Shown here one piece after another: positions 1 to 64,000 of a DNA stretch of 64,000 bases. This DNA comes from Thermodesulfovibrionia bacterium (GTDB lineage: Bacteria > Nitrospirota > Thermodesulfovibrionia > UBA6902 > BMS3Bbin08). The notes under the pieces were generated by a model. It saw only the letters and a program-made list of their open reading frames with translations. It did no database searches and was not told the origin of the DNA. The position numbers and the translations under genes were made by a program. Positions within the stretch are counted from its first letter, which is position 1; each line of letters begins with the position of its first letter. The stretch is taken from assembly GCA_030694425.1 (NCBI GenBank), contig JAUXYI010000079.1, forward strand, positions 1 to 64,000, given 5' to 3'.

Positions 1-149
1 AGAGCACATTGCTTTTTCCGTCATTCCCGCAGTCCTTAAGCGGGAATCCAGTATTTTCTTTGGTTTTCCTGGATTCCTGCTGGAGTTTATCCCGTGTTTC
101 ATACGGGGCAGGAATGACTACTTATGAGGCTTTACTAATGAACTCATTA
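1..149. repeat. Dispersed palindromic repeat, copy A
   Basis: This stretch matches the reverse complement of 18793-18919 almost base for base, from AGAG(C/T)ACATTGC to the AATGAACTCATT end. It contains palindromes of the type GTCATTCCCGC...GCGGGAATcC. Copy A carries about 25 extra bases (around ATCCCGTGTTTCATACGGGG) where copy B has a short TTTCG loop. The 65-codon ORF listed here is a by-product of the repeat and not a gene. Confidence 0.85.
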
Positions 150-202
150 GTAACTAACATATTGTCTTGTAAGTCTACGACTCGTAGAGGAGACTATCGT
201 TC

Positions 203-391
203 ATGACAAAAAAACACGATAATATTAAATGTAAAGAATGCCAGGGAAATCTAAGATTAGTAATGGGCTGAAGAAATGTACATCTGCGCTGCATGGATTG
301 CAGCAGAAATTATTCACTACAGGAATATATCAAGGAACTGGACGAAACAAGCTTAAGCAGTTTATCTGCCCTCTCATGCGACCGGGTATAA
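203..391 (+). CDS. Dual CxxC small selenoprotein (in-frame UGA read as selenocysteine)
   Basis: Not in the ORF track because it contains an in-frame TGA at 269-271. Reading that codon as Sec gives a 62-residue protein with CKEC near residue 10, U at residue 23, CMDC near residue 34, then an EYIKELDE stretch and a C-terminal CDR motif. This spacing matches, from memory, a small family of dual-CxxC proteins of anaerobes in which the central position is Cys or Sec. The start has a strong AGAGGAG ribosome site 10 bases upstream. A stem-loop of bacterial SECIS type sits 13-35 bases after the TGA. The two CxxC pairs suggest a zinc ribbon or redox site; the biological role is unknown to me. The alternative is a Cys-to-stop pseudogene, but the intact frame on both sides and the hairpin argue against it. 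Confidence 0.82.
284..306 (+). promoter_or_regulatory. Candidate bacterial SECIS hairpin
   Basis: Directly downstream of the in-frame TGA (269-271), CTG-[CG]-CTGCA pairs with TGCAG-CAG around a TGGAT loop. This gives an eight-pair stem with a two-base bulge and GG in the apical loop, about 24 bases from the UGA. Distance, stem length and the loop guanines agree with the known requirements for SelB-dependent bacterial SECIS elements. Confidence 0.75.
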
Positions 392-458
392 ACAAATATT
401 AAAATTTAGACCGTCTACGACTCGTCTATGACCCATAGGGTAGAACGGATAATACCAA

Positions 459-830
459 ATGCAAAGTTTTGAAAGTAAAAAATTAAAAGAAAAATCTTCA
501 TTCCGCACATTTGACAGGTTTAAACCAGGCGCTAAATGTAAGGCAAAACTCATTCATGCAGATGAGGTTGCGATAAAAAATATAAGCATTGGCGGTATAC
601 TCGTAGAAACCACCAGGCGTTTGAATGTTAACACCAACTACAGAATCCAGATAATTTCTTCTGATAATAATGAGGCAATAACTCCTACGGGCACAGTGGC
701 GCGGGCATTTCTGAGGGGAACCGCAGATACAGAATCTAATACCGTACCACTTTACGAAGTAGCTCTAAAATTCATCGGATTAAAAGATAGCGAAAAAGAT
801 TTCATTAAAAAACTTTTCTTAAAAACCTAA
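459..830 (+). CDS. PilZ domain protein
   Basis: A 123-residue single-domain protein. An Arg-rich start (FRTFDRFKPG) followed about 35 residues later by NISIGGILVE resembles the PilZ signature (RxxxR then D/NxSxxG) that binds cyclic di-GMP. The last third (YEVALKFIGL) fits the closing strands of the PilZ barrel. The first motif is degenerate, so ligand binding is likely but not certain. Proteins of this type usually couple c-di-GMP to motility, pili or EPS. It stands alone between the selenoprotein and the aldolase gene; no operon partner is obvious. Confidence 0.75.
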   Translation: MQSFESKKLKEKSSFRTFDRFKPGAKCKAKLIHADEVAIKNISIGGILVETTRRLNVNTNYRIQIISSDNNEAITPTGTVARAFLRGTADTESNTVPLYEVALKFIGLKDSEKDFIKKLFLKT

Positions 831-878
831 ACTGAACGATTTTTAATTTGGGGAAATTAAACCGGGAGGAATATTATT

Positions 879-1679
879 ATGGATTTTGGAATGAAAAACA
901 GGCTGTCAAATATTATTAATCCAAAAACCGGAAAGACTGTTATGCTCGCAGTTGACCATGGATACTTTCAGGGACCTACAACAGGCCTGAAAGATTTAAG
1001 AAAAACCGTAACGCCTCTGTTACCACTCACAGACTGTCTGTTTATAACCAGGGGCATGTTGAGAACCAGTATCGACCCAAGGAGCGCTACCCCGATATGT
1101 CTCAGGGTTTCCGGCGGTCCGAGCGTACTCGGAGAGTTGTCTAATGAGGATATTACCACGTCCATAGAAGAGGCAATAAGGCTCAATGCATCCGGGGTTG
1201 GGATGTCTATCTTTGTAGGTTCTAAAAATGAGGACCGGACTATATCAAACCTCGGCAGGCTGGTTAATGAAGCAGAGAGATACGGAATACCCGTACTTGC
1301 AATAACAGCCGTTGGCAGAGAGATGGTAAGAGATGCGCGTTATCTTAGCCTTGCTTGCAGAATAGCTGCAGAAATCGGAGCACATTTTGTTAAGACATAT
1401 TACTGCGAGGATTTTTACAAGATAGCTGAAGGATGTCCTGTGCCTATTGTCATGGCAGGAGGGAAAAAAATACCAGAAAGAGATGCCTTGCAAATGACAT
1501 TCAACGCCATAAAAGAAGGCGCATCAGGAGTTGACATGGGCAGGAATATTTTTCAGAGTGATAACCCTGTCGGGATGGTTAAAGCAATAAGAGCCATTGT
1601 CCATAAAGGCGCTTCTGTAGATGAGGCATTTGAGATTTATTCAAAGAATAAGCTCTCCTCACAAGTCGTAACTGAATGA
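879..1679 (+). CDS. LsrF/DeoC-like class I aldolase family protein
   Basis: 266 residues matching the archaeal-type class I aldolase family that includes LsrF (3-hydroxy-5-phosphonooxypentane-2,4-dione thiolase) and FbaB-like enzymes. Visible features are an early AVDHGYFQGP motif, a VKTYY strand carrying the likely Schiff-base lysine, a VMAGGKK loop and GVDMGRNIFQ near the end, which fits the phosphate-binding side of a TIM barrel. The ribosome site GGGAGGAAT precedes the ATG. Its stop codon overlaps the start of the next dehydrogenase by four bases (ATGA), so the two are translationally coupled and probably act in one sugar-phosphate or alcohol pathway. There is no lsr transport operon here, so autoinducer-2 turnover is not supported. 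Confidence 0.75.
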   Translation: MDFGMKNRLSNIINPKTGKTVMLAVDHGYFQGPTTGLKDLRKTVTPLLPLTDCLFITRGMLRTSIDPRSATPICLRVSGGPSVLGELSNEDITTSIEEAIRLNASGVGMSIFVGSKNEDRTISNLGRLVNEAERYGIPVLAITAVGREMVRDARYLSLACRIAAEIGAHFVKTYYCEDFYKIAEGCPVPIVMAGGKKIPERDALQMTFNAIKEGASGVDMGRNIFQSDNPVGMVKAIRAIVHKGASVDEAFEIYSKNKLSSQVVTE

Positions 1680-2695
1680 AAGTCGCTGTGTACTATAGCA
1701 ATGATGATATAAGAATCGAGGAGCGCCCGCAACCAGGCATAACTGACAATGAAATCCTGGTAAAAATGAAGGCTTCCGGAATCTGCGGGACTGATGTTAT
1801 GGAGTGGTACAGGATAAAAAAGGCTCCGCGCATATTAGGCCATGAAATGGCAGGAGAAATCGCAGCTGTTGGAAAAAGAGTAGAAGGATTCAAAAACGGA
1901 GACAGGGTGTTTGTTTCACACCATGTTCCATGTTATAAATGCCACCTCTGTGCTCAGGGCAATTATACTGCGTGTGCATCGCTCCATACAGGCAATTATG
2001 ACCCTGGTGGATTCTCTGAGTTCATCAGGATTCCCGAAGAAAATGTCAGATATGGAACACTCATCCTTCCTGAAAAAGTAAGTTTTGAAGATGCTGCCAT
2101 GATTGAACCTCTTGGATGTACAATTGCCGGACAGAATCAAGCAGGGCTAAAAGAAGGGCAGAGTGTTTTGATAATAGGCTCTGGCGTTTCAGGTCTCCAG
2201 CATATCCAGCTATCAAAGATAAAAAAAGCAACGGTTATTGCAACAGACATAGATAAATACAGATTAAAGAAGGCCGCTGAGTTCGGCGCTGACCATGTAA
2301 TCAATGCGCATAACTATTCCATAGAAGAATTGAGAAGAATAAATAACGGCAGGCTCGCAGATATTGTTATTGTCTGCACAGCTGCAAAACAGGCAATTGC
2401 AGATGCTATATCTTCAGTTGAGAGAAAAGGAAAGATTCTTTTTTTTGCAGTGCCCAACACTGACATAGCCATTCCGTCCGTAAGATTCTGGAGAGACGAG
2501 ATAACAGTAACATTTTCCTACGGCGCATCTCCTGATGACCTTAAAAAAGCTCTGGAATTGATTAACAGCGGCACGATTAACGTAAGGGGAATGATAACTC
2601 ACAAGGTCTCACTTTCAAATATTAAGCAGGGATTCAAATTAGTCTCAGAGGCAAAAAACTCTTTAAAAGTAGTGGTAATCCCTGATAATAATTAA
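1676..2695 (+). CDS. Zinc-dependent medium-chain alcohol/polyol dehydrogenase
   Basis: 339 residues of the MDR superfamily. The catalytic zinc ligands are visible in GICGTDVMEW and GHEMAGE. The structural zinc cluster is present as C-x2-C-x2-C-x7-C (CYKCHLC...ACAS). The NAD(P) fold follows as IIGSGVSGL with an acidic TDID strand end that favours NAD. The closest subgroup by motif is sorbitol/threonine dehydrogenase-like. It overlaps the aldolase gene by four bases, so the pair probably handles the same sugar-derived substrate; the substrate cannot be read from sequence. Confidence 0.85.
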   Translation: MKVAVYYSNDDIRIEERPQPGITDNEILVKMKASGICGTDVMEWYRIKKAPRILGHEMAGEIAAVGKRVEGFKNGDRVFVSHHVPCYKCHLCAQGNYTACASLHTGNYDPGGFSEFIRIPEENVRYGTLILPEKVSFEDAAMIEPLGCTIAGQNQAGLKEGQSVLIIGSGVSGLQHIQLSKIKKATVIATDIDKYRLKKAAEFGADHVINAHNYSIEELRRINNGRLADIVIVCTAAKQAIADAISSVERKGKILFFAVPNTDIAIPSVRFWRDEITVTFSYGASPDDLKKALELINSGTINVRGMITHKVSLSNIKQGFKLVSEAKNSLKVVVIPDNN

Positions 2696-2715
2696 AATTT
2701 AAAAAAGGAGAAAAT

Positions 2716-2976
2716 ATGGGAAAGCGTCAAAAGCTGATTCTTATACTATATGCCTTTGCAATTTTTATTCTCGGTTTTGTGTATGTGCCGTATACTCAAT
2801 ATTTTTCAAACGGTGTTAAAATACACAAAGGACACCATATACGACCAACAATGTTATGGACAACCAAAATATCAACTCACCAATCAGTTGATATCGATGC
2901 TTCCTTAATAATAGCTGAAATTATTGCACTTACTGCTATATCTGCCGCCCTTTTTCTGCTGTCCAAACGTGAATAA
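2716..2976 (+). CDS. Small protein with two membrane segments
   Basis: 86 residues, not recognised. A hydrophobic segment at about residues 7-25 (LILILYAFAIFILGFVYV) and another at about 60-80 (IIAEIIALTAISAALFLL) flank a polar loop rich in His, Lys and Thr. The AAAAGGAG ribosome site upstream supports it as a real gene. It follows the dehydrogenase by about 20 bases and may be co-transcribed. No function can be assigned. Confidence 0.6.
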   Translation: MGKRQKLILILYAFAIFILGFVYVPYTQYFSNGVKIHKGHHIRPTMLWTTKISTHQSVDIDASLIIAEIIALTAISAALFLLSKRE

Positions 2977-2979
2977 CTC

Positions 2980-3066
2980 TGGTGCCGAAGGCCGGACTCG
3001 AACCGGCACGCCATTGCTGACGAGGGATTTTAAGTCCCTTGCGTCTACCAATTCCGCCACTCCGGC
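2980..3066 (-). tRNA. tRNA-Leu (anticodon UAA)
   Basis: Read on the minus strand the gene begins GCCGGAGTGGCGGAATTGG and ends CTTCGGC-A-CCA. The acceptor stem pairs GCCGGAG with CTTCGGC, the anticodon loop CTTAAAA gives UAA, a long variable arm (class II) is present, and the T arm contains GGTTCGAGTCC. The 3' CCA is encoded. Confidence 0.95.
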
Positions 3067-3176
3067 AGCATCTTTAACGCCTATTTAATATCTTACTGCA
3101 TAATAAGCTACGGGACTTCAATGTAAGGACTTTTTTATCAGTCGTCATCCGCTCCCGCTGGTCGCTGTGCATTGGA

Positions 3177-3212
3177 AAGTCCCTTGCGTCTACCAATTCC
3201 GCCACTCCGGCA
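3177..3212 (-). repeat. 36-bp direct duplicate of the 5' half of tRNA-Leu
   Basis: Bases 3177-3212 are identical to 3032-3067, the part of tRNA-Leu from the acceptor 5' strand through the D arm to the anticodon stem, in the same orientation and 145 bases away. The duplicate lacks the rest of the tRNA. It could be a leftover integration site of a departed element or a simple partial duplication. Confidence 0.9.
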
Positions 3213-3298
3213 TTAACTGCAGTTATCAGTTACTGGTTGTCAGTTGTCAGTCTAAAAACTATCAACAAACAACTTAAAACTCTGATATTATACTTCAA

Positions 3299-4759
3299 CT
3301 ATTCTGCAATCTTCCTCTTATACATATCATCAAATCTTACTATATCGTCTTCTTCAAGATAGTCGCCGTTCTGAACTTCTATAATTTGCAAAGGTATTTT
3401 GCCGGGATTTTCAAGCCGGTGTCTTGTAGACATGGGAATATACGTGCTTTCATTGGTATGCACATCATACGCTTTGTCTCCATTTGTTACCCGTGCTGTG
3501 CCGGATACAACAATCCAGTGCTCGCTGCGGTGGTGATGCAGTTGATGACTAAGCTTGGCGCCTGGTTTTACCTCTATTTTTTTAATCTTGAACCTGTCAC
3601 TTGTCTCAAGCACTGTAAATGAACCCCATGGTCTAAATACAGTAATGTGGGTCATATATTCTTTTGCCCCGCGTTTTTTAAGGATATCAACAACCTTCCG
3701 CACATCCTGCGCCTTATCCCTTGAACATATAAGTGTTGCATCAGGGGTATCAACTACAACCATGTTTTCAAGCCCTGCTGCTGCAACAAGTCTGCTGCCG
3801 CAGTAAAGAATAGAGTTTTTGTTTTCAATAGAGATGATATTGCCTTTTTTAACATTATTATCCTTATCAACGGGCATTACACAATCAAGGGCATTCCAGC
3901 TGCCTACGTCACTCCATCCAAATTCTGCGGGAACCACAGCAACATTATCTGCTCTTTCAAGAACACCGTAATCTATTGACTCTGGTTTAAATTTTGAGAA
4001 TACAGTCTCTGTAATTTCCTTGCTCTTTCCCGTGCCTAAAGCTTTCTCGATCTTAGCAAGGCCCTCATGCAATTTAGGCATATACTTTTTTATTGCCGCA
4101 AGTATAGTATCAGCCTGCCAGATAAACATACCGCTGTTCCAGTAGTAATTGCCATCTTTTAAATATTTCAATGCTTTATTCTTATCAGGTTTTTCTATAA
4201 ATTTTTCTACATTATAAATGCCTTCTTTTATTCTCTTCCCGCTTTTTATATATCCGTATCCTGTCTCGGGTTTATCAGGTTTTATACCAATAGTTACAAT
4301 GTATCCATCCGCAGATGCTCTGACTCCAAGAAGCACTGAATTATGGAACTCCTTCTTGTTTTTGATTACATGATCAGATGGAAGAACAACCATTATTGCC
4401 TGGGGGTCAAGATGCCTTAGATGAATCGCTGCAAGCCCTATGGCTGGAGCAGTATTTTTTGCTTCAGGCTCAACTATTAAACGTGAATCCCACGAAGCTC
4501 CTGTTATGGGGAAAAGCTGTAAATTAATTGATTCAGCTTGACCTGAATTTGTAACTATATAGGTACGCTCTAACGGTATCACAGGACTTACCCTTGAAAC
4601 TGTAGCCTGCAGCAGGGTTTGTTTATCACTGCCGATACTCAAAAGCTGTTTCGGGGTTTCCTGTCTGCTGAGAGGCCAGAATCTTGTGCCAGAACCACCT
4701 GCGATTATAACTGCATAAAGATTGCTTAAACTTTCTTTCTTCTTTACGGGCATTCCCAT
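3299..4759 (-). CDS. manC: Mannose-1-phosphate guanylyltransferase / mannose-6-phosphate isomerase
   Basis: 486 residues, the usual length of bifunctional ManC/AlgA/CpsB enzymes that make GDP-mannose for exopolysaccharide or LPS. The nucleotidyltransferase domain opens with GGSGTRFWPLSR and contains PSDHVI and FIEKPDK. The C-terminal cupin isomerase domain (from about residue 375) holds PGAKLSHQLHHHRSEHW and PMSTRHRLENPG with metal-binding His and Glu residues. It lies 30 bases downstream of an EPS-type regulator on the same strand, supporting a role in polysaccharide synthesis. The genes that use GDP-mannose are outside the window. Confidence 0.93.
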   Translation of the reverse strand: MGMPVKKKESLSNLYAVIIAGGSGTRFWPLSRQETPKQLLSIGSDKQTLLQATVSRVSPVIPLERTYIVTNSGQAESINLQLFPITGASWDSRLIVEPEAKNTAPAIGLAAIHLRHLDPQAIMVVLPSDHVIKNKKEFHNSVLLGVRASADGYIVTIGIKPDKPETGYGYIKSGKRIKEGIYNVEKFIEKPDKNKALKYLKDGNYYWNSGMFIWQADTILAAIKKYMPKLHEGLAKIEKALGTGKSKEITETVFSKFKPESIDYGVLERADNVAVVPAEFGWSDVGSWNALDCVMPVDKDNNVKKGNIISIENKNSILYCGSRLVAAAGLENMVVVDTPDATLICSRDKAQDVRKVVDILKKRGAKEYMTHITVFRPWGSFTVLETSDRFKIKKIEVKPGAKLSHQLHHHRSEHWIVVSGTARVTNGDKAYDVHTNESTYIPMSTRHRLENPGKIPLQIIEVQNGDYLEEDDIVRFDDMYKRKIAE

Positions 4760-4789
4760 ATTGTTTATTTTCCTTTTGCTGGGATAAAT

Positions 4790-6199
4790 TTATTTTATAG
4801 TATATTTAGTATTCAGACCATATTTGGTTATTAAGTCATAAAGCGTTGGCCTGCTAATTCCCAATTCTTTTGCAACACGTTTAATATTGCCCTTATATTT
4901 ATTAATATTCATTTTAACAAGTTCTATTTCAAGTCTTTCGCGGGCTTCTTTAAGTGTTATATCCTCATATTTTTTATCTACTTGTGTAACTGGAGCCTCT
5001 GCAAGTCCAAGGGCATGCGCCTCTATAGATTTGCTGTCTGACATAATAACCGCCCTCTGAAGCTTATTTTCAAGCTCCCTCACATTGCCCGGCCAGGAAT
5101 AGCTTTTTATTGCATTAACAGCTTCGGGGCTGAAGCCTCTTACCTTTTTCCTGACTGCTGCTTTATATCTCTCTAAAAATATGTTGGCAAGAAGTATTAT
5201 ATCCTGTCCCCTCTCTCTGAGAGGAGGAAGATTGATAGTAATAACACTAAGTCTGTAAAAAAGATCTTCCCTGAATTTGCCTTCTTTTATTGCCTCTTGC
5301 AAATCAATATTAGTAGCAGCAATAATCCTCAAATCTACTTCAATATCTGTATGCCCGCCAATCCGCTGAATCTTTTTCTCCTGCAGAAACCTTAATAGCT
5401 TTGTCTGCAAACTTGGAGACAACTCGCTGACTTCATCAAGCAAGAACGTCCCTCCGTCTGCGAATTCAACCTTGCCTTTTTTCATATTGTATGCGCCTGT
5501 AAATGCCCCCTTTTCATAACCAAAAAGTTCTGACTCAAGAAGATTTTCAGGTATTGCACCACAATTAATCGGGATAAAGAGAGCTTTACTTCTTGGACCC
5601 CTTTCATGTATTGCACGTGCAACTAATTCCTTCCCTGTTCCGCTTTCGCCTGTCAGCAAAACCGTAACATCCGTACCGGCTACCCTTTTAATGGAATCAA
5701 AAACTCTCTGCATTTCAGGGCTTTGTCCTATCATCCCTGCAAACCCGATATCTTTTTCCAAAAGCGTATGCAAGCTGCGATTTTCATCTTCTATTTGTGA
5801 AAGATGGATCGCTCTCCGTATAATTATTTTTATCTCGTTTATATCAACCGGTTTAAGAAAATAATCATAAGCCCCCATTTGAACGGCCTTTAGGGCATTT
5901 TCTCTGTCATTGTTTCCTGTTACTACAATTATTTTTGTATCAGGTTCCTTATCCAGTATTTCCTTAAGACATGCAAACCCCTCGCTTGTCCCGTCTTTAT
6001 CAGGCGGAAGCCCGAGGTCAAGGGTTACAACCCTGGGTGGTTTTTTTTCAAACATACGAAGCGCCTCTTTTCTCTCTGAAGCCTGTAAGACCATAAAATC
6101 CTTGTAAAGTCCCCATTTCATCTGGCTTTGAATATCAGGGTTGTCTTCAATTACTAATATCTTATCCATTGCATTAGGTTTACTCTTTTCTTTATGCAT
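4790..6199 (-). CDS. prsR: Sigma-54-dependent response regulator, PrsR-like (exosortase/EPS type)
   Basis: 469 residues in three parts: receiver domain (about 11-130, LVIEDNPD and phosphoacceptor VTLDLGLPP), AAA+ domain (GESGTGKE Walker A, GAFTGA sigma-54 contact loop, LLDEVSEL Walker B), and a Fis-type HTH at the end (RVAKELGISRPTLYDLI). The GLPPDxDG receiver motif and KPVDINE end match, from memory, the PrsR family associated with PEP-CTERM/exosortase EPS loci. The start may be Met11 (6169), since the first ten residues are not conserved-looking. It presumably acts with a kinase outside the window. The neighbouring manC supports an EPS role. Confidence 0.75.
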   Translation of the reverse strand: MHKEKSKPNAMDKILVIEDNPDIQSQMKWGLYKDFMVLQASERKEALRMFEKKPPRVVTLDLGLPPDKDGTSEGFACLKEILDKEPDTKIIVVTGNNDRENALKAVQMGAYDYFLKPVDINEIKIIIRRAIHLSQIEDENRSLHTLLEKDIGFAGMIGQSPEMQRVFDSIKRVAGTDVTVLLTGESGTGKELVARAIHERGPRSKALFIPINCGAIPENLLESELFGYEKGAFTGAYNMKKGKVEFADGGTFLLDEVSELSPSLQTKLLRFLQEKKIQRIGGHTDIEVDLRIIAATNIDLQEAIKEGKFREDLFYRLSVITINLPPLRERGQDIILLANIFLERYKAAVRKKVRGFSPEAVNAIKSYSWPGNVRELENKLQRAVIMSDSKSIEAHALGLAEAPVTQVDKKYEDITLKEARERLEIELVKMNINKYKGNIKRVAKELGISRPTLYDLITKYGLNTKYTIK

Positions 6200-6244
6200 A
6201 ATCTTATTTAGTGTACTGTCCCAATTAGTTCTTTACATTTTTGA

Positions 6245-6320
6245 GTAGTGTCATTCTGGCTTGTCCAGAATCTTTCTCCTTTTACAAGAAGGATTCCCGA
6301 CAAGCGGGAATGACAAAATG
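6245..6320. repeat. Palindromic repeat of the TCATTCCCGC/GCGGGAATGA class
   Basis: The intergenic stretch contains TGTCATTCTGGCTTGTCCAGAATC then GGATTCCCGACAAGCGGGAATGACA, followed by a TTATGAGACAGTACATTA tail. A relative is at 58960-59045. No gene is visible in the 280 bases between the regulator and aconitase. Confidence 0.6.
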
Positions 6321-6393
6321 GTGTAAACTTATTTATGAGACAGTACATTAGTCCTTTATATAAAGATACTACTATCCACACTCCGTAATCAAG

Positions 6394-6437
6394 GTAGCCG
6401 CAGGCTTTAGTCTACGACTCGTAAAGCCTGCGGCTAC
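6394..6437. repeat. Long perfect hairpin with TCTACGACTCG in its loop
   Basis: A 16-base arm GTAGCCGCAGGCTTTA is repeated perfectly in inverse as TAAAGCCTGCGGCTAC around a 12-base loop GTCTACGACTCG. Outer arms CCGTAAT and ATTACGG extend the palindrome. It lies downstream of aconitase (minus strand) and could terminate its transcript, but there is no clean T-run. The loop motif recurs elsewhere in the window. Confidence 0.7.
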
Positions 6438-6478
6438 AGTATTTTTATTACGGATTACGGCGCTATTTAGCTTGTTTT

Positions 6479-8419
6479 TTAAAGACTTCTCTTTTTTATA
6501 TAATTCAGCAGTCCTCCGGCAAGGATTATATTCCTCTGCCTTTCAGTCAGCCCGTGCTCTGCTTTATATTTCCTGCCTGTTTTAACATCTATGAGTGTAA
6601 TCTCTGATGATTCCCTTATTTCTTTAGCAATATTCGGGAATTGTATTTCTCTGTCCTGCTCAAAGGTATCGTAAACATCTGTGGAAATTGTCAGAGGAAG
6701 AATACCGAAATTTATAAGATTATCCCTGTGGATGCGCGCAAATGATTTAGCAAGTATAATTTTAATTCCCAGATACATTGGAGCAAGTGCAGCATGCTCT
6801 CTGCTTGAACCCTGGCCATAATTTATACCTCCGAGAACAACTCCATTTCCGGAAGTTTTTGCCCTAACCGGAAATGTTGTATCTATCCTTGAAAAAACAT
6901 ATTCAGATATGGCAGCAATATTTGAGCGTAAAGAGAGAATCTTAGCGCCAGCAGGCATTATGTCGTCAGTTGTTATATTATCTCCGGTTTTTAGAATTAT
7001 CTTGGCCTTTATAGATTCCTCAAGTTCTCCTTTTATTGGAAGAGGTTTTATATTAGGCCCTCTCTCAACTACAACCTTCTCGGGTTCTTTAGAAGGCGGG
7101 ATAATCATTGAATCATCTATAATATACTTTGGGGGAAGTTTAACTGTGAACCGTGAACCGCGAACTGTGAACTGTTTAAAATAATCCCTTGGGTCTGTAA
7201 TAACACCCTCAATAGCTGAAACTGCTGCAGTAGCAGGACTGCATAGATAAACCTGGTCATTCGGGGTGCCGCTTCTTCCGGGAAAATTTCTGTTAAATGT
7301 CCTGAGTGAAACTGCGCCGGTTGACGGCGCCTGGCCCATTCCTATACATGGACCGCAGGCACATTCAAGTATTCTCGCACCTGCATTTATAAGGTCTGCG
7401 AGCGCTCTACTCTTTGAAATCATCAAAAGCGTCTGCCGCGAGCCCATGTTTATTGTAAGACTTACATCAGGATGGACTTTTTTGCCTTTGAGTATTTTTG
7501 CAGCAAGCATAATATCTATAAATGATGAATTAATGCAGCTTCCTATGCAAACCTGCTTTACAGGTATTCCTGCAAATTCTCTTACCGCTGCCACATTATC
7601 AGGGCTTGAGGGGGCTGCTATCAGGGGCTCAATTGTATTCAATGATATGTTTAACTCTTCATCATATACTGCATCAGGGTCAGGGACCAGCAGTCCCCAG
7701 TCAGACTTTCTCTGCTGTGCCTTTAGAAATGCCAGCGTCTGCTCATCAGAAGGAAAAACTGAGGAAGTCGCTCCGCATTCAGCGCCCATGTTGGTTATTG
7801 TTGCCCTTTCCGGAACTGTAAGATTCTTTACGCCTTCCCCGGAATACTCAAGTATCTTTCCCGCCCCTCCTTTTACAGTCAGACGGCGCAAGATCTCAAG
7901 TATTATATCTTTTGCACCAACGCCTTTCTGCAGTTTTCCAGTAAGATTTACACAGAGAATTTTCGGCATTACCATCCAGAACGGCTCTCCTGCCATTGCC
8001 ATTGCAACACTGAGTCCGCCTGCGCCTATGGCAAGCATACCCACAGCGCCTGCATTGGGGGTATGGCTGTCAGAGCCAAGAAGTGTCTGACCTGGTTTTG
8101 CAAACCTCTCAAGATGTACCTGGTGGGAGATGCCATTGCCGGGTTTTGAAAAATAAATTCCGTATTTACTCGCAATTGTTTGAAGGAATCTGTGGTCATC
8201 GGCATTTTCAAAGCCTGTCTGTAAAGTATTATGGTCAACATAACTTACTGACAGCTTTGTCTTTACTTTTGGTATACCGATTGCCTCAAACTCAAGATAT
8301 GCCATAGTGCCGGTCGCATCCTGAGTAAGCGTCTGGTCTATGGATATGGCAATCTCGTTACCGGCAACCATACTGCCGGAAACGAGATGAGAAGAGATTA
8401 GTTTTTGAGCTACGTTCAT
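6479..8419 (-). CDS. acn: Aconitate hydratase
   Basis: 646 residues, the short aconitase/isopropylmalate-isomerase-like form. The iron-sulfur ligand cysteines are visible in CIGSCINSS and CACGPCIGMG; the HTPNAGAVGML stretch and the C-terminal swivel domain with GINYGQGSSREHAAL carry active-site residues. It catalyses citrate-isocitrate interconversion in the TCA cycle. A foreign-looking stretch FTVRGSRFTV (about residues 415-425) lies in the linker between the large and swivel domains and is encoded by a GTGAACCGTGAACC-type repeat inserted in frame. Monocistronic by spacing. Confidence 0.93.
   Translation of the reverse strand: MNVAQKLISSHLVSGSMVAGNEIAISIDQTLTQDATGTMAYLEFEAIGIPKVKTKLSVSYVDHNTLQTGFENADDHRFLQTIASKYGIYFSKPGNGISHQVHLERFAKPGQTLLGSDSHTPNAGAVGMLAIGAGGLSVAMAMAGEPFWMVMPKILCVNLTGKLQKGVGAKDIILEILRRLTVKGGAGKILEYSGEGVKNLTVPERATITNMGAECGATSSVFPSDEQTLAFLKAQQRKSDWGLLVPDPDAVYDEELNISLNTIEPLIAAPSSPDNVAAVREFAGIPVKQVCIGSCINSSFIDIMLAAKILKGKKVHPDVSLTINMGSRQTLLMISKSRALADLINAGARILECACGPCIGMGQAPSTGAVSLRTFNRNFPGRSGTPNDQVYLCSPATAAVSAIEGVITDPRDYFKQFTVRGSRFTVKLPPKYIIDDSMIIPPSKEPEKVVVERGPNIKPLPIKGELEESIKAKIILKTGDNITTDDIMPAGAKILSLRSNIAAISEYVFSRIDTTFPVRAKTSGNGVVLGGINYGQGSSREHAALAPMYLGIKIILAKSFARIHRDNLINFGILPLTISTDVYDTFEQDREIQFPNIAKEIRESSEITLIDVKTGRKYKAEHGLTERQRNIILAGGLLNYIKKRSL
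7143..7178. repeat. GTGAACCGTGAACC micro-repeat inserted in frame in acn
   Basis: The run ACTGTGAACCGTGAACCGCG followed by AACTGTGAACTGTT consists of near-tandem 8-10 base units. A related run, CAGTGAACAGTGAACAG, occurs in an intergenic position at 58891. Here it is read through as linker residues of aconitase without breaking the frame. Confidence 0.7.
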
Positions 8420-8570
8420 TTACAAGTAACCTCCGTAATAAGTTCTATTTTGACCTATCTTATAGAAATAATACCTCTGTATAATTATAACTGATGGAGT
8501 CAGGAATATTTTATAAGAGTAGCCTTTTGTAAGATAAAGTTTAATGTATACTGTTTTGTTTTTTCAACGT

Positions 8571-8805
8571 GATTCTAATATATATGAAAAAGAGGCATTA
8601 AATAACCTTATACTTTCCTTAAAAACCAAATGGCCTACTGCAAACTTTAAAATCTTTGGCTCTAAGGTGAGAGGTTTTTAATATAAATCTTTCTTCTGGA
8701 AGTAACATAAGTGTACTTATAGTTTCTGAAGAAGAATGGCAGAGGGGAAAAATTTCTGTTCTGCCTATTCGTTATTTCATTGAGAAAGAAGGGATGCCTT
8801 TATGA
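8571..8805 (+). pseudogene. Decayed MNT-type nucleotidyltransferase (MntA antitoxin remnant)
   Basis: Translating from 8571 gives an N-terminal helix followed by WPTANFKIFGSKVRG, the GSxxRG motif of minimal nucleotidyltransferases, then a stop right after it. After a deletion, a second open piece reads EEEWQRGKISVLPIRYFIEKEG, a typical C-terminus of these proteins. The central DxD part is missing. Its stop codon overlaps the ATG of the next remnant (ATGA), as in intact MNT/HEPN operons. An intact pair is at 60.6-61.4 kb. Confidence 0.75.
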
Positions 8806-8910
8806 GCGAGCAAGAGAATATTCAGGATGTTGTTATGTATTAGATAGGGAAGGCAAAAGAATCCCTACCAAAAGTGTCTTATGACAAGATTTTACTGGAG
8901 ATACCCGTAT
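8802..8910 (+). pseudogene. Decayed HEPN-domain toxin remnant
   Basis: Begins MSEQENIQDVV and is stopped within 13 codons by TAG. The following codons in frame read IGKAKESL, resembling the first helix of HEPN proteins. Position and four-base overlap with the MNT remnant identify it more than its sequence does. Downstream, up to 9279, I see no coding signal and no clear repeat. Confidence 0.5.
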
Positions 8911-9279
8911 AGTTTTATACTCTCACTTTCAGTCTCCCAATAAAATAAACGGTGCCCAGAAGTAGGGGTGAGAACCGCGTATCATCTCAATCTGTACCAT
9001 GCGTAGAACTTCATTTGATAGTACCGCAGCCATTTTCTGTAATGATTATGATACTTAGTTGGAATTGCCTTTTTAGCTAAAATTGCATTAAAACGAGTTT
9101 TTATGTCTGAAGAAATATCAAAAATAGTAGATATCCACTTTTCTGTATATCATTACAAAACGGGTGATATACAGCTAATTAGACATAATTAAGCCATAAA
9201 TAGCAAGAAAAATATTTTCTTTTGTATATCAATCTGTTAATATGCAGAAAACTATATATTAACTGGTTAGCGTAATAAA

Positions 9280-10623
9280 ATGAATCAAAATCAATATCTA
9301 TTTATTATCCTATTTATTTTTATCAATTTAATAAGTTGTTCAACCACAGAAAGAGCGGAACATCCAAAAAATATTTTAAGTCATAGTGATTTAGTAGTTT
9401 TAGAAAATACATTGAATGACAGAAATAACTTATCTTCGCTTTTACGAAATATTGCTATGATAGAATCTGAACTAAGACTTGCAAAAAACCCTTACGATGT
9501 TGAGAACAGTATAAAACGTGTTGAAAATCAAAGAGAAGGTCGTAAAGAGGAGATTGCTAATTTTAAAAGACGCATAGAGAATACCGAGATATTCTTAAAA
9601 AATAACTCTGATGATACTCTATCACTAAAGTTGGCTTCTTTTAAAGCGAACCTCAGAAAATATGAAGAGATAATTAATGAAAGTGAAGAGCGATTTAAGC
9701 AATCTCAATATCAATTTCAACTATTGAAAGATCAATATCTTGCCGATACAAGAAAAAAAGATGCTCGTAGAAAGTTTTATAAAGAGCACATTTTAAAAGG
9801 CATTGATGATATTGGTATAAATTCAGAATATATTTTTTCTAATGAGTCATCTATCGGAATTATTGAATCTTTATATTATTTTCAAAAAAGAATTTATCTT
9901 ACAGTCAAGCTAATTGTGCTTCCCCATTCACATGCATCTATTGAGGATTTTCACTTATATGACAAATATATAGGACATTTAGGTTCTCCAGAAGATAAAA
10001 GTAATTCATGGCTTTATGATTACAGAGATGAAAGTGAGCCTAATGTGTATATTTACAAAAGAGTTTTCTCATCTGAGAATATCCATAAGAATGGTGAGCT
10101 AAAAATTATTTTGCATGGTAGCAATGTTAACTATGAAAAGACACTAAAATATGCAGAATTAGATTATGGAAAAACTATTCCAGTTTCTAATGATGATTTC
10201 TCAAAAAGAGATATAAAAGAAAAAGACTTTGTTTCAGAGATAACTAAAATTCAAGGGAAACGTAAAGGAAACCATCTTCTTCTCCCTGTTCGGTTAGATA
10301 TACATGGCGATGAGATAGATACAGAATTACTTTTAGATACAGGAGCATCTATCACAACAATCCCCTATGATTTGTATAAAAGAGGAAACCCTATAAGTTT
10401 AACTGACTTAAAAAAAGAACAATTTCAAACAGCTAATGGAATTGTCATTGCATACATAGATCGGTTTAAATTGAAAACCTCTGCCTATACTAAAGAAATT
10501 GAAGTAGCTATCATTAATAATGATGTTTCACTTCTTGGTGCAAATTATTTTGAAGGTAATGTTTATACAATAGATTTAACAAACGAGTGTATTTATATAC
10601 ACCCTAAATACATTCAGAATTGA
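9280..10623 (+). CDS. Lipoprotein with C-terminal retropepsin-like aspartic protease domain
   Basis: 447 residues. The N-terminus is a lipoprotein signal (hydrophobic stretch then NLISC lipobox, Cys20). Residues about 60-170 are strongly charged and helical, likely coiled coil. A beta-rich middle follows. The last 120 residues contain LLLDTGASITTIP, the DTGA(S/T) active-site motif of clan AA aspartic proteases, and a VSLLGANYFEG strand corresponding to the second conserved retropepsin motif. It is therefore probably membrane-anchored in the periplasm and may cleave proteins as a homodimer. It is very AT-rich and sits alone in an accessory region, suggesting acquisition. The substrate is unknown. 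Confidence 0.75.
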   Translation: MNQNQYLFIILFIFINLISCSTTERAEHPKNILSHSDLVVLENTLNDRNNLSSLLRNIAMIESELRLAKNPYDVENSIKRVENQREGRKEEIANFKRRIENTEIFLKNNSDDTLSLKLASFKANLRKYEEIINESEERFKQSQYQFQLLKDQYLADTRKKDARRKFYKEHILKGIDDIGINSEYIFSNESSIGIIESLYYFQKRIYLTVKLIVLPHSHASIEDFHLYDKYIGHLGSPEDKSNSWLYDYRDESEPNVYIYKRVFSSENIHKNGELKIILHGSNVNYEKTLKYAELDYGKTIPVSNDDFSKRDIKEKDFVSEITKIQGKRKGNHLLLPVRLDIHGDEIDTELLLDTGASITTIPYDLYKRGNPISLTDLKKEQFQTANGIVIAYIDRFKLKTSAYTKEIEVAIINNDVSLLGANYFEGNVYTIDLTNECIYIHPKYIQN

Positions 10624-10708
10624 TACAGCCAATAAAGGCGTAAGTTTTATTAGTAAATTATATTTGATTAAGGCACATACATTTTGAGCATTATGTTTAC
10701 GATTGCAA

Positions 10709-10804
10709 ATGGGTGATTCAAAAAAACATCATTACTTGCCTCAGTTTTATCTTAAGGGCTTTAAAATAATACCTCAAAAGACAAAGTACGAAAACACACA
10801 GTCA
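10709..10804 (+). pseudogene. Truncated DUF4238-family gene, 5' end only
   Basis: From the ATG at 10709 the frame reads MGDSKKHHYLPQFYLKGF, the typical opening (KKHHYxPxFYL) of DUF4238 proteins, then runs into the RAYT element tag at 10806. No remainder is found beyond the element at 11765, so the gene was cut off, probably by insertion with loss of the rest. Confidence 0.65.
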
Positions 10805-10805
10805 T

Positions 10806-11764
10806 GGGGTCAGGTCTTGAAATATACACACAGTCATGGGGTCAGGTCTTGAAATATAAGTTTTAGTTTTGTTAAAATGTTTCATGGCAAGACCATTAAG
10901 GATAGAGTATGCAGGGGCAGTATATCATGTAACCTCAAGGGGCAATGCGAGAAAGAATATTTTCAAAGATGATAAAGATAAGGAAATATTTCTTGAAGTA
11001 TTAGGGAGAGTTGTAAAGAGGTATAATTGGTTATGTCATGCCTATTGCTTGATGGGTAATCACTATCATCTTTTAATAGAGACGCCTGACGCCAATCTGT
11101 CAAAAGGGATGAGACAGCTCAATGGGGTATATACACAGAGGTATAATCAAAGGCATAAAAAGACAGGGCATATTTTTCAGGGTAGGTATAAAGCAATATT
11201 GGTAGAGAAAGAGAGTCATCTACTTGAACTATGCCGGTATGTGGTATTAAATCCTGTAAGAGCGGGAATAGTAGAAAGACCTGAAGACTGGAAATGGAGT
11301 AGCTATTTAGCAACCGCTGGAATAAAGAGAGCACCAGAGTATCTGACAACGGACTGGATACTTGGACAATTTGAGAATAAGAGAAGAGATGCCGAGAAGC
11401 AATATAAAGAGTTTGCCATATCTGGAATTAAGGAAGAATCTCCGTGGAAAAAACTTCAAGGTCAGGTATTGCTTGGAGGGGAAGGATTTATAGAGAAATT
11501 CAGAGACTTATTATCTAAGAAAGAGGATATGAGAGAGATACCGAGACTCCAGCGGTATGTATGTAGACCCAAAATTGGAGATTTATTTAAAAGAGAAAAA
11601 ATATCAACCAAGCACATAAGGAATGGAAAGATATATAATGCTCATATAAAATATGGCTACACCCTTAAAGAGATTGCTGATTTTTTAGGTATTCACTACA
11701 CTACGGTAAGCAAGGTAATAAAGGGGAAAGAAGATTGAAAACTAATATTTCAAGACCTGACCCC
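10806..11764 (+). mobile_element. RAYT element with GGGGTCAGGTCTTGAAATAT terminal tags
   Basis: Two direct copies of GGGGTCAGGTCTTGAAATAT (10806-10825 and 10838-10857) precede the transposase gene. One inverted copy, ATATTTCAAGACCTGACCCC, follows it (11745-11764). This is the layout of REP-associated Y1 transposases, which mobilise short palindromic tags. Insertion left a truncated DUF4238 gene on its left side. Confidence 0.8.
10884..11738 (+). CDS. REP-associated tyrosine (Y1, HUH) transposase
   Basis: 284 residues from the ATG opening MARPLRIEY, a conserved N-terminus; the track's upstream TTG start lacks support. The HUH motif is NHYHLLIET at about residue 60. The conserved blocks GHIFQGRYKAI and LCRYVVLNPVRAG follow, with a DnaA/HTH-like segment at the end (LKEIADFLGIHYTTVSKVI). 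The catalytic tyrosine probably lies near TQRYNQ. Such enzymes nick single-stranded DNA at REP hairpins. The reading frame is intact, so it could be active. Confidence 0.88.
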   Translation: MARPLRIEYAGAVYHVTSRGNARKNIFKDDKDKEIFLEVLGRVVKRYNWLCHAYCLMGNHYHLLIETPDANLSKGMRQLNGVYTQRYNQRHKKTGHIFQGRYKAILVEKESHLLELCRYVVLNPVRAGIVERPEDWKWSSYLATAGIKRAPEYLTTDWILGQFENKRRDAEKQYKEFAISGIKEESPWKKLQGQVLLGGEGFIEKFRDLLSKKEDMREIPRLQRYVCRPKIGDLFKREKISTKHIRNGKIYNAHIKYGYTLKEIADFLGIHYTTVSKVIKGKED

Positions 11765-11888
11765 AAACCTCTCCTGCTGCATATTGTCGAGTAGTGCATC
11801 TTCAGATAACCTGATACCTTTTTCTGACTGTAGCCATACCCCTCTAACGCGTGGCAGACCTGCCCCTAAGTAGCTATAATTCTAGTTG

Positions 11889-11917
11889 TTGACACAGCCC
11901 TTTATTGCACGTACACT
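11889..11917 (+). promoter_or_regulatory. Candidate promoter of the mazEF-like pair
   Basis: TTGACA (11889-11894), a 17-base spacer and TACACT (11912-11917) form a sigma-70-type promoter. The -10 region lies in an imperfect palindrome ACGTACACTATACGTAT, a plausible autorepressor operator. AGGAGG follows at 11931 and fixes the antitoxin start at 11943. Confidence 0.5.
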
Positions 11918-11942
11918 ATACGTATAGCAAAGGAGGATGTCG

Positions 11943-12173
11943 ATGCAAAAAAAATTGACCATAACCGTAGATAAGGAAGTTTATGAAGGACTTCATAAGA
12001 CCATCGGGCCCCGCAAAATCAGCAAATTTGTTGAGGGATTGGTTCGCCCACATGTAGTTCGCCCAAACCTGGAATTAGCATACTCCCAAATGTCAAAAGA
12101 CAAGAAACGGGAAGCGGAAGCCTTGGATTGGGCAGAGACGACTTTCAAGGATATAGCACATGAAAAGAGGTGA
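11943..12173 (+). CDS. MazE-like antitoxin
   Basis: 76 residues. The N-terminal half (KLTITVDKEVYEGL...GPRKISKFVEGLVRPHV) has the look of a ribbon-helix-helix DNA-binding domain, and the acidic helical C-terminal half would wrap the toxin. I start it at 11943, six bases after AGGAGG, rather than at 11937, where the ribosome site would touch the start. The gene overlaps the toxin start by 14 bases. The palindromic promoter just upstream suggests autorepression. Confidence 0.75.
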   Translation: MQKKLTITVDKEVYEGLHKTIGPRKISKFVEGLVRPHVVRPNLELAYSQMSKDKKREAEALDWAETTFKDIAHEKR

Positions 12174-12489
12174 GGTCTGGTGGGTTAATTTCGATCCTTC
12201 TGTAGGCGGAGAGATTAGGAAAAAACGTCCTGCAGTGATCGTTAGTAACAATGCATCAAACAAGTTCCTGAATCGAGTTCAAGTTGTTCCTCTAACCAGC
12301 AAGACAGATCATCTTTATCCAAGTGAGGCACTGGTTTTATTTGACGGTAAAGAGAGCAAGGCAATGGAAGGATACATTTCAGGAAATTCATCAATTTTGT
12401 CTTTACGGGATATAACATTAATTCAGGAGATTTTCTTTTTCTCTATCATCTTCTTTGCCTTTTGCAAAATTTCCTTCTCCCCTTTATAA
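12160..12489 (+). CDS. MazF/PemK-family toxin with aberrant C-terminus (possibly inactive)
   Basis: 109 residues. The first 75 are classical MazF: RGEVWWVNFDPSVGGE, KKRPAVIVS and RVQVVPLTS form the ribonuclease barrel. After KAMEG the sequence departs from the family: the usual final helix is replaced by a hydrophobic tail (EIFFFSIIFFAF) read from the antisense of the convergent NUDIX gene. The 3' end was therefore probably lost by deletion and the frame now runs into the neighbour. Without the last helix, folding and dimerisation are doubtful. Confidence 0.7.
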   Translation: MKRGEVWWVNFDPSVGGEIRKKRPAVIVSNNASNKFLNRVQVVPLTSKTDHLYPSEALVLFDGKESKAMEGYISGNSSILSLRDITLIQEIFFFSIIFFAFCKISFSPL

Positions 12490-12878
12490 GCCAGCTTACC
12501 TATTGCCTCTTCTATTGGAAACCATTGGGCGTCATCTACTTCCCGGTCATGTTCATCAGTATTTCCGCTCTTATATTCCATAAGATAAAAATAAACAGTC
12601 TTATTGAATCTCACATTTTCATCCTTAATAAAATACCAGTAGGAAATCTTTCCTATTTTATCGATAACCTCTCCTGACAGCCCTGTTTCCTCCCTCACCT
12701 CTCTTACAGCGGCTGTCTGAAAATCCTCGTTTTTGTCAATAGCGCCCTTAGGCAGACACCACACTGTCTTATTTTTTACAGCTATAAGCGCAACCTCAAT
12801 GCCTTTTCTTGAATTGCGAAATATAACCCCTCCTGATGATGTTTGCTTTTTTATGGCTGCTGGTCTTGTAGTTGCCAC
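12423..12878 (-). CDS. NUDIX hydrolase
   Basis: 151 residues. The Nudix box is intact: GAIDKNEDFQTAAVREVREETGL matches Gx5Ex7REUxEExGU. The N-terminal GGVIFRNSRKGIEVALI and the WCLPKG strand resemble bacterial Ap4A/diphosphoinositol-type or mRNA-decapping-like NUDIX proteins. Nucleoside diphosphate substrates are likely; the exact one cannot be told. It lies 10 bases downstream of rseP on the same strand and may be the last gene of that operon. Its 3' end overlaps the damaged mazF-like gene. Confidence 0.85.
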   Translation of the reverse strand: MATTRPAAIKKQTSSGGVIFRNSRKGIEVALIAVKNKTVWCLPKGAIDKNEDFQTAAVREVREETGLSGEVIDKIGKISYWYFIKDENVRFNKTVYFYLMEYKSGNTDEHDREVDDAQWFPIEEAIGKLAYKGEKEILQKAKKMIEKKKIS

Positions 12879-12887
12879 AGATTTTAA

Positions 12888-13988
12888 TTACTTTCCATGT
12901 ATCCATGGAACAATAACTCTTACAATATCATTATAAAAAACAAATACTATCAATAAAATCAATAATGCCATACCGATTTTGGTCACGGCATTCATTATTT
13001 TATCACTTAAAGCCTTGCCCCTTACCGCCTCAATGGATAAAAACATCAAATGCCCTCCGTCAAGGACAGGGACAGGGAAAAGATTGAAAATGGCAAGGTT
13101 AATACTTATTATGGCAATAAGATTAAAATAGGTAAAAACCCCTGCAGAAGCAGCTTTTGCTGCTATATCTATGATAAGTATAGGGCCTCCAATCTGTTTT
13201 GCCGCGACACCACCCGTCAACATCTTTCCAACGATTTTCAGCGTGAGGACGCTCCAATCATAAACAGCCTCAAGCCCTTTTAAGGGCGCATATATAATTC
13301 CACTGCTCTGTATTACTTTGAAATCTAATTTCTTGGAAATCCCTATTCTTCCAACTGTGACCTCTTTGCCTGCTTCATCCTTAATTTTTGTAGGCTCAGG
13401 GGTCACTTTGAAATCAATCAAACCGCTATCCCTCTTCACTTTAAGGCTGAGTTCCTTTTCAGGGCTTTTTGAAAAAATCTCAGCCATTTCATTCCAGTCA
13501 TGTACAGGCGTGTCATCAATTGAGACAATGGTATCTCCTTCCTTCAGTCCTGCTTTCATAGCAGGAGAGCCCTCTGCAACACCTTCAATGGTGGTTGTCA
13601 TGCTGTTTAAATTGGGTATCGCCACAGGAAGCTTTACCCCGAGAAAGACAACAAAAATAAGATAAGCTAATATGAGATTGAAAACCGGCCCTGCAAGGAC
13701 AATCGCTGCCCTTTTCCATACAGGCTGGTAGTTAAATGCCCTTGGCTTGTCTTCTTCTTTAATCTCTTCTCCTATCTCCTCGCCCAGTGGTTTTACATAG
13801 CCTCCAATTGGAATCGCTGAAATCATATACTCGGTATCTCCGATTTTTTTGCCTATGAGTTTGGGGCCAAGACCAAAGGAAAACTTCAATACCTTTACCC
13901 CCATGAGCTTAGCAAGAAGAAAATGTCCAAGCTCGTGGAAAAAAATCAATAAACCGAAAAGGAATACTGCCGCCCAAAAAGTTATCAT
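12888..13988 (-). CDS. rseP: Site-2 zinc metalloprotease RseP
   Basis: 366 residues, the common length of RseP/YaeL with one PDZ domain. The first membrane segment holds the zinc site FFHELGHFLLAKLMG. A PDZ domain spans about residues 120-210 (VAEGSPAMKAGLKEGDTIVSI). The third zinc ligand is in PVLDGGHLMF. It cleaves transmembrane anti-sigma factors or signal peptides in the inner membrane. The gene order uppS-cdsA-dxr-rseP is the widespread envelope/isoprenoid cluster. Confidence 0.93.
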   Translation of the reverse strand: MITFWAAVFLFGLLIFFHELGHFLLAKLMGVKVLKFSFGLGPKLIGKKIGDTEYMISAIPIGGYVKPLGEEIGEEIKEEDKPRAFNYQPVWKRAAIVLAGPVFNLILAYLIFVVFLGVKLPVAIPNLNSMTTTIEGVAEGSPAMKAGLKEGDTIVSIDDTPVHDWNEMAEIFSKSPEKELSLKVKRDSGLIDFKVTPEPTKIKDEAGKEVTVGRIGISKKLDFKVIQSSGIIYAPLKGLEAVYDWSVLTLKIVGKMLTGGVAAKQIGGPILIIDIAAKAASAGVFTYFNLIAIISINLAIFNLFPVPVLDGGHLMFLSIEAVRGKALSDKIMNAVTKIGMALLILLIVFVFYNDIVRVIVPWIHGK

Positions 13989-14003
13989 TTTTTAATCCTT
14001 TCA

Positions 14004-15167
14004 TTATGTTTGAATTCTTTTTACTGACTCAATAAGATGTTCTGCCTCTCCCCTTGCCCAGTTTGACGCATCAATAATACTTTCAATGGTATTACACTCT
14101 GAGACCTCGTGCTGAGCCATTGTATTAGAAACTATATCCGGAATTTCTGTAAAAAGAATTCTTCTATTTAAAAATGCATCCACTGCAATTTCATTTGCTG
14201 CATTCAGCACTGAAGGCATTGTTCCGCCTGCTTTCAGCGCATCATACGTTAAAGAGAGGCAGCGGTATTTAACAAAATCAGGCTCTTCAAAGGTAAGTTC
14301 TTTCACCCTGGAAAAATCAAGAGGGGGAAGCACATCTTCAAATCTATCAGGATAAGAAAGCGCATAACTTATGGGGCCTTTCATATCAGGCACTGACATT
14401 TGCGCCATAATACTGCCGTCAATAAATTCAACCATAGAGTGGACTATGCTCTGCGGGTGAAGAAGAACCTTAATTTTTTCAACCGGCACTCCAAAAAGCC
14501 AGTATGCCTCAATTACCTCCAGTCCTTTGTTCATAAGGGTTGCTGAGTCTATTGTGATCTTTTTCCCCATTTGCCAGTTGGGGTGTTTTAAAGCTGCCTC
14601 AGGGGTTACTGTTTCAAGCTCTGATATTGATTTATTAAGAAACGGGCCTCCAGAGGCTGTTAGAATAATCCTTCTAATCTCATCTTTTTTCCTGCCAGCA
14701 AGACACTGAAAGATTGCACTGTGTTCACTATCAACAGGGATTATTGATACCCCCTTTTTTGAAGCCTCGGACATGATAATTGAGCCTGCCATTACAATGG
14801 ATTCCTTAGAAGCAAGCGCTATATTTTTTCCGGCGCTTACAGCAGCAAATGTAGGCATGAGACCAGCAGAGCCGACTATTGCAGAAACTACCATATCCGC
14901 ATGCCCGAGGGTCGCTACTTCTATGAGCCCCTTTTCACCTGTCAGAATCTCTACCGGAAGATTTTTCTTCTTTAATTCTCCGGCAGCAGACTCATCATAA
15001 ACAGCAACAACTTCGGGATTAAAGGTATTTATCTGGGATTCCAGCAAATTAATGTTATTTTTTGCAGCAATACCGATAACCTTGAACTTGCCGGGAAACT
15101 GCCTTACGACTTCAAGGGTCGTTCTGCCTATAGAACCGGTAGAGCCTAATATGCAAATCTTCTTCAC
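14004..15167 (-). CDS. dxr: 1-deoxy-D-xylulose 5-phosphate reductoisomerase
   Basis: 387 residues, full length. It opens with the NADPH fold LGSTGSIGRTTLEVV. The metal/substrate site is VDSEHSAIFQCL (about residue 145) and the GGPF and WQMGKKITIDSATLMNKGLEVIEA-type blocks are present. Second step of the MEP isoprenoid pathway. It overlaps cdsA by four bases (ATGA) and precedes rseP by 15 bases, indicating one operon. Confidence 0.95.
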   Translation of the reverse strand: MKKICILGSTGSIGRTTLEVVRQFPGKFKVIGIAAKNNINLLESQINTFNPEVVAVYDESAAGELKKKNLPVEILTGEKGLIEVATLGHADMVVSAIVGSAGLMPTFAAVSAGKNIALASKESIVMAGSIIMSEASKKGVSIIPVDSEHSAIFQCLAGRKKDEIRRIILTASGGPFLNKSISELETVTPEAALKHPNWQMGKKITIDSATLMNKGLEVIEAYWLFGVPVEKIKVLLHPQSIVHSMVEFIDGSIMAQMSVPDMKGPISYALSYPDRFEDVLPPLDFSRVKELTFEEPDFVKYRCLSLTYDALKAGGTMPSVLNAANEIAVDAFLNRRILFTEIPDIVSNTMAQHEVSECNTIESIIDASNWARGEAEHLIESVKRIQT

Positions 15168-15979
15168 GAATACCTCAAAAGAAGATAAAGAATTGGTCCT
15201 GCAATAAGAACACTGTCAATTTTATCAAGTAAACCGCCGTGTCCTGGAATAAGATTGCTTGAATCTTTCACACCAGCATCGCGTTTAAACATAGATTCAA
15301 TTAAATCACCTATCAATGCCGCTATCCCCAGAACAGCGCCGGTTACAATTGCCTTCATCATTGTAATATCATTTACATTAAAGATAATCTTCATAATTAC
15401 AGCCCCGACAGTCCCTCCAAGCATGCTTCCAAAAGCGCCTTCAACAGTTTTATTAGGGCTTATTGCAGGATATAATTTATTCTTTCCCAAAAATGTGCCG
15501 ATATAGTAAGCTGCGCTGTCTGCAATCCAGACTGAACCATAAAGAAAAAATATATGCCTTGCGCCAAGAACATCATCCCTCAGAAACCACTGGAAGCTCA
15601 AAAAACCAGCTATATATAAAAACCCAACACCAATGGGACCAATCTCTGACATGCTTCCTAACGGGGTTCTAATGGTTAAAAGCCTTATTAATAATAAAAG
15701 AAGTAAGCCGATAAAAATACCGTCAAGAAAATATGCCGGGTGGACACAGGATATATAAAATAGTATGCCGCCGATTAAGGTACCCGGCAAATAAAGCTTT
15801 AGAGGCACCTTATACATAACATAGAACTCGCGCATAGCAAGCACACTAATACCAACAAGCAACGTTAAGAAGTAAGGCGGCGGCAAAAAATAAATATAAG
15901 CAATTAAACATGGCAAAATAACCGCCGCTGCAATAAGCCTTTTTAAACCCAAGTTTCTCTCTCCCATTAAATCTTTCAC
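15164..15979 (-). CDS. cdsA: Phosphatidate cytidylyltransferase
   Basis: 271 residues with about eight membrane segments. The C-terminal signature S-x3-KR-x4-K-D-x5-G-H-G-G-x2-D-R is present as SMFKRDAGVKDSSNLIPGHG with the following DKID. A GTFLGKNKLYPAISPNKTVEG loop precedes it, as in other CdsA proteins. It makes CDP-diacylglycerol for phospholipid synthesis in the inner membrane. Coupled to dxr by a four-base overlap and five bases from uppS. Confidence 0.94.
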   Translation of the reverse strand: MKDLMGERNLGLKRLIAAAVILPCLIAYIYFLPPPYFLTLLVGISVLAMREFYVMYKVPLKLYLPGTLIGGILFYISCVHPAYFLDGIFIGLLLLLLIRLLTIRTPLGSMSEIGPIGVGFLYIAGFLSFQWFLRDDVLGARHIFFLYGSVWIADSAAYYIGTFLGKNKLYPAISPNKTVEGAFGSMLGGTVGAVIMKIIFNVNDITMMKAIVTGAVLGIAALIGDLIESMFKRDAGVKDSSNLIPGHGGLLDKIDSVLIAGPILYLLLRYS

Positions 15980-15983
15980 TTAA

Positions 15984-16688
15984 TTACTTAGAGCTGCAGA
16001 TTTTCGGCAAGGCGCCAAACCTTCTCTCTCTTCTCTGATATTCTCCGATAGCGGCTATAAACTCATCTTTTGTGAAATCGGGCCACATTGTTTCTGTAAA
16101 ATACAATTCGGAGTATGCAGACTGCCAGAGCAAAAAGTTGCTGAGTCTCATTTCTCCACTTGTGCGTATTATTAAATCAGGGGCCGGGAGTCCTTTTGTA
16201 TATAGATAATTTTCAAAAGTATTTTCGTTAATTTCTTGAGGCGTTAAGCCATCTTTCATCATACGCTTAACCGCTCTTAGTATTTCCTCCCTGCCGCCAT
16301 AGCTAATTGCCGCTGTAAGTGAAAGCCCGTTATTCCCTCTGGTTAACAATTCAAAGTCCTTTAGCAATGTTTGAATGTTCTGCGGGAGTTTCTCTATATT
16401 CCCAATGACTCTGAATACTATATTGTCCTTTGCAAGTTTTTCCATTTCATTTTTAAGATATAAAATCAGAAGGCTCATAAGGGCATTTACCTCGTTTTTT
16501 GGTCTCTGCCAGTTCTCCATTGAAAAGACATAAAGGGTAAGGGCTTTAAGGTCTAAGCCAATAGAGGCGTTAATAATATCTCCTACTCTTTTGACGCCTT
16601 CCCTATGCCCTTCAATCCTTGAAAGACCCCTGAGTTCAGCCCACCGGCCGTTTCCATCCATGATTAATGCTACATGCTTTATATCCAT
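15984..16688 (-). CDS. uppS: Undecaprenyl diphosphate synthase
   Basis: 234 residues from ATG at 16688 (MDIKHVALIMDGNGRWAE, the usual UppS opening). The track start 69 bases upstream adds residues encoded by an intergenic ATCTGTG repeat and is rejected. Catalytic Asp lies in MDGNGRWA. The C-terminal substrate block is PDLIIRTSGEMRLSNFLLWQ with ELYF and WPDF following. It condenses IPP onto FPP to make the C55 carrier for peptidoglycan and LPS. Confidence 0.94.
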   Translation of the reverse strand: MDIKHVALIMDGNGRWAELRGLSRIEGHREGVKRVGDIINASIGLDLKALTLYVFSMENWQRPKNEVNALMSLLILYLKNEMEKLAKDNIVFRVIGNIEKLPQNIQTLLKDFELLTRGNNGLSLTAAISYGGREEILRAVKRMMKDGLTPQEINENTFENYLYTKGLPAPDLIIRTSGEMRLSNFLLWQSAYSELYFTETMWPDFTKDEFIAAIGEYQRRERRFGALPKICSSK

Positions 16689-16910
16689 CTTAAACACCTT
16701 TAAACCACAGGCACTGAGACACTGAGAAATTAGATCCACAGATTTCGCAGATGACACAGATTAAGAAAAAGCTTCTCAAAACAAAAAAATCTGTGAAAAT
16801 CTGTGTAATCTGTGGATAAATCTTATTCTTCTCTGTGTCCTATATAAAACAGTCTGTGTCTGTCTGTGGCTATCTTTCTCCGTGTCTCCGTGGTTTCATT
16901 CTGTAACTAA
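16689..16910. repeat. Intergenic ATCTGTG(T/G) / CTCCGTG repeats
   Basis: The gap upstream of uppS holds repeated phrases such as AATCTGTG(A/T)AA, CACAGATT, TCTGTGTAATCTGTGGAT and CTCCGTGTCTCCGTGG on both strands. Similar phrases reappear at 37510-37665. No gene is visible. Confidence 0.6.
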
Positions 16911-16926
16911 TCTTCATATTTTTGTT

Positions 16927-18681
16927 TCATTTCCCTATAAGATTATAATAATATAGTATGCTCTCTTTTGCGAAATCTCCTGAAAGTGTCTTTGTCAAAG
17001 ACATAAACAAATTTGGTATGGCAATGATTAATAAATTATCTCCCTCTACCAGATAATCTGTTACCGTACCCCTGATCCCGCCCAGGATAAATGTTTCATC
17101 CATCATTGCACCATCCCACCAGAGAGAGTAAGCCTCGGCTTTCTCATACCCCAGTCCGGGCACATTGGACAAATAAGGAATCTTTTTTATTACTATGACT
17201 TCCTGCCCCCTACCTGTTTTAACTATCATAATACGCCCTTTCACAAACCATTTCTCTTCAGGATTAACCAAAGAATAAGTCTTTTTTTCCAATGCAATGT
17301 CAGGCCTGCCGTAGGAGTTTTTACTCGTCCACACCAGTTTACTATCGCTATAAAGATTTAAATAACCATTATCGTCAAAGGCAAGCAGATACGGATGTCC
17401 GCTGTTTTGCCAATCAACATAAGTAAACCCATAGATATCTATTCCGTCGGGAAGTTTAAAGGGCATGTCTTGTTGATAACGTCCGTCTTTCCATATTCCC
17501 TTATTTACATGTCCTGTAAAGGTGTTATATGCCGTAAATGCCTGAATGAGTAAAACGTTGCCGGCAACCCTCATGGCATAAGGTAATTTATCCAGTATTT
17601 TCTTATACCCCTCTGAAGGATCGTATTCCAGAACAAATGAGCTCATTATATCATTGCTTTTCAGCGATGTAACAAATATTTCTGCCCTGCCGTTATTGTT
17701 AACATCTAACACATCAATAGAAAGGTGCATCTCATTGGGACTGCCTTTCAACGACCATATTTCCTGAGGTTCATTTTTATAACTATAAATCCGTATGGCG
17801 TTGCCATCGCTCACAATCAGCTCTTTTTCACCGTTACCATCAACATCGCCCATTGCAATAAATCTTCCTTTCGTAATGCCATAACTTCCCCATGGGAGTC
17901 CCTCTGTAGAAATTATGGGAATATATTTATCTTCGGATGTAAGTTCTTTGATTGCGTCTGACTCTGCTATCTTTTCTATTTCAGCAAATTGCCATGCATC
18001 TTCCGACCAGAAAAGTTTTACATTCAAAAACATTTTTTTATCTTTTACAGGCGTTGAAAGAAGAAGTACCGCTTCAGCGCCGGCATCCTTTGCCAGCTTA
18101 GATAATTCTTTTGGGTCATATGTCTTTGTATAAGACTCTATAAAATCAAACCGGCCTGAATTTTTCAAATAATTATAGAATACATCTGAGAGCGTCCATT
18201 CAGCTTTTTTATCCTGAAAAAAGGCAATTTTTACAGGCGAAGATGTAATTCTCACTATATCGTTAACCGCTGGACTCCCGCTGACAACCCTGCACAAATA
18301 TATTTCATGCACAACTTCGTCAATCTCAATCTTTCCAATAAATTCCTCTGATTTACCGATAGGTTCTTTTGTTACAGGATGATAAAATGGCTTGCCTTCT
18401 CTGAATACGGAAAACCGCGCGCCCTTTTTAAATTTCTTATCACTGCGAAGATTAACGACTATCCGATTCTCTTTAACCTCAGAAATTAATCCGCTTACAG
18501 GATAAAAATAAGATAATACAAAGTCTCTTGCTGCAGATACCGGATTGGAGTCCTCTTTTGCACTAACAACCATGCCGCTTGTCGGCTCCTGTCCGGAAGT
18601 TTCTCCTGCTTTCAATACACCACATACAATTATAGCCGCCGCCAAAAACCATATATTATAAAATTTATTAATATTCATCAT
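16927..18681 (-). CDS. Secreted FG-GAP/VCBS-repeat protein with FlgT-like N-terminal part
   Basis: 584 residues with an N-terminal signal peptide or anchor (IWFLAAAIIVCGVLKAG). Residues about 60-145 form a small beta domain (GLISEVKENRIVVNLRSDKK...GKPFYHP) resembling the C-terminal domain of FlgT-type and CsgG-associated periplasmic proteins. From about residue 265 there are calcium-type FG-GAP signatures, MGDVDGNGEKELIVSDG and VLDVNNNGRAEIFVTS, in a likely beta-propeller. Probably periplasmic or outer-membrane-associated. The role is unknown. It stands alone, flanked by repeats. Confidence 0.65.
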   Translation of the reverse strand: MMNINKFYNIWFLAAAIIVCGVLKAGETSGQEPTSGMVVSAKEDSNPVSAARDFVLSYFYPVSGLISEVKENRIVVNLRSDKKFKKGARFSVFREGKPFYHPVTKEPIGKSEEFIGKIEIDEVVHEIYLCRVVSGSPAVNDIVRITSSPVKIAFFQDKKAEWTLSDVFYNYLKNSGRFDFIESYTKTYDPKELSKLAKDAGAEAVLLLSTPVKDKKMFLNVKLFWSEDAWQFAEIEKIAESDAIKELTSEDKYIPIISTEGLPWGSYGITKGRFIAMGDVDGNGEKELIVSDGNAIRIYSYKNEPQEIWSLKGSPNEMHLSIDVLDVNNNGRAEIFVTSLKSNDIMSSFVLEYDPSEGYKKILDKLPYAMRVAGNVLLIQAFTAYNTFTGHVNKGIWKDGRYQQDMPFKLPDGIDIYGFTYVDWQNSGHPYLLAFDDNGYLNLYSDSKLVWTSKNSYGRPDIALEKKTYSLVNPEEKWFVKGRIMIVKTGRGQEVIVIKKIPYLSNVPGLGYEKAEAYSLWWDGAMMDETFILGGIRGTVTDYLVEGDNLLIIAIPNLFMSLTKTLSGDFAKESILYYYNLIGK

Positions 18682-18792
18682 TTTTTAAGATAGTCCTTTA
18701 ATTAAAATGAGTTTAATAGTATAACTTATTTTTTATTTATTTTTTAAATTTACCTTAAAAATCTAAAACAGATGTAGAAAACTTGTAAATTA

Positions 18793-18919
18793 ATAATGAG
18801 TTCATTGGTAAAGCCTCATAAGCAGTCATTCCTGCGAAAGCAGGAATCCAGAAAAACAAAAGAAAATACTGGATTCCCGCTTAAGGACTGCGGGAATGAC
18901 GGAAAAAGCAATGTACTCT
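18793..18919. repeat. Dispersed palindromic repeat, copy B (inverted)
   Basis: Inverse copy of the element at 1-149, with the compact CCTGCGAAAGCAGG hairpin in place of the longer loop of copy A, plus the TGGATTCCCGC...GCGGGAATGAC half. It occupies most of the 350-base gap between the FG-GAP protein and mlaD. The ORF over it is not a gene. Confidence 0.85.
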
Positions 18920-19031
18920 TACTTATGGTCTTCTTAGTAATATAATTAAAAACGGGTAACACGATGAATTTCTTGTGATAAGAAGCTAATTTGAATATAA
19001 GGAACAAAATTAACGCTGAACTATCAAATAA

Positions 19032-20441
19032 TTATTTTGTAAGTTTTGGCGCCACCCCAAAAATATATTTGAAATCTTCATCCTCAAATTCTAACCCGCC
19101 GCCGACATATATTCCCCTGCGGCTGCCGTTCAGGAGATTATCAATACCGCCGCTGATAAAGATGTGCTTAAAAATTCTATAGTCGAAGCCTATTTTTACA
19201 TGGGCTTTTTCGGCCCTTGCCTCCTCAGCACTGAAATCCCATGCGTTAAAGCTAACTTTAGCTTTATCATTAGCCAGAAAATAATCTGCTCCGAGACCAA
19301 AGGTGTTTTCTATCATTCCTATCCTGAGGACATAATCCTCAAAGCGTTTTGCAAACTGGGCTGTAAATTTAATTTTTCTTTTCGTCTCTTCTTTTGTGGT
19401 TTTCACGCCATTAATCACGGTATCTGTAATTTCAACTGAGCCCATAGGGTCGGTCACGACTCCGAGTATATAATATTTATCACTACGAGGCTGGAGGGTC
19501 AGATTAAAATATCCTTTCGAGTTACCTTCCTTAGTCAGGTATTCCGAGCGGAACTCCATAAATGTTTTCATTCTTTCAATGGTGTCAAATGTTTTACCCG
19601 CTCCCTCTGCCACCTTATTAAAGGAATCATAAAGATTATCCTCTTTCAAAAGCTTACCTATTGTGCCCTCGCCTTTTTCTATTTTCTGGGCAATATTACT
19701 GGCTGATTTTGAGACCTCCTTAATATTCTCCATACTATCTTTAAATGCATACCTGTTCTCTTCTATTACTTCCTTCAGATCATTTGCCACTCTGCTCAGG
19801 TCGTCTACAATCTTTGGCCCCTTGTCGCCAAGTGAGTTCGAGAGCTTTTCAAGCCTGGCAAGAATATTGCGCAGAGGTTCTCTATTTTCTTTTACTATCT
19901 CATTAACATTCTCTGTTATTGCCTTGAGATTATGAATGGCTTCTTTTAGCGATTTCTTTTCAGACTCTCCAAATATGCTCTGAATGGTCTCTGCTAAATC
20001 GCTTATATAAGTAGCTGCTGATGTAAGCTCGTTTGCAAGTTGATCAATATCAAGAGCAGGCTTTGTTTTTTTTATGCTGTCTCCTTCCTGAAGAAGAGCG
20101 TGCGCAGGGGTTCCTGACCAGAGTACAAGATTTTTATCCCCCAAAAAACCTGCCACTTTTAGTGACGCCTCTGCATCTTCGTATATTTTTACATCCGGCT
20201 CCATTAAGAGTGTAAGCTCTGCCTTGCCATTTTTAAGCGCAATCTTTTCAACTATTCCGGCATCAACACCTGCTATCTTAACCCTTGATTTTATATCAAG
20301 CCCGCTTATGTCATCAAAAACCACATAAAGTCTGTATCCCTTCTTCAAGGTAATACCCAGACCGCCCACCTTAAAAGTCATATAAGATAAAGTAAGTATT
20401 ACAATTATGGCGAAAACCCCTACTTTAAGTTCAGTCTTCAT
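19032..20441 (-). CDS. mlaD: MCE-family lipid transport protein (MlaD-like) with long C-terminal domain
   Basis: 469 residues, far longer than E. coli MlaD (about 180). One N-terminal membrane anchor (VGVFAIIVILTLSYMTF), an MCE domain (YRLYVVFDDISGLDIKSRVK...VDAGIVEKI) and a long helical region (about 130-270) are followed by about 180 residues of alternating beta strands (YFNLTLQPRSDKYYILGV ... GIYVGGGLEFEDEDFKYIFG) resembling an outer-membrane porin-like or barrel-associated part. Such long MCE proteins may span the periplasm. It is the last gene of an mlaE-mlaF-mlaD operon. Confidence 0.85.
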   Translation of the reverse strand: MKTELKVGVFAIIVILTLSYMTFKVGGLGITLKKGYRLYVVFDDISGLDIKSRVKIAGVDAGIVEKIALKNGKAELTLLMEPDVKIYEDAEASLKVAGFLGDKNLVLWSGTPAHALLQEGDSIKKTKPALDIDQLANELTSAATYISDLAETIQSIFGESEKKSLKEAIHNLKAITENVNEIVKENREPLRNILARLEKLSNSLGDKGPKIVDDLSRVANDLKEVIEENRYAFKDSMENIKEVSKSASNIAQKIEKGEGTIGKLLKEDNLYDSFNKVAEGAGKTFDTIERMKTFMEFRSEYLTKEGNSKGYFNLTLQPRSDKYYILGVVTDPMGSVEITDTVINGVKTTKEETKRKIKFTAQFAKRFEDYVLRIGMIENTFGLGADYFLANDKAKVSFNAWDFSAEEARAEKAHVKIGFDYRIFKHIFISGGIDNLLNGSRRGIYVGGGLEFEDEDFKYIFGVAPKLTK

Positions 20442-20444
20442 ATC

Positions 20445-21197
20445 TTATCTTCCCTCGACTTTTATAGGACCCGATGCGCTCCCTGTAATAAACTGCCTTA
20501 TAACCGGATCTGATGTATTCCTAACCTCATCAGGAGTTCCTACGCCAACAATAACACCATTATAAAGCATCGCTATTCTATCTGCAATTTTATATGCGCT
20601 CTTCATGTCATGTGTAATAGCAACTGACGTAATATTTAATGTTATCCTCATATTTATTATGAGGTCATTAATGGCATCAGCCAGGATAGGGTCAAGTCCT
20701 GTAGTGGGTTCATCATAAAGAAGTATTTCGGGCTCCATGGCTATAGCCCTTGCAAGCCCAACCCTTTTGCGCATGCCGCCCGATAGTTCTGACGGCATAA
20801 GATTCTCCACATTAACAAGTCCTACCATCTTGAGTTTTTTAATTGCAATCTCTTTTATCTCTTCATCATGCATGTGTGTATGCTGTCTTAATCCAAACCC
20901 AACATTTTCCCACACACCCATGGAATCAAACAGCGCTGCCGACTGGAAAAGCATGCCGAATCTCTTTCTAACCTCATTTAATTCTTCCTCGCTAAGTTTT
21001 GATATATCACTATTATCTATCATCACTGTGCCCTTATCCGGCTTTAGAAGCCCTATTATGTGTTTCAGTATAACGCTCTTGCCCGAACCGCTGCCTCCTA
21101 TGACAACGACGCTTTCTCCTTTATTTATCTTCAGGTTTAGACCCCTTAACACATAATTTTTACCGAAAGATTTATGAATATCTATCAGTTCAATCAT
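20445..21197 (-). CDS. mlaF: Mla/Ttg2-type ABC transporter ATPase
   Basis: 250 residues. Walker A GGSGSGKSV, the signature LSGGMRKRVGLARA, and Walker B EILLYDEPTTGLDP are intact, with the switch histidine in AITHDM. The RVGLARA form of the signature and the LLYDEPTTGLDPI block are characteristic of MlaF/Ttg2A. It powers phospholipid movement between inner and outer membranes with MlaE and the MCE protein; spacing to mlaD is three bases and it overlaps mlaE by four. Confidence 0.92.
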   Translation of the reverse strand: MIELIDIHKSFGKNYVLRGLNLKINKGESVVVIGGSGSGKSVILKHIIGLLKPDKGTVMIDNSDISKLSEEELNEVRKRFGMLFQSAALFDSMGVWENVGFGLRQHTHMHDEEIKEIAIKKLKMVGLVNVENLMPSELSGGMRKRVGLARAIAMEPEILLYDEPTTGLDPILADAINDLIINMRITLNITSVAITHDMKSAYKIADRIAMLYNGVIVGVGTPDEVRNTSDPVIRQFITGSASGPIKVEGR

Positions 21198-21970
21198 TCA
21201 AATAACCATGCTGATAAAAAGTAGTCTGAGATAAGAATCGTCATGAACGAAAGAACCACAGCGCCGGTTGTTGCCTTTCCAACACCTTCAGCGCCGCCTT
21301 CGGTATAGAAACCCCTATAACAACTTACGAGTGAAAGGGCAGCGCCAAAGAAACATGCCTTTATAAGTCCGTTATATATATCCTGCGTTTCCAGATAATC
21401 CCATGTCATCCTCATATATGTTGTGACATTTGCTTTAAGAATTATTACAGTAACAAAATACCCGCCCAATATCCCAACTATATCGGATACTATTACAAGG
21501 GCAGGAAGCATAATCAAACTCGCGAGGAATCTCGGAATAATAAGGTATTTTATTGGATTTATAGCAAGTGTCTCTAATGCGTCAATCTGCTCTGTAACCC
21601 TCATTGTACCCAGTTCAGCAGCCATTGCAGCTCCGGCACGGCCGGCAACTATAAGCGCTGTGAGCACCGGACCGAGTTCTCTTGTCATTGAAAGGGCCAC
21701 AACAGAGCCCACAAGTCCCTCTGCGCCAAACCGCTTAAACCCGGTGTAACTCTGAAGCGCAAGAACCATGCCGGTAAACACCGCTGTTATCAAAACAACC
21801 GGAAGTGATTTAACGCCTATCTCCAGCATTTGCTTGATAGTATGTTTTATTTCAAATGGCGGCCTTACAAATAATTTTAAAATGGAATAAAAAAGCATTA
21901 TAATGCGTCCTATTTCCTCAATAGGCTTTCTTGCAACTGTCCCTATGTACTCAATAAGCTTAACAAACAT
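21194..21970 (-). CDS. mlaE: MlaE-type ABC transporter permease
   Basis: 258 residues with five to six membrane segments. The family blocks are visible: LPVVLITAVFTGMVLALQ near residue 60, ELGPVLTALIVAGRAGAAMAAELGTMRVTEQIDAL in the centre, and CYRGFYTEGGAEGVGKATTGAVV near the end. It is the membrane component of the outer-membrane lipid asymmetry transporter and heads the mlaEFD operon. It overlaps mlaF by four bases. Confidence 0.94.
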   Translation of the reverse strand: MFVKLIEYIGTVARKPIEEIGRIIMLFYSILKLFVRPPFEIKHTIKQMLEIGVKSLPVVLITAVFTGMVLALQSYTGFKRFGAEGLVGSVVALSMTRELGPVLTALIVAGRAGAAMAAELGTMRVTEQIDALETLAINPIKYLIIPRFLASLIMLPALVIVSDIVGILGGYFVTVIILKANVTTYMRMTWDYLETQDIYNGLIKACFFGAALSLVSCYRGFYTEGGAEGVGKATTGAVVLSFMTILISDYFLSAWLFE

Positions 21971-22075
21971 TCCTATTCCATCCTTTAGATTCTTAGTAAA
22001 TAATTATACGATATTATCGGAGATTTTGTAAGAAAATATTTGCACAAACCTTTATTTTCAGGCATACCTTCGGAA

Positions 22076-23215
22076 CTAATAAAACAATGCAAATCTTCGC
22101 ATCCTCACATTTGTTAAAATGCCCAATGCAATGAAATTTGAAAGAAGGGCAGTGCCGCCGTAACTGATAAAAGGCAGGGGGACGCCTACAACAGGCACCA
22201 TGCCGAGCGTCATCCCGATATTAATAATAAAGTAAAAAGAGAACATAAATGTTACGCCCATGGCAAGGAAACTCCCTGTCAAGTCCCGCGCCCTTCTCGC
22301 AGTATCAAACCCTCTCAGAACAATGAAGAGATACATGATAAACAAAACAATGCTGCCTGCAAAGCCCCATTCTTCTGCAAATACCGGAAAAATGAAATCC
22401 GTATGCCTTTCAGGCAAAAATCTCAGAGCTCCCTGCGTTCCTTTAAGATACCCTTTCCCAAAAAATCCTCCTGAACCTATAGAGACCTTTGATTGATTTA
22501 TGTTATAGCCCACACCACGCGGGTCAACATTCGGATTTACAAATGCCACGATTCTATTTTTTTGATATTCTTTCAATCCTCCCCACAGGACATTGCCGAC
22601 AAAAGGCACAGATATAAGCCCGATGATAATTGTCATTACAACAATTTTTTTTCTCACGCCTGCTGTCATAATCATTGAGACAAAAACAAACAGCAATATC
22701 ATGACCGTCCCTAAGTTAGGCTGCTTCAAAATTAAAACCGCAGGGATTATAAAAAAGATAAAACCCATCTTTAGAAGGTCTTTTAAGCCAAGGATTGCCT
22801 CCTGCTTCATATCCGAGAGATAACGAGAGAATGCCATAATAAAAAAAATCTTAAAAAACTCCGAGGGCTGAAATGACAGAAAACCTAAATCCAACCATCT
22901 CTGCGCCCCTAAACCCCTTCTTCCCGCCATAAGCACAATAATCAGAAGGACAATACCAAATCCGAAAAAAATATAACCTGACCTGGCAATCCACCTGTAA
23001 TCAATGCTTACAATAAGAAAAAAACAGATTAAACTTATGCCTATCCAGTAAAATTGCTTCAGATAAAAAGACTGCTGTTCAACATCAACTACCGGTCTCG
23101 TAGCGCTGTAAATCGTCATTACCCCGATTAGAGACAAGACAAGCGCAACAAACAACAGGCTCCAGTCAAAATTCTTTAAAATTCTTCTGTCTACCATAAA
23201 AAATGCAAAATTCAA
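22076..23215 (-). CDS. rodA: Rod-shape peptidoglycan glycosyltransferase RodA
   Basis: 379 residues with about ten membrane segments, SEDS family. Typical blocks are GRRGLGAQRWLDLGFLSFQPSEFFKI, LKQPNLGTVMIL (with the catalytic Asp position represented in the loop after it) and PVVGVPLPFISYGGTALLSNF. With MrdA (PBP2) it polymerises lateral-wall peptidoglycan. It lies 38 bases downstream of mrdA, with a short AT-rich repeat between them. Confidence 0.94.
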   Translation of the reverse strand: MNFAFFMVDRRILKNFDWSLLFVALVLSLIGVMTIYSATRPVVDVEQQSFYLKQFYWIGISLICFFLIVSIDYRWIARSGYIFFGFGIVLLIIVLMAGRRGLGAQRWLDLGFLSFQPSEFFKIFFIMAFSRYLSDMKQEAILGLKDLLKMGFIFFIIPAVLILKQPNLGTVMILLFVFVSMIMTAGVRKKIVVMTIIIGLISVPFVGNVLWGGLKEYQKNRIVAFVNPNVDPRGVGYNINQSKVSIGSGGFFGKGYLKGTQGALRFLPERHTDFIFPVFAEEWGFAGSIVLFIMYLFIVLRGFDTARRARDLTGSFLAMGVTFMFSFYFIINIGMTLGMVPVVGVPLPFISYGGTALLSNFIALGILTNVRMRRFALFY

Positions 23216-23310
23216 AATGTAAAACTCAAAATTAAGGAATTTTTTATTCTAATCAAAAATCTTCTTCCACAATTTTGATTTTTGATATTTGATTTTTTAA
23301 TTTTCTACCC
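23205..23310. repeat. AT-rich repeat (CAAAATTCAAAATG...TTTTGATTTTTGATATTTG), copy 1
   Basis: The order CAAAATTCAAAATG(T)AAAA, then AATTAAGGAATTT, then CACAATTTTGATTTTTG and ATATTTGATTTTT is repeated at 55028-55112. Here it covers the mrdA-rodA junction and encodes the end of MrdA. A looser relative is at 28380-28470. Confidence 0.75.
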
Positions 23311-25100
23311 TTAAACCCTTGTCCACTTGTCTCCTCAGGCGACTCGCCAAGGCGAGAACCCTTTTCATCCTCTATTTTCTCTTTAAAATATGCCTCTATT
23401 ACCCTTTTCGCTATAGGCGCAGCAGTTGCGCCGCCATGACCGCCGTGCTCAACAAAAACTGCGACTGCTATCTGGGGATTTTCTACAGGGGCAAAAGCTA
23501 CAAACCATGCATGATCCTTAAAATTTCTTGATGCCCTGTCTCCGCCTACTACCTGTGCTGTGCCTGTTTTACCCCCGATGCTTACAATGTTAGAGCGTGC
23601 TGCATGTCCTGTGCCGCCATTCTCTGAGACAACACCAACAAGTGCACTTTTTACTAAATTCAATGTATCAGGTTTTATCTCAACTACTTTATCTAAATAA
23701 TCATGCTCTGAATCTTTTAATATATGCGGCTTATAAAGTTTGCCTCCGTTAGAAACAGCCGCTATAAGCCTTGCCATCTGGTGCGGGGTAGCAGAAACAT
23801 ACCCCTGGCCAATAGCAGTATTAAGTGTCTCTCCCGTAAACCATCGTTGTTTTAATGTGCGGAGTTTCCACAAAGTAGAAGGCACAATCCCTGATTTCTC
23901 GCCATCCAGTTCTATCCCTGTAGGTTTGCCAAGCCCTAAGGCTGATGCATATTCTGCAATTTTGTCAGTGCCGACTTTCCTGCCTGTTTCATAAAAATAA
24001 ACATCGCATGACTCAACAATCGCCCTGTGAAGACGGACAGTTCCGTGTCCCTTTTCCCTCCAGCATTTAAATAATCTGCCCACAAATATCCCGCCGCTGC
24101 AATGCGCTGTTGTTTCTTCTGTTATAGCGCCTTCTTCAAGGGCTGCAATAGCAGTAACAATCTTAAAAGTTGAGCCGGGTGGATACTGGCTCTGTATTGC
24201 CCTGTTTAAAAGCGGCTTTTGGGAATCATTGATAATATTTTCCCAGTCTGTATAATTTATCCCCTTTGCAAACAGATTGGGGTCAAAAGAAGGACTGCTT
24301 GCCATAGCCAAAATCTCACCAGTATTCGGGTCAATGGCTACCACTGCGCCTGTCTTATCACCAAGCGCATATTCAGCCTCTGCCTGAACCGTCCTGTCAA
24401 TGGTAAGCCTGATGTCTTCACCATTGATGTGCGGCTGCATCCCTATAAGCTTTGTTACCCTGCCAACAGCATCAACCTCAATAATTTTTTTGCCTGCAAC
24501 ACCCCTTAAAATTTTATCGTAGATTCCCTCAGCGCCCATCTGACCTATGAACGCCTCTTTGGGGACATCACTATAATCAGGGTCTTTTGCCTGATTAAGA
24601 GTAAGGCGGCCAAGATATCCTATAACATGACTGGCAAGCCGGCCGTAAAGATATTCTCTGGAAACCACCACATCCACCTGCAACCATGGAAAATCAATCT
24701 TATGTGCCTCAATCCTTGCAACTTCTTCAAGCGACAGATTCTGCTTAAGTTTAACAACAGGCTCAAATGGATTTGACGATGCCCTTTTAAGCCTGTTCTT
24801 AATTTCCTCGGGGTTAAGCCCTAAAAGCCTGCCAAGCTCTGACAATGTTTCGGAATCCTTAGGCAGGTCTTCTTTGACTACTGATATATCAAAGGTAGGG
24901 ATATTCCTTACAAGGGCATTATCATTTCTATCATAGATTATTCCACGAGGCGCCGGTATCTCTATTGCCCTCAGCCTGTTGCGTTCAGCAATTTTTTTAT
25001 ATTCTCCGCCTTTTATTACCTGCAGATACCACAGTCTGAGGAGAAATACAGCAAATATAGCAATTACAATATATGCGCCTGTTAAAATTCTTCTTTCCAT
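23253..25100 (-). CDS. mrdA: Penicillin-binding protein 2 (MrdA)
   Basis: 615 residues. N-terminal anchor (GAYIVIAIFAVFLLRLWYLQ), pedestal domain, and transpeptidase domain with SxxK in YPPGSTFKIV, SxN-equivalent SCD in VESCDVYFYE, and KTG in GGKTGTAQV. The last roughly 20 residues (LKNQISKIKIVEEDF) are encoded by an AT-rich intergenic repeat of the TTTTGATTTTTGATATTTG type, so the C-terminus was probably replaced or extended by the repeat. Partner of RodA in the elongasome. Confidence 0.94.
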   Translation of the reverse strand: MERRILTGAYIVIAIFAVFLLRLWYLQVIKGGEYKKIAERNRLRAIEIPAPRGIIYDRNDNALVRNIPTFDISVVKEDLPKDSETLSELGRLLGLNPEEIKNRLKRASSNPFEPVVKLKQNLSLEEVARIEAHKIDFPWLQVDVVVSREYLYGRLASHVIGYLGRLTLNQAKDPDYSDVPKEAFIGQMGAEGIYDKILRGVAGKKIIEVDAVGRVTKLIGMQPHINGEDIRLTIDRTVQAEAEYALGDKTGAVVAIDPNTGEILAMASSPSFDPNLFAKGINYTDWENIINDSQKPLLNRAIQSQYPPGSTFKIVTAIAALEEGAITEETTAHCSGGIFVGRLFKCWREKGHGTVRLHRAIVESCDVYFYETGRKVGTDKIAEYASALGLGKPTGIELDGEKSGIVPSTLWKLRTLKQRWFTGETLNTAIGQGYVSATPHQMARLIAAVSNGGKLYKPHILKDSEHDYLDKVVEIKPDTLNLVKSALVGVVSENGGTGHAARSNIVSIGGKTGTAQVVGGDRASRNFKDHAWFVAFAPVENPQIAVAVFVEHGGHGGATAAPIAKRVIEAYFKEKIEDEKGSRLGESPEETSGQGFKGRKLKNQISKIKIVEEDF

Positions 25101-25129
25101 TTAAGTAATCAATACTCTGTACAGCGAGC

Positions 25130-25260
25130 AAGTTGTCAGATATTTACATTGTGTCATTCCCATGAAAGTAGGAATCCATGGTTCGACCGGCTCACCCTGA
25201 CACCATTGTCACCCTGACACCATTGTCACCCTGAGCTTGTCGAAGGGCCGCATTCCAACT
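25130..25260. repeat. Repeat-filled gap between mreD and mrdA
   Basis: The 312-base gap contains a TCATTCCCATGAAAGTAGGAATCC hairpin and then three near-tandem copies of CACCCTGACACCATTGT or its variant ending in CACCCTGAGCTTGTCGAAGG. No gene is visible. The repeat separates two halves of what is usually one mre/mrd operon. Confidence 0.65.
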
Positions 25261-25412
25261 ATATATAATAATGATTTTTCTTAAAAAATGTCTTGCTGGA
25301 ATAAAAACGGGAAGTCAAAAAAAATAAAAAATCAGTTAGAATGAATTTTTTATTAATGACAAAGAGATTAAAAGAGGAAATTAAGATTATTTTCGATTAA
25401 ATCAGATTTTTC

Positions 25413-25889
25413 TTATTTAAACGATAACACATTATCTCTTTCAGGATTTAACACAGAATAAAATAGCAGACTAATCAATGTCGTATAGATAACCTGTATA
25501 ATTGAAGTCTTTAACGACATGTTCACAAAGGATATATTCGTAAAAGTCTCAAGGCATACATAAACCAGAAAAATATCAATTATGGAAAAAACAACTATCA
25601 TCACTGTATTTATAATAACATTCCATTGGAATACCTTTTGTCTGACTGATGCAACAACATAACCTGTAAATGCCTTGCTGATTATATTGGGGCCAAGGAT
25701 AAAACCACTTGCAAAATCAATCATCAAGCCTGTCAATGCCCCATATGCCATCCCTTTTAACTGTCCGTATCTAAGCGAATAAGAAAATACGAGAATAAAC
25801 ACAAAATCAGGCTTTGTGCCTTTAAATAATACGGCTTGAACAGACAAAGCCAGTATAGCAATAAAAAAATAAAGCGAAAATGCTTTCAT
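25413..25889 (-). CDS. mreD: Rod shape-determining protein MreD
   Basis: 158 residues, five membrane segments, typical MreD length. The loop with KPDFVFILVFSYSLRYGQLKG and the following GLMIDFASGFILGPN block fit MreD. It is an inner-membrane elongasome subunit. It overlaps mreC by four bases (ATGA) and follows mreB-mreC in the usual order. Confidence 0.88.
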   Translation of the reverse strand: MKAFSLYFFIAILALSVQAVLFKGTKPDFVFILVFSYSLRYGQLKGMAYGALTGLMIDFASGFILGPNIISKAFTGYVVASVRQKVFQWNVIINTVMIVVFSIIDIFLVYVCLETFTNISFVNMSLKTSIIQVIYTTLISLLFYSVLNPERDNVLSFK

Positions 25890-26686
25890 CGCCTTAGTAT
25901 CGCAACCTCTTCCATGGTTTTAAAATTCTCTACAGGTTCTACCTCAATCACCTGAAAAAACTCTCCGTCCTTCTTCCCGGTGTCTGTAACATGCCCTATT
26001 TCAAGCCCCTCAGGATATATGCCGTCAAGTCCTGATGTTATTACTACGTCATCAACCTCAACCTCTGCATCCTGAGACACATATCTTAGATAACATTTGC
26101 CATTACCGCTTCCCTCAAGGATACCTTCAGCCCTTGACGACTGAATCCTTGCAGCAACTGAAGAGTTTACATCCGTAATGAGAAGTATAGCAGCGCTGTC
26201 ATTAAAAACTCTGTAAATCCTGCCAACGACACCTAAGGATGTGACTGCAACCATATCCTTAGCAACACGGTCAGCCTTTCCCTTGTTTATCCACAGGATA
26301 TGAAACCAGTTAGTCGGGTCTCTTGCAAAAACATCTGCTGATGTAATGTAGTCAGTTCTTTGAGGTTTTAATTCAAGAAGTGTCCTGAGTCTTTCATTTT
26401 CATGTTTAGCCTCTATACATTGGTTTTTCTCCTGTTCCACTTTTTTAATCCGTTCATTCAGCCTCCTGTGCTCGTCTGCATTACAACCGAACAAAATATA
26501 ATCCATATAAAAATTCTTAATGCCCCTGATAGTTGTGGAAATCCCCTGCCCTATGATTTTGAACGGATAATTGAGGAAAGCAAAACCGGAGGCATTAAAA
26601 CCACCTCGCATTGTTTGATATGTCAGGGCTGCAAAAATTAAAAGAATAAAAGTTATAAATATAAAAAATTTCTTTTTCAGAAACAT
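25886..26686 (-). CDS. mreC: Rod shape-determining protein MreC
   Basis: 266 residues. A single N-terminal membrane segment (FIFITFILLIFAALTYQ) leads to a coiled coil (about 70-100, RIKKVEQEKNQCIEAKHENERL) and a double beta-barrel periplasmic domain (DVFARDPTNWFH, VVGRIYRVFNDSAAILLITD, GSGNGKCYLRYV). It scaffolds PBP2/RodA with MreB and MreD. It lies 60 bases after mreB. Confidence 0.92.
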   Translation of the reverse strand: MFLKKKFFIFITFILLIFAALTYQTMRGGFNASGFAFLNYPFKIIGQGISTTIRGIKNFYMDYILFGCNADEHRRLNERIKKVEQEKNQCIEAKHENERLRTLLELKPQRTDYITSADVFARDPTNWFHILWINKGKADRVAKDMVAVTSLGVVGRIYRVFNDSAAILLITDVNSSVAARIQSSRAEGILEGSGNGKCYLRYVSQDAEVEVDDVVITSGLDGIYPEGLEIGHVTDTGKKDGEFFQVIEVEPVENFKTMEEVAILRR

Positions 26687-26745
26687 TGATGATATTAAGT
26701 TCTTGAAAGGTTATTCAGCAAGTCTGCGACCCATAAGGTAGAGAA

Positions 26746-27771
<1,026 letters not shown>

Positions 27772-27820
27772 TTATATTCCCCCTTTTTAATTAAGCGAAA
27801 AGCAAAAAAATTTTGGAAAT

Positions 27821-28306
27821 TCAATTTGTAACTTCAACTGTCAATGCCCCTTCAACTACCTGAGTCCTTGCAATCTCATCGCCCAGTCTCATGCCTTTCT
27901 CATTTCCTAACATAATAAGACTCTCCAGCGATAAAATAATAACCATAATAATAATAGAAAAAAAAGAGCCTATTAACGGAATCACCCTTAATATACCAAA
28001 TATTATATACCCGATTGCAAAAATAAAATTTCTTATTATTGACTCTCTAAAACTACATGCCTTCCCTGTTTCACAAAGAATAACCCTTGGCCCGATAAGC
28101 CTTTTGCCCAAGCTTCTTCCCTCAAAAAGCCCATCTCCTATTAAGAGGTATGCTAATCCTATGAAATAACCTGCTCTCGGTATTATTTCAAGTAAAGCGG
28201 CTATGATTAAGAAATCTATACTTTTAGCTATTACCCTGTTTAAAATCGCAGCCTTTGTTATCCCGACGCTTTGGGACTCTGCGGCTTGGTTTTCAGAGGT
28301 ATTCAT
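27821..28306 (-). CDS. RDD-family membrane protein
   Basis: 161 residues with three or four membrane segments. The RDD signature is recognisable: an early R-x-IAKSIDFLII segment containing Arg and Asp within the membrane helix, and DGLFEGRSLGKRLIG before the second pair of helices. Function is unproven for most members; some are linked to ion transport. It lies 50 bases upstream of mreB on the same strand and may share its transcript. Confidence 0.8.
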   Translation of the reverse strand: MNTSENQAAESQSVGITKAAILNRVIAKSIDFLIIAALLEIIPRAGYFIGLAYLLIGDGLFEGRSLGKRLIGPRVILCETGKACSFRESIIRNFIFAIGYIIFGILRVIPLIGSFFSIIIMVIILSLESLIMLGNEKGMRLGDEIARTQVVEGALTVEVTN

Positions 28307-28483
28307 CTTAAATTAAATTTAATCCGTCCTCATAGATAGCCTATTATATCCCAAGAATGGATACTAATGCCATAACACAAAATTCTTCAGATTTAATGCC
28401 AAATTTCAAAATCCAAATGCCAAATCAATTTAAAATTTTGGATTTGATTTGACATTTGAGCTTTGACATTGCCTTATCCGTTG

Positions 28484-29521
28484 TTATGGCAGGCTTATCG
28501 GAAACTCTTCCTTATTCTTGAGCGCCTTTAGGAGTCTTCTGGCATAGCCTCTTTCAACTTTAAATCCGTAAGAATCTGCAAGTTCTAAAGACTCTAAAAA
28601 CATATTTTTAGCCGTTATTTTATTACTGCTTAAATAATTCAACTCTCCAATGCCAAGCATGCAATAAATTTTACCCCTGGGGTCATTTGTTTTTCTGAAA
28701 AGCATTCCAGCCTGTTTAAATTTCTCCATGGCACTCCGTATATCTCCAAGCATTTTATAGGCAGCGCCGACTGCCCAGAGGGTATAAGCATAACTGACCC
28801 TGTCGCCAATTTTTTTATACAGTTTTGCGGCTCTGTTGAAAAAAACTAATGCCTGCTTATAGTCACCGTGCATCCTTCTTGCATTTCCAAGTCCGCAATA
28901 GGAATATGCAAGTCCGAACCTATCGTTTAGTTCCTGGAAGTTTTTATTTGCTAATCTATAATATCTTTCCGAGTCTCCAAATCTTTTAGCAACCCTTGAA
29001 CTCCCCCCGAGTCCGCAATAGGAATAGCTTACACCTGATTTGTTTTTAAGGGATTTGAATTTCTTAAGGCTGGATTGATATATTTGAAGCGCCTTTTTTA
29101 TGTTTCCGTTTATTCTGTAAGCGCCGGCTTTAGCCCAGAGAGAAAATGCCTCGCCATTTTTATCATTTAAGGATTTATAAATTTTGCATGCCTTATTAAT
29201 CTGTTCTAAAGCATTTTTCCATCTGCCAAGCGCCCTGTCGCAGAGACCAAGACCTGCCAGGGCATCAGCCTTTGAGGCTGTGTCATCTAAAATTTCAGCA
29301 AGATTAAGTCCTTCTTTGTAGTAAGTTTGTGCTTTAACAAAATCGCCTTTTGCCCTTAATGTGTCAGCTATTGAGAGAAAACAATTTAGAACACCTGTTA
29401 CATTATTGTTGCGTTTAAAAAATTTGAGCGCTTTTTTATATAACTCAATTGCCTTATTATATCTTGCAGATATTCTGTACTTTTCTCCGTTTTTAAAAAA
29501 ATATTCGCCAGAATTATTCAT
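28484..29521 (-). CDS. Tetratricopeptide-repeat protein
   Basis: 345 residues composed almost entirely of about eight TPR units of roughly 40 residues, recognisable by repeated GLCDRALGRWKNALEQ / GLGNARRMHGDYKQALVFF / AVGAAYKMLGDIRSAMEKF patterns. There is no signal peptide, so it is probably a cytoplasmic scaffold for protein-protein contacts. It stands alone between repeat-rich gaps; partner unknown. Confidence 0.85.
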   Translation of the reverse strand: MNNSGEYFFKNGEKYRISARYNKAIELYKKALKFFKRNNNVTGVLNCFLSIADTLRAKGDFVKAQTYYKEGLNLAEILDDTASKADALAGLGLCDRALGRWKNALEQINKACKIYKSLNDKNGEAFSLWAKAGAYRINGNIKKALQIYQSSLKKFKSLKNKSGVSYSYCGLGGSSRVAKRFGDSERYYRLANKNFQELNDRFGLAYSYCGLGNARRMHGDYKQALVFFNRAAKLYKKIGDRVSYAYTLWAVGAAYKMLGDIRSAMEKFKQAGMLFRKTNDPRGKIYCMLGIGELNYLSSNKITAKNMFLESLELADSYGFKVERGYARRLLKALKNKEEFPISLP

Positions 29522-29705
29522 TAAACAACCCTCTATAATTTTTTATTAAATTTTTTTGAGAGCTTTTCGAGATTCCGGGATATTGTGAATCATAGCAAAG
29601 ATAAAATAATTGTGTCAAAGATAGCATTCTTCATCAAGACAAAAACTCTTTAAAAAATTTGACAATACAAGGGGTTTGAATAATAATTAAACCACAGGCG
29701 GATAC

Positions 29706-30721
29706 GGGGTCAGGCTTGCAAACATGCAAATACTTGTGATATGATTTTTACTAATGGCAAGACCTCCACGCATTCAATTCCATGGTGCTTTTTACCACGT
29801 TATAGTACGAGGCAATCAAAAGCAGGCTATCTTTATTGATAATAACGATAGATTAAAATATCTTGAGTTCCTATCGCGTTATAAAAAACAACACGGATTC
29901 ATACTCTACGCTTACACCCTCATGAGAAACCATGTGCATCTTCTGATAGAAACTACAAAAGCTCCCCTTGCCAATGTAATGCAAGCCATTAATCAGACAT
30001 ATACTGGTTATTTCAACCGCAAGTATCATAAAGTTGGGCATCTCTTCCAGGGGAGATACAAGTCGTATCTCTGTGACAAGGACGCATATCTTCTTAGCCT
30101 GATTCGCTATATACACCTGAATCCAGTACGAGCAAAATCAGCCAAAAATCCCCATGAATATACATGGAGCAGTCATCATGTTTATTTGGGCAAAGAGGAC
30201 GGACTTATTGAAACAGACAAGGTGTTACGCCTATTTTCAGAAAGCCCATCGTATGCCCAGAGGCTGTACAAGAATTTCGTAGAACAAGCATCAGGGGTAG
30301 AAAGAGATGAGTCCATATATAATGCAATAAATCAACAGATTATCGGTGATGACCGGTTCATTGAAAAAATAGAGGGCATAATGGAAACACTTTCCAAACC
30401 ACTGAAGCGGACATCGCTTAACAATGTCATGTCAAAGGTTGCAGATACTGTTGGTATTTCAGAGAAAGATATTATGTCTCGCAGCAGAGATAGAAGGGTA
30501 ATGTTTGCAAGGCATGTCATGACAGGAGTTTGTAGGGAGGTCGGGTATCGTTTAGTTGATTTGGTACCTTTATTACGAAGAGATTTATCGGTATTGTCAC
30601 GATGGTCAAAGGCATCAGAAAATAACGCTGAGCAAAGGACTGTACAAAAAGTCCTCAAACATTTAAATGCACGTTTGCAAGCCTGACCCCCAGTTTTCAC
30701 CACGTTTGCAAGCCTGACCCC
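29706..30721 (+). mobile_element. Second RAYT element with GGGGTCAGGCTTGCAAAC tags
   Basis: A tag GGGGTCAGGCTTGCAAAC lies at 29706-29723. Two inverted copies, GTTTGCAAGCCTGACCCC, follow at 30673-30690 and 30704-30721. The tag shares the GGGGTCAGG head with the first element but has a different tail, so the two elements have their own recognition ends. The right tag encodes the last residues and stop of the transposase. Confidence 0.8.
29754..30686 (+). CDS. REP-associated tyrosine (Y1, HUH) transposase
   Basis: 310 residues, intact. MARPPRIQFHGAFYHVIVRGN at the start, HUH motif RNHVHLLIET (about residue 63), then GHLFQGRYKSYL and LIRYIHLNPVRAK, all conserved RAYT blocks. The C-terminal domain (about 210-300) resembles the DnaA-like HTH found in longer members (DIMSRSRDRRVMFARHVM). 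It ends inside its own terminal tag (ARLQA). About 40 percent similar by eye to the 10.9 kb copy, so the two are separate families. Confidence 0.9.
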   Translation: MARPPRIQFHGAFYHVIVRGNQKQAIFIDNNDRLKYLEFLSRYKKQHGFILYAYTLMRNHVHLLIETTKAPLANVMQAINQTYTGYFNRKYHKVGHLFQGRYKSYLCDKDAYLLSLIRYIHLNPVRAKSAKNPHEYTWSSHHVYLGKEDGLIETDKVLRLFSESPSYAQRLYKNFVEQASGVERDESIYNAINQQIIGDDRFIEKIEGIMETLSKPLKRTSLNNVMSKVADTVGISEKDIMSRSRDRRVMFARHVMTGVCREVGYRLVDLVPLLRRDLSVLSRWSKASENNAEQRTVQKVLKHLNARLQA

Positions 30722-30776
30722 CAGTTTTCACCAGTTTTCACCCACCAGTTTTCACCCAGTTTTCACCAGTTTTCAC
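30691..30776 (+). repeat. Tandem CAGTTTTCACC units after the RAYT tag
   Basis: Six to seven copies of (C)CAGTTTTCAC(C) follow and intersperse with the second and third terminal tags. The units have no fixed spacers and no CRISPR leader or cas gene. They look like slippage at the element edge. Confidence 0.7.
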
Positions 30777-30781
30777 TTGCC

Positions 30782-30874
30782 AGTGTTGAAGTAATTATTA
30801 AAGAGTGGATTGCAACTGCAAAAGAATTAGGACGCCCTATCCCCCAGCCTAAAGGCCGATTGGTCTTTGCATAA
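30782..30874 (+). pseudogene. HicB antitoxin 3' fragment
   Basis: The frame reads VEVIIKEWIATAKELGRPIP followed by QPKGRLVFA and a stop. This is the conserved end of HicB-family antitoxins. The 5' part and hicA are absent; the RAYT element and its tandem repeats sit exactly at the break, so the element probably caused or followed the truncation. Confidence 0.75.
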
Positions 30875-30918
30875 AAAAATTTAACATGCTCTAACAATTC
30901 CTTAGATTTGCCAAATTC

Positions 30919-31080
30919 TCACTCTGCTGCCTTTATCTCTGCAACCCCTTCAACAGGAAGTACAATCCATCCATTGTCAGTAATAAGGTAGACCTCTTTT
31001 TCCCCGATTTCAACAAGGACGCCTTTATAGGTCATGTCGGCTGACCTCACCTCTACCTCTTTGCCTATCAGCTCCTGCAT
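30919..31080 (-). CDS. Small conserved-looking protein (53 aa), below ORF-track cutoff
   Basis: Starts with MQELIGKEVEVRSADMTYKG and ends VEGVAEIKAAE. Its ATG overlaps the stop of yihY (TAATG), so it is translationally coupled to it. The alternation of charged and hydrophobic residues (VEVRSADMTYKGVLVEIGEKEVYLIT) predicts a small beta barrel of Sm/SH3 type. Function unknown. Codon use and the coupling make it a credible gene despite its length. Confidence 0.7.
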   Translation of the reverse strand: MQELIGKEVEVRSADMTYKGVLVEIGEKEVYLITDNGWIVLPVEGVAEIKAAE

Positions 31081-31856
31081 TATGCCTTCCTCCCAAGATT
31101 ATTCACAAACTCAGCTCCAAGGAGAAAAATACAGGATGAATAATAAATCCACAATAAAAAAAGTATAAAGGTAGTCAATGACCCGTATATTGCCCCAAAA
31201 TGGATTACGTTTTTAACATACCATGTGAAAAAATATTTAGCTAATTCCCATAGAATCGTTACAAAAAGCGCGCCCTTAAAAGCATTTCTCAATGAAACTT
31301 TAGCCTTCGGGGTGATTACGTAAATTGCCGTAAAAGTCATAAGCGCCAGAACAAAAGGCGCAATGTATTTAAAGAAAATACTAAGAGAATATTCTTTTAA
31401 TATAGACGGAACAGAGCTTATTATAAAAGACAGTAAAAGAAACATAATCACCAGCGTCATAATAAAAATAGACCAGAAAATGGATAAAAGGATATGTCTT
31501 TTCTTTGGAATCTTAAAAATAATATTTATGGCACGCTCGGAAGAATAAAAAAGCTGTAAGGATATAAAGCCATATATGAAAAGCATCAGAATACTTATCC
31601 CTTTAAAAGTAATGATATTCTTTAACTCAGATGTTATACCTTTAGTAACTGCGGGGAAAAGATTCACAAGCCCTGAAAGGATAAATTGATAAAGAGCCTC
31701 GTTTTCTCCCATTAAATATCCAAAGAGAGTAATAATTAAGAGACTCAAGGGCACCAAAGATAGTATCGCAAAAAAAGATATCGAAGCTGCAAGATACACG
31801 CATTCATCCTTTAAAAATTCCAGCATGCTTATAGCAATAGTTTTTAATAAATGCAC
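31080..31856 (-). CDS. YihY/BrkB-family inner-membrane protein
   Basis: 258 residues with six membrane segments, typical of the YihY/UPF0761 family. Recognisable blocks: AASISFFAILSLVPLSLLII near the start, and the C-terminal GAIYGSLTTFILFLLWIYYSSCIFLLGAEF. Often annotated ribonuclease BN, which is a historical error. Real function is unknown. It is three bases from der and coupled to the downstream small gene. Confidence 0.88.
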   Translation of the reverse strand: MHLLKTIAISMLEFLKDECVYLAASISFFAILSLVPLSLLIITLFGYLMGENEALYQFILSGLVNLFPAVTKGITSELKNIITFKGISILMLFIYGFISLQLFYSSERAINIIFKIPKKRHILLSIFWSIFIMTLVIMFLLLSFIISSVPSILKEYSLSIFFKYIAPFVLALMTFTAIYVITPKAKVSLRNAFKGALFVTILWELAKYFFTWYVKNVIHFGAIYGSLTTFILFLLWIYYSSCIFLLGAEFVNNLGRKA

Positions 31857-31858
31857 TT

Positions 31859-33157
31859 TTACCTCTGTCTTATAAGAAACCTTACAGGGACTCCTTTAAA
31901 AAGAAATCTTTCCCTTAACTGTTTTTCCAGAAATCTTATATATTCAGGTGTTATCCCTTCTTTTCTATTTGCGAATATTATAAAGCAAGGCGGCTTAACC
32001 CCTGCCTGTGTAATATAATATAATTTAACCTCTCTGCCTTTATACATAGGAGGCTGCTGCATTGAAAGGCTTTCGCTGAGAAAGTCATTTAATTCATGCG
32101 TGCTGATTTTTTTAGCGCTTTCAGCAATTATCTCATCAACCACAGGGAAAAGTTTTGTAACTCTCTGACGGTTTAAAGCAGAGATAGTGAGAATCGGCGC
32201 ATAGCGCATAAACCACAACTTATACTGAAGCTCGTGCTGCAGCTTTTTTAAAAATTGAGCAGTTTTTTCTGTAAGGTCCCACTTATTAAAAAGTATAATT
32301 GCGCCCTTCCCTGCGTCATAAACAAGATTTGCTATTTTCTGGTCCATTTCGACCACCCCTTCCACTGCATCAAAAAGAATCAGGGCAACATCACAACTCT
32401 CAATATTTCTCACTGTCCTCATAAAAGAGTATTTTTCAAATGTCTTTGCCATTTTCCCTTTTTTACGTATGCCGGCAGTATCAATAATGGTATATTTTTT
32501 TGTGTAATATTTACATATTGAGTCAACAGCATCTCTTGTAGTTCCCGGCACAGGGCTGACTATCATCCTTTCTTCGCCGAGCAGGGAATTGACAAGGGTT
32601 GATTTCCCTACATTCGGCCTTCCGACAACTGCTATCTTAGGATATTCAGCTTTCTCTTGTTTCTCTTGAGGCATTACGGCTGAGATACTATCCATCAAAT
32701 CATCAAGCCCGTATCCGTTAAGAGCAGAAACAGGGAATAAATCCACACCTAAGGGATAAAACTCATAGAGAAACTTTTCTTTTTTGGGACCATCGATTTT
32801 ATTCACAGCATAAAAGATTTTCTTGTTATATTTTCTCAGTGTATTGCTTAGTTCAGTATCAGCAGGCATAAGCCCGCTTTCTGCATCCATCAGCATAAGT
32901 ATTACATCTGATTCTTTTATAGCAGCAATAGCCTGCTTTTTAACTTCTCTGACGATATCTTCCTCTGGTTCTGACTGAAAACCTCCGGTGTCAACAATAA
33001 GAAATGTTTTCCCTTCCCATTCAGCATCTCCATAAATCCTGTCCCTTGTTAATCCGGGGGTATCTTTTACAATAGCAATCCTTTTGCCGATCATCCTGTT
33101 AAATAATGTGGACTTACCGACATTGGGTCTTCCAACAATAGCAATTACTGGCTTCAT
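31859..33157 (-). CDS. der: Ribosome-associated GTPase Der (EngA)
   Basis: 432 residues with two consecutive GTPase domains: GRPNVGKSTLFN at residue 8 and GRPNVGKSTLVNSL at about 180, each with its DTGG/DTAG and NKxD (NKID, NKWD) motifs, then a KH-like domain ending in FLIRQR. It is essential for 50S subunit assembly. First gene of the der-yihY-small-protein operon. Confidence 0.96.
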   Translation of the reverse strand: MKPVIAIVGRPNVGKSTLFNRMIGKRIAIVKDTPGLTRDRIYGDAEWEGKTFLIVDTGGFQSEPEEDIVREVKKQAIAAIKESDVILMLMDAESGLMPADTELSNTLRKYNKKIFYAVNKIDGPKKEKFLYEFYPLGVDLFPVSALNGYGLDDLMDSISAVMPQEKQEKAEYPKIAVVGRPNVGKSTLVNSLLGEERMIVSPVPGTTRDAVDSICKYYTKKYTIIDTAGIRKKGKMAKTFEKYSFMRTVRNIESCDVALILFDAVEGVVEMDQKIANLVYDAGKGAIILFNKWDLTEKTAQFLKKLQHELQYKLWFMRYAPILTISALNRQRVTKLFPVVDEIIAESAKKISTHELNDFLSESLSMQQPPMYKGREVKLYYITQAGVKPPCFIIFANRKEGITPEYIRFLEKQLRERFLFKGVPVRFLIRQR

Positions 33158-33365
33158 CTTATCCTCAATTTAAAAAATTTAAAACCCAAATTTTAAATTA
33201 AAACTAATTATATCATAAGGTACTTGAGTATCATGGACTGACCACAATCATATTTTATACTATTATTAATGCTGAACTATTCACTTGACAGAAAATTGAT
33301 AGGATAGCTTATTATAAAAAGAATTAATATATTTTTGATAAGTTGAGGGAATAAGGCAATAATAG

Positions 33366-34010
33366 ATGAGCAACAAAGATAAAAAAAGAATCGGAGAAAT
33401 ATTAAAAGAAGCAGGGCTAATAGATGAATTTCAATTAGCCACCGCTCTGGGCCGCCAAAGGGAGTGGGGAGGAAGACTTGCTTCTATACTAATCAATATG
33501 GGTTTTGTGGATGAAGAATCAGTTGCTTCTGTTCTTGAAAAACAGCTCGGACAGAAATGTTTATCCCTTGATAATAAGAAAATTCCCCCGGAAGCATTAA
33601 ACACAGTAAAACCTGATATAGTTAAAAAATACTGCATAATGCCAATTGAATTTGACCAAAAGACGCTTACCATAGCTACTTCAGACCCAACCGACCTTAA
33701 AACAATTGATGAGCTTAGTTTTATCCTCGGTGTTAGGATTAAACCTGTCCTTGCCCTTGAATCCAGCATAAAGAGAGCCATAACCCGACATTACGCCGGC
33801 GTAATTTTTGCAGACAGCAATATATATCAAATTGACACTGCAAATTTATCGGAACACATGGATTTAATGAGATTTGAAAAGATTAAGCCTGATACATCCT
33901 ACCCTCCCGAGGCAATCATTGAAGCCCTTACAGAACTACTTATTGAAAAAGGCATAATCAAAAAGGAAGACCTTACAGGTAAGATAAGAAAAAAACTCTA
34001 TAAAGATTGA
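33366..34010 (+). CDS. Stand-alone MshEN/GspE-N domain protein
   Basis: 214 residues. It contains the N-terminal domain of type II secretion/type IV pilus ATPases: IGEILKEAGLIDEFQLATAL, a second repeat (GRLASILINMGFVDEESVASVL), then the IATSDPTDLKTIDELSFILGV block. The MshEN form binds cyclic di-GMP. No ATPase domain follows; the protein ends in a short charged tail (LTGKIRKKLYKD). It could be a c-di-GMP sensor for pili or secretion in trans. A pilD-like peptidase is at 51.7 kb. Confidence 0.75.
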   Translation: MSNKDKKRIGEILKEAGLIDEFQLATALGRQREWGGRLASILINMGFVDEESVASVLEKQLGQKCLSLDNKKIPPEALNTVKPDIVKKYCIMPIEFDQKTLTIATSDPTDLKTIDELSFILGVRIKPVLALESSIKRAITRHYAGVIFADSNIYQIDTANLSEHMDLMRFEKIKPDTSYPPEAIIEALTELLIEKGIIKKEDLTGKIRKKLYKD

Positions 34011-34071
34011 TACCATGGCGGCTTTTTTTCATCAAACACTAATACAATCGCATTAAGTACTGTTACATTGT

Positions 34072-34324
34072 GATTGCGAGCCCCTTCGCTTCTGTCATTC
34101 TGAGCGAAGCGAAGAATCTCGTCTTTTTCGCTCAGGGCAGGCTCCGGCGAAGCAATCTCTGAGTGAGAGGATTGCTTCGTCGTCCCGAATAGAATCGGGA
34201 CTCCTCGCAATGACATCTTATTTATTGCATTTGTATTAATTCCAATAAACACACAGCATTGGGGAGGGTGAAAATAAGTTCCAATCCCCCTCACCCTAAC
34301 CCTCTCCCTCAAGGGGAGAGGGGA
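34072..34324. repeat. Two repeat units between the MshEN gene and the transglycosylase
   Basis: 34072-34214 holds nested inverted phrases (TGCGAGCC...CTTCGCTTCTGTCATTCTGAGCGAAGCGAAGAATC, then GATTGCTTCGTCGTCCCGA...CTCGCAATGACA), related to 38155-38348. 34288-34324 is CCCTCACCCTAACCCTCTCCC plus its inverse GGGGAGAGGGG, which recurs at 36856, 40931 and 52470. No gene in this 420-base gap. Confidence 0.75.
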
Positions 34325-34429
34325 TTTTTAGGAAACCACGCAGCAGAGCTTCGAGGAATTCTTTTGATTAAAAATTGACAAATATATTTTGGTAAAATAT
34401 GTCATAAAAGTTGACATATAGAGGGGCAA

Positions 34430-35140
34430 ATGATATATTTTAAAGAGATGATTAAGATAAAAAAAATAACTTTTATAATCGCCTTAATAACCTTCCTGAC
34501 AGGTTGGTCATTTTCTTTCGCGGATATATATAAATATATAGATCAGAATGGCGTTATACACTTTACCAATACCCCTGAAAACAGCCAGTATAAAAAAATC
34601 ATATCCGAAAGCAAACCTCAACCAAAATTAAAAAAGAATGTTCCAAGCACTGCACATTATCATCAGATAGTAGATAACAAATCAGCGAAGTACAATGTAG
34701 AGCCTTCTCTTGTAAGAGCAGTAATAAAGACGGAATCTAACTGGGATGCCGCGGCAGTATCACAAAAAGGCGCAATGGGATTAATGCAGTTAATGCCAAC
34801 TACTGCGAATGATATGGATGTAAGAAATCCATTTAATCCGGAAGAAAACATCGAGGGCGGGACAAGATACCTGAGATACCTTTTGAATAAATTTGATGGA
34901 GATCTTACCCTCGCACTTGCAGCTTATAATGCAGGCCCGAAAACCGTAGAAAAGTTTGGCAGCATACCGCCAATACCCGAAACACAGAAATATGTAAAAC
35001 AAGTCCTTTCTATATATAAAAACGGCAGTAAATCAGGCAGTGCACCAAGCATCATATATAAAGTTATTTATAACGACGGAACTATCCTTTATACAAATAC
35101 CCCCTTTCCTTACGAAGGATATAATCTCTCAAGATTCTGA
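34430..35140 (+). CDS. Lytic transglycosylase with DUF4124 domains
   Basis: 236 residues; a start at 34448 (MIKIKKIT) is equally possible. Signal peptide (FIIALITFLTGWSFSFA), an N-terminal DUF4124 strand set (DIYKYIDQNGVIHFTNTP), then an SLT domain with the catalytic Glu in VIKTESNWD, GAMGLMQLMPTTA and ALAAYNAGPKTV. A second partial DUF4124-like unit closes the protein (IIYKVIYNDGTILYTNTP). Periplasmic muramidase acting in wall turnover. Confidence 0.92.
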   Translation: MIYFKEMIKIKKITFIIALITFLTGWSFSFADIYKYIDQNGVIHFTNTPENSQYKKIISESKPQPKLKKNVPSTAHYHQIVDNKSAKYNVEPSLVRAVIKTESNWDAAAVSQKGAMGLMQLMPTTANDMDVRNPFNPEENIEGGTRYLRYLLNKFDGDLTLALAAYNAGPKTVEKFGSIPPIPETQKYVKQVLSIYKNGSKSGSAPSIIYKVIYNDGTILYTNTPFPYEGYNLSRF

Positions 35141-35160
35141 AAAAGTTTTTCTAAAATTAA

Positions 35161-36144
35161 ATGGCTGACATTAATATCCTTCGAGAAAAAATCTTGAGGC
35201 TTAAAGAAAAGAGAAACGCGATAATACTCGCCCATAATTATCAGCGCGATGAAGTACAGGACATTGCTGATTTTATAGGTGACTCCCTTGAACTTTCCCG
35301 CACCGCATCCTCAATACGCTGTGATGTCATCGTATTCTGCGGTGTAAATTTCATGGCGGAAAGCGCATCCATACTCTCACCGGAAAAAACCGTCCTTCTG
35401 CCTGAGCTCACAGCCTGCTGCCCGATGGCTGACATGATAACCGTTGAAGAGCCAAGAGAACTAATAACGCAATTCCCTGGTTACAAATTTACAGATGGAT
35501 ATGTCTATCCCGCAAATTTCACATTAAGGGATATGAAAAAACTTTACCCCGGCGTTCCTGTAGCCGCATATGTGAATACAACAGCAGATGTAAAAGCAGA
35601 GAGCGATATATGCTGTACTTCCGCCAATAGTGTAAAGATTGTTGAATCACTTGACTCCGACAAAGTAATCTGCATACCCGACAGGAATCTTGCCAGATGG
35701 ATTGCAAAAAACACAAAAAAAGAAATAATAGCATGGGATGGATTCTGTCATCTACATCACAGGGTGATTGTTGAAGATGTTATGCGGGCAAGACAGGAAC
35801 ATCCAGATGCCCTTGTTGTTGCTCATCCGGAATGCAGGATAGAAGTACTTGAAATCTCTGACCACGTAACAAGCACTTCCGGAATGCTCAGGTTCGCTTC
35901 ATCATCAAGCGCAAAGGAATTCATTATCGGTACAGAGATTGGGCTTCTTTACAGACTTAGGAAGGAAAATCCTGAAAAATCTTTTTATCCCTTAAGAAAA
36001 GACATGATATGCCCAAACATGAAAAAGACAACTCTTAACAGTGTGCTTAATGTACTTGAAACAATGACAAATATAATTAAGGTCCCGGAAGAAATAAGGA
36101 TTCCTGCCAAAAGGGCGCTTGAGAGGATGTTAGAGGTAAAATAA
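35161..36144 (+). CDS. nadA: Quinolinate synthase NadA
   Basis: 327 residues. AHNYQRDEVQDIADFIGDSL near the start and the three 4Fe-4S cysteines in LTACCPMADM, DICCTSANSV and MICPNMKKTT are present. It forms quinolinate from iminoaspartate and DHAP in NAD synthesis. It starts 20 bases after the transglycosylase gene and may be co-transcribed; nadB and nadC are not in the window. Confidence 0.96.
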   Translation: MADINILREKILRLKEKRNAIILAHNYQRDEVQDIADFIGDSLELSRTASSIRCDVIVFCGVNFMAESASILSPEKTVLLPELTACCPMADMITVEEPRELITQFPGYKFTDGYVYPANFTLRDMKKLYPGVPVAAYVNTTADVKAESDICCTSANSVKIVESLDSDKVICIPDRNLARWIAKNTKKEIIAWDGFCHLHHRVIVEDVMRARQEHPDALVVAHPECRIEVLEISDHVTSTSGMLRFASSSSAKEFIIGTEIGLLYRLRKENPEKSFYPLRKDMICPNMKKTTLNSVLNVLETMTNIIKVPEEIRIPAKRALERMLEVK

Positions 36145-36285
36145 TTATTTTTCTTGGGGCTTCGCTCCTCACACCAAAATTATTGATATATTTTCCATGT
36201 CTTTCAGACAGAGTTGCTTTCTTTGACCACTCTACAAGTCGTAGACTTGACCCCTTGAATCCTTTAAGGTATTTTATCACTCATT

Positions 36286-37512
36286 ATGACCCCTCTTGAG
36301 AAAATAATAATTGATAAAATCAAAAAACAAGATCTCATCACATTTGAGACTTTCATGGACATGGCGCTTTATTATCCTGGGCTTGGGTACTACACATCTC
36401 CAGATTTAAAGATAGGACGTAAAGGAGATTTTTATACAAGCCCGCACCTGCACAAGATATTCGGCGCAATGATTGGAAAACAGCTTGAAGAAATGTGGGA
36501 GATAATAGAAAGACCATCTGTTTTTCATGCAGTTGAAATCGGAGCAGGCGCCGGTTATCTGTGCAAGGACATACTTGATTATTTAAAAACCAGGGAAATC
36601 TTCCAATCGCTGAATTACATAATTGTAGAAATAAATCCTGTGATGATAGAAAAACAAAAAGAATTACTTTCAAATCCCCCCAACCCCCCTTTCATAAAGG
36701 TCATGACTCGTAGAGGGGGCGAGAGGGGATTATTGGATGAAAAAGTAAAATGGATTTCTTCCCTAAGAGAGCTTAATAATATCAGAGGCTGCATTTTTTC
36801 AAATGAACTTTTGGACGCATTCCCTGTCCATGTTGTTGAAATTGTGAATGAAGATTACCCCTCCCCCACCCCCCTCCCTCAAAGGGAGGGGGTAAGGGGG
36901 AGGGTGAAAGAGATTTATGTTGCTTTTGATGGTAATAAAATTATTGAACTAAAACAAGATATTAGCTCAATAGATATAATAAATTACATTAAAGAATTTT
37001 CCATCGATATTCCAAATGGTTACAGAACTGAAATCAACTTAAAAATAAAAGACTGGCTTAAAGAAATTTCTGAAATTTTGCATGAAGGATTTGTTATTAC
37101 AATTGATTACGGTTATACAGCCAAAGAGTATTATGATGAGGAACGCTCAAAAGGCACCCTTCTCTGTTATCACAAACACCGCATGAATGAAAATCCCTAT
37201 GAGAATATTGGCAAGCAGGATATAACAGCGCATGTAAATTTTTCATCTCTTAAAAAATGGGGCGAAGAAATCGGATTTAAAACAATAGGCTACTGCCCGC
37301 AGGGAACATTCCTAATTTCACTTGGAATTGATGAAGTAATAACAGAGTTATATGGCAACTCACTTGATTATGAATCAGAGATTTTAAAGATTAAAGGCCT
37401 GATATTGCCTCAGGGCATGGGAGAATCTCATAGGGTGATGATTCAATACAAAGGAGAGCGTTTGCCAACACTCAGAGGATTTTCAATGCGGAATCAAATA
37501 AACACTCTTTAG
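36286..37512 (+). CDS. MidA/NDUFAF7-family SAM-dependent methyltransferase with two repeat insertions
   Basis: 408 residues. Family blocks are MALYYPGLGYYTSP, GRKGDFYTSPHLHKIFG, VEIGAGAGYLCKDIL (SAM loop) and FSNELLDAFPVHVVE, then VITIDYGYTAKEYY. Two stretches do not belong to the fold: residues about 129-152 (NPPNPPFIKVMTRRGGERG) and about 191-207 (PSPTPLPQREGVRGRV). Both are encoded by intergenic-type palindromic repeats read through in frame. The catalytic core on each side is intact, so the enzyme may still work. Its target in bacteria is unknown. Confidence 0.85.
   Translation: MTPLEKIIIDKIKKQDLITFETFMDMALYYPGLGYYTSPDLKIGRKGDFYTSPHLHKIFGAMIGKQLEEMWEIIERPSVFHAVEIGAGAGYLCKDILDYLKTREIFQSLNYIIVEINPVMIEKQKELLSNPPNPPFIKVMTRRGGERGLLDEKVKWISSLRELNNIRGCIFSNELLDAFPVHVVEIVNEDYPSPTPLPQREGVRGRVKEIYVAFDGNKIIELKQDISSIDIINYIKEFSIDIPNGYRTEINLKIKDWLKEISEILHEGFVITIDYGYTAKEYYDEERSKGTLLCYHKHRMNENPYENIGKQDITAHVNFSSLKKWGEEIGFKTIGYCPQGTFLISLGIDEVITELYGNSLDYESEILKIKGLILPQGMGESHRVMIQYKGERLPTLRGFSMRNQINTL
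36672..36740. repeat. Palindromic repeat 1 inside the MidA-family gene
   Basis: AATCCCCCCAACCCCCCTTT ... AGGGGGCGAGAGGGGATT is an inverted repeat of the CCCCCCTTTxxAAAGGGGGG intergenic class. Its centre is interrupted by TCATGACTCGTAGA, a second small motif seen elsewhere in the window. It adds a multiple of three bases. Confidence 0.7.
36856..36908. repeat. Palindromic repeat 2 inside the MidA-family gene
   Basis: TTACCCCTCCCCCACCCCCC TCCCTCAAAGGGAGGGGGTAAGGGGGAGGGTG is the same family as the intergenic copies at 34288, 40931 and 52470. It is read as PSPTPLPQREGVRGR, which is also how this repeat family translates elsewhere. Confidence 0.8.
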
Positions 37513-37719
37513 CAGTTAGCCACTGATTTACGCAGATTGACACGGATTTTTCAATGAGTTACAAGAAGTTCATATTTCACCTTTTTAGTGAAATATGGAA
37601 TAAGCATAATTTTTTGTTCTATCGGTCTTTATCTGTGTTCATCTGTGGCCAAATACTTTTTGTAGGTTTAAATATCTATCTTATACTATTTTATTAGAAG
37701 TCAAAATTCAGTCTGAAAC

Positions 37720-37778
37720 ACAAAACGCTGAAACTCAGCGGCGGGCAATCGGCCGTCTGCTGGGGTGTTTTGTTAGCG
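37720..37778. other. Possible solo attC-like palindrome
   Basis: AAACTCAGCGGCGGGCAATC with GGCCGTCTGCTGGGGTG and TTTTGTTAGCG forms an imperfect stem with unpaired bases (CAGC-GG-CGG against CCGTCTGCTG) and ends in a GTTAGCG core. The partner RYYYAAC is not clear. It may be a degenerate integron site 4.7 kb from the cassette array or an unrelated hairpin. The rest of the 280-base gap holds ATCTGTGTTCATCTGTGG-type repeats. Confidence 0.3.
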
Positions 37779-37793
37779 ACTATAAAATTATTG

Positions 37794-38042
37794 TTATGCC
37801 CGAACTGTCCGAGACTGCCTGGTCTTTGGAAGCTTTCTCAACTGTATAACCAGTCGTAATGCCTCATTCACTGCTTCACCGTTTGGAAATACGCTGGCTA
37901 CATCAGGCTCCAGGAGCACTATATTGGTACCCTTTTGAAAACGATGGGCGTACTTTCCCCGAATTCCAGATTTCAATAACGACTTTAGGTCGTATTCTGG
38001 ACGCAGATCATCTTCGAGCTCTTGTTTATTTTCCTTCTTCAT
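37794..38042 (-). CDS. Antitoxin-like partner of BrnT
   Basis: 82 residues. LRPEYDLKSLLKSGIRGKYAHRF and NIVLLEPDVASVFPNGEAVNEALR are typical of short proteins encoded directly after BrnT-type or HigB-type toxins. Its ATG overlaps the end of the brnT remnant. The toxin gene is truncated, so this is probably an orphan antitoxin. An exact family name is not certain. Confidence 0.6.
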   Translation of the reverse strand: MKKENKQELEDDLRPEYDLKSLLKSGIRGKYAHRFQKGTNIVLLEPDVASVFPNGEAVNEALRLVIQLRKLPKTRQSRTVRA

Positions 38043-38130
38043 AAGCCTCTCTTTCTGTTTTAGTCAATGCTCTTGCGCTGATTATTCTAATCCGACCGCC
38101 TCTATCAGTATGGGCAACTATCAGCAGCCT
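38026..38130 (-). pseudogene. brnT toxin 3' remnant
   Basis: In the minus frame upstream of the antitoxin the sequence reads RLLIVAHTDRGGRIRIISAR then ALTKTEREAYEEGK and stop, the conserved second half of BrnT-family RNases. The first half is missing; a dispersed repeat (38140-38350) begins at the break point. Confidence 0.75.
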
Positions 38131-38139
38131 GTTGAAAAA

Positions 38140-38350
38140 GTCGAATGACTGTCTTTGCGAGCCCTTCGCTTCTGTCATTGCGAACCCTTCCCTGTCATTG
38201 AGAACCCTTCCCTGTCATTGAGAACGAAGTGAAGCAATCTCCTTATTCTTGCTCAGGGTAAACTCCGCGAAGCAATCTCGCTTCTATATTAATCAATGAA
38301 CTGGAGATTGCTTCGTCATCCCGACGAGTCGGGATTCCTCGCAATGACAC
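38140..38350. repeat. Compound palindromic repeat related to 34072-34214
   Basis: Contains CTTTGCGAGCCCTTCGCTTCTGTCATTGCG, two further TTCCCTGTCATTGAGAAC units, GAAGCAATCTCC..., and GGAGATTGCTTCGTCATCCCGACGAGTCGGGATTCCTCGCAATGACA. The head and tail match the 34.1 kb copy. It abuts the broken brnT gene. Confidence 0.75.
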
Positions 38351-38395
38351 ATGCAGGCAGTTTTTCAACAGGATGTCAAGACACCTGTCAGTCTC

Positions 38396-38734
38396 CTATT
38401 TCTTCGGATTATTCAAATAGTCACCAAGCAGCTCCCTGCTGTGTTCATCCTCGTGACAATATACGCACAGGTTTTCCCAGTTAGAGCCGTCAGCGGGATT
38501 GTTCCGGCTGTTTCCGTCTTTATGGTGTACGGTCAGCAAGTGGCTGTCTTTGTGGTCGAACTCTCTGCCGCACTTGGCGCATATGAGCCCGTGAATATTC
38601 AGCGAGCGTTCCCGATAGGTTTTGGCAGGAGAAATGTTCTGCCGCAGTCCCGCGACAAACTCTTCAACGGTTTTACTTTTGCCGGTTTTTTTCGGCCATC
38701 GCGATTTGTGCCTGCCCCTGTATGACATGGTCAT
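38396..38734 (-). CDS. YajD-like HNH nuclease
   Basis: 112 residues. Two zinc-type pairs, CAKC near residue 53 and CVYC near residue 93, frame the HNH core LTVHHKDGNSRNNPADGSNWENL. This matches short YajD-type HNH proteins. Role unproven; single-strand or structure-specific nicking is typical of the fold. It overlaps the upstream isomerase gene by four bases and is the last gene of a three-gene minus-strand unit (fmdB-like, isomerase, HNH). Confidence 0.85.
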   Translation of the reverse strand: MTMSYRGRHKSRWPKKTGKSKTVEEFVAGLRQNISPAKTYRERSLNIHGLICAKCGREFDHKDSHLLTVHHKDGNSRNNPADGSNWENLCVYCHEDEHSRELLGDYLNNPKK

Positions 38735-39489
38735 TTAAAATACACCTTCAGCCTCTCTATGCTTTTTTTCACATCCTCAACAGAATGAGCCTCAATTGTA
38801 TAGACACAGTTTTTCCCCTGAAGTTCTCTGAATAAAGTCCTGAAATCAAAATTACCTTCTCCGATAGCAAGGTGTAAATCTTTGTCTTTGGCATTATCAT
38901 GGAGATGAAGTTCAATAATATACAGCTTTAACATCTCAAGCCAGTCTGAAAGAAACAGTTTTGAAAAAAGATTAAAATGACCTGTATCAAAACATATTCC
39001 AAAATTTTTAGAATCCACCATCTCCATCAAGAGTTTCAGATTTGCAGGTTCATCCTCCACTATGTTTTCTATGGCTATCTTGACCCCTAAAGCAGAAGCC
39101 TTTCTATTTAAAGGTATCCATGTCTTCAGACTCTCCTCGAGCCATATATCAACCCTGCTGTCATATTTCCATTTATCATACCCTGAGTGAAAAACAACGA
39201 TCTTTGGTTTTAAGATATCCGCAAAATCAAGAATCTCGGAAAATCTCTGAAATGTAACCTCTCTCACTCTTGAATCAACGGCGCCGGGAGATAAGTCCAT
39301 AAAAGGAGCATGGATTGTAAGCTGCGGATTGTAGTCAAGCCTCTTTTTTAAATTGATTATGTCTTTCTTTTTTAAGTCATCAAACCGCTTGGAGCCGAAG
39401 TAAATCTCAAGATTCAATTTTTCCTTTTTTATAAATGGAAAATAATTCTCCAGCAGATTATAAGGAACATGGATATGCGGATTTATCAC
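38731..39489 (-). CDS. Sugar phosphate isomerase/epimerase (xylose isomerase-like TIM barrel)
   Basis: 252 residues. Metal-site blocks of the AP endonuclease 2 / xylose isomerase-like family are visible: LTIHAPFMDLSPGA, VVFHSGYDKW, IAIENIVEDEPANL, FGICFDTGHFNLF, ELHLHDNAKDKDLHLAIGEG and YTIEAH. Substrate unknown. It overlaps the FmdB-like gene by four bases and the HNH gene by four, so the three are translationally coupled. Confidence 0.85.
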   Translation of the reverse strand: MINPHIHVPYNLLENYFPFIKKEKLNLEIYFGSKRFDDLKKKDIINLKKRLDYNPQLTIHAPFMDLSPGAVDSRVREVTFQRFSEILDFADILKPKIVVFHSGYDKWKYDSRVDIWLEESLKTWIPLNRKASALGVKIAIENIVEDEPANLKLLMEMVDSKNFGICFDTGHFNLFSKLFLSDWLEMLKLYIIELHLHDNAKDKDLHLAIGEGNFDFRTLFRELQGKNCVYTIEAHSVEDVKKSIERLKVYFK

Positions 39490-39779
39490 TTTGCTTTGGC
39501 AGTCTCTTCTTTCTTGGTAGTAGTCTCGGTCTTTTTCTCAGATTTTGCATCCCTGGATTTATCAGCAGGCTTTCCAGACTCAAGCGCCTTTTTTCTTTCA
39601 GCCGAAGGATAATCCGTCACATACCAGCCGCTGCCTTTAAGCACAAAAGAGGTACTGGTTATGAGTTTAGTTAATCTTCCTCCGCAGGATTCACACTCAA
39701 TTAGAGGCGCATCAGTCATCTTCTGAGTCACCTCAAACTGTTTACTGCATTTTGTACATTTGTATTCGTATATAGGCAC
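39486..39779 (-). CDS. FmdB-family zinc ribbon protein
   Basis: 97 residues. MPIYEYKCTKCSKQFEVTQK and the second pair CESCGGRL form a CxxC...CxxC zinc ribbon typical of FmdB/CxxC_CXXC_SSSS proteins, with the family's VLKGSGWYVTDYPS block. The C-terminal third is Lys/Glu/Thr-rich and disordered. Putative regulator or RNA-related zinc ribbon. First gene of the coupled three-gene unit. Confidence 0.85.
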   Translation of the reverse strand: MPIYEYKCTKCSKQFEVTQKMTDAPLIECESCGGRLTKLITSTSFVLKGSGWYVTDYPSAERKKALESGKPADKSRDAKSEKKTETTTKKEETAKAK

Positions 39780-39834
39780 AGCTAACCTTTTATTATAAAT
39801 AATTTAAGAATTTTATTGTACTGCGTACAGCGTA

Positions 39835-39905
39835 GTTCGTACTGCGTAAAAAATATACCCTGACGGAGTACGCAAAACGCGGTACGCGGTACGAATCAGT
39901 ACGCA
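39835..39905. repeat. GTACGC-rich intergenic repeat
   Basis: Runs such as GTACTGCGTACAGCG, GTTCGTACTGCGTA, GAGTACGCAAAACGCGGTACG and CGGTACGAATCAGTACGC are short inverted and direct copies around GTAC. No gene or clear regulatory signal is seen in this gap before nifU. Confidence 0.55.
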
Positions 39906-39991
39906 ATTTTGATTTTTGCACTTTACATTTTATTTATATCATATTCATACAATCCTTGACAACACCATGAAGCTGTGATATTAAAGATTAT

Positions 39992-40825
39992 ATGTGGGAA
40001 TATACGGAAAAGGTTAAAGAATACTTCCTTCATCCAAAAAATATCGGCGAGATTGAAAACGCTGATGCCGTTGGCGAAGTCGGAAGCATTATCTGCGGAG
40101 ATGCCCTCAAACTTTTCCTGAAGATAGACAAGGAAACAGGCAAGATTATAGACGCAAAATTTCAGACCTTTGGATGTGCAAGCGCGATAGCATCATCCTC
40201 AGCGCTTACAGAATTAATAAAAGGCAAAACCACTGAAGAAGCGCTGGGGGTTTCAAATCAGGATATTGCAGGATATCTTGGAGGACTGCCCCGTGAGAAA
40301 ATGCACTGTTCTGTAATGGGGCGTGAGGCGCTTGAAGCAGCTATTGCCAATTACAGAGGAGAAAAACCGCCAGAGGTTGAGGAAGGCAAATTAGTCTGCG
40401 AATGTTTTGGAGTCACAGATAAAAAAATAAGACGCGCTATCATTGAAAACAATCTACAGACTGCTGAAGATGTTACAAATTTCACAAAGGCAGGCGGCGG
40501 CTGCGGCAAATGCATACCTGAGATTGAAAAAATCGTCCAGGATATGTGGGCTGAAAAAGCCATTAAAAAGACAGTAAAGCCAAAAGAGAAACTCACAAAT
40601 ATCCAGAAAATTGCTATGATACAGGAAGTCATTGAGAAAGAGATAAAGCCCTTGCTTCAATCGCATGGCGGTGATGTAGAATTAATAGATGTTGACGGCA
40701 ATAAAGTCACTGTATCACTCAGGGCAATGTGCACAGAGTGTCTTATGGCAGACGTTACTATAAAAGATATAGAGAAAAAACTAAGGGAACTTGTAAGCGA
40801 AGAAATAACAGTGGAAGCTGAATAA
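39992..40825 (+). CDS. nifU: NifU-type Fe-S cluster scaffold
   Basis: 277 residues with all three NifU domains: an IscU-like part with cysteines in GSIICGDAL, TFGCASAIASSSALTE and KMHCSVMG; a BFD-like [2Fe-2S] domain (LVCECFGVTD, GGGCGKCIPEI); and a C-terminal Nfu domain (IKPLLQSHGGDVELIDV, MCTECLMADVTI). It assembles Fe-S clusters with NifS 170 bases downstream. No nitrogenase gene is present, so it likely serves general anaerobic Fe-S proteins such as NadA and aconitase. Confidence 0.95.
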   Translation: MWEYTEKVKEYFLHPKNIGEIENADAVGEVGSIICGDALKLFLKIDKETGKIIDAKFQTFGCASAIASSSALTELIKGKTTEEALGVSNQDIAGYLGGLPREKMHCSVMGREALEAAIANYRGEKPPEVEEGKLVCECFGVTDKKIRRAIIENNLQTAEDVTNFTKAGGGCGKCIPEIEKIVQDMWAEKAIKKTVKPKEKLTNIQKIAMIQEVIEKEIKPLLQSHGGDVELIDVDGNKVTVSLRAMCTECLMADVTIKDIEKKLRELVSEEITVEAE

Positions 40826-40847
40826 AATATTCAGGTTAAAAAATCAC

Positions 40848-40982
40848 CCTCCCCTATTTCCCCTCCCATCAAGGGAGGGGATAGTGAGAGGGTAGTACTC
40901 TCATCAAATAAAGAGAGAAAATAGATAAGTCCCCTCTCCCCTTGCGGCCATGGCTCGTAGAGGAGAGGGTTAGGGTGAGGGG
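40848..40982. repeat. Two CCCTC/GAGGG palindromic repeats before nifS
   Basis: 40848-40896 (CACCCTCCCCTATTTCCCCTCCC with AGGGAGGGGATAGTGAGAGGG) and 40931-40982 (CCCCTCTCCCCTTG then GGAGAGGGTTAGGGTGAGGG). The centre of the second is split by CGGCCATGGCTCGTAGA. Its purine-rich right arm GGGTGAGGGG lies 10 bases before the nifS ATG and probably supplies the ribosome site. Confidence 0.75.
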
Positions 40983-40992
40983 TTATTCTCAA

Positions 40993-42162
40993 ATGAAAGC
41001 AATTTATTTAGATAACAATGCATCAACAAGGGTTGCCGATGAAGTTATAGAAGCCATGCTTCCTTACTTCGGAACCCTTTATGGAAATCCTTCAAGCATG
41101 CATACATTTGGAGGTCAGATTCACCGCAAAATAGAAAATGCAAGGCAGGAAATTGCAGAGCTAATCAATGCTGAGCCAGACGAGATAATATTCACAAGCT
41201 GCGGCACTGAAAGCGACAACACTGCCGTCATGAGCGCCCTTCAGAGCAATCCACAAAAGAAACACATCATAACAACAAAGGTTGAGCATCCTGCTGTTAT
41301 AAATTTCTGCAAGACAATGGTAAGAAAAGGTTATGAGGTAACTTATCTGCCTGTTGATAAATCAGGAAAGCTGAACCTCGAAGACCTGGAATCAGCAATA
41401 ACAGATAACACTGTTGCGGTTTCAATAATGTATGCCAATAATGAGACCGGCGTAATTTTCCCGATAGATGAAATCGCAAGCATTGTAAAATCCAAGGGTG
41501 TAATGCTCCACACAGATGCTGTGCAGGGTGTAGGAAAATTATTGATTGATGTGAAAAAACTTCCTGTTGATATGTTATCACTCTCAGGGCATAAGATTCA
41601 TGCATCAAAAGGCGTTGGAGCGCTTTATGTCAGAAAGGGAACAAGATTCTCTCCTTATATGATAGGAGGTCATCAGGAAAAAGGAAGAAGGGCAGGAACG
41701 GAAAATGTTGCTTCTATAATCGGGCTTGGAAAGGCATGTGTGCTTGCAAAAAAATATATGCATGAGGAACACACAAAAATAAAAGCTTTAAGAGACACAC
41801 TTGAGCAGGGACTGCTTGAATCATGCCCAAATCCAAGAATTAACGGAGACACAGAGCACAGGCTCACAAATACCACAAATATAAGTTTTGAATATGTTGA
41901 AGGTGAAGCCATTTTGCTGAGGCTCAATGAGGACAACATCTGCGCATCCTCCGGCTCTGCATGCACATCAGGCTCTCTTGAGCCGTCCCATGTACTGAGG
42001 GCAATGGGGGTTCCTTTCACCGCAATCCACGGCTCTATCAGGTTTTCTCTAAGCAGGTATAGCACAGACGAGGACATTAACATTGTCCTTGACAGGATGC
42101 CAAAGATTATAAAAGAGTTGAGGGAATTAAGCCCATATGGCAGAGAGGTTAAGGCTACTTAA
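40993..42162 (+). CDS. nifS: Cysteine desulfurase NifS
   Basis: 389 residues from ATG at 40993 (MKAIYLDNNASTRVADEV); the track's longer start reads through the upstream repeat and is rejected. PLP lysine in LSGHKIHASKG, and the sulfur-transfer cysteine in CASSGSACTSGSLEPSHVL. The HTDAVQGVGK strand is intact. It supplies sulfur to NifU. The two genes form a NIF-type Fe-S module. Confidence 0.95.
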   Translation: MKAIYLDNNASTRVADEVIEAMLPYFGTLYGNPSSMHTFGGQIHRKIENARQEIAELINAEPDEIIFTSCGTESDNTAVMSALQSNPQKKHIITTKVEHPAVINFCKTMVRKGYEVTYLPVDKSGKLNLEDLESAITDNTVAVSIMYANNETGVIFPIDEIASIVKSKGVMLHTDAVQGVGKLLIDVKKLPVDMLSLSGHKIHASKGVGALYVRKGTRFSPYMIGGHQEKGRRAGTENVASIIGLGKACVLAKKYMHEEHTKIKALRDTLEQGLLESCPNPRINGDTEHRLTNTTNISFEYVEGEAILLRLNEDNICASSGSACTSGSLEPSHVLRAMGVPFTAIHGSIRFSLSRYSTDEDINIVLDRMPKIIKELRELSPYGREVKAT

Positions 42163-42368
42163 GAACTCAGCGGTAAGTCGCCCCTCTTTAGCTCTGATCT
42201 TCCGTCCCCTTTATCAATTTTTTAAGGTTGATATCCACCTATTTTTAATTGTATTTTCCTTTAATTCTGCTGTAAAATTTTACATCAGCTCTTACTATTC
42301 TTAACGCAGGCAATGGAAAGGGAAGACGTTTTATCTGAAATCACGATAAGAATTTATTAAGTACATAA

Positions 42369-42485
42369 AACAAACACATAGGCACACATATATTTTAATA
42401 TTGTGTTATACAGAAAGATACAATATTGGACTATGCAGAAGACGGCATATTCAATATGCCTCTTTCTGTTTAATATCTGTTATAC
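42369..42485 (+). other. attC-like site, short-repeat type, copy 1 (array left edge)
   Basis: AACACATAGGCAC ... TGCAGAA(GA)CGGCATATTCAATATGCCTCTTTCTG ... TAATATCTGTTATAC. Outer AACA-x-TAGGC pairs with TTTAATATCTGTT only weakly; the inner hairpin is strong. The final GTTATAC core starts the first cassette. Between nifS (42162) and this site I see no gene. Confidence 0.6.
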
Positions 42486-42504
42486 AATTAAAGAGACAAC
42501 GTAA

Positions 42505-43215
42505 ATGAACGATCCAAATACAAAATTATACGATGAAGTTCATTCCATTATGACGAAAGAACTTTTGACTTTTTTCAAGAAATGTTGCAATGATTTTGAG
42601 TCAGAAGTACCTTACAATTATTTTGGAAACAGAGGGAGTGTTGATATTGTTCAATATAAGACAATAGATATATTGCATCAACCGCATAGCATGCTCTATA
42701 TCTATGAACTCGAATCACAAATAATACGGCTTGAAGAATTAGTTAGAAAATTGAAAGACAGAATGGAATATTTTCCTGAATACTTTGAAAAATCAAGAGG
42801 CATTCCAAAATTAGGAGAAGTCAATCTTTTCATTATTCTTCTAAATACTGCATCAAATTGGAAGGTAGTAAATGAGTATTTAGTTAATTTGAAATCGGCT
42901 TTTTCTCGAGTATATCATACGTTCCCAAAAGATGTTATGAGTAAAACAAAAAATCCTTCTGACAATAATTATTTTGCACAAATTCAGAGAGCATCTTTAG
43001 TTTTTTTTGATCCTTTGAGAGTTCGTCAGTTTGAGGTCAATGAAGATAATATGAATAGAGATGAAATACTTTTTAATCGTATAGCCGCTTTTCAAACAAT
43101 CGAATCATGGCATGACTCAGTTGAGAAAATTCGGGACAGTCTAAATTCTATAAAGCCTGTATTTAATAGTGCAAGCGATTTTCTTGCTAAATACAAGAGA
43201 TATATTAACAACTGA
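42505..43215 (+). CDS. Cassette gene 1, unknown helical protein
   Basis: 236 residues, not recognised. It looks soluble and mostly helical (YIYELESQIIRLEELVRKLKDRM; ESWHDSVEKIRDSLNSIKP) with no membrane segment or zinc motif. It starts 25 bases after the cassette boundary and ends three bases before the attC core GTATAAC, the tight packing typical of integron cassettes. Function unknown. Confidence 0.7.
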   Translation: MNDPNTKLYDEVHSIMTKELLTFFKKCCNDFESEVPYNYFGNRGSVDIVQYKTIDILHQPHSMLYIYELESQIIRLEELVRKLKDRMEYFPEYFEKSRGIPKLGEVNLFIILLNTASNWKVVNEYLVNLKSAFSRVYHTFPKDVMSKTKNPSDNNYFAQIQRASLVFFDPLRVRQFEVNEDNMNRDEILFNRIAAFQTIESWHDSVEKIRDSLNSIKPVFNSASDFLAKYKRYINN

Positions 43216-43217
43216 TT

Positions 43218-43351
43218 GTATAACCACCAGATGGACGTGAACGAGTGCCACAGGACGCTTTTTCAGTTTAGCAGTGGTTTGAGGTTTGCAGATTAATTTT
43301 TGGCTTGCCGACGTGCTTCAGTGGCACACATCGGTGAGTGCATCGTTAGAT
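43218..43351 (+). other. attC site 1
   Basis: Begins GTATAAC (43218) and ends GTTAGAT (43345-43351). The body has ACGAGTGCCACAGGACGCTTTTT on the left and CAGTGGCACACATCGGTGAG on the right, which pair as GAGTGCCAC/GTGGCAC. GTATAAC is the exact reverse complement of the GTTATAC at the start of this cassette. Confidence 0.85.
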
Positions 43352-43375
43352 TTATAGATAGGAGAGCAGCAATAA

Positions 43376-43484
43376 ATGATCGAGGGGCAAAAGTTCAGTC
43401 TTATATATCTTGAAAGAAAAGAACCTGTTCGAGATAGTCAGAGATTTAGAAATAGGTTGTCAGCCTATTATTGTATGAAGAAAA
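43376..43484 (+). pseudogene. Cassette 1b: gene cut by a tag element
   Basis: A frame opens MIEGQKFSLIYLERKEPVRD then continues SQRFRNRLSAYY before entering the AAAGGGGACGGTTCTA tag at 43484. It starts 30 bases after attC 1, as cassette genes do. No remainder is visible beyond the element. The family is not recognised. Confidence 0.55.
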
Positions 43485-43581
43485 AGGGGACGGTTCTATT
43501 AAATGGTTTTTTTCGACATAAAAAATAATATCATAGAAGACAAAGAGGGCGAAGTTGTAGAAATTAGAACCGTCCCCTTTA
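43484..43581. mobile_element. Non-autonomous tag element, GGGGACGGTTCTA type
   Basis: AAAGGGGACGGTTCTATT (43484-43501) and its inverse AATTAGAACCGTCCCCTTT (43563-43581) enclose about 60 bases without a transposase. The layout copies the RAYT terminal tags but with a different tail, so it is likely a miniature element mobilised by a RAYT of another family. Confidence 0.7.
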
Positions 43582-43588
43582 TTTTTGA

Positions 43589-43668
43589 TGTACAGAAAGA
43601 TAAAATATTGGACTATGCAGAAAGAGGCATATTCAATATGCCTCTTTCTGTTTAATATCCGTTAGAGC
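43589..43668 (+). other. attC-like site, short-repeat type, copy 2
   Basis: GTACAGAAAGATAAAATATTGG and the perfect hairpin CAGAAAGAGGCATATT-CAATATGCCTCTTTCTG, ending TTTAATATCCGTTAGAGC. Only the last bases differ from copies 1 and 3, where the next cassette begins. Left arm is shortened next to the tag element. Confidence 0.7.
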
Positions 43669-43677
43669 TGTAATAAT

Positions 43678-44145
43678 ATGGCAATAGATAGAAAGTTAAT
43701 CAATCGAGCATTTTTATCGAAACATGACCTCGACGAATGTAATAAATTTCTATATAAATTTAGCAAAATCGAAGATGACATTATTAAAGAAGCTCTCTTA
43801 ATTGCAGCACTCATTGCTTATGGTCGACCATTTTCAGAAAATAAAGAAAATGATAAGATCATAAAGAAAATTCCCCTTGAACTTGTCACAAGACCATTTG
43901 AACCTAGCGAAAAAAGACTTCATGCAAAATTAATGACAATAAGAAACAAGGCTATTGCACATTCTGATATTGTTAAAAAGCCTACAAGCTCATCAGTTGA
44001 TGGTCAAGGTCTTGTCCAACAGTCGAAACCATACAATATTCTTGCAGAAGACATTGACATAAATAAAATGTTGAATTTATCCAAGAAAATGATTTTAATT
44101 TGTGAAGATATAATTTGTGGTGAGCAGAGAAAACTGAAGCTCTAA
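43678..44145 (+). CDS. Cassette gene 2, small helical protein with RNxxxxH motif
   Basis: 155 residues, mostly helical. IRNKAIAHSDIV near residue 102 has the RNx4H-type motif found in HEPN-like domains and in several abortive-infection proteins. Nothing else identifies a family. Starts 10 bases after the core GTTAGAGC; its stop TAA lies inside the attC core GCTCTAAC, showing extreme compaction. Function unknown; an RNase or RNA-binding role is a guess. Confidence 0.65.
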   Translation: MAIDRKLINRAFLSKHDLDECNKFLYKFSKIEDDIIKEALLIAALIAYGRPFSENKENDKIIKKIPLELVTRPFEPSEKRLHAKLMTIRNKAIAHSDIVKKPTSSSVDGQGLVQQSKPYNILAEDIDINKMLNLSKKMILICEDIICGEQRKLKL

Positions 44146-44271
44146 CACGGCGTACACATTAACGAGTGCTACAGGACACTTTTTGAGCTTGCATTGTGAT
44201 GAGGCGTGCAAATTGGTTTCAGGCAATTGGTTATCTTACAGTGGCACTCGTCAGTGACGCTGGCGTTAGCA
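44139..44271 (+). other. attC site 2
   Basis: GCTCTAAC (44139) to GTTAGCA (44265-44271). The left core is the exact reverse complement of GTTAGAGC at 43661. Arms AACGAGTGCTACAGGACAC and CAGTGGCACTCGTCAGTG pair; the centre contains AGGCGTGCAAATTGGTTTCAGGCA, nearly the same as in attC 5. Confidence 0.9.
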
Positions 44272-44273
44272 AT

Positions 44274-44792
44274 ATGAAAAAATATATAAGTGCAATCGTT
44301 GGCATTATTGTTTTGTTAGCCATCGCAAATAATTTTATTAGGGTATCAGACGGTTATAAAAGTTATGGCTATATAGAGGAATTACTATTCAAAGAACCTA
44401 TAAAACGTAAATTCAATGAATTATTTTTCAGTAAAAACTATGTTTTGTATGAAGATGTAAACGAAAGAACATTTTATATTGCCGGAATTATAGAAAAGTT
44501 TGGAACAGAGATAATTGACAATATAATTTATGAAAAGGAGAGGATTAACGCTATCGATATTCTTGAACGTGCCATAAGTAATTGCTCAAAAATACCTGAT
44601 GATTATTTATTCAATAGCAATCCAGAATTGCCTGCAAAGTACCGAACGCACTTCCAAACCGCATTAATACTTTGGCACACTGGACTACAAAACAAAAAAC
44701 AAGACACTATAATTGAAGGCAATAAAGAATACAATTATTTTTTGAGATGGATTCAGTCTAAAAGTCGTGATGATTTTAAGAATTTGAAATAA
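44274..44792 (+). CDS. Cassette gene 3a, single-anchor unknown protein
   Basis: 172 residues from ATG at 44274 (MKKYISAIVGIIVLLAIANNF). The track start at 44196 lies inside attC 2 and is rejected. One N-terminal membrane segment, then a soluble helical domain (KRKFNELFFSKNYVLYEDVNERTFYIAGIIEKFG). Not recognised. It shares the cassette with two further frames. Confidence 0.7.
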   Translation: MKKYISAIVGIIVLLAIANNFIRVSDGYKSYGYIEELLFKEPIKRKFNELFFSKNYVLYEDVNERTFYIAGIIEKFGTEIIDNIIYEKERINAIDILERAISNCSKIPDDYLFNSNPELPAKYRTHFQTALILWHTGLQNKKQDTIIEGNKEYNYFLRWIQSKSRDDFKNLK

Positions 44793-44804
44793 ATACACGC
44801 AAAC

Positions 44805-44912
44805 ATGACGATAGCTATCCGCTTTAAGTGTGGTGAATTCAAACACGGCTTATTGAAGCCTTGTCCCAGTTGCGGCATAATGCCACTGAATGCAGATGAC
44901 ATATCTCTATAA
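44805..44912 (+). CDS. Cassette gene 3b, 35-residue CxxC peptide
   Basis: Below the track cutoff. MTIAIRFKCGEFKHGLLKPC then PSCGIMPLNADD. The CGExxHGxxxPCPxCG arrangement resembles the start of short zinc-ribbon proteins often found next to unrelated accessory genes. It stops early, so it may be a truncated gene. It lies 12 bases after gene 3a in the same cassette. Confidence 0.5.
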   Translation: MTIAIRFKCGEFKHGLLKPCPSCGIMPLNADDISL

Positions 44913-44923
44913 TACAGACAACA

Positions 44924-45403
44924 ATGATACAGATTATCGATATTGCCTATATTAAAAATACAGCAACTGCATTTGAAATCGCGCATGAATTTGTGGGATT
45001 AAGAGCCTTAATAACTGCGGAGGCTGGTACATTTCAAAGTTTTGTCAGAAACCTTTTTCATAAAGTAGATTATCAGTCCTTTGTTAATCGCACCAGAGAG
45101 ATAAAAGATAAAATTGACAGATTGGATAATAACGTTAAATTGCTTTCTCCTCCGAAAGCACCCGCTGCAGAGGAGTTTGCTCAAGCTTTGCATCAATATA
45201 TAGACGCTTTGTCAAAGGCAGTTGAGATATTTTCAAATAAGACAAAGTTTATGGCTGCAAAAGCTAAAGATCCTATGACTCCTGAAACAAGTTATGCAGA
45301 ATTTAAGAAAATTATAAAAGATGAATCCTTATCTCTTGAAGAATGTCAGAATATAGGTGATAAACTTACGATACTTTATAGAAAAAATATAGGGATGTGC
45401 TAA
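44924..45403 (+). CDS. Cassette gene 3c, helical unknown protein
   Basis: 159 residues, nearly all helical, with a likely coiled coil (FVNRTREIKDKIDRLDNNVKLL) and no recognised motif. The stop codon TAA is part of the attC core TGCTAAC. Function unknown. Together with 3a and 3b it makes an unusually long, three-gene cassette. Confidence 0.65.
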   Translation: MIQIIDIAYIKNTATAFEIAHEFVGLRALITAEAGTFQSFVRNLFHKVDYQSFVNRTREIKDKIDRLDNNVKLLSPPKAPAAEEFAQALHQYIDALSKAVEIFSNKTKFMAAKAKDPMTPETSYAEFKKIIKDESLSLEECQNIGDKLTILYRKNIGMC

Positions 45404-45531
45404 CCTGACGCTGCACATGAAAGCGCAGCACAGAACGCTTTTTCGGCTGTGTAGCGGGTTTGGGTTTGCAGAGTATCAATTGACTTGCTGAAGTGATTCG
45501 GTGCTGCGCTTCAGTAAGCAGGAAGTTAGCC
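45398..45531 (+). other. attC site 3
   Basis: TGCTAAC (45398) to GTTAGCC (45525-45531). TGCTAAC is the exact reverse complement of GTTAGCA at the cassette start. Arms CTGCACATGAAAGCGCAGCAC and GTGCTGCGCTTCAG pair; the loop keeps CGCTTTTTCGGCT and GGGTTTGCAGA phrases shared with attC 1. Confidence 0.9.
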
Positions 45532-45567
45532 GTTACAGTCTCTATATTAGGGATTAGGTAATTGAAA

Positions 45568-46560
45568 ATGCAAAAGGAAATTTCCCGAAATATCTTATTT
45601 ACTGGTGCTGGATTCACCAAGAATTTTGGAGGTCTTCTTGCTAAAGAGATGTGGTCGAAAATATTTAATAATGTGCAAGCATATCCTCGACTTAGGGAGT
45701 TGCTTTTTCACGAAACTGATTACGAATCTATTTATTATCATGTCATGACTGGTGATTATGAAGACGAAGAGAAGAATGCAATAGATGTAGCAATATTTGA
45801 AGCCTATAGGATACTTGATGACATAGTCCGTGCTTGGACATTTAGAGATGGTGCCCCAAATCCAGTAAATATATATGGTGTTAATAAGCTGATAGAACGT
45901 TTCTGTGGCTCAAGAGATGAAATAGGATTCTTTTTTACCCTTAATCAGGATATTTTCATAGAAAGACATTTTAACAGTCTATCGAAAATGTTGATTCACC
46001 CTGGCGTACCCAGAATACCAGATACACATAAAATTATTAATAGACTCCCTCTGGAAAGGCAAGATTTTATCACGGTTCCTACAAATGAACAATTGAGAAA
46101 TAAACCGATAAACTCCATCTCAAGCAGAACGCTACATTATGTAAAACTACACGGCTCTTTTGGATGGTTAAGTTCTGATGGGACGAATTGCTATGTCATC
46201 GGTAAGAAAAAAGAGAACCAGATAGCCGATGAACCATTATTATCTTGGTATTTCGACCTATTTACACAAGTGTTATCCAAGCCTGATAGGAAACTATTTG
46301 TTATTGGGTATGGTTTTAAGGATCGCCATGTAAACGAAGTTATTGCAAGTTCTATCAACAATTCCAATCTTAAGTTGTATGTTATGTCTCCATCGGCCCA
46401 ATCGGAGTTTCTTACTAACGTAGGTGCTGTTGAACACGGAGAAACGATTCTTAAAGGACTTAGTGGTTACTTCCCATATACATTATTAGAAGTATTTACG
46501 TCAGATCAATCAGAGTCTCATGGTTGGAGAGAAATAGTTAAGTGGTACTTTACAAACTAA
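45568..46560 (+). CDS. Cassette gene 4, SIR2-domain protein
   Basis: 330 residues from ATG at 45568. SIR2-fold landmarks: ILFTGAGFTKNFGG (NAD-binding GAG), FFTLNQDIFIERHF (TxNxD), YVKLHGSFGW with the candidate catalytic His, and LFVIGYGFKDRHVNEVI (second NAD block). This is the SIR2-like class found in anti-phage NADases (Thoeris, DSR, Avs/pAgo partners) more than in deacetylases, because no zinc cysteines are present. It is alone in its cassette, with no partner in the same cassette. NAD depletion on phage infection is an inference. Confidence 0.8.
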   Translation: MQKEISRNILFTGAGFTKNFGGLLAKEMWSKIFNNVQAYPRLRELLFHETDYESIYYHVMTGDYEDEEKNAIDVAIFEAYRILDDIVRAWTFRDGAPNPVNIYGVNKLIERFCGSRDEIGFFFTLNQDIFIERHFNSLSKMLIHPGVPRIPDTHKIINRLPLERQDFITVPTNEQLRNKPINSISSRTLHYVKLHGSFGWLSSDGTNCYVIGKKKENQIADEPLLSWYFDLFTQVLSKPDRKLFVIGYGFKDRHVNEVIASSINNSNLKLYVMSPSAQSEFLTNVGAVEHGETILKGLSGYFPYTLLEVFTSDQSESHGWREIVKWYFTN

Positions 46561-46591
46561 GTGATACAGTTAAATGTCTTTTAAAAGGAGC

Positions 46592-46617
46592 GGTTAACCA
46601 GATGGACATGAACGAGA
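46592..46617 (+). other. Truncated attC site 4
   Basis: GGTTAACCAGATGGACATGAACGAG matches the left arm of attC 1 (TAACCACCAGATGGACGTGAACGAGTGCC) and then stops at the tag element. GGTTAAC differs from the reverse complement of the cassette's GTTAGCC by one base. Confidence 0.75.
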
Positions 46618-46782
46618 AAAAAAAGGGGACAAAAATTAGGGACACATCCCATATTTTTTGACAAAGGTAAATTTCTTATGTAGAATTTTTCTATGCCGAG
46701 TATAGTGAGAACGGTGAAGGAATTAAGGGATGTGTCCCTAATTTTCGTGGTGTCCCTAATTTTCGTGTCCCTAATTTTCGAA
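46618..46782. mobile_element. Non-autonomous tag element, GGGACACATCCC type
   Basis: Left end AAAAGGGGACAAAAATTAGGGACACATCCC; right end GGGATGTGTCCCTAATTTTCG followed by two more TGTCCCTAATTTTCG units. Only the first codons of a frame (MPSIVRTVKEL) lie inside. It interrupts attC 4 and removed the right half of that site and the start of the following cassette. Confidence 0.7.
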
Positions 46783-46899
46783 AACTAACACATAGGCATA
46801 AATATATTTCAATATTGTGCTATACAGAAAGATAAAATATTGGACTATGCAGAAAGAGGTATATTCAATATGCCTCTTTCTGCCTAATATCTGTTGGCT
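46783..46899 (+). other. attC-like site, short-repeat type, copy 3
   Basis: ACTAACACATAGGCATAAATAT to TGCCTAATATCTGTTGGCT. Outer arms pair: CTAACA-CA-TAGGCA with TGCCTA-ATATC-TGTTGG, an R/L box arrangement of attC type. The inner hairpin CAGAAAGAGGTATATT/AATATGCCTCTTTCTG is shared with copies 1 and 2. Confidence 0.75.
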
Positions 46900-46914
46900 A
46901 AAGGGGAAATAACT

Positions 46915-47709
46915 GTGCCTGCAATATTGCTTACATGGAATCCTGATAGATTTAGCTGGGATGATTTACGTAAAAATGCAAATCAAGTCGCAAAGACAAA
47001 AAAATTAGAAACTCGATGGAGTTGTGGTAATTCAAAAAATATCCCCATTGGCACAAGATTTTTCATGGTTCGTCTTGGAGTTGAGCCAAAGGGTATAATT
47101 GGTTCTGGATATACGTTATCAAAACCGTTTAAAGACAAGCATTGGGAGAGAGATAACGATATTGCATTGTATGTCAGAATCGTATTTCATATGCTCAAAG
47201 AGAATCCATCCGTTTCTTTACGAGAACTTCAGCGCAAGTTACCTAAAGTCAAATGGAATCCTCAAGCTTCTGGAGTAAGCATAAAAGACCAGAATGCAAT
47301 AAAATGGCTTGAAGACATTTGGGAACAGAGAACTCAAGAAGAGAAGTCAACAATTCCAATTCATGAAAATACAGAAAACATTGATTTTAAAGAAGGGAAA
47401 CGTATTAAATATGAGGCCACAAGAATAGAGCGGAAGGTACAGGCTAAGAAAATATGTATATCACATTATGGATCATCATGTGCTGTGTGTGGCGTAACTC
47501 TTTCAGAATTTTATGGACCAATTGCAACCGGATTAATACACGTTCATCATCTTAATCCTATTTCTGAAAGTGACTCCGAAAGATCAGTTGATCCAATCAC
47601 AGAACTTCGTCCAGTTTGTCCAAATTGTCATGCGGTCATTCATCTTAAGACGCCACCATACAGAATAGATGAACTACAACAATATATATCTGAACATAAT
47701 AGCAAATGA
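46915..47709 (+). CDS. Cassette gene 5, EVE-HNH endonuclease (candidate modification-dependent restriction enzyme)
   Basis: 264 residues from GTG at 46915, eight bases after AAGGGG; the track's TTG start lies inside the attC core. Residues about 1-85 (LLTWNPDRFSW ... TRFFMVRLGVEPKGIIGSG) look like an EVE/PUA-like domain, known to read modified bases. The C-terminus is an HNH nuclease: CAVCGVTLSEFYG, IHVHHLNPIS, LRPVCPNCHAVIH with both zinc pairs. EVE-HNH and SRA-HNH proteins are restriction enzymes cutting modified DNA. The cassette carries no methylase, in line with that type. Confidence 0.8.
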   Translation: MPAILLTWNPDRFSWDDLRKNANQVAKTKKLETRWSCGNSKNIPIGTRFFMVRLGVEPKGIIGSGYTLSKPFKDKHWERDNDIALYVRIVFHMLKENPSVSLRELQRKLPKVKWNPQASGVSIKDQNAIKWLEDIWEQRTQEEKSTIPIHENTENIDFKEGKRIKYEATRIERKVQAKKICISHYGSSCAVCGVTLSEFYGPIATGLIHVHHLNPISESDSERSVDPITELRPVCPNCHAVIHLKTPPYRIDELQQYISEHNSK

Positions 47710-47737
47710 GAATCAGTTCCACAAAATACGATACATC

Positions 47738-47871
47738 AGCCAACCACACGCTGCACTTGAACGAGTGCCACAGGACGCTTTTTTAGCTTGTATTGCGATG
47801 GAGGCGTGCAAATTGGTTTTAGGCAAGTTTTTATAATTCAGTGGCACTCGTCACTCAACTTTACGTTGGCC
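47738..47871 (+). other. attC site 5
   Basis: AGCCAAC (47738) to GTTGGCC (47865-47871). AGCCAAC is the exact reverse complement of the cassette's GTTGGCT. Arms GAACGAGTGCCACAGGAC and CAGTGGCACTCGTCACTC pair; centre AGGCGTGCAAATTGGTTTTAGGC is almost identical to attC 2. Confidence 0.9.
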
Positions 47872-47890
47872 CGAAAATGAAAGGCATTAA

Positions 47891-48070
47891 ATGGCAATCA
47901 TAATAAAAAATGGGATCAAGGGGAAAGTATGCTCTACATGTCACAAGTGGAAGCGGTTAGATGACTTCCCGACTGATCCCACTCACGGTTCTTCGCAAGG
48001 CGGTCGTCATTGTAGGTGTAAAGAATGTCATCGGACCAAAGTAAGATTAAAAAGGCAGCAAAGCTTATGA
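47891..48070 (+). CDS. Cassette gene 6a, 59-residue zinc-ribbon protein
   Basis: Below the track cutoff. MAIIIKNGIKGKVCSTCHKW then RLDDF and CRCKECHRTKVR, a CxxC...CxC/CxxC arrangement like the zinc ribbon that precedes many HNH and phage-type proteins (CSKCGExKPLxxF...CKxC). Its stop overlaps the likely start of gene 6b (ATGA at 48067), so the two are coupled. Role unknown. Confidence 0.65.
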   Translation: MAIIIKNGIKGKVCSTCHKWKRLDDFPTDPTHGSSQGGRHCRCKECHRTKVRLKRQQSL

Positions 48071-48588
48071 AGGCATCTGATTTCACCGGTGACCTTAATA
48101 CTTTTCTGGCATTTTATAAATTTCAGCCGGCACTTACAAAACGACTTGATAATTTAGAAAATGCTTCTATTGACCAGTCGCTGATAAATGAAATAGTCCT
48201 TTGGAAGGTTAACCGTTATGTATGCCTCGGTGATGAGAATATAGAGCAGCTTAAAGAGCTTAAAGGTTTGAAAGCAGGAGAGCATAAAAAAGGCAATGAA
48301 ATACTAAAGGCACTGTTAGATGTTAATGGCGTAGATCTTCCAATGGCATCAACTATATTGCGTTTTATCAATCCGAAGGTTTTTCAAATAATTGACCGGC
48401 ACGCCTACAGAGCAGTCTATGGTAAGAAGTATCCCCTATATCAAGCGACGCAAACTGAGAGAAAAATATCACTCTATTTTGACTATATCTTTGACCTGAT
48501 GGAGCTCTGCAAATCTAAGGGGCTCGCATTTACAACAATTGATCGATTGCTTTATATCTTTGATAAAAAAAAGAATGGAAAATTATGA
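48067..48588 (+). CDS. Cassette gene 6b, HhH/DNA-glycosylase-like protein
   Basis: About 173 residues from ATG at 48067, whose first bases overlap the stop of gene 6a; the track start 48025 lies inside 6a. The block LLDVNGVDLPMASTILRFIN then FQIIDRHAYRAVYG resembles the helix-hairpin-helix plus conserved Asp of base-excision glycosylases of the HhH-GPD type. The hairpin lysine is not evident. It could bind or process damaged or modified DNA. Family assignment is tentative. Confidence 0.55.
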   Translation: MKASDFTGDLNTFLAFYKFQPALTKRLDNLENASIDQSLINEIVLWKVNRYVCLGDENIEQLKELKGLKAGEHKKGNEILKALLDVNGVDLPMASTILRFINPKVFQIIDRHAYRAVYGKKYPLYQATQTERKISLYFDYIFDLMELCKSKGLAFTTIDRLLYIFDKKKNGKL

Positions 48589-48593
48589 GGCAA

Positions 48594-48682
48594 GGCCAAG
48601 AAGCGGGTCGAGGCGACAGGGAATAGCCTCTGCGGTTTTTGCGAAGCTGGTTGCCCCGGTCGCCTCACCCATATCGTTAGAC
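48594..48682 (+). other. attC site 6 (short form)
   Basis: GGCCAAG (48594) to GTTAGAC (48676-48682). The left core differs from the reverse complement of GTTGGCC only in the last base. Arms GGTCGAGGCGACAGGGAATAGCC and GTTGCCCCGGTCGCCTCACCC pair around GCGGTTTTTGCGAAGC. It is of a different, shorter type than attC 1-5. Confidence 0.75.
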
Positions 48683-48696
48683 GAAATTAATGACCT

Positions 48697-49251
48697 ATGG
48701 AAAAGTTCAAAGCATTAGACCAGATCTATCAGGCAGATGCGAGGAGTCTTTATTTTTCCATCGTAGATCGTGAGACGGGAGAATATAGACCATTGGAATT
48801 AAAAGATATCTATGAGACCGTCGCTTCAGTTGAGCTTTCACCATCTGTGCCGGAAGATGTTAGAAGTCAATTCAATGTTGCAAAAAATCTGGCTGTATAT
48901 ACATGGTTTTCATATTCGTTTCATCAGATTTCCGAATTAAAAGCCTTTTCGACTTTAGAAATGGCTTTAAAGTTAAAGTTCGGGAAGGGCAAGAATAGTT
49001 TTAAAGACCTAATAAAAAAATCAATAGCATCTGGGCTAATCAAAGATAAAGGGTTTTCCCTTATTACAGAAACTTTGGAAGATGAAGACTCGATGGAATA
49101 TTCAAAAGCTTTACCAGATGTCATTCCATATCTAAGGAACGAACTAGCTCATGGTAGCACAATGTTGCACCCAGGGTCTATCACAAATTTGGCAATTTGT
49201 GCAGACTTTATAAATCAGCTTTTCCAAAACGAATCTAACAATAAAATATAG
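48697..49251 (+). CDS. Cassette gene 7, unknown protein with RNxxxH motif
   Basis: 184 residues. YLRNELAHGSTMLHPGS near residue 150 is the RNx3H motif typical of HEPN-like and APEA-type domains. The rest is helical (TWFSYSFHQISELKAFSTLEMAL). It starts 15 bases after the cassette boundary. Last cassette of the array. Function unknown; a HEPN RNase role would fit the other contents but is a guess. Confidence 0.65.
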   Translation: MEKFKALDQIYQADARSLYFSIVDRETGEYRPLELKDIYETVASVELSPSVPEDVRSQFNVAKNLAVYTWFSYSFHQISELKAFSTLEMALKLKFGKGKNSFKDLIKKSIASGLIKDKGFSLITETLEDEDSMEYSKALPDVIPYLRNELAHGSTMLHPGSITNLAICADFINQLFQNESNNKI

Positions 49252-49290
49252 CCGACACCGCTAAAAGCGGCGGCTGATTTTGGCCGTCAA
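49233..49290 (+). other. Degenerate last attC
   Basis: ATCTAAC (one change from the GTCTAAC expected for this cassette) lies in the last codons of gene 7, followed by the hairpin AGCCGACACCGC-TAAAA-GCGGCGGCT. No GTTRRRY follows before the cupin gene, so the right end of the array has probably been lost. Confidence 0.4.
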
Positions 49291-49299
49291 GCCCCCCCT

Positions 49300-49575
49300 C
49301 TATCCAAACCTATAATGCTTCCGTACTGCCTTATTTATCTTCCATGTACACGACATGCCTTTGGGAAACGTCACAAGGTCTCCTTTTCCTATGTGAACGG
49401 CTTCGCCCTTGTCAGGCGTCACCACGACATCGCCTTCAAGGAAATAGCATGTCTCTTCTTCGTCATAGCGCCAGGGGAATTCTGAGGCTTCTTTTGTCCA
49501 GATGGGCCAGCGGAACAGTCCCGTTGATTTGAGTTTATCTTCAGAAGGATTTCTATCTATCCGGATGCCTGCCAT
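49300..49575 (-). CDS. Small cupin-domain protein
   Basis: 91 residues. WPIWTKEASEFPWRYDEEETCYFLEGDVVVTP then GKGDLVTFPKGMSCTWKI show the two cupin motifs of the DUF861/ureidoglycine-aminohydrolase-like class; GEAVHIGKGDL sits between them. Metal ligands are partly conserved. Substrate unknown. It is convergent with the integron array and marks its right flank. Confidence 0.85.
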   Translation of the reverse strand: MAGIRIDRNPSEDKLKSTGLFRWPIWTKEASEFPWRYDEEETCYFLEGDVVVTPDKGEAVHIGKGDLVTFPKGMSCTWKINKAVRKHYRFG

Positions 49576-49659
49576 ATTTGTATTTATACCCTTTTATCTC
49601 TTATTTTTCAAGAAAAATATACTGTTTGACAATACATCAAATTGGTTGTATTATAGATA

Positions 49660-50007
49660 ATGCTATTTCATGTAAATTACTGGCGTAATCCATCAGGAAA
49701 AGCGCCTGTTGAAAAATACATTGATGATATAGATAACAAAGAAGAAAAGGCAGAATTACTCTCTGCTTTGAAAGGCATACAGGAATATGGCACGGATGCT
49801 GTAGGCGTTGATTTCAGGCAAATAGAAGGCAAGCTATGGGAATTAAAGATAAGAACACATGGGAAACAGCACAGAATATTTTATGCTGTCCTTAAGGGGA
49901 ATGAAATGATACTGCTTCACGCATATTTAAAAAAGACACCTAAAGCACCTATAAAAGAGATACAGACAGCCAAACAAAGACTAAAACAATTAATGGAGGT
50001 TAGATAA
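49660..50007 (+). CDS. HigB/RelE-type toxin (Gp49-like)
   Basis: 115 residues. The phage-derived Gp49/HigB family is recognised by LRQIEGKLWELKIRTHGKQHRIFYAVLKG-type order (here FRQIEGKLWELKIR then HRIFYAV) and MILLHAYLKKTPKAP. Probably a ribosome-dependent mRNA endonuclease. Its stop overlaps the start of the antitoxin by one base, toxin first, as in higBA. Confidence 0.85.
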   Translation: MLFHVNYWRNPSGKAPVEKYIDDIDNKEEKAELLSALKGIQEYGTDAVGVDFRQIEGKLWELKIRTHGKQHRIFYAVLKGNEMILLHAYLKKTPKAPIKEIQTAKQRLKQLMEVR

Positions 50008-50294
50008 TGAAAAGCGACCTTGATAAACATATTGAGAGACACTTAAAAGACAGGGAATTCAAGATTTACTTTGACAGGGCAGAAGCTAAAAGGAAAATAG
50101 CCCAAGAGATAGCGACCTTAAGAAAAGCACATCACATCACACAGGCACAATTGGCTAAAGAAGTAGGAACTAAACAACAGGTGATCTCAAGAGTTGAAAG
50201 CCCTCGTGATAAACGTATGCCTTCTTTTGAATTCCTTGACAGGATAGCAAAAGTATTTAATAGACGGCTTGTTATTTCTTTACAGAGGCAATAG
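50007..50294 (+). CDS. HigA-type antitoxin with XRE helix-turn-helix
   Basis: 95 residues. The HTH core reads IATLRKAHHITQAQLAKEVG then TKQQVISRVES, an XRE/Cro-type domain. The following MPSFEFLDRIAKVFNRRLVIS completes the family pattern. It would neutralise the toxin upstream and repress the operon. TA order and one-base overlap make the pair confident. Confidence 0.88.
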   Translation: MKSDLDKHIERHLKDREFKIYFDRAEAKRKIAQEIATLRKAHHITQAQLAKEVGTKQQVISRVESPRDKRMPSFEFLDRIAKVFNRRLVISLQRQ

Positions 50295-50333
50295 CTTAGC
50301 TCGCAATATAGAATTTAAGCTATCGCTGCAAGA

Positions 50334-51671
50334 CTATACCATCGCAGGTAAAGTTATCCTGAATGTAGTCCCCTCTCCCTCTTTACTATCAACCTCAATG
50401 CTGCCTCCGTGAGAAATTATAATCTTCTGCGCAATTGCAAGTCCGAGTCCTATGCCTTTTTGTTTTGTTGTGTAAAACGGGAGGAATATTTTGTGTTTTA
50501 TATCTTCAGGAATTCCATACCCTGTATCATGAACAGTTATCTTTGCCTTATCTTGAAAATCATTTAATTCCACAGTGAGAGTGCCGCCCCCGGGCATTGC
50601 ATCAGCAGCATTGATAAAAAGATTTGTAAATACCTGCCTTAATAAAACCTCGTCTCCCATAACCGATATCTGCTTTTCTGGTTTTATCAAAACTTTAATC
50701 TTCTGATTATCACCAACTGCGGTTGTGACTGTCTCCTCTATAATGCTTTGCAGATTTAAATGCTCTTTGCTTAAATCAGTTGGTTTTGCAAACGCAAGCA
50801 ATTCAGAGATAATCCTGTCCATGCTCTCAATCTCTGTCAGTATCGCATCTACAGTAGCCTTATTGGGCAGCTCCACTTTTTTGCTCAAAAGTTTTGTGTA
50901 GCCGGCAATCACAGACATTGGATTTCTTAATTCATGCGCAATGCCTGCTGACATCTCTCCAAGCTGGGTAAGTCTTTTTTTCAATTCTACCTGCGTCTGT
51001 AATGCCTTTATATCTGTCAGGTCAGTAAAAACAAGTATAAACCCAATTGTTTCACCGGCTGCATTTTTCAGATGAGAAGTCGTTACGCCAAGCCAGATAT
51101 GCCTGTTGTCTCTCGTGACATAAGGATATTCTCCCCTGCTTACTGTTTTGTTATCTCTCAAAATATCCAGCAGGGGCTCATCAAAGGCCTCTGTGCAATC
51201 TTTGTCTATTACATCCTCCGCTTTAATCCCCAGTGTCCTCTCGGCTGACTGGTTTATGCTTTTTATTTTCATTGTGTTGTCAATGCTCACAACGCCGCTT
51301 GGAACGCTTTGCAAAATATTCTCATTATAAGTTTCCATTCTGACTGCCCTGTCTTCCGCAAGCGCCCTGAGCCTTTCAAGTTCATTTTCCTTTTCTTTGA
51401 GTTTTCTCACAAGCTCCTGAAAGGTATCAACTACAAATCCAACTTCTGATTTTTTACTTATGTCCTCTGATGCTTTAAGCGCCTTTCTTTGATTTATGAT
51501 ATAGATTTTTATTGCTGAATATACTCCTACTGCAATCAGAAATATGCCTATGCCTAAAATAATATGAATTCCTGAATCACGAAGGTATGGGCTTAGAAGA
51601 ATCCCGATTAGGATTCCTGAAAATACAAACAAAAATGCTACAAAAAATCTTGTTAAAAAATTATTTTGCAT
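50334..51671 (-). CDS. PAS-domain sensor histidine kinase (NtrB-like)
   Basis: 445 residues. Two N-terminal membrane segments (FFVAFLFVFSGILIGILL, IHIILGIGIFLIAVGVYSA), a coiled coil, a PAS domain (SVPSGVVSIDNTMKIKSINQ), dimerisation helix with phospho-His in GIAHELRNPMSVIAGY, and an ATPase domain (NLFINAADAMPGGG, DTGYGIP, GIGLGLAIAQK). No response regulator is adjacent, so its partner is elsewhere. The start codon overlaps the end of the prepilin peptidase gene by 11 bases. Confidence 0.9.
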   Translation of the reverse strand: MQNNFLTRFFVAFLFVFSGILIGILLSPYLRDSGIHIILGIGIFLIAVGVYSAIKIYIINQRKALKASEDISKKSEVGFVVDTFQELVRKLKEKENELERLRALAEDRAVRMETYNENILQSVPSGVVSIDNTMKIKSINQSAERTLGIKAEDVIDKDCTEAFDEPLLDILRDNKTVSRGEYPYVTRDNRHIWLGVTTSHLKNAAGETIGFILVFTDLTDIKALQTQVELKKRLTQLGEMSAGIAHELRNPMSVIAGYTKLLSKKVELPNKATVDAILTEIESMDRIISELLAFAKPTDLSKEHLNLQSIIEETVTTAVGDNQKIKVLIKPEKQISVMGDEVLLRQVFTNLFINAADAMPGGGTLTVELNDFQDKAKITVHDTGYGIPEDIKHKIFLPFYTTKQKGIGLGLAIAQKIIISHGGSIEVDSKEGEGTTFRITLPAMV

Positions 51672-52461
51672 ATAAATACCATGTCAAAATTTCCTGCCCA
51701 AATAACAGGCTCAGGATTGCGCCAAAAGTTAGGTACGGACCAAAGGGTATCCTTGAACCCCTTTCCCTGCCCTTTATTATGATAAGAGAAACTCCTATTA
51801 TTGAACCCAGAAGGCTCCCTAAAAAAGTAGTAAGTATAACGCCTTTCCAACCTAAAATCCCCCCAACCATTGCCATCATTTTTATATCTCCTCCACCCAT
51901 TGCATCCTTTTTAAAAACTGCCTTTCCTGCCACGGCTACAATATAAAAGAGCCCGCCGCCGAGCAAAACTCCTATGATTGATGCCTTGAACCCCAATAAA
52001 TCAGCTCTTAAAAAAGGGTCGGGCATAATAGTAGAACCAAAAATTAATGCAAGAGGGATGCCCGGCAGGGTTATACTGTCTGGAATTATCTGGTGTTCAA
52101 TGTCAATAAAAGTAATTACGAGCAGGGATGAGACAAAGGCAAAATAGATTAATAAAAACCATGAGAAATGAGAGCCGAATTTCCACAGAACAATCACATA
52201 TAAAATCGCATTTAGAAATTCAACAAGCGGATACTTAAATGATATCTTTTCTTTACAAAATCTGCACCTCCCGTTTAAAAAAATATAACTTAATATAGGA
52301 ATGTTATCCCATGGATGGATAGGGTTATTGCATGAAGGACACCTTGATGAAGGTATTATAATTGATAAATCCCTGGGCATCCTGTATATACAGACATTTA
52401 GAAATGAACCAATTACAGAGCCAAATAAAAAAGCTATGATATATAGAACTATATCATGCAT
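51661..52461 (-). CDS. pilD: Prepilin peptidase / N-methyltransferase
   Basis: 266 residues, about eight membrane segments. N-terminal cytoplasmic loop with the two CxxC pairs (CPSCNNPIHPWDNIP, GRCRFCKEKIS) of the methylase part, and the aspartates of the A24 peptidase in FIDIEHQIIPD and MGGGDIKMMAM. It processes type IV pilins and T2SS pseudopilins. It supports a piliated lifestyle, as do the PilZ and MshEN proteins. Confidence 0.93.
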   Translation of the reverse strand: MHDIVLYIIAFLFGSVIGSFLNVCIYRMPRDLSIIIPSSRCPSCNNPIHPWDNIPILSYIFLNGRCRFCKEKISFKYPLVEFLNAILYVIVLWKFGSHFSWFLLIYFAFVSSLLVITFIDIEHQIIPDSITLPGIPLALIFGSTIMPDPFLRADLLGFKASIIGVLLGGGLFYIVAVAGKAVFKKDAMGGGDIKMMAMVGGILGWKGVILTTFLGSLLGSIIGVSLIIIKGRERGSRIPFGPYLTFGAILSLLFGQEILTWYLYAK

Positions 52462-52469
52462 AATTTTGC

Positions 52470-52512
52470 CACCCTCACCCCCTCCCCTTGAGGGAGGGGG
52501 ATGGGGGATGGG
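52470..52512. repeat. CCCTCACCCC/GGGGGATGGGGGATGGG palindromic repeat
   Basis: CACCCTCACCCCCTCCCCTTGAGGGAGGGGGATGGGGGATGGG belongs to the same family as 34288, 36856 and 40931 and lies upstream of pilD. No gene in the roughly 90-base gap. Confidence 0.75.
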
Positions 52513-52557
52513 TAATTTTCATTATTCTTTATATATTGATTTGTCGGCATTAGAGTT

Positions 52558-52872
52558 TCATTCAGAAACTTTGCCAAGGGCATGTGCCCTGCTTTTATAG
52601 TCTTCTATCTGCTCCTTAAGTTTCTTTACTTCGCCTATTGCCTGAACTACCATGAAATCCTTCAATATTGCTTTTTCTCCTTTTCCCTCTAATTCCAATA
52701 CCCTCTTGCCGATATCACAGTAAAAACTGTCCAGTTTGCTTTCTAATTTGCTGCTTTCAAAAAGAAGCTTTGCCATAGAGGTTTCAACCCTCGTCCTTTC
52801 CGAGAGAAACGCTGCAAACCATTTAACCTGTTTAACGCCTTCATTAAGATTTTTCTTTATCTTATCTAACAT
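52558..52872 (-). CDS. Small helical protein, unknown
   Basis: 104 residues from ATG at 52872, preceded by AGGAGGGG. The track's start 42 bases upstream overlaps recG and is not needed. Nearly all helix, with heptad-like runs (LLFESSKLESKLDSFYCDIGKRVLELEG; VKKLKEQIEDYKSRAHALG), so a coiled coil is likely. Family not recognised. It follows recG directly and may be co-transcribed. Confidence 0.65.
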   Translation of the reverse strand: MLDKIKKNLNEGVKQVKWFAAFLSERTRVETSMAKLLFESSKLESKLDSFYCDIGKRVLELEGKGEKAILKDFMVVQAIGEVKKLKEQIEDYKSRAHALGKVSE

Positions 52873-52880
52873 AGCCCCTC

Positions 52881-55013
52881 CTAACTCTTTATCAATTCTA
52901 ACTTCCCATGCCATTTGGTGTATAGAGTATTTTTAAGCAAAGGATAATTTTTCAAAGTCGGGTCAGGATCAGCCAGGGCAAAAGCTTCCTTTCTTGCTGC
53001 CTCAAGAATCCATACATCCCTTATGATATTAGCAATTTTCAGATCCGGCATTCCTGACTGTTTGGTGCCAAAAAATTCACCCGGTCCTCTTATAGCAAGG
53101 TCCTCCTCTGCTATTTTAAACCCGTCGCCTGTAGATTCTATTGCCTTAAGTCTTCTTTTTGCTTCTTCGCTAAAAGGCGGGTATGCCATAAGCAGACAAT
53201 AAGACTCATAATTGCCCCTTCCAATCCTTCCGCGTAACTGGTGAAGCTGTGCAAGCCCGAACCTTTCAGCATGGATAATGAGCATAAGAGAGGCATTAGA
53301 AACATCAACTCCGACCTCAATAACCGTAGTAGCTACAAGCATATCAATATCTCCTGACTTAAAGGAAGCCATAATTGATTCCCTTTCTTCCTGACGAATT
53401 TTCCCGTGTATAAGTCCTATCTTCCTTTCTGGAAAAATCTTCTTAAATGCCTCTGCACCGTCAACAGCAGACTTAAGGTCAAGTTTTTCAGAACCTTCAA
53501 TAAGCGGATACACAACATAGACCTGCCTGCCTTTTAAAAGCTCTGCATTTATTAAAGAGTATATTTTATCTTTTTGCGTGGGGAAAAACACCTTCGTCAT
53601 AATCGGCTTTCTTCCTGAAGGCAGCTCATCTATGAGTGAGATATCAAGGTCTCCATATAATGTCAGCGCCAGTGTCCGCGGTATCGGGGTTGCGGTCATG
53701 ATGAGTATGTCAGGGTTGAAGCCTTTTCTGCGCAGGTTTGCCCTTTGAACGACACCGAATTTATGCTGTTCATCAATTACAGCAAACCCGAGATTTTTGA
53801 ACTTTATCTGCTCCTGAATAAGAGAATGAGTCCCAATAATAATCTGGGCTGTGCCATTAGCTATTCCTTCAATATCTTTTGTTTTGCAGCTTGAAGTCAG
53901 CAACGCCACTCTTAACCCGAGTCCCTCAACCATTTTATGTATATTAATGTAGTGCTGCTCCGCAAGTATTTCAGTCGGCGCCATAAGGCATGCCTGATAA
54001 CCATTATCAACTGCAATCAGCATGGATAAAAGGGCAATAACCGTCTTTCCACAGCCAACATCGCCGTGGATGAGTCTGTTCATAGGCAAATTGCTTTTCA
54101 TATCTGCTCTTATTTGTTCAAAAACCCTTTTCTGTGCATTGGTCAATTCAAAAGGAAGGTTTTTAAGAAATTTATCAACCAGGATATTTTTATCTTTAAA
54201 GCTTATACCGGTTTCTAAAACCTCTTTCTTCTTCATAAGTGCAAGCCCAAGCTCCAACAAAAAAAAATCATCAAATATCAACCGCACATGTGCAGGACTT
54301 GTTCCCCTGTTCAGTGTATCTACATTATTAAACTCTTCAGGGAAGTGAATTTCTCTGATTGACTTTTCTAAAGACATTAAATTGTTTCTCTTAAGAATAG
54401 CTTCGGGCAGATAATCTTTTGCAGAAGAGGCATGTGTATTGATTGTATTGAACATCAGTGTCCTTAACTGTTTTGGACTAAAACCTTCAGTGGCTTTATA
54501 TACAGGTACAATCCTTGATGTGTGTATAAATATATCATCATTTTCAAGGCGCTCAAAATCAGGGTTCTCCATCTCAAACCCTGAAGTCAGACTCATACGA
54601 CTAAAACCAATTCCTAAAGAAGGATTGCCTTTTACCGCCCCGCTCAAAATAACCTTCTGACCTTTTTTAAAATATTTTTCCATATACGGCTGATTAAACC
54701 ATTTGCACTTGAGAAAAGCTGTATTATCGGTAACAGTAAGCTCAAAAATTTTCATGCCTTTCTTCCATGTAGTGATAACCTTAGCTGCAATTACTTCGCC
54801 AACGATTGTTTCAAGATTTCCATAAGTGAGGTCGCGTATTTTCTTAAAATTCTTCCTGTCTTCATAGCGCCACGGGAAATAATAAAGGAGGTCTTCAAGG
54901 GTTTTTATTCCGAGCCTGTCAAGGAGCTGGACCCGCCTGGGACCCACTCCTTTAACATACTGCACAGAAGTATCTTTAAGCGGCCGGGGCTTAATTGTTG
55001 ATTTTTCTTCCAA
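52881..55013 (-). CDS. recG: ATP-dependent DNA helicase RecG
   Basis: 710 residues, full length. N-terminal wedge/OB part ([30 protein letters not shown]), then helicase motifs: [55 protein letters not shown] and [11 protein letters not shown]. It remodels stalled replication forks and Holliday junctions. It lies downstream of nusA across an AT-rich repeat. Confidence 0.96.
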
Positions 55014-55027
55014 TTATCCAGAAAAAA

Positions 55028-55112
55028 ATACAAAATTCAAAGTTCAAAATGCAAAATTAAGGAATTTAATTTTTTTCTCCACAATTTTGATTTTTGGTAT
55101 TTGATTTTTGAA
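55028..55112. repeat. AT-rich repeat, copy 2
   Basis: CAAAATTCAAAG, TTCAAAATGCAAAATTAAGGAATTT, CACAATTTTGATTTTTGG and TATTTGATTTTTGAATTC repeat the order seen at 23205-23310. Here the element lies between recG and nusA without entering either gene. Confidence 0.75.
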
Positions 55113-55121
55113 TTCTTATCA

Positions 55122-56258
55122 TCAGGTTTGCTCATCTTTGCGTGCCTGAATGCGTTTGCCGGTTTTTTCTTTTTTCTCAGGTTGTTCTTGTATTTCAATG
55201 GCCTGCAGCTCGTCTGCTTTCATCTTGGCATACTCTGATTCGCTGATTATATCAATATCCCAACCTGTAAGTTTAATGGCTAATCTTACATTCTGGCCTT
55301 TTTTACCAATAGCTACTGCAAGCTGCTGGTCGCTGACAACAACTACCGCTGATTTCTCTTCTTCATTTATGCCGATCTTCTCAACAGCAGCAGGACTAAG
55401 GGCTTTTATTAAAAGCATCCTCGGGTCATCAGTCCATGGTATTATATCAATTCTTTCGCCTTTAAGCTCTCTTACTATAGACTGCACACGCGTACCCTTC
55501 ATGCCAACGCACGCACCAACAGGGTCAATTGTGGGATTATTAGAGTAAACAGCTAACTTGGTCCTGTCGCCGGGCTCCCTCACAATATTTTTTATAACAA
55601 CAAGGCCTTCGTAAATCTCGGGAACCTCCATTTTAAAAAGTCCTCCAACAAAATTTGGATGTGTCCTTGAGAGAAATATGCCCGGCCCCTTGGAAGTCGG
55701 TTTTACATCCTCTATATATACCCTTATTGTTTCTCCCCTTTTAAGTGTCTCGTTTGGCAATGTATCTTTCTGAGACAGTACTGCCTCAGCCCTGCCAATA
55801 GCTACATAATAGTTGCCCTTTTCCTTACGTATTACTATACCGCTCGCAATCTGTCCTACCTTATCCTTATATTCATCGTAAATAGCCTCTATCTCAGCCT
55901 CTCTTACTTTCTGGAAAAGCACCTGTTTTGCAGTCTGTGCTGCGATCCTTCCAAAGTCAACAAGGTTCATGGGAGTTTCAACCTCATCATTCACTTTCTT
56001 TGATGGGTCCAGCTTTACTGCATCCTCCAGGGATATTTCTTCCCGCGGGTTGGTTACCTTCTGTACTATTTTTTTGAATGCATTCACAGAGATTTTGCCT
56101 AATTTAGGGTCAATCTTAATATTTATGTTTGCTGAGATGCCATATTTTTTTCTTGCAGCAGACAACAGCGCAGATTCCAGAGTCGCAATAATAGCTTCTT
56201 TGGGTATTCCCCTTTCCCTGCTCATCTGTTCTACAATATTAATCAACTCGCGGTTCAT
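55122..56258 (-). CDS. nusA: Transcription elongation factor NusA
   Basis: 378 residues, the short form without the acidic C-terminal repeats. N-terminal RNAP-binding domain, S1 domain (GQIASGIVIRKEKGNYYVAIG), then KH1 and KH2 (VGACVGMKGTRVQSIVREL, AIGKKGQNVRLAIKLTGWDIDI). A lysine-rich tail closes the protein. Controls pausing, termination and antitermination. Follows rimP by 18 bases, the classical rimP-nusA order. Confidence 0.95.
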   Translation of the reverse strand: MNRELINIVEQMSRERGIPKEAIIATLESALLSAARKKYGISANINIKIDPKLGKISVNAFKKIVQKVTNPREEISLEDAVKLDPSKKVNDEVETPMNLVDFGRIAAQTAKQVLFQKVREAEIEAIYDEYKDKVGQIASGIVIRKEKGNYYVAIGRAEAVLSQKDTLPNETLKRGETIRVYIEDVKPTSKGPGIFLSRTHPNFVGGLFKMEVPEIYEGLVVIKNIVREPGDRTKLAVYSNNPTIDPVGACVGMKGTRVQSIVRELKGERIDIIPWTDDPRMLLIKALSPAAVEKIGINEEEKSAVVVVSDQQLAVAIGKKGQNVRLAIKLTGWDIDIISESEYAKMKADELQAIEIQEQPEKKEKTGKRIQARKDEQT

Positions 56259-56276
56259 AACTAAAATTTCACCTCC

Positions 56277-56741
56277 CTATGGGTCGTAGACCAGTCTTGC
56301 CCTGACAATATCTTTATACTGTACATTTATCTTTTTATCTTTGGACAAGAGCAATGTCACATCAGTATCTCCTGCCTCAATAATCTCTCCAATAAAAAAT
56401 GTCTGATTCTCTACAGGAGTAGATGTCACAATCCTTGCTGTTTTTCCGCAAAACCTCTTAAAATCTCCCTGTGTTTTAAGGGGTCTGTCAAGTCCGGGGG
56501 ATGAAACTTCCAGCGTATATGGATATGGTATCGGGTCTTCTACATCAAGTTGCGCCTCAATTTCTCTGCTAACCTGTTCACAATCATCAATAGTAACCCC
56601 GCCTTCTTTGTCAATAATTACTCTTAAAAAAACCCTCCTCCCCATTTTCCTTAATTCCATATCCTCAAGAGCCACTCCCAGACCTTTTATTGCCGGCTCT
56701 ATAATTTCTTTAACCTTTGCTCCCATCATTTCCATATTCAT
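56277..56741 (-). CDS. rimP: Ribosome maturation factor RimP
   Basis: 154 residues from ATG at 56741, immediately after the leader hairpin; the track start at 56789 would place the hairpin inside the gene. MGAKVKEIIEPAIKGLGV, RVIIDKEGGVTIDDCEQVSREIEAQLDVED and YTLEVSSPGLDRPL are the family blocks. Needed for 30S maturation. An alternative start is Met5 (56729), which is closer to a GGAA. First gene of rimP-nusA. Confidence 0.93.
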   Translation of the reverse strand: MNMEMMGAKVKEIIEPAIKGLGVALEDMELRKMGRRVFLRVIIDKEGGVTIDDCEQVSREIEAQLDVEDPIPYPYTLEVSSPGLDRPLKTQGDFKRFCGKTARIVTSTPVENQTFFIGEIIEAGDTDVTLLLSKDKKINVQYKDIVRARLVYDP

Positions 56742-56746
56742 TGTAT

Positions 56747-56778
56747 TAAAAACAAAAGAGTGGGAAAGCCCACTCTTT
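56747..56778 (-). terminator. Perfect 10-bp hairpin with T-run before rimP
   Basis: On the minus strand AAAGAGTGGG-CTTT-CCCACTCTTT is followed by TGTTTTT. It is an intrinsic terminator by shape. It may end the small lipoprotein transcript or act as an attenuator in the rimP-nusA leader, where NusA autoregulation is known in E. coli. Confidence 0.75.
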
Positions 56779-56889
56779 AAAAAATTCAAACAGTCAGATA
56801 GTTAGAAAAATACTCTTTTAACTTATTAAAAAATTAACATATTTACGGTAAAAAAGCAAGTGGTAACGTCCTGCATTGGCTAAATTAAA

Positions 56890-57045
56890 TTATTTAGCCC
56901 CTTCTTCGCCCGGAGCAGGCGCCGGCTCTGTTGGAACGCCTGGTGGAGTTTCAGCACGCTTTGGAGTCTCAACCTTTTTACAACTAACCGCAAAAGAAAA
57001 ACTAATAATTAATATCAGGGAAAGCGCTATAATCAGTCTTTTCAT
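56890..57045 (-). CDS. Small proline-rich lipoprotein-like peptide (51 aa), missed by the track
   Basis: ATG at 57045 is preceded by the near-perfect ribosome site GGAGGTGA. MKRLIIALSLILIISFSFAV then SC gives a signal peptide with a lipobox-like end. The mature part is short and Pro/Ala/Glu-rich (AETPPGVPTEPAPAPGEEGAK), so likely disordered. Small lipoproteins of this type sit at the outer membrane; no partner is evident. The plus-strand ORF over it is the antisense shadow. Confidence 0.75.
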   Translation of the reverse strand: MKRLIIALSLILIISFSFAVSCKKVETPKRAETPPGVPTEPAPAPGEEGAK

Positions 57046-57186
57046 TAAAAAATCACCTCCGTTTTAATAATCTGAATTATTACATTTTAAGCTTTATTGG
57101 TCAAGGGTTTTTATTAATTATTTTCCGGATGTTGCTATATAGCTGTATATTTTGCAATAATCACTTTCTACTTATATAATAATGAA

Positions 57187-57783
57187 ATGGAAGAAACTAA
57201 ATACTGTCTCTGCTGCGGCGAAAAAGTCCAATTTAACCGCATAGAACGCGGCAATCGCACAGAGTTCACATGCATATATTGCGGTTTTCCATTATCCGCT
57301 GATGATGAACCCTCCTTAACCGTTGAAAAGACTACTTCATCACCAGAAGAAAAAAAGTTCAGGCTTGTCCTTGTAGCAGACGATTCAAAATTTACAAGAA
57401 AAATCATCCAGGACTTATTAATTGAAAAGAAACTGGCGGACAACGTCCTTGCCTTTGAAAATGGACTTGAATTAACGTCAGCCTTTGCAAGATTGACAGC
57501 AGAGAAAAAACTTGTAGATGCAGCTATCATAGATATTAATATGCCTGTAATGGACGGCCTCACTGCCGCAAGGATTATAAGAGGCATTGAATCACAAAAC
57601 AACATCCCCCACGTCCCGATAACATTCTTTTCATCTGTTAAGGCAGATGACGACATGAGAACCCAGATGGAAATGTTAGCGCCTGCAAACTATGTAAACA
57701 AGGGCACAGACCCTGACCCTGACAAGCTTGCCGAGAGAGTGGAACAGCTTTTTTCGTATTTTGTGCAGACAAAAGAAACCTAA
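57187..57783 (+). CDS. Response regulator with N-terminal zinc ribbon
   Basis: 198 residues. Residues 1-45 hold two CxxC pairs (YCLCCGEKV, CIYCGFPL). A receiver domain follows: LVADDSKFTRKI with the acidic pair, phosphoacceptor Asp in AAIIDINMPVMDG, then the FFSSVKADD loop and a switch Lys in VNKGTDPD. No output domain; it would signal by protein contact or through the zinc ribbon. No kinase is adjacent. Not the usual architecture for a single-domain receiver. Confidence 0.82.
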   Translation: MEETKYCLCCGEKVQFNRIERGNRTEFTCIYCGFPLSADDEPSLTVEKTTSSPEEKKFRLVLVADDSKFTRKIIQDLLIEKKLADNVLAFENGLELTSAFARLTAEKKLVDAAIIDINMPVMDGLTAARIIRGIESQNNIPHVPITFFSSVKADDDMRTQMEMLAPANYVNKGTDPDPDKLAERVEQLFSYFVQTKET

Positions 57784-57910
57784 TTTACTAATCTATAAAA
57801 ATAAAATTTTTTTAATTAGCTATAACAAAAAATTTATTGATTTAAGTTAGTTAATTGATATATATTACACCCGTTTCAAAATAAAACAGTTCTGATACAA
57901 AGGGACAATC

Positions 57911-58885
57911 ATGTCAAAACAAAACCAAAGGATGTTCTTTGTAATATTCCTCCTTTTAGCCTCAATTTTAGCAGTTACATCTGTTTTTGCATCTACAGAA
58001 ACTGCAGAAGCGCCGATTCCTCAAGCATCAGGTTCACATGTTGCATGGTGGGTCTGGCCGTTAAGTCTTTTTATTGTCACTTTTATTTTAGGTATTCTTG
58101 CGGTTCTCGGAGGCGTTGGCGGCGGTGTGCTTTATGTGCCAATAGTCGGAGGTTTTTTCCCCTTTCATCTTGATTTTGTCAGAGGAGCAGGTCTTCTTGT
58201 GGCGCTTGCAGGAGCGCTTGCAGCAGGACCCGGACTTCTTAAGAGAAACCTTGCAAGCCTCCGTCTGGCGCTGCCTGTAGCTCTAATTGCATCATCTGCC
58301 GCTATTGTAGGCGCAATGATTGGTCTTGCCCTTCCAACCAATGTAGTCCAGACATTGCTCGGCGCAACAATTATATTTATAGTGATAATTATGGCGTCAG
58401 CTAAAAAATCCGATTTCCCGGAAGTCCCAAAACCTGATAGCCTCTCTCAAAGTCTTGGGATAATGGGAATCTACAGAGAAGAATCCCTTGGAAAAGATGT
58501 TGAATGGCATATACATAGAACACCTCAAGGTTTACTCCTATTTATAATCATTGGCGTAATGGCCGGAATGTTCGGACTGGGCGCAGGATGGGCAAATGTC
58601 CCTGCTTTAAATCTCCTTATGGGCGCGCCCCTTAAAATCTCTATTGCAACAAGCAAGTTCCTGCTTTCTATAACAGATACAAGCGCAGCATGGGTTTATA
58701 TCAATGAAGGCGCGGTATTACCCATGATTGTCGTTCCGTCCATTGTAGGAATCATGCTCGGCTCCATTGTGGGAGTTAAGATACTTGTAAGAGCAAAACC
58801 AAAGGCAATTAAATGGATGGTTATTGTCCTTCTGCTTTTTGCGGGACTCAGGGCGCTGTTAAAGGGCCTTGGTATATGGAAATAA
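57911..58885 (+). CDS. TauE/SafE-family anion exporter
   Basis: 324 residues with about eight membrane segments. Family blocks: ILAVLGGVGGGVLYVPIV in the first half and GVMAGMFGLGAGWANVPALNLLMGAPLKISIATSKFLLS in the second. The double Gly-rich structure supports sulfite or organosulfonate export. First of a three-gene plus-strand unit with the DUF1634-like protein and USP. Confidence 0.88.
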   Translation: MSKQNQRMFFVIFLLLASILAVTSVFASTETAEAPIPQASGSHVAWWVWPLSLFIVTFILGILAVLGGVGGGVLYVPIVGGFFPFHLDFVRGAGLLVALAGALAAGPGLLKRNLASLRLALPVALIASSAAIVGAMIGLALPTNVVQTLLGATIIFIVIIMASAKKSDFPEVPKPDSLSQSLGIMGIYREESLGKDVEWHIHRTPQGLLLFIIIGVMAGMFGLGAGWANVPALNLLMGAPLKISIATSKFLLSITDTSAAWVYINEGAVLPMIVVPSIVGIMLGSIVGVKILVRAKPKAIKWMVIVLLLFAGLRALLKGLGIWK

Positions 58886-59045
58886 AAAGTCAGTGAACAG
58901 TGAACAGTTTTTTTACTAACGACTATTCACTAATACAAACGCATTAAGTAAGTTGACATAACTCTTTAGTGTTGTCATTCCCGCTTGTCGGGAATCCTTC
59001 TTAAAGAAAGATGCCGAACAAGTCGGCATGACAGAAAATGTAACA
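58885..59045. repeat. CAGTGAACAG repeat and TCATTCCCGC palindrome between tauE and the DUF1634-like gene
   Basis: 58891-58908 CAGTGAACAGTGAACAG, then TTGTCATTCCCGCTTGTCGGGAATCC with the second arm GCCGAACAAGTCGGCATGACA. The second part is related to 6245-6320. AAGGAGGGCAA before 59086 is the ribosome site of the next gene. Confidence 0.65.
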
Positions 59046-59085
59046 TTACTTATTTCGTTTACTATAATTAAGGAGGGCAAATAAA

Positions 59086-59505
59086 ATGGCAGAACTAAAA
59101 ACTAAAGCATCAGAAGAGCAGATAGTATATGCGAATATTCTAAATATTGGAATGTGGATCGGGCTTTTAGCGCTTGTAGTCTTTTTTATAATTTATGTAT
59201 CAGGAATATTTCAAAGTTTTATCCCCATTGAAGAACTGCCTAACTACTGGGGCATGAAGGTAAAAGATTATATTCATGAATCCCATGCGCCAACTGGCTG
59301 GGCGTGGACCGCCATGCTCGGCAAAGGCGATTATCTAAATTTTATAGGGATAGCAGCTCTTGCCGCGCTTACTGTTTTGTGCTACCTCATCATTCTGCCA
59401 ATTTTTATTCGTAAAAAGGATACGCCCTATGTTGTAATTGCAATACTTGAAATAGCTGTCTTAACCCTTGCAGCAAGCGGCATTCTGAAGGCAGGAGGGC
59501 ACTAA
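59086..59505 (+). CDS. DUF1634-like membrane protein
   Basis: 139 residues with three membrane segments (IGMWIGLLALVVFFIIYVSG, NFIGIAALAALTVLCYLIIL, YVVIAILEIAVLTLAASGIL). Such proteins often lie next to TauE/SafE permeases and are thought to work with them. The N-terminus is short and cytoplasmic. It is followed by the USP gene with one base between. Confidence 0.7.
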   Translation: MAELKTKASEEQIVYANILNIGMWIGLLALVVFFIIYVSGIFQSFIPIEELPNYWGMKVKDYIHESHAPTGWAWTAMLGKGDYLNFIGIAALAALTVLCYLIILPIFIRKKDTPYVVIAILEIAVLTLAASGILKAGGH

Positions 59506-59506
59506 T

Positions 59507-60400
59507 ATGGCACAGTTATGTCCGACAGCAAAAATAGAAAAATTATTATTACCCACAGACTGCTCTGAATTTAGCGAAGGAGCTATAAGAGAGGCTGTCA
59601 ACCTCGCAAAAACATGTTCAAGCAAACTATTTGTCGTCTCAGTTATAGAGACCAATCCCGAGTACGAGTCCATTGCCCCGCAGCTTATTGAGAAGGCAGA
59701 AAAAGAAACAAGGCAGCACCTTGAATTAGTGAAAAACAGGGCTGCAAAAGAGGGTGTTGACTGCGAGATAATAGCACGCCAGGGCGAAGACCCCTATAAA
59801 TACATTGTTGATGAGGCAGCAAAACATCAGGTCAGTATGATAATAATGGGAAGACGCGGAAGAAAAGGACTTAAGAGATTAATGATGGGGAGCGTAACTG
59901 CAAAGGTTATTGGGCACTCTCCATGTAATGTCCTTGTGGTGCCGCGTGCTGCAAGGCTTGAATTCAGAAAAATCCTCATAGCAACTGACGGCTCAAAATA
60001 TAGCAATGCAGCTGCTTCCGAGGCAATCGCCATTGCAAAACAATGCGGCGCCAGTCTCATCGCTGCCTCTGCTGTGCCTTATGAATCAATATCACCTCTT
60101 GGCATCGTCCATTCAGAGATGCAGTGGGAGCTCATCACAGAAGAAGCCCGCAAGGCAGCAGAAAGTAATATCAAGGGTGTAAAAGAAATTGCAGAAAAAG
60201 AAGAGGTCAAAATTGAAGAACTCATTCTTGAAGGCAGACCATATGAAGCTATAATAAATGCTGCAAAGGAAAAGAGAGTTGACCTTATTATAGTCGGAAG
60301 CCACGGAAGGACAGGTCTTGACAGACTCCTCATGGGAAGTGTCACAGAAAGAGTCATCGGCCACGCAGAGTGCGCAGTGCTGGTGGTGAAAGCGAAATAG
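59507..60400 (+). CDS. Tandem universal stress protein
   Basis: 297 residues, two USP domains of about 145. Each has the ATP loop G2xG9GS: MGRRGRKGLKRLMMGSVTAKVIGHSPCNVLVV and the second VGSHGRTGLDRLLMGSVTERVIGHAECAVLVV (both given here as signatures). Probably binds ATP and responds to stress or energy state. Grouped with the TauE/DUF1634 pair. Confidence 0.93.
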   Translation: MAQLCPTAKIEKLLLPTDCSEFSEGAIREAVNLAKTCSSKLFVVSVIETNPEYESIAPQLIEKAEKETRQHLELVKNRAAKEGVDCEIIARQGEDPYKYIVDEAAKHQVSMIIMGRRGRKGLKRLMMGSVTAKVIGHSPCNVLVVPRAARLEFRKILIATDGSKYSNAAASEAIAIAKQCGASLIAASAVPYESISPLGIVHSEMQWELITEEARKAAESNIKGVKEIAEKEEVKIEELILEGRPYEAIINAAKEKRVDLIIVGSHGRTGLDRLLMGSVTERVIGHAECAVLVVKAK

Positions 60401-60416
60401 AAGGGTGGAAAACTGA

Positions 60417-60491
60417 TTAATCTGTTTTCAGCCCGTACCTTTTAAGTTTCCTCCACAGTGACACCCTGTCAATTCCCATTCTGAGGTATTT
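60417..60491 (-). pseudogene. 3' remnant of a sigma-54 response regulator
   Basis: The minus strand reads KYLRMGIDRVSLWRKLKRYG then LKTD and stop, the end of a Fis-type HTH. It is a close relative of LGIDRVSLWRKLKKYGLEE at the end of the intact regulator at 61374. The rest of the gene is gone; the MNT/HEPN genes start 140 bases away. It is not a recent duplication, since many bases differ. Confidence 0.75.
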
Positions 60492-60633
60492 TTAGCCGCC
60501 CCAGAAATGCAAAGTTAATAAATCTTATAAACCTATAAGTTCAATTTTATTGATTTTATATATTTATGTTAATTTTTCGTATCCTTGCTAATCTTATCAG
60601 GAGTTGCATATAATTGAAGCAAAAGGAGCTGCA

Positions 60634-60999
60634 ATGTCTCTATTTTCAAAAGAAAAAAAAATATTATCAGATATAGCAGAGGCTTTATCACATGAGCCCT
60701 CGATTCTAAAGATTATTGCCTACGGCTCACGGGTAAGGGGAGATTTCCACGGAGATAGCGACCTTGATGTCTTTGTCTTAGTTGATAAAAAGACTCGTTA
60801 TATTAAAGAGAAGATAATTGATATTTTTTACAAATATGAAATGAGCTATGATATATCGTTCTCTATCTCTATTTTTTCTAAAGATGAATTCGATTTTAAT
60901 AATGCCATCGGTAGTCCCTTTATTAAAGCCATAAAAGCGGAAGGAGTCATAATATATGACGTTCGACTTAGAAGAGAAAAAGTCCCTCTCAAAGTATAG
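60634..60999 (+). CDS. MNT-type nucleotidyltransferase (MntA-like antitoxin)
   Basis: 121 residues from ATG at 60634, ten bases after AAGGAG; the track's earlier start is upstream of that site. The active site is intact: IAYGSRVRGDFHGDSDLDVFVLV (GSx10DxD). In characterised pairs this protein AMPylates and inactivates the HEPN toxin. It overlaps the HEPN gene by 44 bases. Confidence 0.88.
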   Translation: MSLFSKEKKILSDIAEALSHEPSILKIIAYGSRVRGDFHGDSDLDVFVLVDKKTRYIKEKIIDIFYKYEMSYDISFSISIFSKDEFDFNNAIGSPFIKAIKAEGVIIYDVRLRREKVPLKV

Positions 61000-61372
61000 G
61001 CTTGAAAAGGCTAAAAGGTTACTGGAGGACGCAAGACTCCTTTTAGAAAAAGAAAGATTTGAATCTTCTATTAACAGGAGTTATTATGCGGCATTAACAG
61101 CAGCAAAAGGGCTCTTGATACTTTTTGGTATAGACCCTAAAACCCATGAAGGGGTAAAGACCATGGTAGGAAAAAAATTGATAATGGATGGCTATATGTC
61201 TAATGAATATGGAAAGTGGTTTAGGGGTCTGTTTTTTGAGAGGGAAGATGCTGATTACGCAGATTTTATAGTAGTGGATAAAAGTGATGCACAAGAAGCA
61301 TATAAAAATGCTTTAGCATTTGTGGAAAAATCAATAGAAGTGGCAGATAGATTAGTAAAAGAACTTGAATAG
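60956..61372 (+). CDS. HEPN-domain protein (partner of MNT)
   Basis: 138 residues, helical. ESSINRSYYAALTAAKGLLIL and KTHEGVKTMVGKKL are typical of the HEPN protein of MNT/HEPN pairs, including the SxxNRxYYA motif. The RX4-6H RNase motif is not obvious; the HEG stretch could stand in. The class is often found as a toxin-antitoxin or antiphage module. The same pair is present as a wreck at 8.6 kb. Confidence 0.8.
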   Translation: MTFDLEEKKSLSKYRLEKAKRLLEDARLLLEKERFESSINRSYYAALTAAKGLLILFGIDPKTHEGVKTMVGKKLIMDGYMSNEYGKWFRGLFFEREDADYADFIVVDKSDAQEAYKNALAFVEKSIEVADRLVKELE

Positions 61373-61373
61373 A

Positions 61374-62732
61374 CTATTCTTCCAACCCATATTTTTTAAG
61401 TTTCCTCCAGAGCGATACCCTATCTATTCCCAATATCTGTGCTGCAAGGGTTTTATTGCTGCCGACTTCTTTCAAAACCCACTTTATGTAAGACTCTTCC
61501 TGTTCCTCAAGGGATGGCATCTTGCCTTCTTTTTTTCTGAATGTCCTTATGCTTAATTCCCTTAAGTCCTCGGGAAGATGCGCTACTTCTATTGTATTCC
61601 CATTTGTAAGGGCAACTCCTCTTTCTATGATATTTTCAAGCTCCCTCACATTCCCGGGGAAGTCATAATTCATTAATATAGCAATAACGTCATGCGATAT
61701 CTCTGTAACATCTTTTTTCATGAGGGCTGTATATTTTTTCAAAAAATAATAACTCATAAGCGGTATATCATCCCGTCTTTCTGAAAGCGGAGGGACACGC
61801 AAAGAGACCACATTCAATCTGAAATAAAGGTCCTGCCTGAAATGCCCATCTTTTATTGCGTCCTGAATATTTCTATTTGTTGATGCTATAAACCTGACAT
61901 CTACTTTCACAGGCTCTGTGCCCCCGACCCGTAAAAGTTCTTTTTCCTGAATAACCCTTAAAAGCTTTACCTGCATGGATGGGGGCATTTCTGTTATCTC
62001 ATCTAAAAATAATGTTCCGCCTGATGCCATTTCTATCAAGCCTTTTTTCAAAGTGGTTGCACCAGTGAATGCGCCTTTTTCATGCCCGAATAGTTCATTA
62101 CTCAAAAGTTCTTCTGTAAATGCCCCACAATTTATTGCAAAGAATGCTCCTTCCGAGCGTTTGCTGTTAAGGTGTATGTATTTTGCTAAAAGTTCTTTAC
62201 CTGTACCACTTTCGCCGCTTATAAGGACATTGCAGTCTGTGGGCGCAATCTGCCTTGCTGTATCAAGAATCCTCTGCATATTAAAATCCTGTGTGATTAT
62301 CTTTACCCTGCCCTGATATTTCTCTAACTGCTCTCTCAATTGGGCGTTTTCTTTTTTAAGCCTTACCTTCTCTACTGCCTCTCTGACTACCTTTCTCACC
62401 TCATCAAGCTTAAAGGGTTTGGCTATGTAATGATAGGCGCCTTTTCTCATTGTCTCTACTGCTGAGGTGACAGTGGCATAAGCTGTAATCATGATAACCT
62501 CTGTATCAGGATAAAGCGACTTAGCCTTTTCAAGAACCTCAAGCCCATCTACCTTTTCCATCTTTAAATCTGTAAGCACCACGTCAAACTCATGTTCCTC
62601 AAGTATCCTTAACGCATTAGTGCCGCTTGTGGTGCCAACCACCTCATACCCCTCCTTTTTCATAACGTGCTCAAGGTTCCTGAGGGCGACCTTTTCATCC
62701 TCTACTATTAAAAGTTTTACCTTATTCTTCAT
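61374..62732 (-). CDS. NtrC-family sigma-54-dependent response regulator
   Basis: 452 residues. Receiver (LIVEDEKVALRNLEHV; phosphoacceptor in VVLTDLKMEKVDGL), AAA+ domain with GESGTGKELLAKY, GAFTGATTLKK and FLDEITEMPPSMQVKLL, and Fis HTH (NKTLAAQILGIDRVSLWRKL). It activates sigma-54 promoters when phosphorylated by the kinase encoded just upstream, with which it overlaps by 11 bases. Confidence 0.94.
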   Translation of the reverse strand: MKNKVKLLIVEDEKVALRNLEHVMKKEGYEVVGTTSGTNALRILEEHEFDVVLTDLKMEKVDGLEVLEKAKSLYPDTEVIMITAYATVTSAVETMRKGAYHYIAKPFKLDEVRKVVREAVEKVRLKKENAQLREQLEKYQGRVKIITQDFNMQRILDTARQIAPTDCNVLISGESGTGKELLAKYIHLNSKRSEGAFFAINCGAFTEELLSNELFGHEKGAFTGATTLKKGLIEMASGGTLFLDEITEMPPSMQVKLLRVIQEKELLRVGGTEPVKVDVRFIASTNRNIQDAIKDGHFRQDLYFRLNVVSLRVPPLSERRDDIPLMSYYFLKKYTALMKKDVTEISHDVIAILMNYDFPGNVRELENIIERGVALTNGNTIEVAHLPEDLRELSIRTFRKKEGKMPSLEEQEESYIKWVLKEVGSNKTLAAQILGIDRVSLWRKLKKYGLEE

Positions 62733-64000
62733 CTTTGCGCTCCTTTAAAGGCAGTCTAATCAAAAAAGTTGTTCCATAACCTACCTGGCTTTCCACATCA
62801 ATGGTGCCCCCATGTTTTTCTATGATATTATGCACAACAAAAAGGCCTAGGCCATAGCCTTTCTTTGTATCTTTTTTTGTAAAAAATGGTTCAAATATCT
62901 TTGAAACTATCTCTGGCTCCATACCAATACCTGTATCTCTAACCTCAATTTCAATTATATTACCTTTACCCTTTTTTGCTGAAATGAAAACCTTTCCCTC
63001 GCCTTCTATTGCCCCCATGCTGTTTTTAATAAGGTTCAGAAAAACCTGTTGAAGCTTCTGCTTATCTGCAAAGAGCACAATATCATCGGGGACCTCCATG
63101 CGGATTTCTATCTTTGATGGAATCTCCCCTTTGATCAGCCTGAGAGACTCATTGACCGCATTTTTCAGATTAACATTTTCCTTTTTACCTGCCCTTGAAA
63201 ACTCAAGGACGGTTCTTACAATATCCTTTGCCCTGTCTGTTTCGGCTTCTATCTGCGAAAGAAGCTCTCTCTTATATTCAATATCTGCTTCTTCTATTTC
63301 CTCCTTAAGTATCTGGCAGGAAGTAGAGATATTAGAAAGTGGATTATTAATCTCGTGGGCAACTCCAAAAAGCAAAGTGCCGATGGATGCTAATTTCTCT
63401 GACTGGACAAGATGCCTCTGCCGCATCTCCAGTTCAACGAGCATCGTATTGATTGCCTTACTAAGAGATAGCAATTCCTTATCACGAGATAACACAGGGA
63501 TGAATGAAAATTCTCCATTGGCAATCTTTTGCATGCTCTCTTCTAACAGTTTAAGGGGTCTTATAACCATCCGCGTTAAATATTCAGCGATGAAAAAACC
63601 AGCAATAATAAGAAAGATACCTGAAAAAATAAGTATCCTCTGAGAACGCTCTATCAATGTCTGCATATATTTTCGTTCTGCTACGGAGATTGCCTCCGTG
63701 GATGTAACAATTTTTTTGCCAATCTCCCTTATTCTTTCTTCTAAGGTACGGGTTTCCATGGGAGCATGCCTTTTGTCCTGCTCAAAATATTTCTGCATGA
63801 GGGATTTGTATTCTCGGATATCAGTATCTAAGGCATAGACATCTGCCTTGATTGCAAGTTTTTCTATAGCTTCCTTATTATTCTTTATAATGTCCTCTGA
63901 CCTTTCTGTAAATCGTAAGTTTTCAGAATAATCCTCTTTATGCCCATAAAGAAAATAGTTCTTTTCAAACCTTCTCATCTCAAGGGTTGTATCAAAAAGG
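62722..64000 (-). CDS. Sensor histidine kinase, N-terminus beyond the window
   Basis: The frame continues upstream of the track's ATG to the window edge (LFDTTLEMRRFEKNYFLYG), so the true start lies outside. Visible: a helical sensor part, one membrane segment (RILIFSGIFLIIAGFFIAEYL), HAMP (MVIRPLKLLEESMQKIANGEF), phospho-His in GVAHEINNPLSNI and the ATPase boxes NLIKNSMGAI, DTGIGM and GYGLGLFVVHN. A second membrane segment is presumably before the edge. It pairs with the NtrC-type regulator. Confidence 0.93.
   Translation of the reverse strand, partial: LFDTTLEMRRFEKNYFLYGHKEDYSENLRFTERSEDIIKNNKEAIEKLAIKADVYALDTDIREYKSLMQKYFEQDKRHAPMETRTLEERIREIGKKIVTSTEAISVAERKYMQTLIERSQRILIFSGIFLIIAGFFIAEYLTRMVIRPLKLLEESMQKIANGEFSFIPVLSRDKELLSLSKAINTMLVELEMRQRHLVQSEKLASIGTLLFGVAHEINNPLSNISTSCQILKEEIEEADIEYKRELLSQIEAETDRAKDIVRTVLEFSRAGKKENVNLKNAVNESLRLIKGEIPSKIEIRMEVPDDIVLFADKQKLQQVFLNLIKNSMGAIEGEGKVFISAKKGKGNIIEIEVRDTGIGMEPEIVSKIFEPFFTKKDTKKGYGLGLFVVHNIIEKHGGTIDVESQVGYGTTFLIRLPLKERKDEE

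What the first reader, a model, noticed from the sequence alone, without database searches (positions are those of the whole stretch)
42369..49290. Integron cassette array with no integrase in view, validated by core-site complementarity
Plus-strand genes are separated by attC sites whose RYYYAAC is the exact reverse complement of the GTTRRRY at the start of the same cassette in four cases (GTATAAC/GTTATAC, GCTCTAAC/GTTAGAGC, TGCTAAC/GTTAGCA, AGCCAAC/GTTGGCT) and near-exact in two more. That relation arises only if each unit once closed into a circle. It looks like the end of a sedentary chromosomal integron or a CALIN in an organism group where integrons are poorly known.
Basis: partly seen in the sequence, partly recalled or inferred. 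Interest (0 to 1): 0.9.

Follow-up and report, generated by a model that had tools for sequence, protein, structure and literature searches.

The report
Integron remnant with three attI sites
This stretch of a Nitrospirota-type bacterial genome is a gene-capturing integron that has lost its integrase but kept its capture site (attI) in three copies along the cassette array, a layout I found in no other genome searched and one that shows how integrase-less arrays can arise.

Summary
The array is real. A covariance model built only from attC sites on intI-bearing contigs of other genomes finds all four attC sites in the window at 80-111 bits (next match 12). No integron integrase was found in this assembly, although 28 of 61 genomes searched (this one and 60 relatives) have one. 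By definition this is a CALIN.

A 115-bp repeat that precedes cassettes at 42367, 43583 and 46781 is attI. Homologues lie just upstream of intI in at least eight related genomes, with two 25-bp-spaced direct repeats, and end at G|TTRRRY where the cassette begins. So the array is a mosaic of three attI-headed modules. A conserved promoter-like leader (candidate Pc) remains before attI-1. The two internal attI copies directly abut short REP-like palindromes, one of which truncates an attC.

Sister genomes have the flanking NifS and histidine kinase genes without the array. This attI family otherwise occurs in a different family of the order, which points to horizontal acquisition followed by intI loss. 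The joining mechanism is inferred. Caveats: metagenome assembly, no function tested.

The parts
42249..42278 (+). candidate cassette promoter Pc (TTGTAT, 18-bp spacer, TAAAAT) in the leader of attI-1
   Evidence: Leader aligns with leaders of intact relatives, which read TTGCCT-N18-TAAACT/TAAAAT; 217 bp to the GTT is 76% identical to G019:C29. Function not tested.
42368..42481 (+). attI-1, head of the array
   Evidence: Homologue of sites next to intI in at least 8 genomes; direct repeats at -82 and -57 from GTT.
42479..43345 (+). cassette 1, ORF 42505-43215 (236 aa, no Pfam/PADLOC/NCBIfam match)
   Evidence: GTTATAC/GTATAAC exact.
43218..43351 (+). attC A
   Evidence: 97.5 bits with independent model R3.
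43345..43477 (+). remnant of cassette 2, cut by a REP-like element
   Evidence: Starts GTTAGAT; no ORF of 60 aa listed.
43478..43585 (+). REP-like palindrome (GGGGACGGTTCT...AGAACCGTCCCC) abutting attI-2
   Evidence: further copies in the genome.
43583..43663 (+). attI-2, left part lost
   Evidence: 74.7 bits with R2 (this copy is in the training set).
43661..44264 (+). cassette 3, ORF 43678-44145 (weak HEPN_AbiU2 match, below cut-off)
   Evidence: GTTAGAGC/GCTCTAAC exact.
44140..44271 (+). attC B
   Evidence: 93.2 bits with R3.
44265..45524 (+). cassette 4, ORFs 44274-44792 and 44924-45403
   Evidence: GTTAGCA/TGCTAAC exact.
45398..45531 (+). attC C
   Evidence: 79.6 bits with R3.
45525..46615 (+). 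cassette 5, ORF 45562-46560 (SIR2-like, Pfam SIR2_2)
   Evidence: 31.9 bits over cut-off 24.5.
46592..46616 (+). attC F, only the left arm left
   Evidence: GGTTAACCAGATGGACATGAACGAG, 95% over 20 nt to attC A (family D4); then REP-like element.
46616..46780 (+). REP-like palindrome (GGGACACATCCC...GGGATGTGTCCC) abutting attI-3
   Evidence: related copies flank a Y1_Tnp gene on G000:C23.
46782..46895 (+). attI-3
   Evidence: 95.1 bits with R2 (training member); 90% identical to attI-1, 88% to the attI beside intI in G034:C57.
46893..47864 (+). cassette 6, ORF 46894-47709 (HNH-like, below cut-off)
   Evidence: GTTGGCT/AGCCAAC exact.
47738..47871 (+). attC D
   Evidence: 111.3 bits with R3.
47865..48675 (+). 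cassette 7, ORF 48025-48588 (weak DNA-glycosylase-like match)
48594..48682 (+). degenerate attC-like site E (R'' GGCCAAG, stem GGTCGAGGCGAC/GGTCGCCTCACC)
   Evidence: Folding z -3.27; not found by R1 or R3.
48676..49251 (+). cassette 8, ORF 48697-49251, no attC behind it
   Evidence: GTTAGAC start; ATCTAAC at 49233 matches 6/7, may be chance.

Best explanation
This is the remnant of one or more chromosomal integrons that lost the integrase gene and kept the leader, the attI sites and the cassettes. Circular cassettes were once inserted by an integrase at attI (G|TTRRRY), which gave the paired core sites. The attI type belongs to integrons of another family of the same order, so the element was probably acquired horizontally and landed between NifS and a histidine kinase gene. 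The array is now made of three attI-headed modules: attI-1 with cassettes 1-2, attI-2 with cassettes 3-5, attI-3 with cassettes 6-8. At both internal module borders a REP-like palindrome replaces the end of the upstream module and the leader/intI side of the next attI, so the modules were most likely joined, and any intI between them lost, by events at these palindromes. Shown: attC, attI identity by position and sequence, intI absence in the assembly, indel at the locus. Inferred: direction of transfer, intI loss in place, joining by REP events, promoter activity. Any cassette movement now would need an integrase supplied in trans.
For: Independent attC model hits all four sites. Repeat D1 homologues lie beside intI, divergently and ahead of the first cassette, in G008:C20, G034:C57, G036:C20, G027:C19, G030:C1, G012:C76, G037:C100, G019:C22, and identity stops at GTT. 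Direct repeats 25 bp apart. No match with the IntI-specific region in the genome: best match 130 bits against a cut-off of 265, missing positions 172-235. attI family absent from same-family genomes G001-G003 and otherwise found with strong scores only in genera g9 and g14 of family f3 (6 of 346 genomes sampled across the phylum). NifS and histidine kinase are 37 bp apart in one sister and less than 3 kb apart in most others.
Against: The genome is a 101-contig metagenome assembly, 96.4% complete, so an intI on missing sequence is possible. The three attI copies are slightly closer to each other (90-91%) than to any relative (88% or less), which fits old duplication as well as joining of separate integrons. 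The role of the REP-like elements rests on position only. attI-2 and attI-3 keep no leader.
Confidence: 0.82

Rival explanations
1. Ordinary CALIN: cassettes were inserted into the chromosome at a secondary site by an integrase acting in trans, and the D1 repeats are an unrelated repeat.
For: CALIN are common; G000 has other scattered attC sites on C45, C25, C14, C22, C23.
Against: D1 is homologous to the site beside intI in at least eight genomes and ends at the recombination point; a promoter-like leader survives before attI-1. Secondary-site insertion would not bring attI.
Confidence: 0.07
2. The integron is complete in the living cell and intI is only missing from the assembly.
For: Metagenome assembly, 96.4% complete; integrons often break contigs (many relatives have attI at a contig end).
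Against: The intI side of attI-1 is on the same contig and the leader is followed within about 80 bp by NifS (ends 42162), so no intI fits in cis; all three attI lie inside one contig.
Confidence: 0.1
3. The three-attI layout is an assembly chimera joined at short repeats.
For: REP-like repeats sit at both internal borders.
Against: attI copies differ by about 10% and are not collapsed; cassettes have paired core sites within each module; flanking NifS and HK synteny is intact.
Confidence: 0.08
4. Internal attI copies were brought in by the integrase itself, as delta-attI-type cassettes (ORF followed by attI in place of attC).
For: Such cassettes exist and recombine in class 1 and 2 integrons (PMC12901181). 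Cassette 5 is now followed by attI-3.
Against: Cassette 5 still carries the left arm of its own attC and a REP-like element before attI-3, so it was a normal cassette first.
Confidence: 0.15

Closest known systems
CALIN (cluster of attC sites lacking integrase; IntegronFinder 2.0, PMC9024848)
   Same: Two or more attC sites less than 4 kb apart, no intI.
   Different: Carries three attI copies and a promoter-like leader. The survey states that attI outside class 1 is poorly described and not detected, so such heads are normally not seen.
Sedentary chromosomal integron
   Same: Similar attC sites and the same attI type as intI-bearing integrons of related genomes.
   Different: No intI; array split into three attI-headed modules.
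Delta-attI-type gene cassettes of class 1 and 2 integrons (PMC12901181)
   Same: Extra attI sequence inside a cassette array.
   Different: There mostly 14-18 nt of attI replace attC of one cassette, rarely a longer stretch or a complete attI1; here 81-115 bp attI copies head new modules and abut REP-like elements. Chromosomal, no resistance cassettes recognised.
Xanthomonas integrons with inactivated intI (PMC12444791)
   Same: intI decay at a chromosomal integron, cassettes retained.
   Different: No second attI described in the passages read; in this window intI is gone altogether.

Membership tests
CALIN | at least two attC sites less than 4 kb apart | tested here: met
   Four sites, gaps 0.8-2.2 kb, model R3 built without them.
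CALIN | no integron integrase nearby | tested here: met
   No match over cut-off in the assembly; 96.4% complete.
Complete integron | intI gene with the IntI-specific region | tested here: not met
   Best match C32 misses model positions 172-235.
Complete integron | attI next to intI | tested here: inconclusive
   attI present in three copies, intI absent.
Complete integron | Pc promoter reading into the array | tested here: inconclusive
   Conserved promoter-like leader before attI-1; the plain consensus scan does not list it and finds no excess of promoters over shuffles.
Gene cassette | start GTTRRRY and R'' RYYYAAC of one cassette are reverse complements | tested here: met
   4 exact, 3 at 6/7, best of 5040 permutations.
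attC site | folded stem conserved by covariation | tested here: met
   0/500 shuffles reach the covariation score.
attI site | recombines with attC under IntI | not testable with these tools
   Position and sequence only.
Delta-attI-type cassette | attI in place of the cassette's own attC | tested here: not met
   Cassette 5 retains the left arm of its attC at 46592-46616.

The most novel reading that the evidence does not exclude
attI-headed, integrase-free modules spread and concatenate as units in these bacteria, with REP/RAYT-type elements inserting into folded attC sites and supplying the junctions. Orphan leader-attI-cassette loci without intI in G036:C102, G019:C29 and G022:C53 would be further products of the same process, and the extra attI copies would act as additional insertion and expression heads when an integrase is present in trans.
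Probability: 0.25. Interest if true: 0.65.

Novelty: new variant of a known kind. Interest (0 to 1): 0.5.

Why it matters
CALIN have been proposed to be degraded integrons (PMC9024848), but attI is rarely recognisable, so the route is hard to test. Here a conserved attI family gives a molecular head for such arrays and shows, at one locus with clear empty-site sisters, an array whose attI and leader outlived intI. Three attI copies in one array mean that integrons can be stitched end to end. The attI model (R2) and attC model (R3) make a census of headed and headless CALIN possible in this order, where intI is common but little described.

Tried and rejected
A home-made attC finder was too strict at first and weak later; replaced by covariance models. 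Single-strand folding of the attC sites gave only modest z-scores, so covariation was used instead. I first took D1 for a second attC family because it is bounded by AAC and GTT; folding and comparison with G008:C20 rejected that. The strongest integrase-like match in the genome (C32) was rejected as IntI because the IntI-specific region is missing. I suspected a sharp module edge at -246 in orphan attI loci; intact integrons also diverge near there in most comparisons, so it may be only the limit of the conserved promoter. Literature searches for 'multiple attI' and for 'loss of the integrase' with CALIN returned nothing.

Full report
Setting. The window is contig C51 of a 2.42-Mb, 101-contig genome, 96.4% complete. 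The nearest NifS relatives are Nitrospirae and Thermodesulfovibrionales metagenome genomes, so the host is most likely a Nitrospirota bacterium of that order; the genome itself is unnamed.

The attC sites. Four complete attC sites lie at 43218-43351, 44140-44271, 45398-45531 and 47738-47871. A first covariance model included them. The proper test is model R3, built only from 18 attC sites on intI-bearing contigs of other genomes: it scores the four window sites at 79.6-111.3 bits, and nothing else in 64 kb exceeds 12.3 bits. The stem covaries in both alignments, with 0 of 500 shuffles reaching the score and slid controls far below. A left arm of a fifth attC remains at 46592-46616. A sixth, at 48594-48682, has a good stem but a mutated R'' (GGCCAAG) and is not found by the models.

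Core sites. Seven cassettes have a start and an end that can be compared. Four match 7/7 and three match 6/7; this assignment is the best of all 5040 permutations.

The repeat is attI. A 115-bp repeat (family D1) ends exactly at the GTT of cassettes 1, 3 and 6. In the own genome it occurs only here. In relatives it lies just upstream of intI and ahead of the first cassette: G008:C20, G034:C57, G036:C20, G027:C19, G030:C1, G012:C76, G037:C100 and, more diverged, G019:C22. Downstream attC sites follow in G008, G034, G037 and G019. Identity holds up to TAATATCTGTT and stops where the cassette begins. Two direct repeats, AATATTGTGCTATACAGAA and a variant, start at -82 and -57 from GTT in the best conserved copies, which resembles the DR1/DR2 layout of attI1 as described in PMC12901181. 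Position, orientation and the crossover boundary together identify it as attI; function is not tested.

Leader. The 217 bp ending at attI-1 are 76% identical to the leader of G019:C29. The aligned leaders share a promoter-like pair, TTGCCT-N18-TAAACT/TAAAAT in most relatives and TTGTAT-N18-TAAAAT at 42249-42278 in the window. I read this as Pc, by inference. The plain promoter scan does not list it and shows no excess over shuffles.

No integrase. The integron-integrase family has no match over its cut-off in the genome. The best match, on C32 (130 bits, cut-off 265), lacks model positions 172-235, where IntI carries its special region. Between NifS (ends 42162) and the leader there are only about 80 bases, so no intI is present in cis. 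By contrast 28 of 61 genomes searched, the window's genome plus 60 relatives, have intI over the cut-off.

Locus history. NifS and the histidine kinase are neighbours across the order: 37 bp apart in G009 and 0.6-2.9 kb in most others, up to 6.6 kb in G019. In the window 8 kb lies between them. None of the cassette proteins was found at the orthologous loci examined. The block, including a cupin gene and a RelE/HTH-type pair beyond the array, is thus an insertion in this lineage or a loss in the others.

Horizontal origin. The attI family is absent from G001-G003, members of the same family, two of which carry intI of their own. Strong matches occur only in genera g9 and g14 of another family of the order, in a search of 47 order genomes and of 346 genomes drawn across the phylum (stricter filters). 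Window attI-3 is 88% identical to G034's attI, while flanking proteins in that family's genomes are about 57-79% identical (other genomes of the same family). Acquisition from that family is the simplest reading.

Three modules. attI-1 heads cassettes 1-2, attI-2 cassettes 3-5, attI-3 cassettes 6-8. Both internal attI copies directly follow a short palindromic element: 43478-43585 (GGGGACGGTTCT arms) and 46616-46780 (GGGACACATCCC arms); the second truncates the attC of cassette 5. A 13-base piece of the first type (CCGTCCCCTTTAT) also sits at 42202, on the intI side of attI-1. Related elements occur elsewhere in the genome. On C23 they flank a Y1_Tnp (RAYT-type) gene, and the attC there is cut in its right arm next to the element. 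I infer that events at these elements joined the modules and removed intervening DNA. The three attI copies are 90-91% identical to each other and at most 88% to relatives, so old duplication within one lineage cannot be separated from joining of arrays with similar attI.

Elsewhere. Leader-attI-cassette loci without intI on the contig also occur in G036:C102, G019:C29 and G022:C53, directly beside ordinary genes. No other contig in the order carried two strong attI matches.

Cargo. Cassette proteins are mostly unknown. One SIR2-like protein passes the Pfam cut-off; HEPN_AbiU2, HNH and glycosylase-like matches are below it. A defence role for some is plausible, not shown.

Literature. Integrons typically have one attI, and attI outside class 1 is poorly described (PMC9024848). 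Extra attI sequence in arrays is known as delta-attI-type cassettes in class 1 and 2 integrons (PMC12901181). I found no report of several attI copies heading separate modules, within an open-access library that omits most subscription papers.

Noticed in passing
G000:C23 (L197) 140-992: A Y1_Tnp (RAYT-type) element with REP-like repeats abuts an attC that is cut in its right arm just after CAGTGGCACT; in the window a related REP-like palindrome cuts attC F at GAACGAG. REP/RAYT elements may target attC stems.
   Followed up: partly
L120 1718-3043 (G008), L136 10123-11418 (G001): The integron integrases of these relatives are 430-441 aa, with about 110-130 extra N-terminal residues before the usual IntI core, possibly a second core-binding domain.
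   Followed up: no
L119 (G007:C40), L120 (G008:C20), L121 (G009:C35): intI lies within a few kb of the same NifS/histidine-kinase gene neighbourhood in three other genera, at three different points. This region may be a recurrent integron site.
   Followed up: partly
G000:C45:48135, C25:16177 and 19868, C14:30956 and 32481, C22:11583, C23:855: Other attC sites scattered over the genome, singly or in pairs, with no attI of this family near them.
   Followed up: partly
window 49300-50294: A cupin gene and a RelE/HTH-type toxin-antitoxin-like pair lie between the array and the histidine kinase and are also missing from the sister loci examined.
   Followed up: no
window 44792-44924: Remains of a reading frame (FKHGLLKPCPSCG) between the two ORFs of cassette 4, suggesting two fused cassettes.
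   Followed up: no
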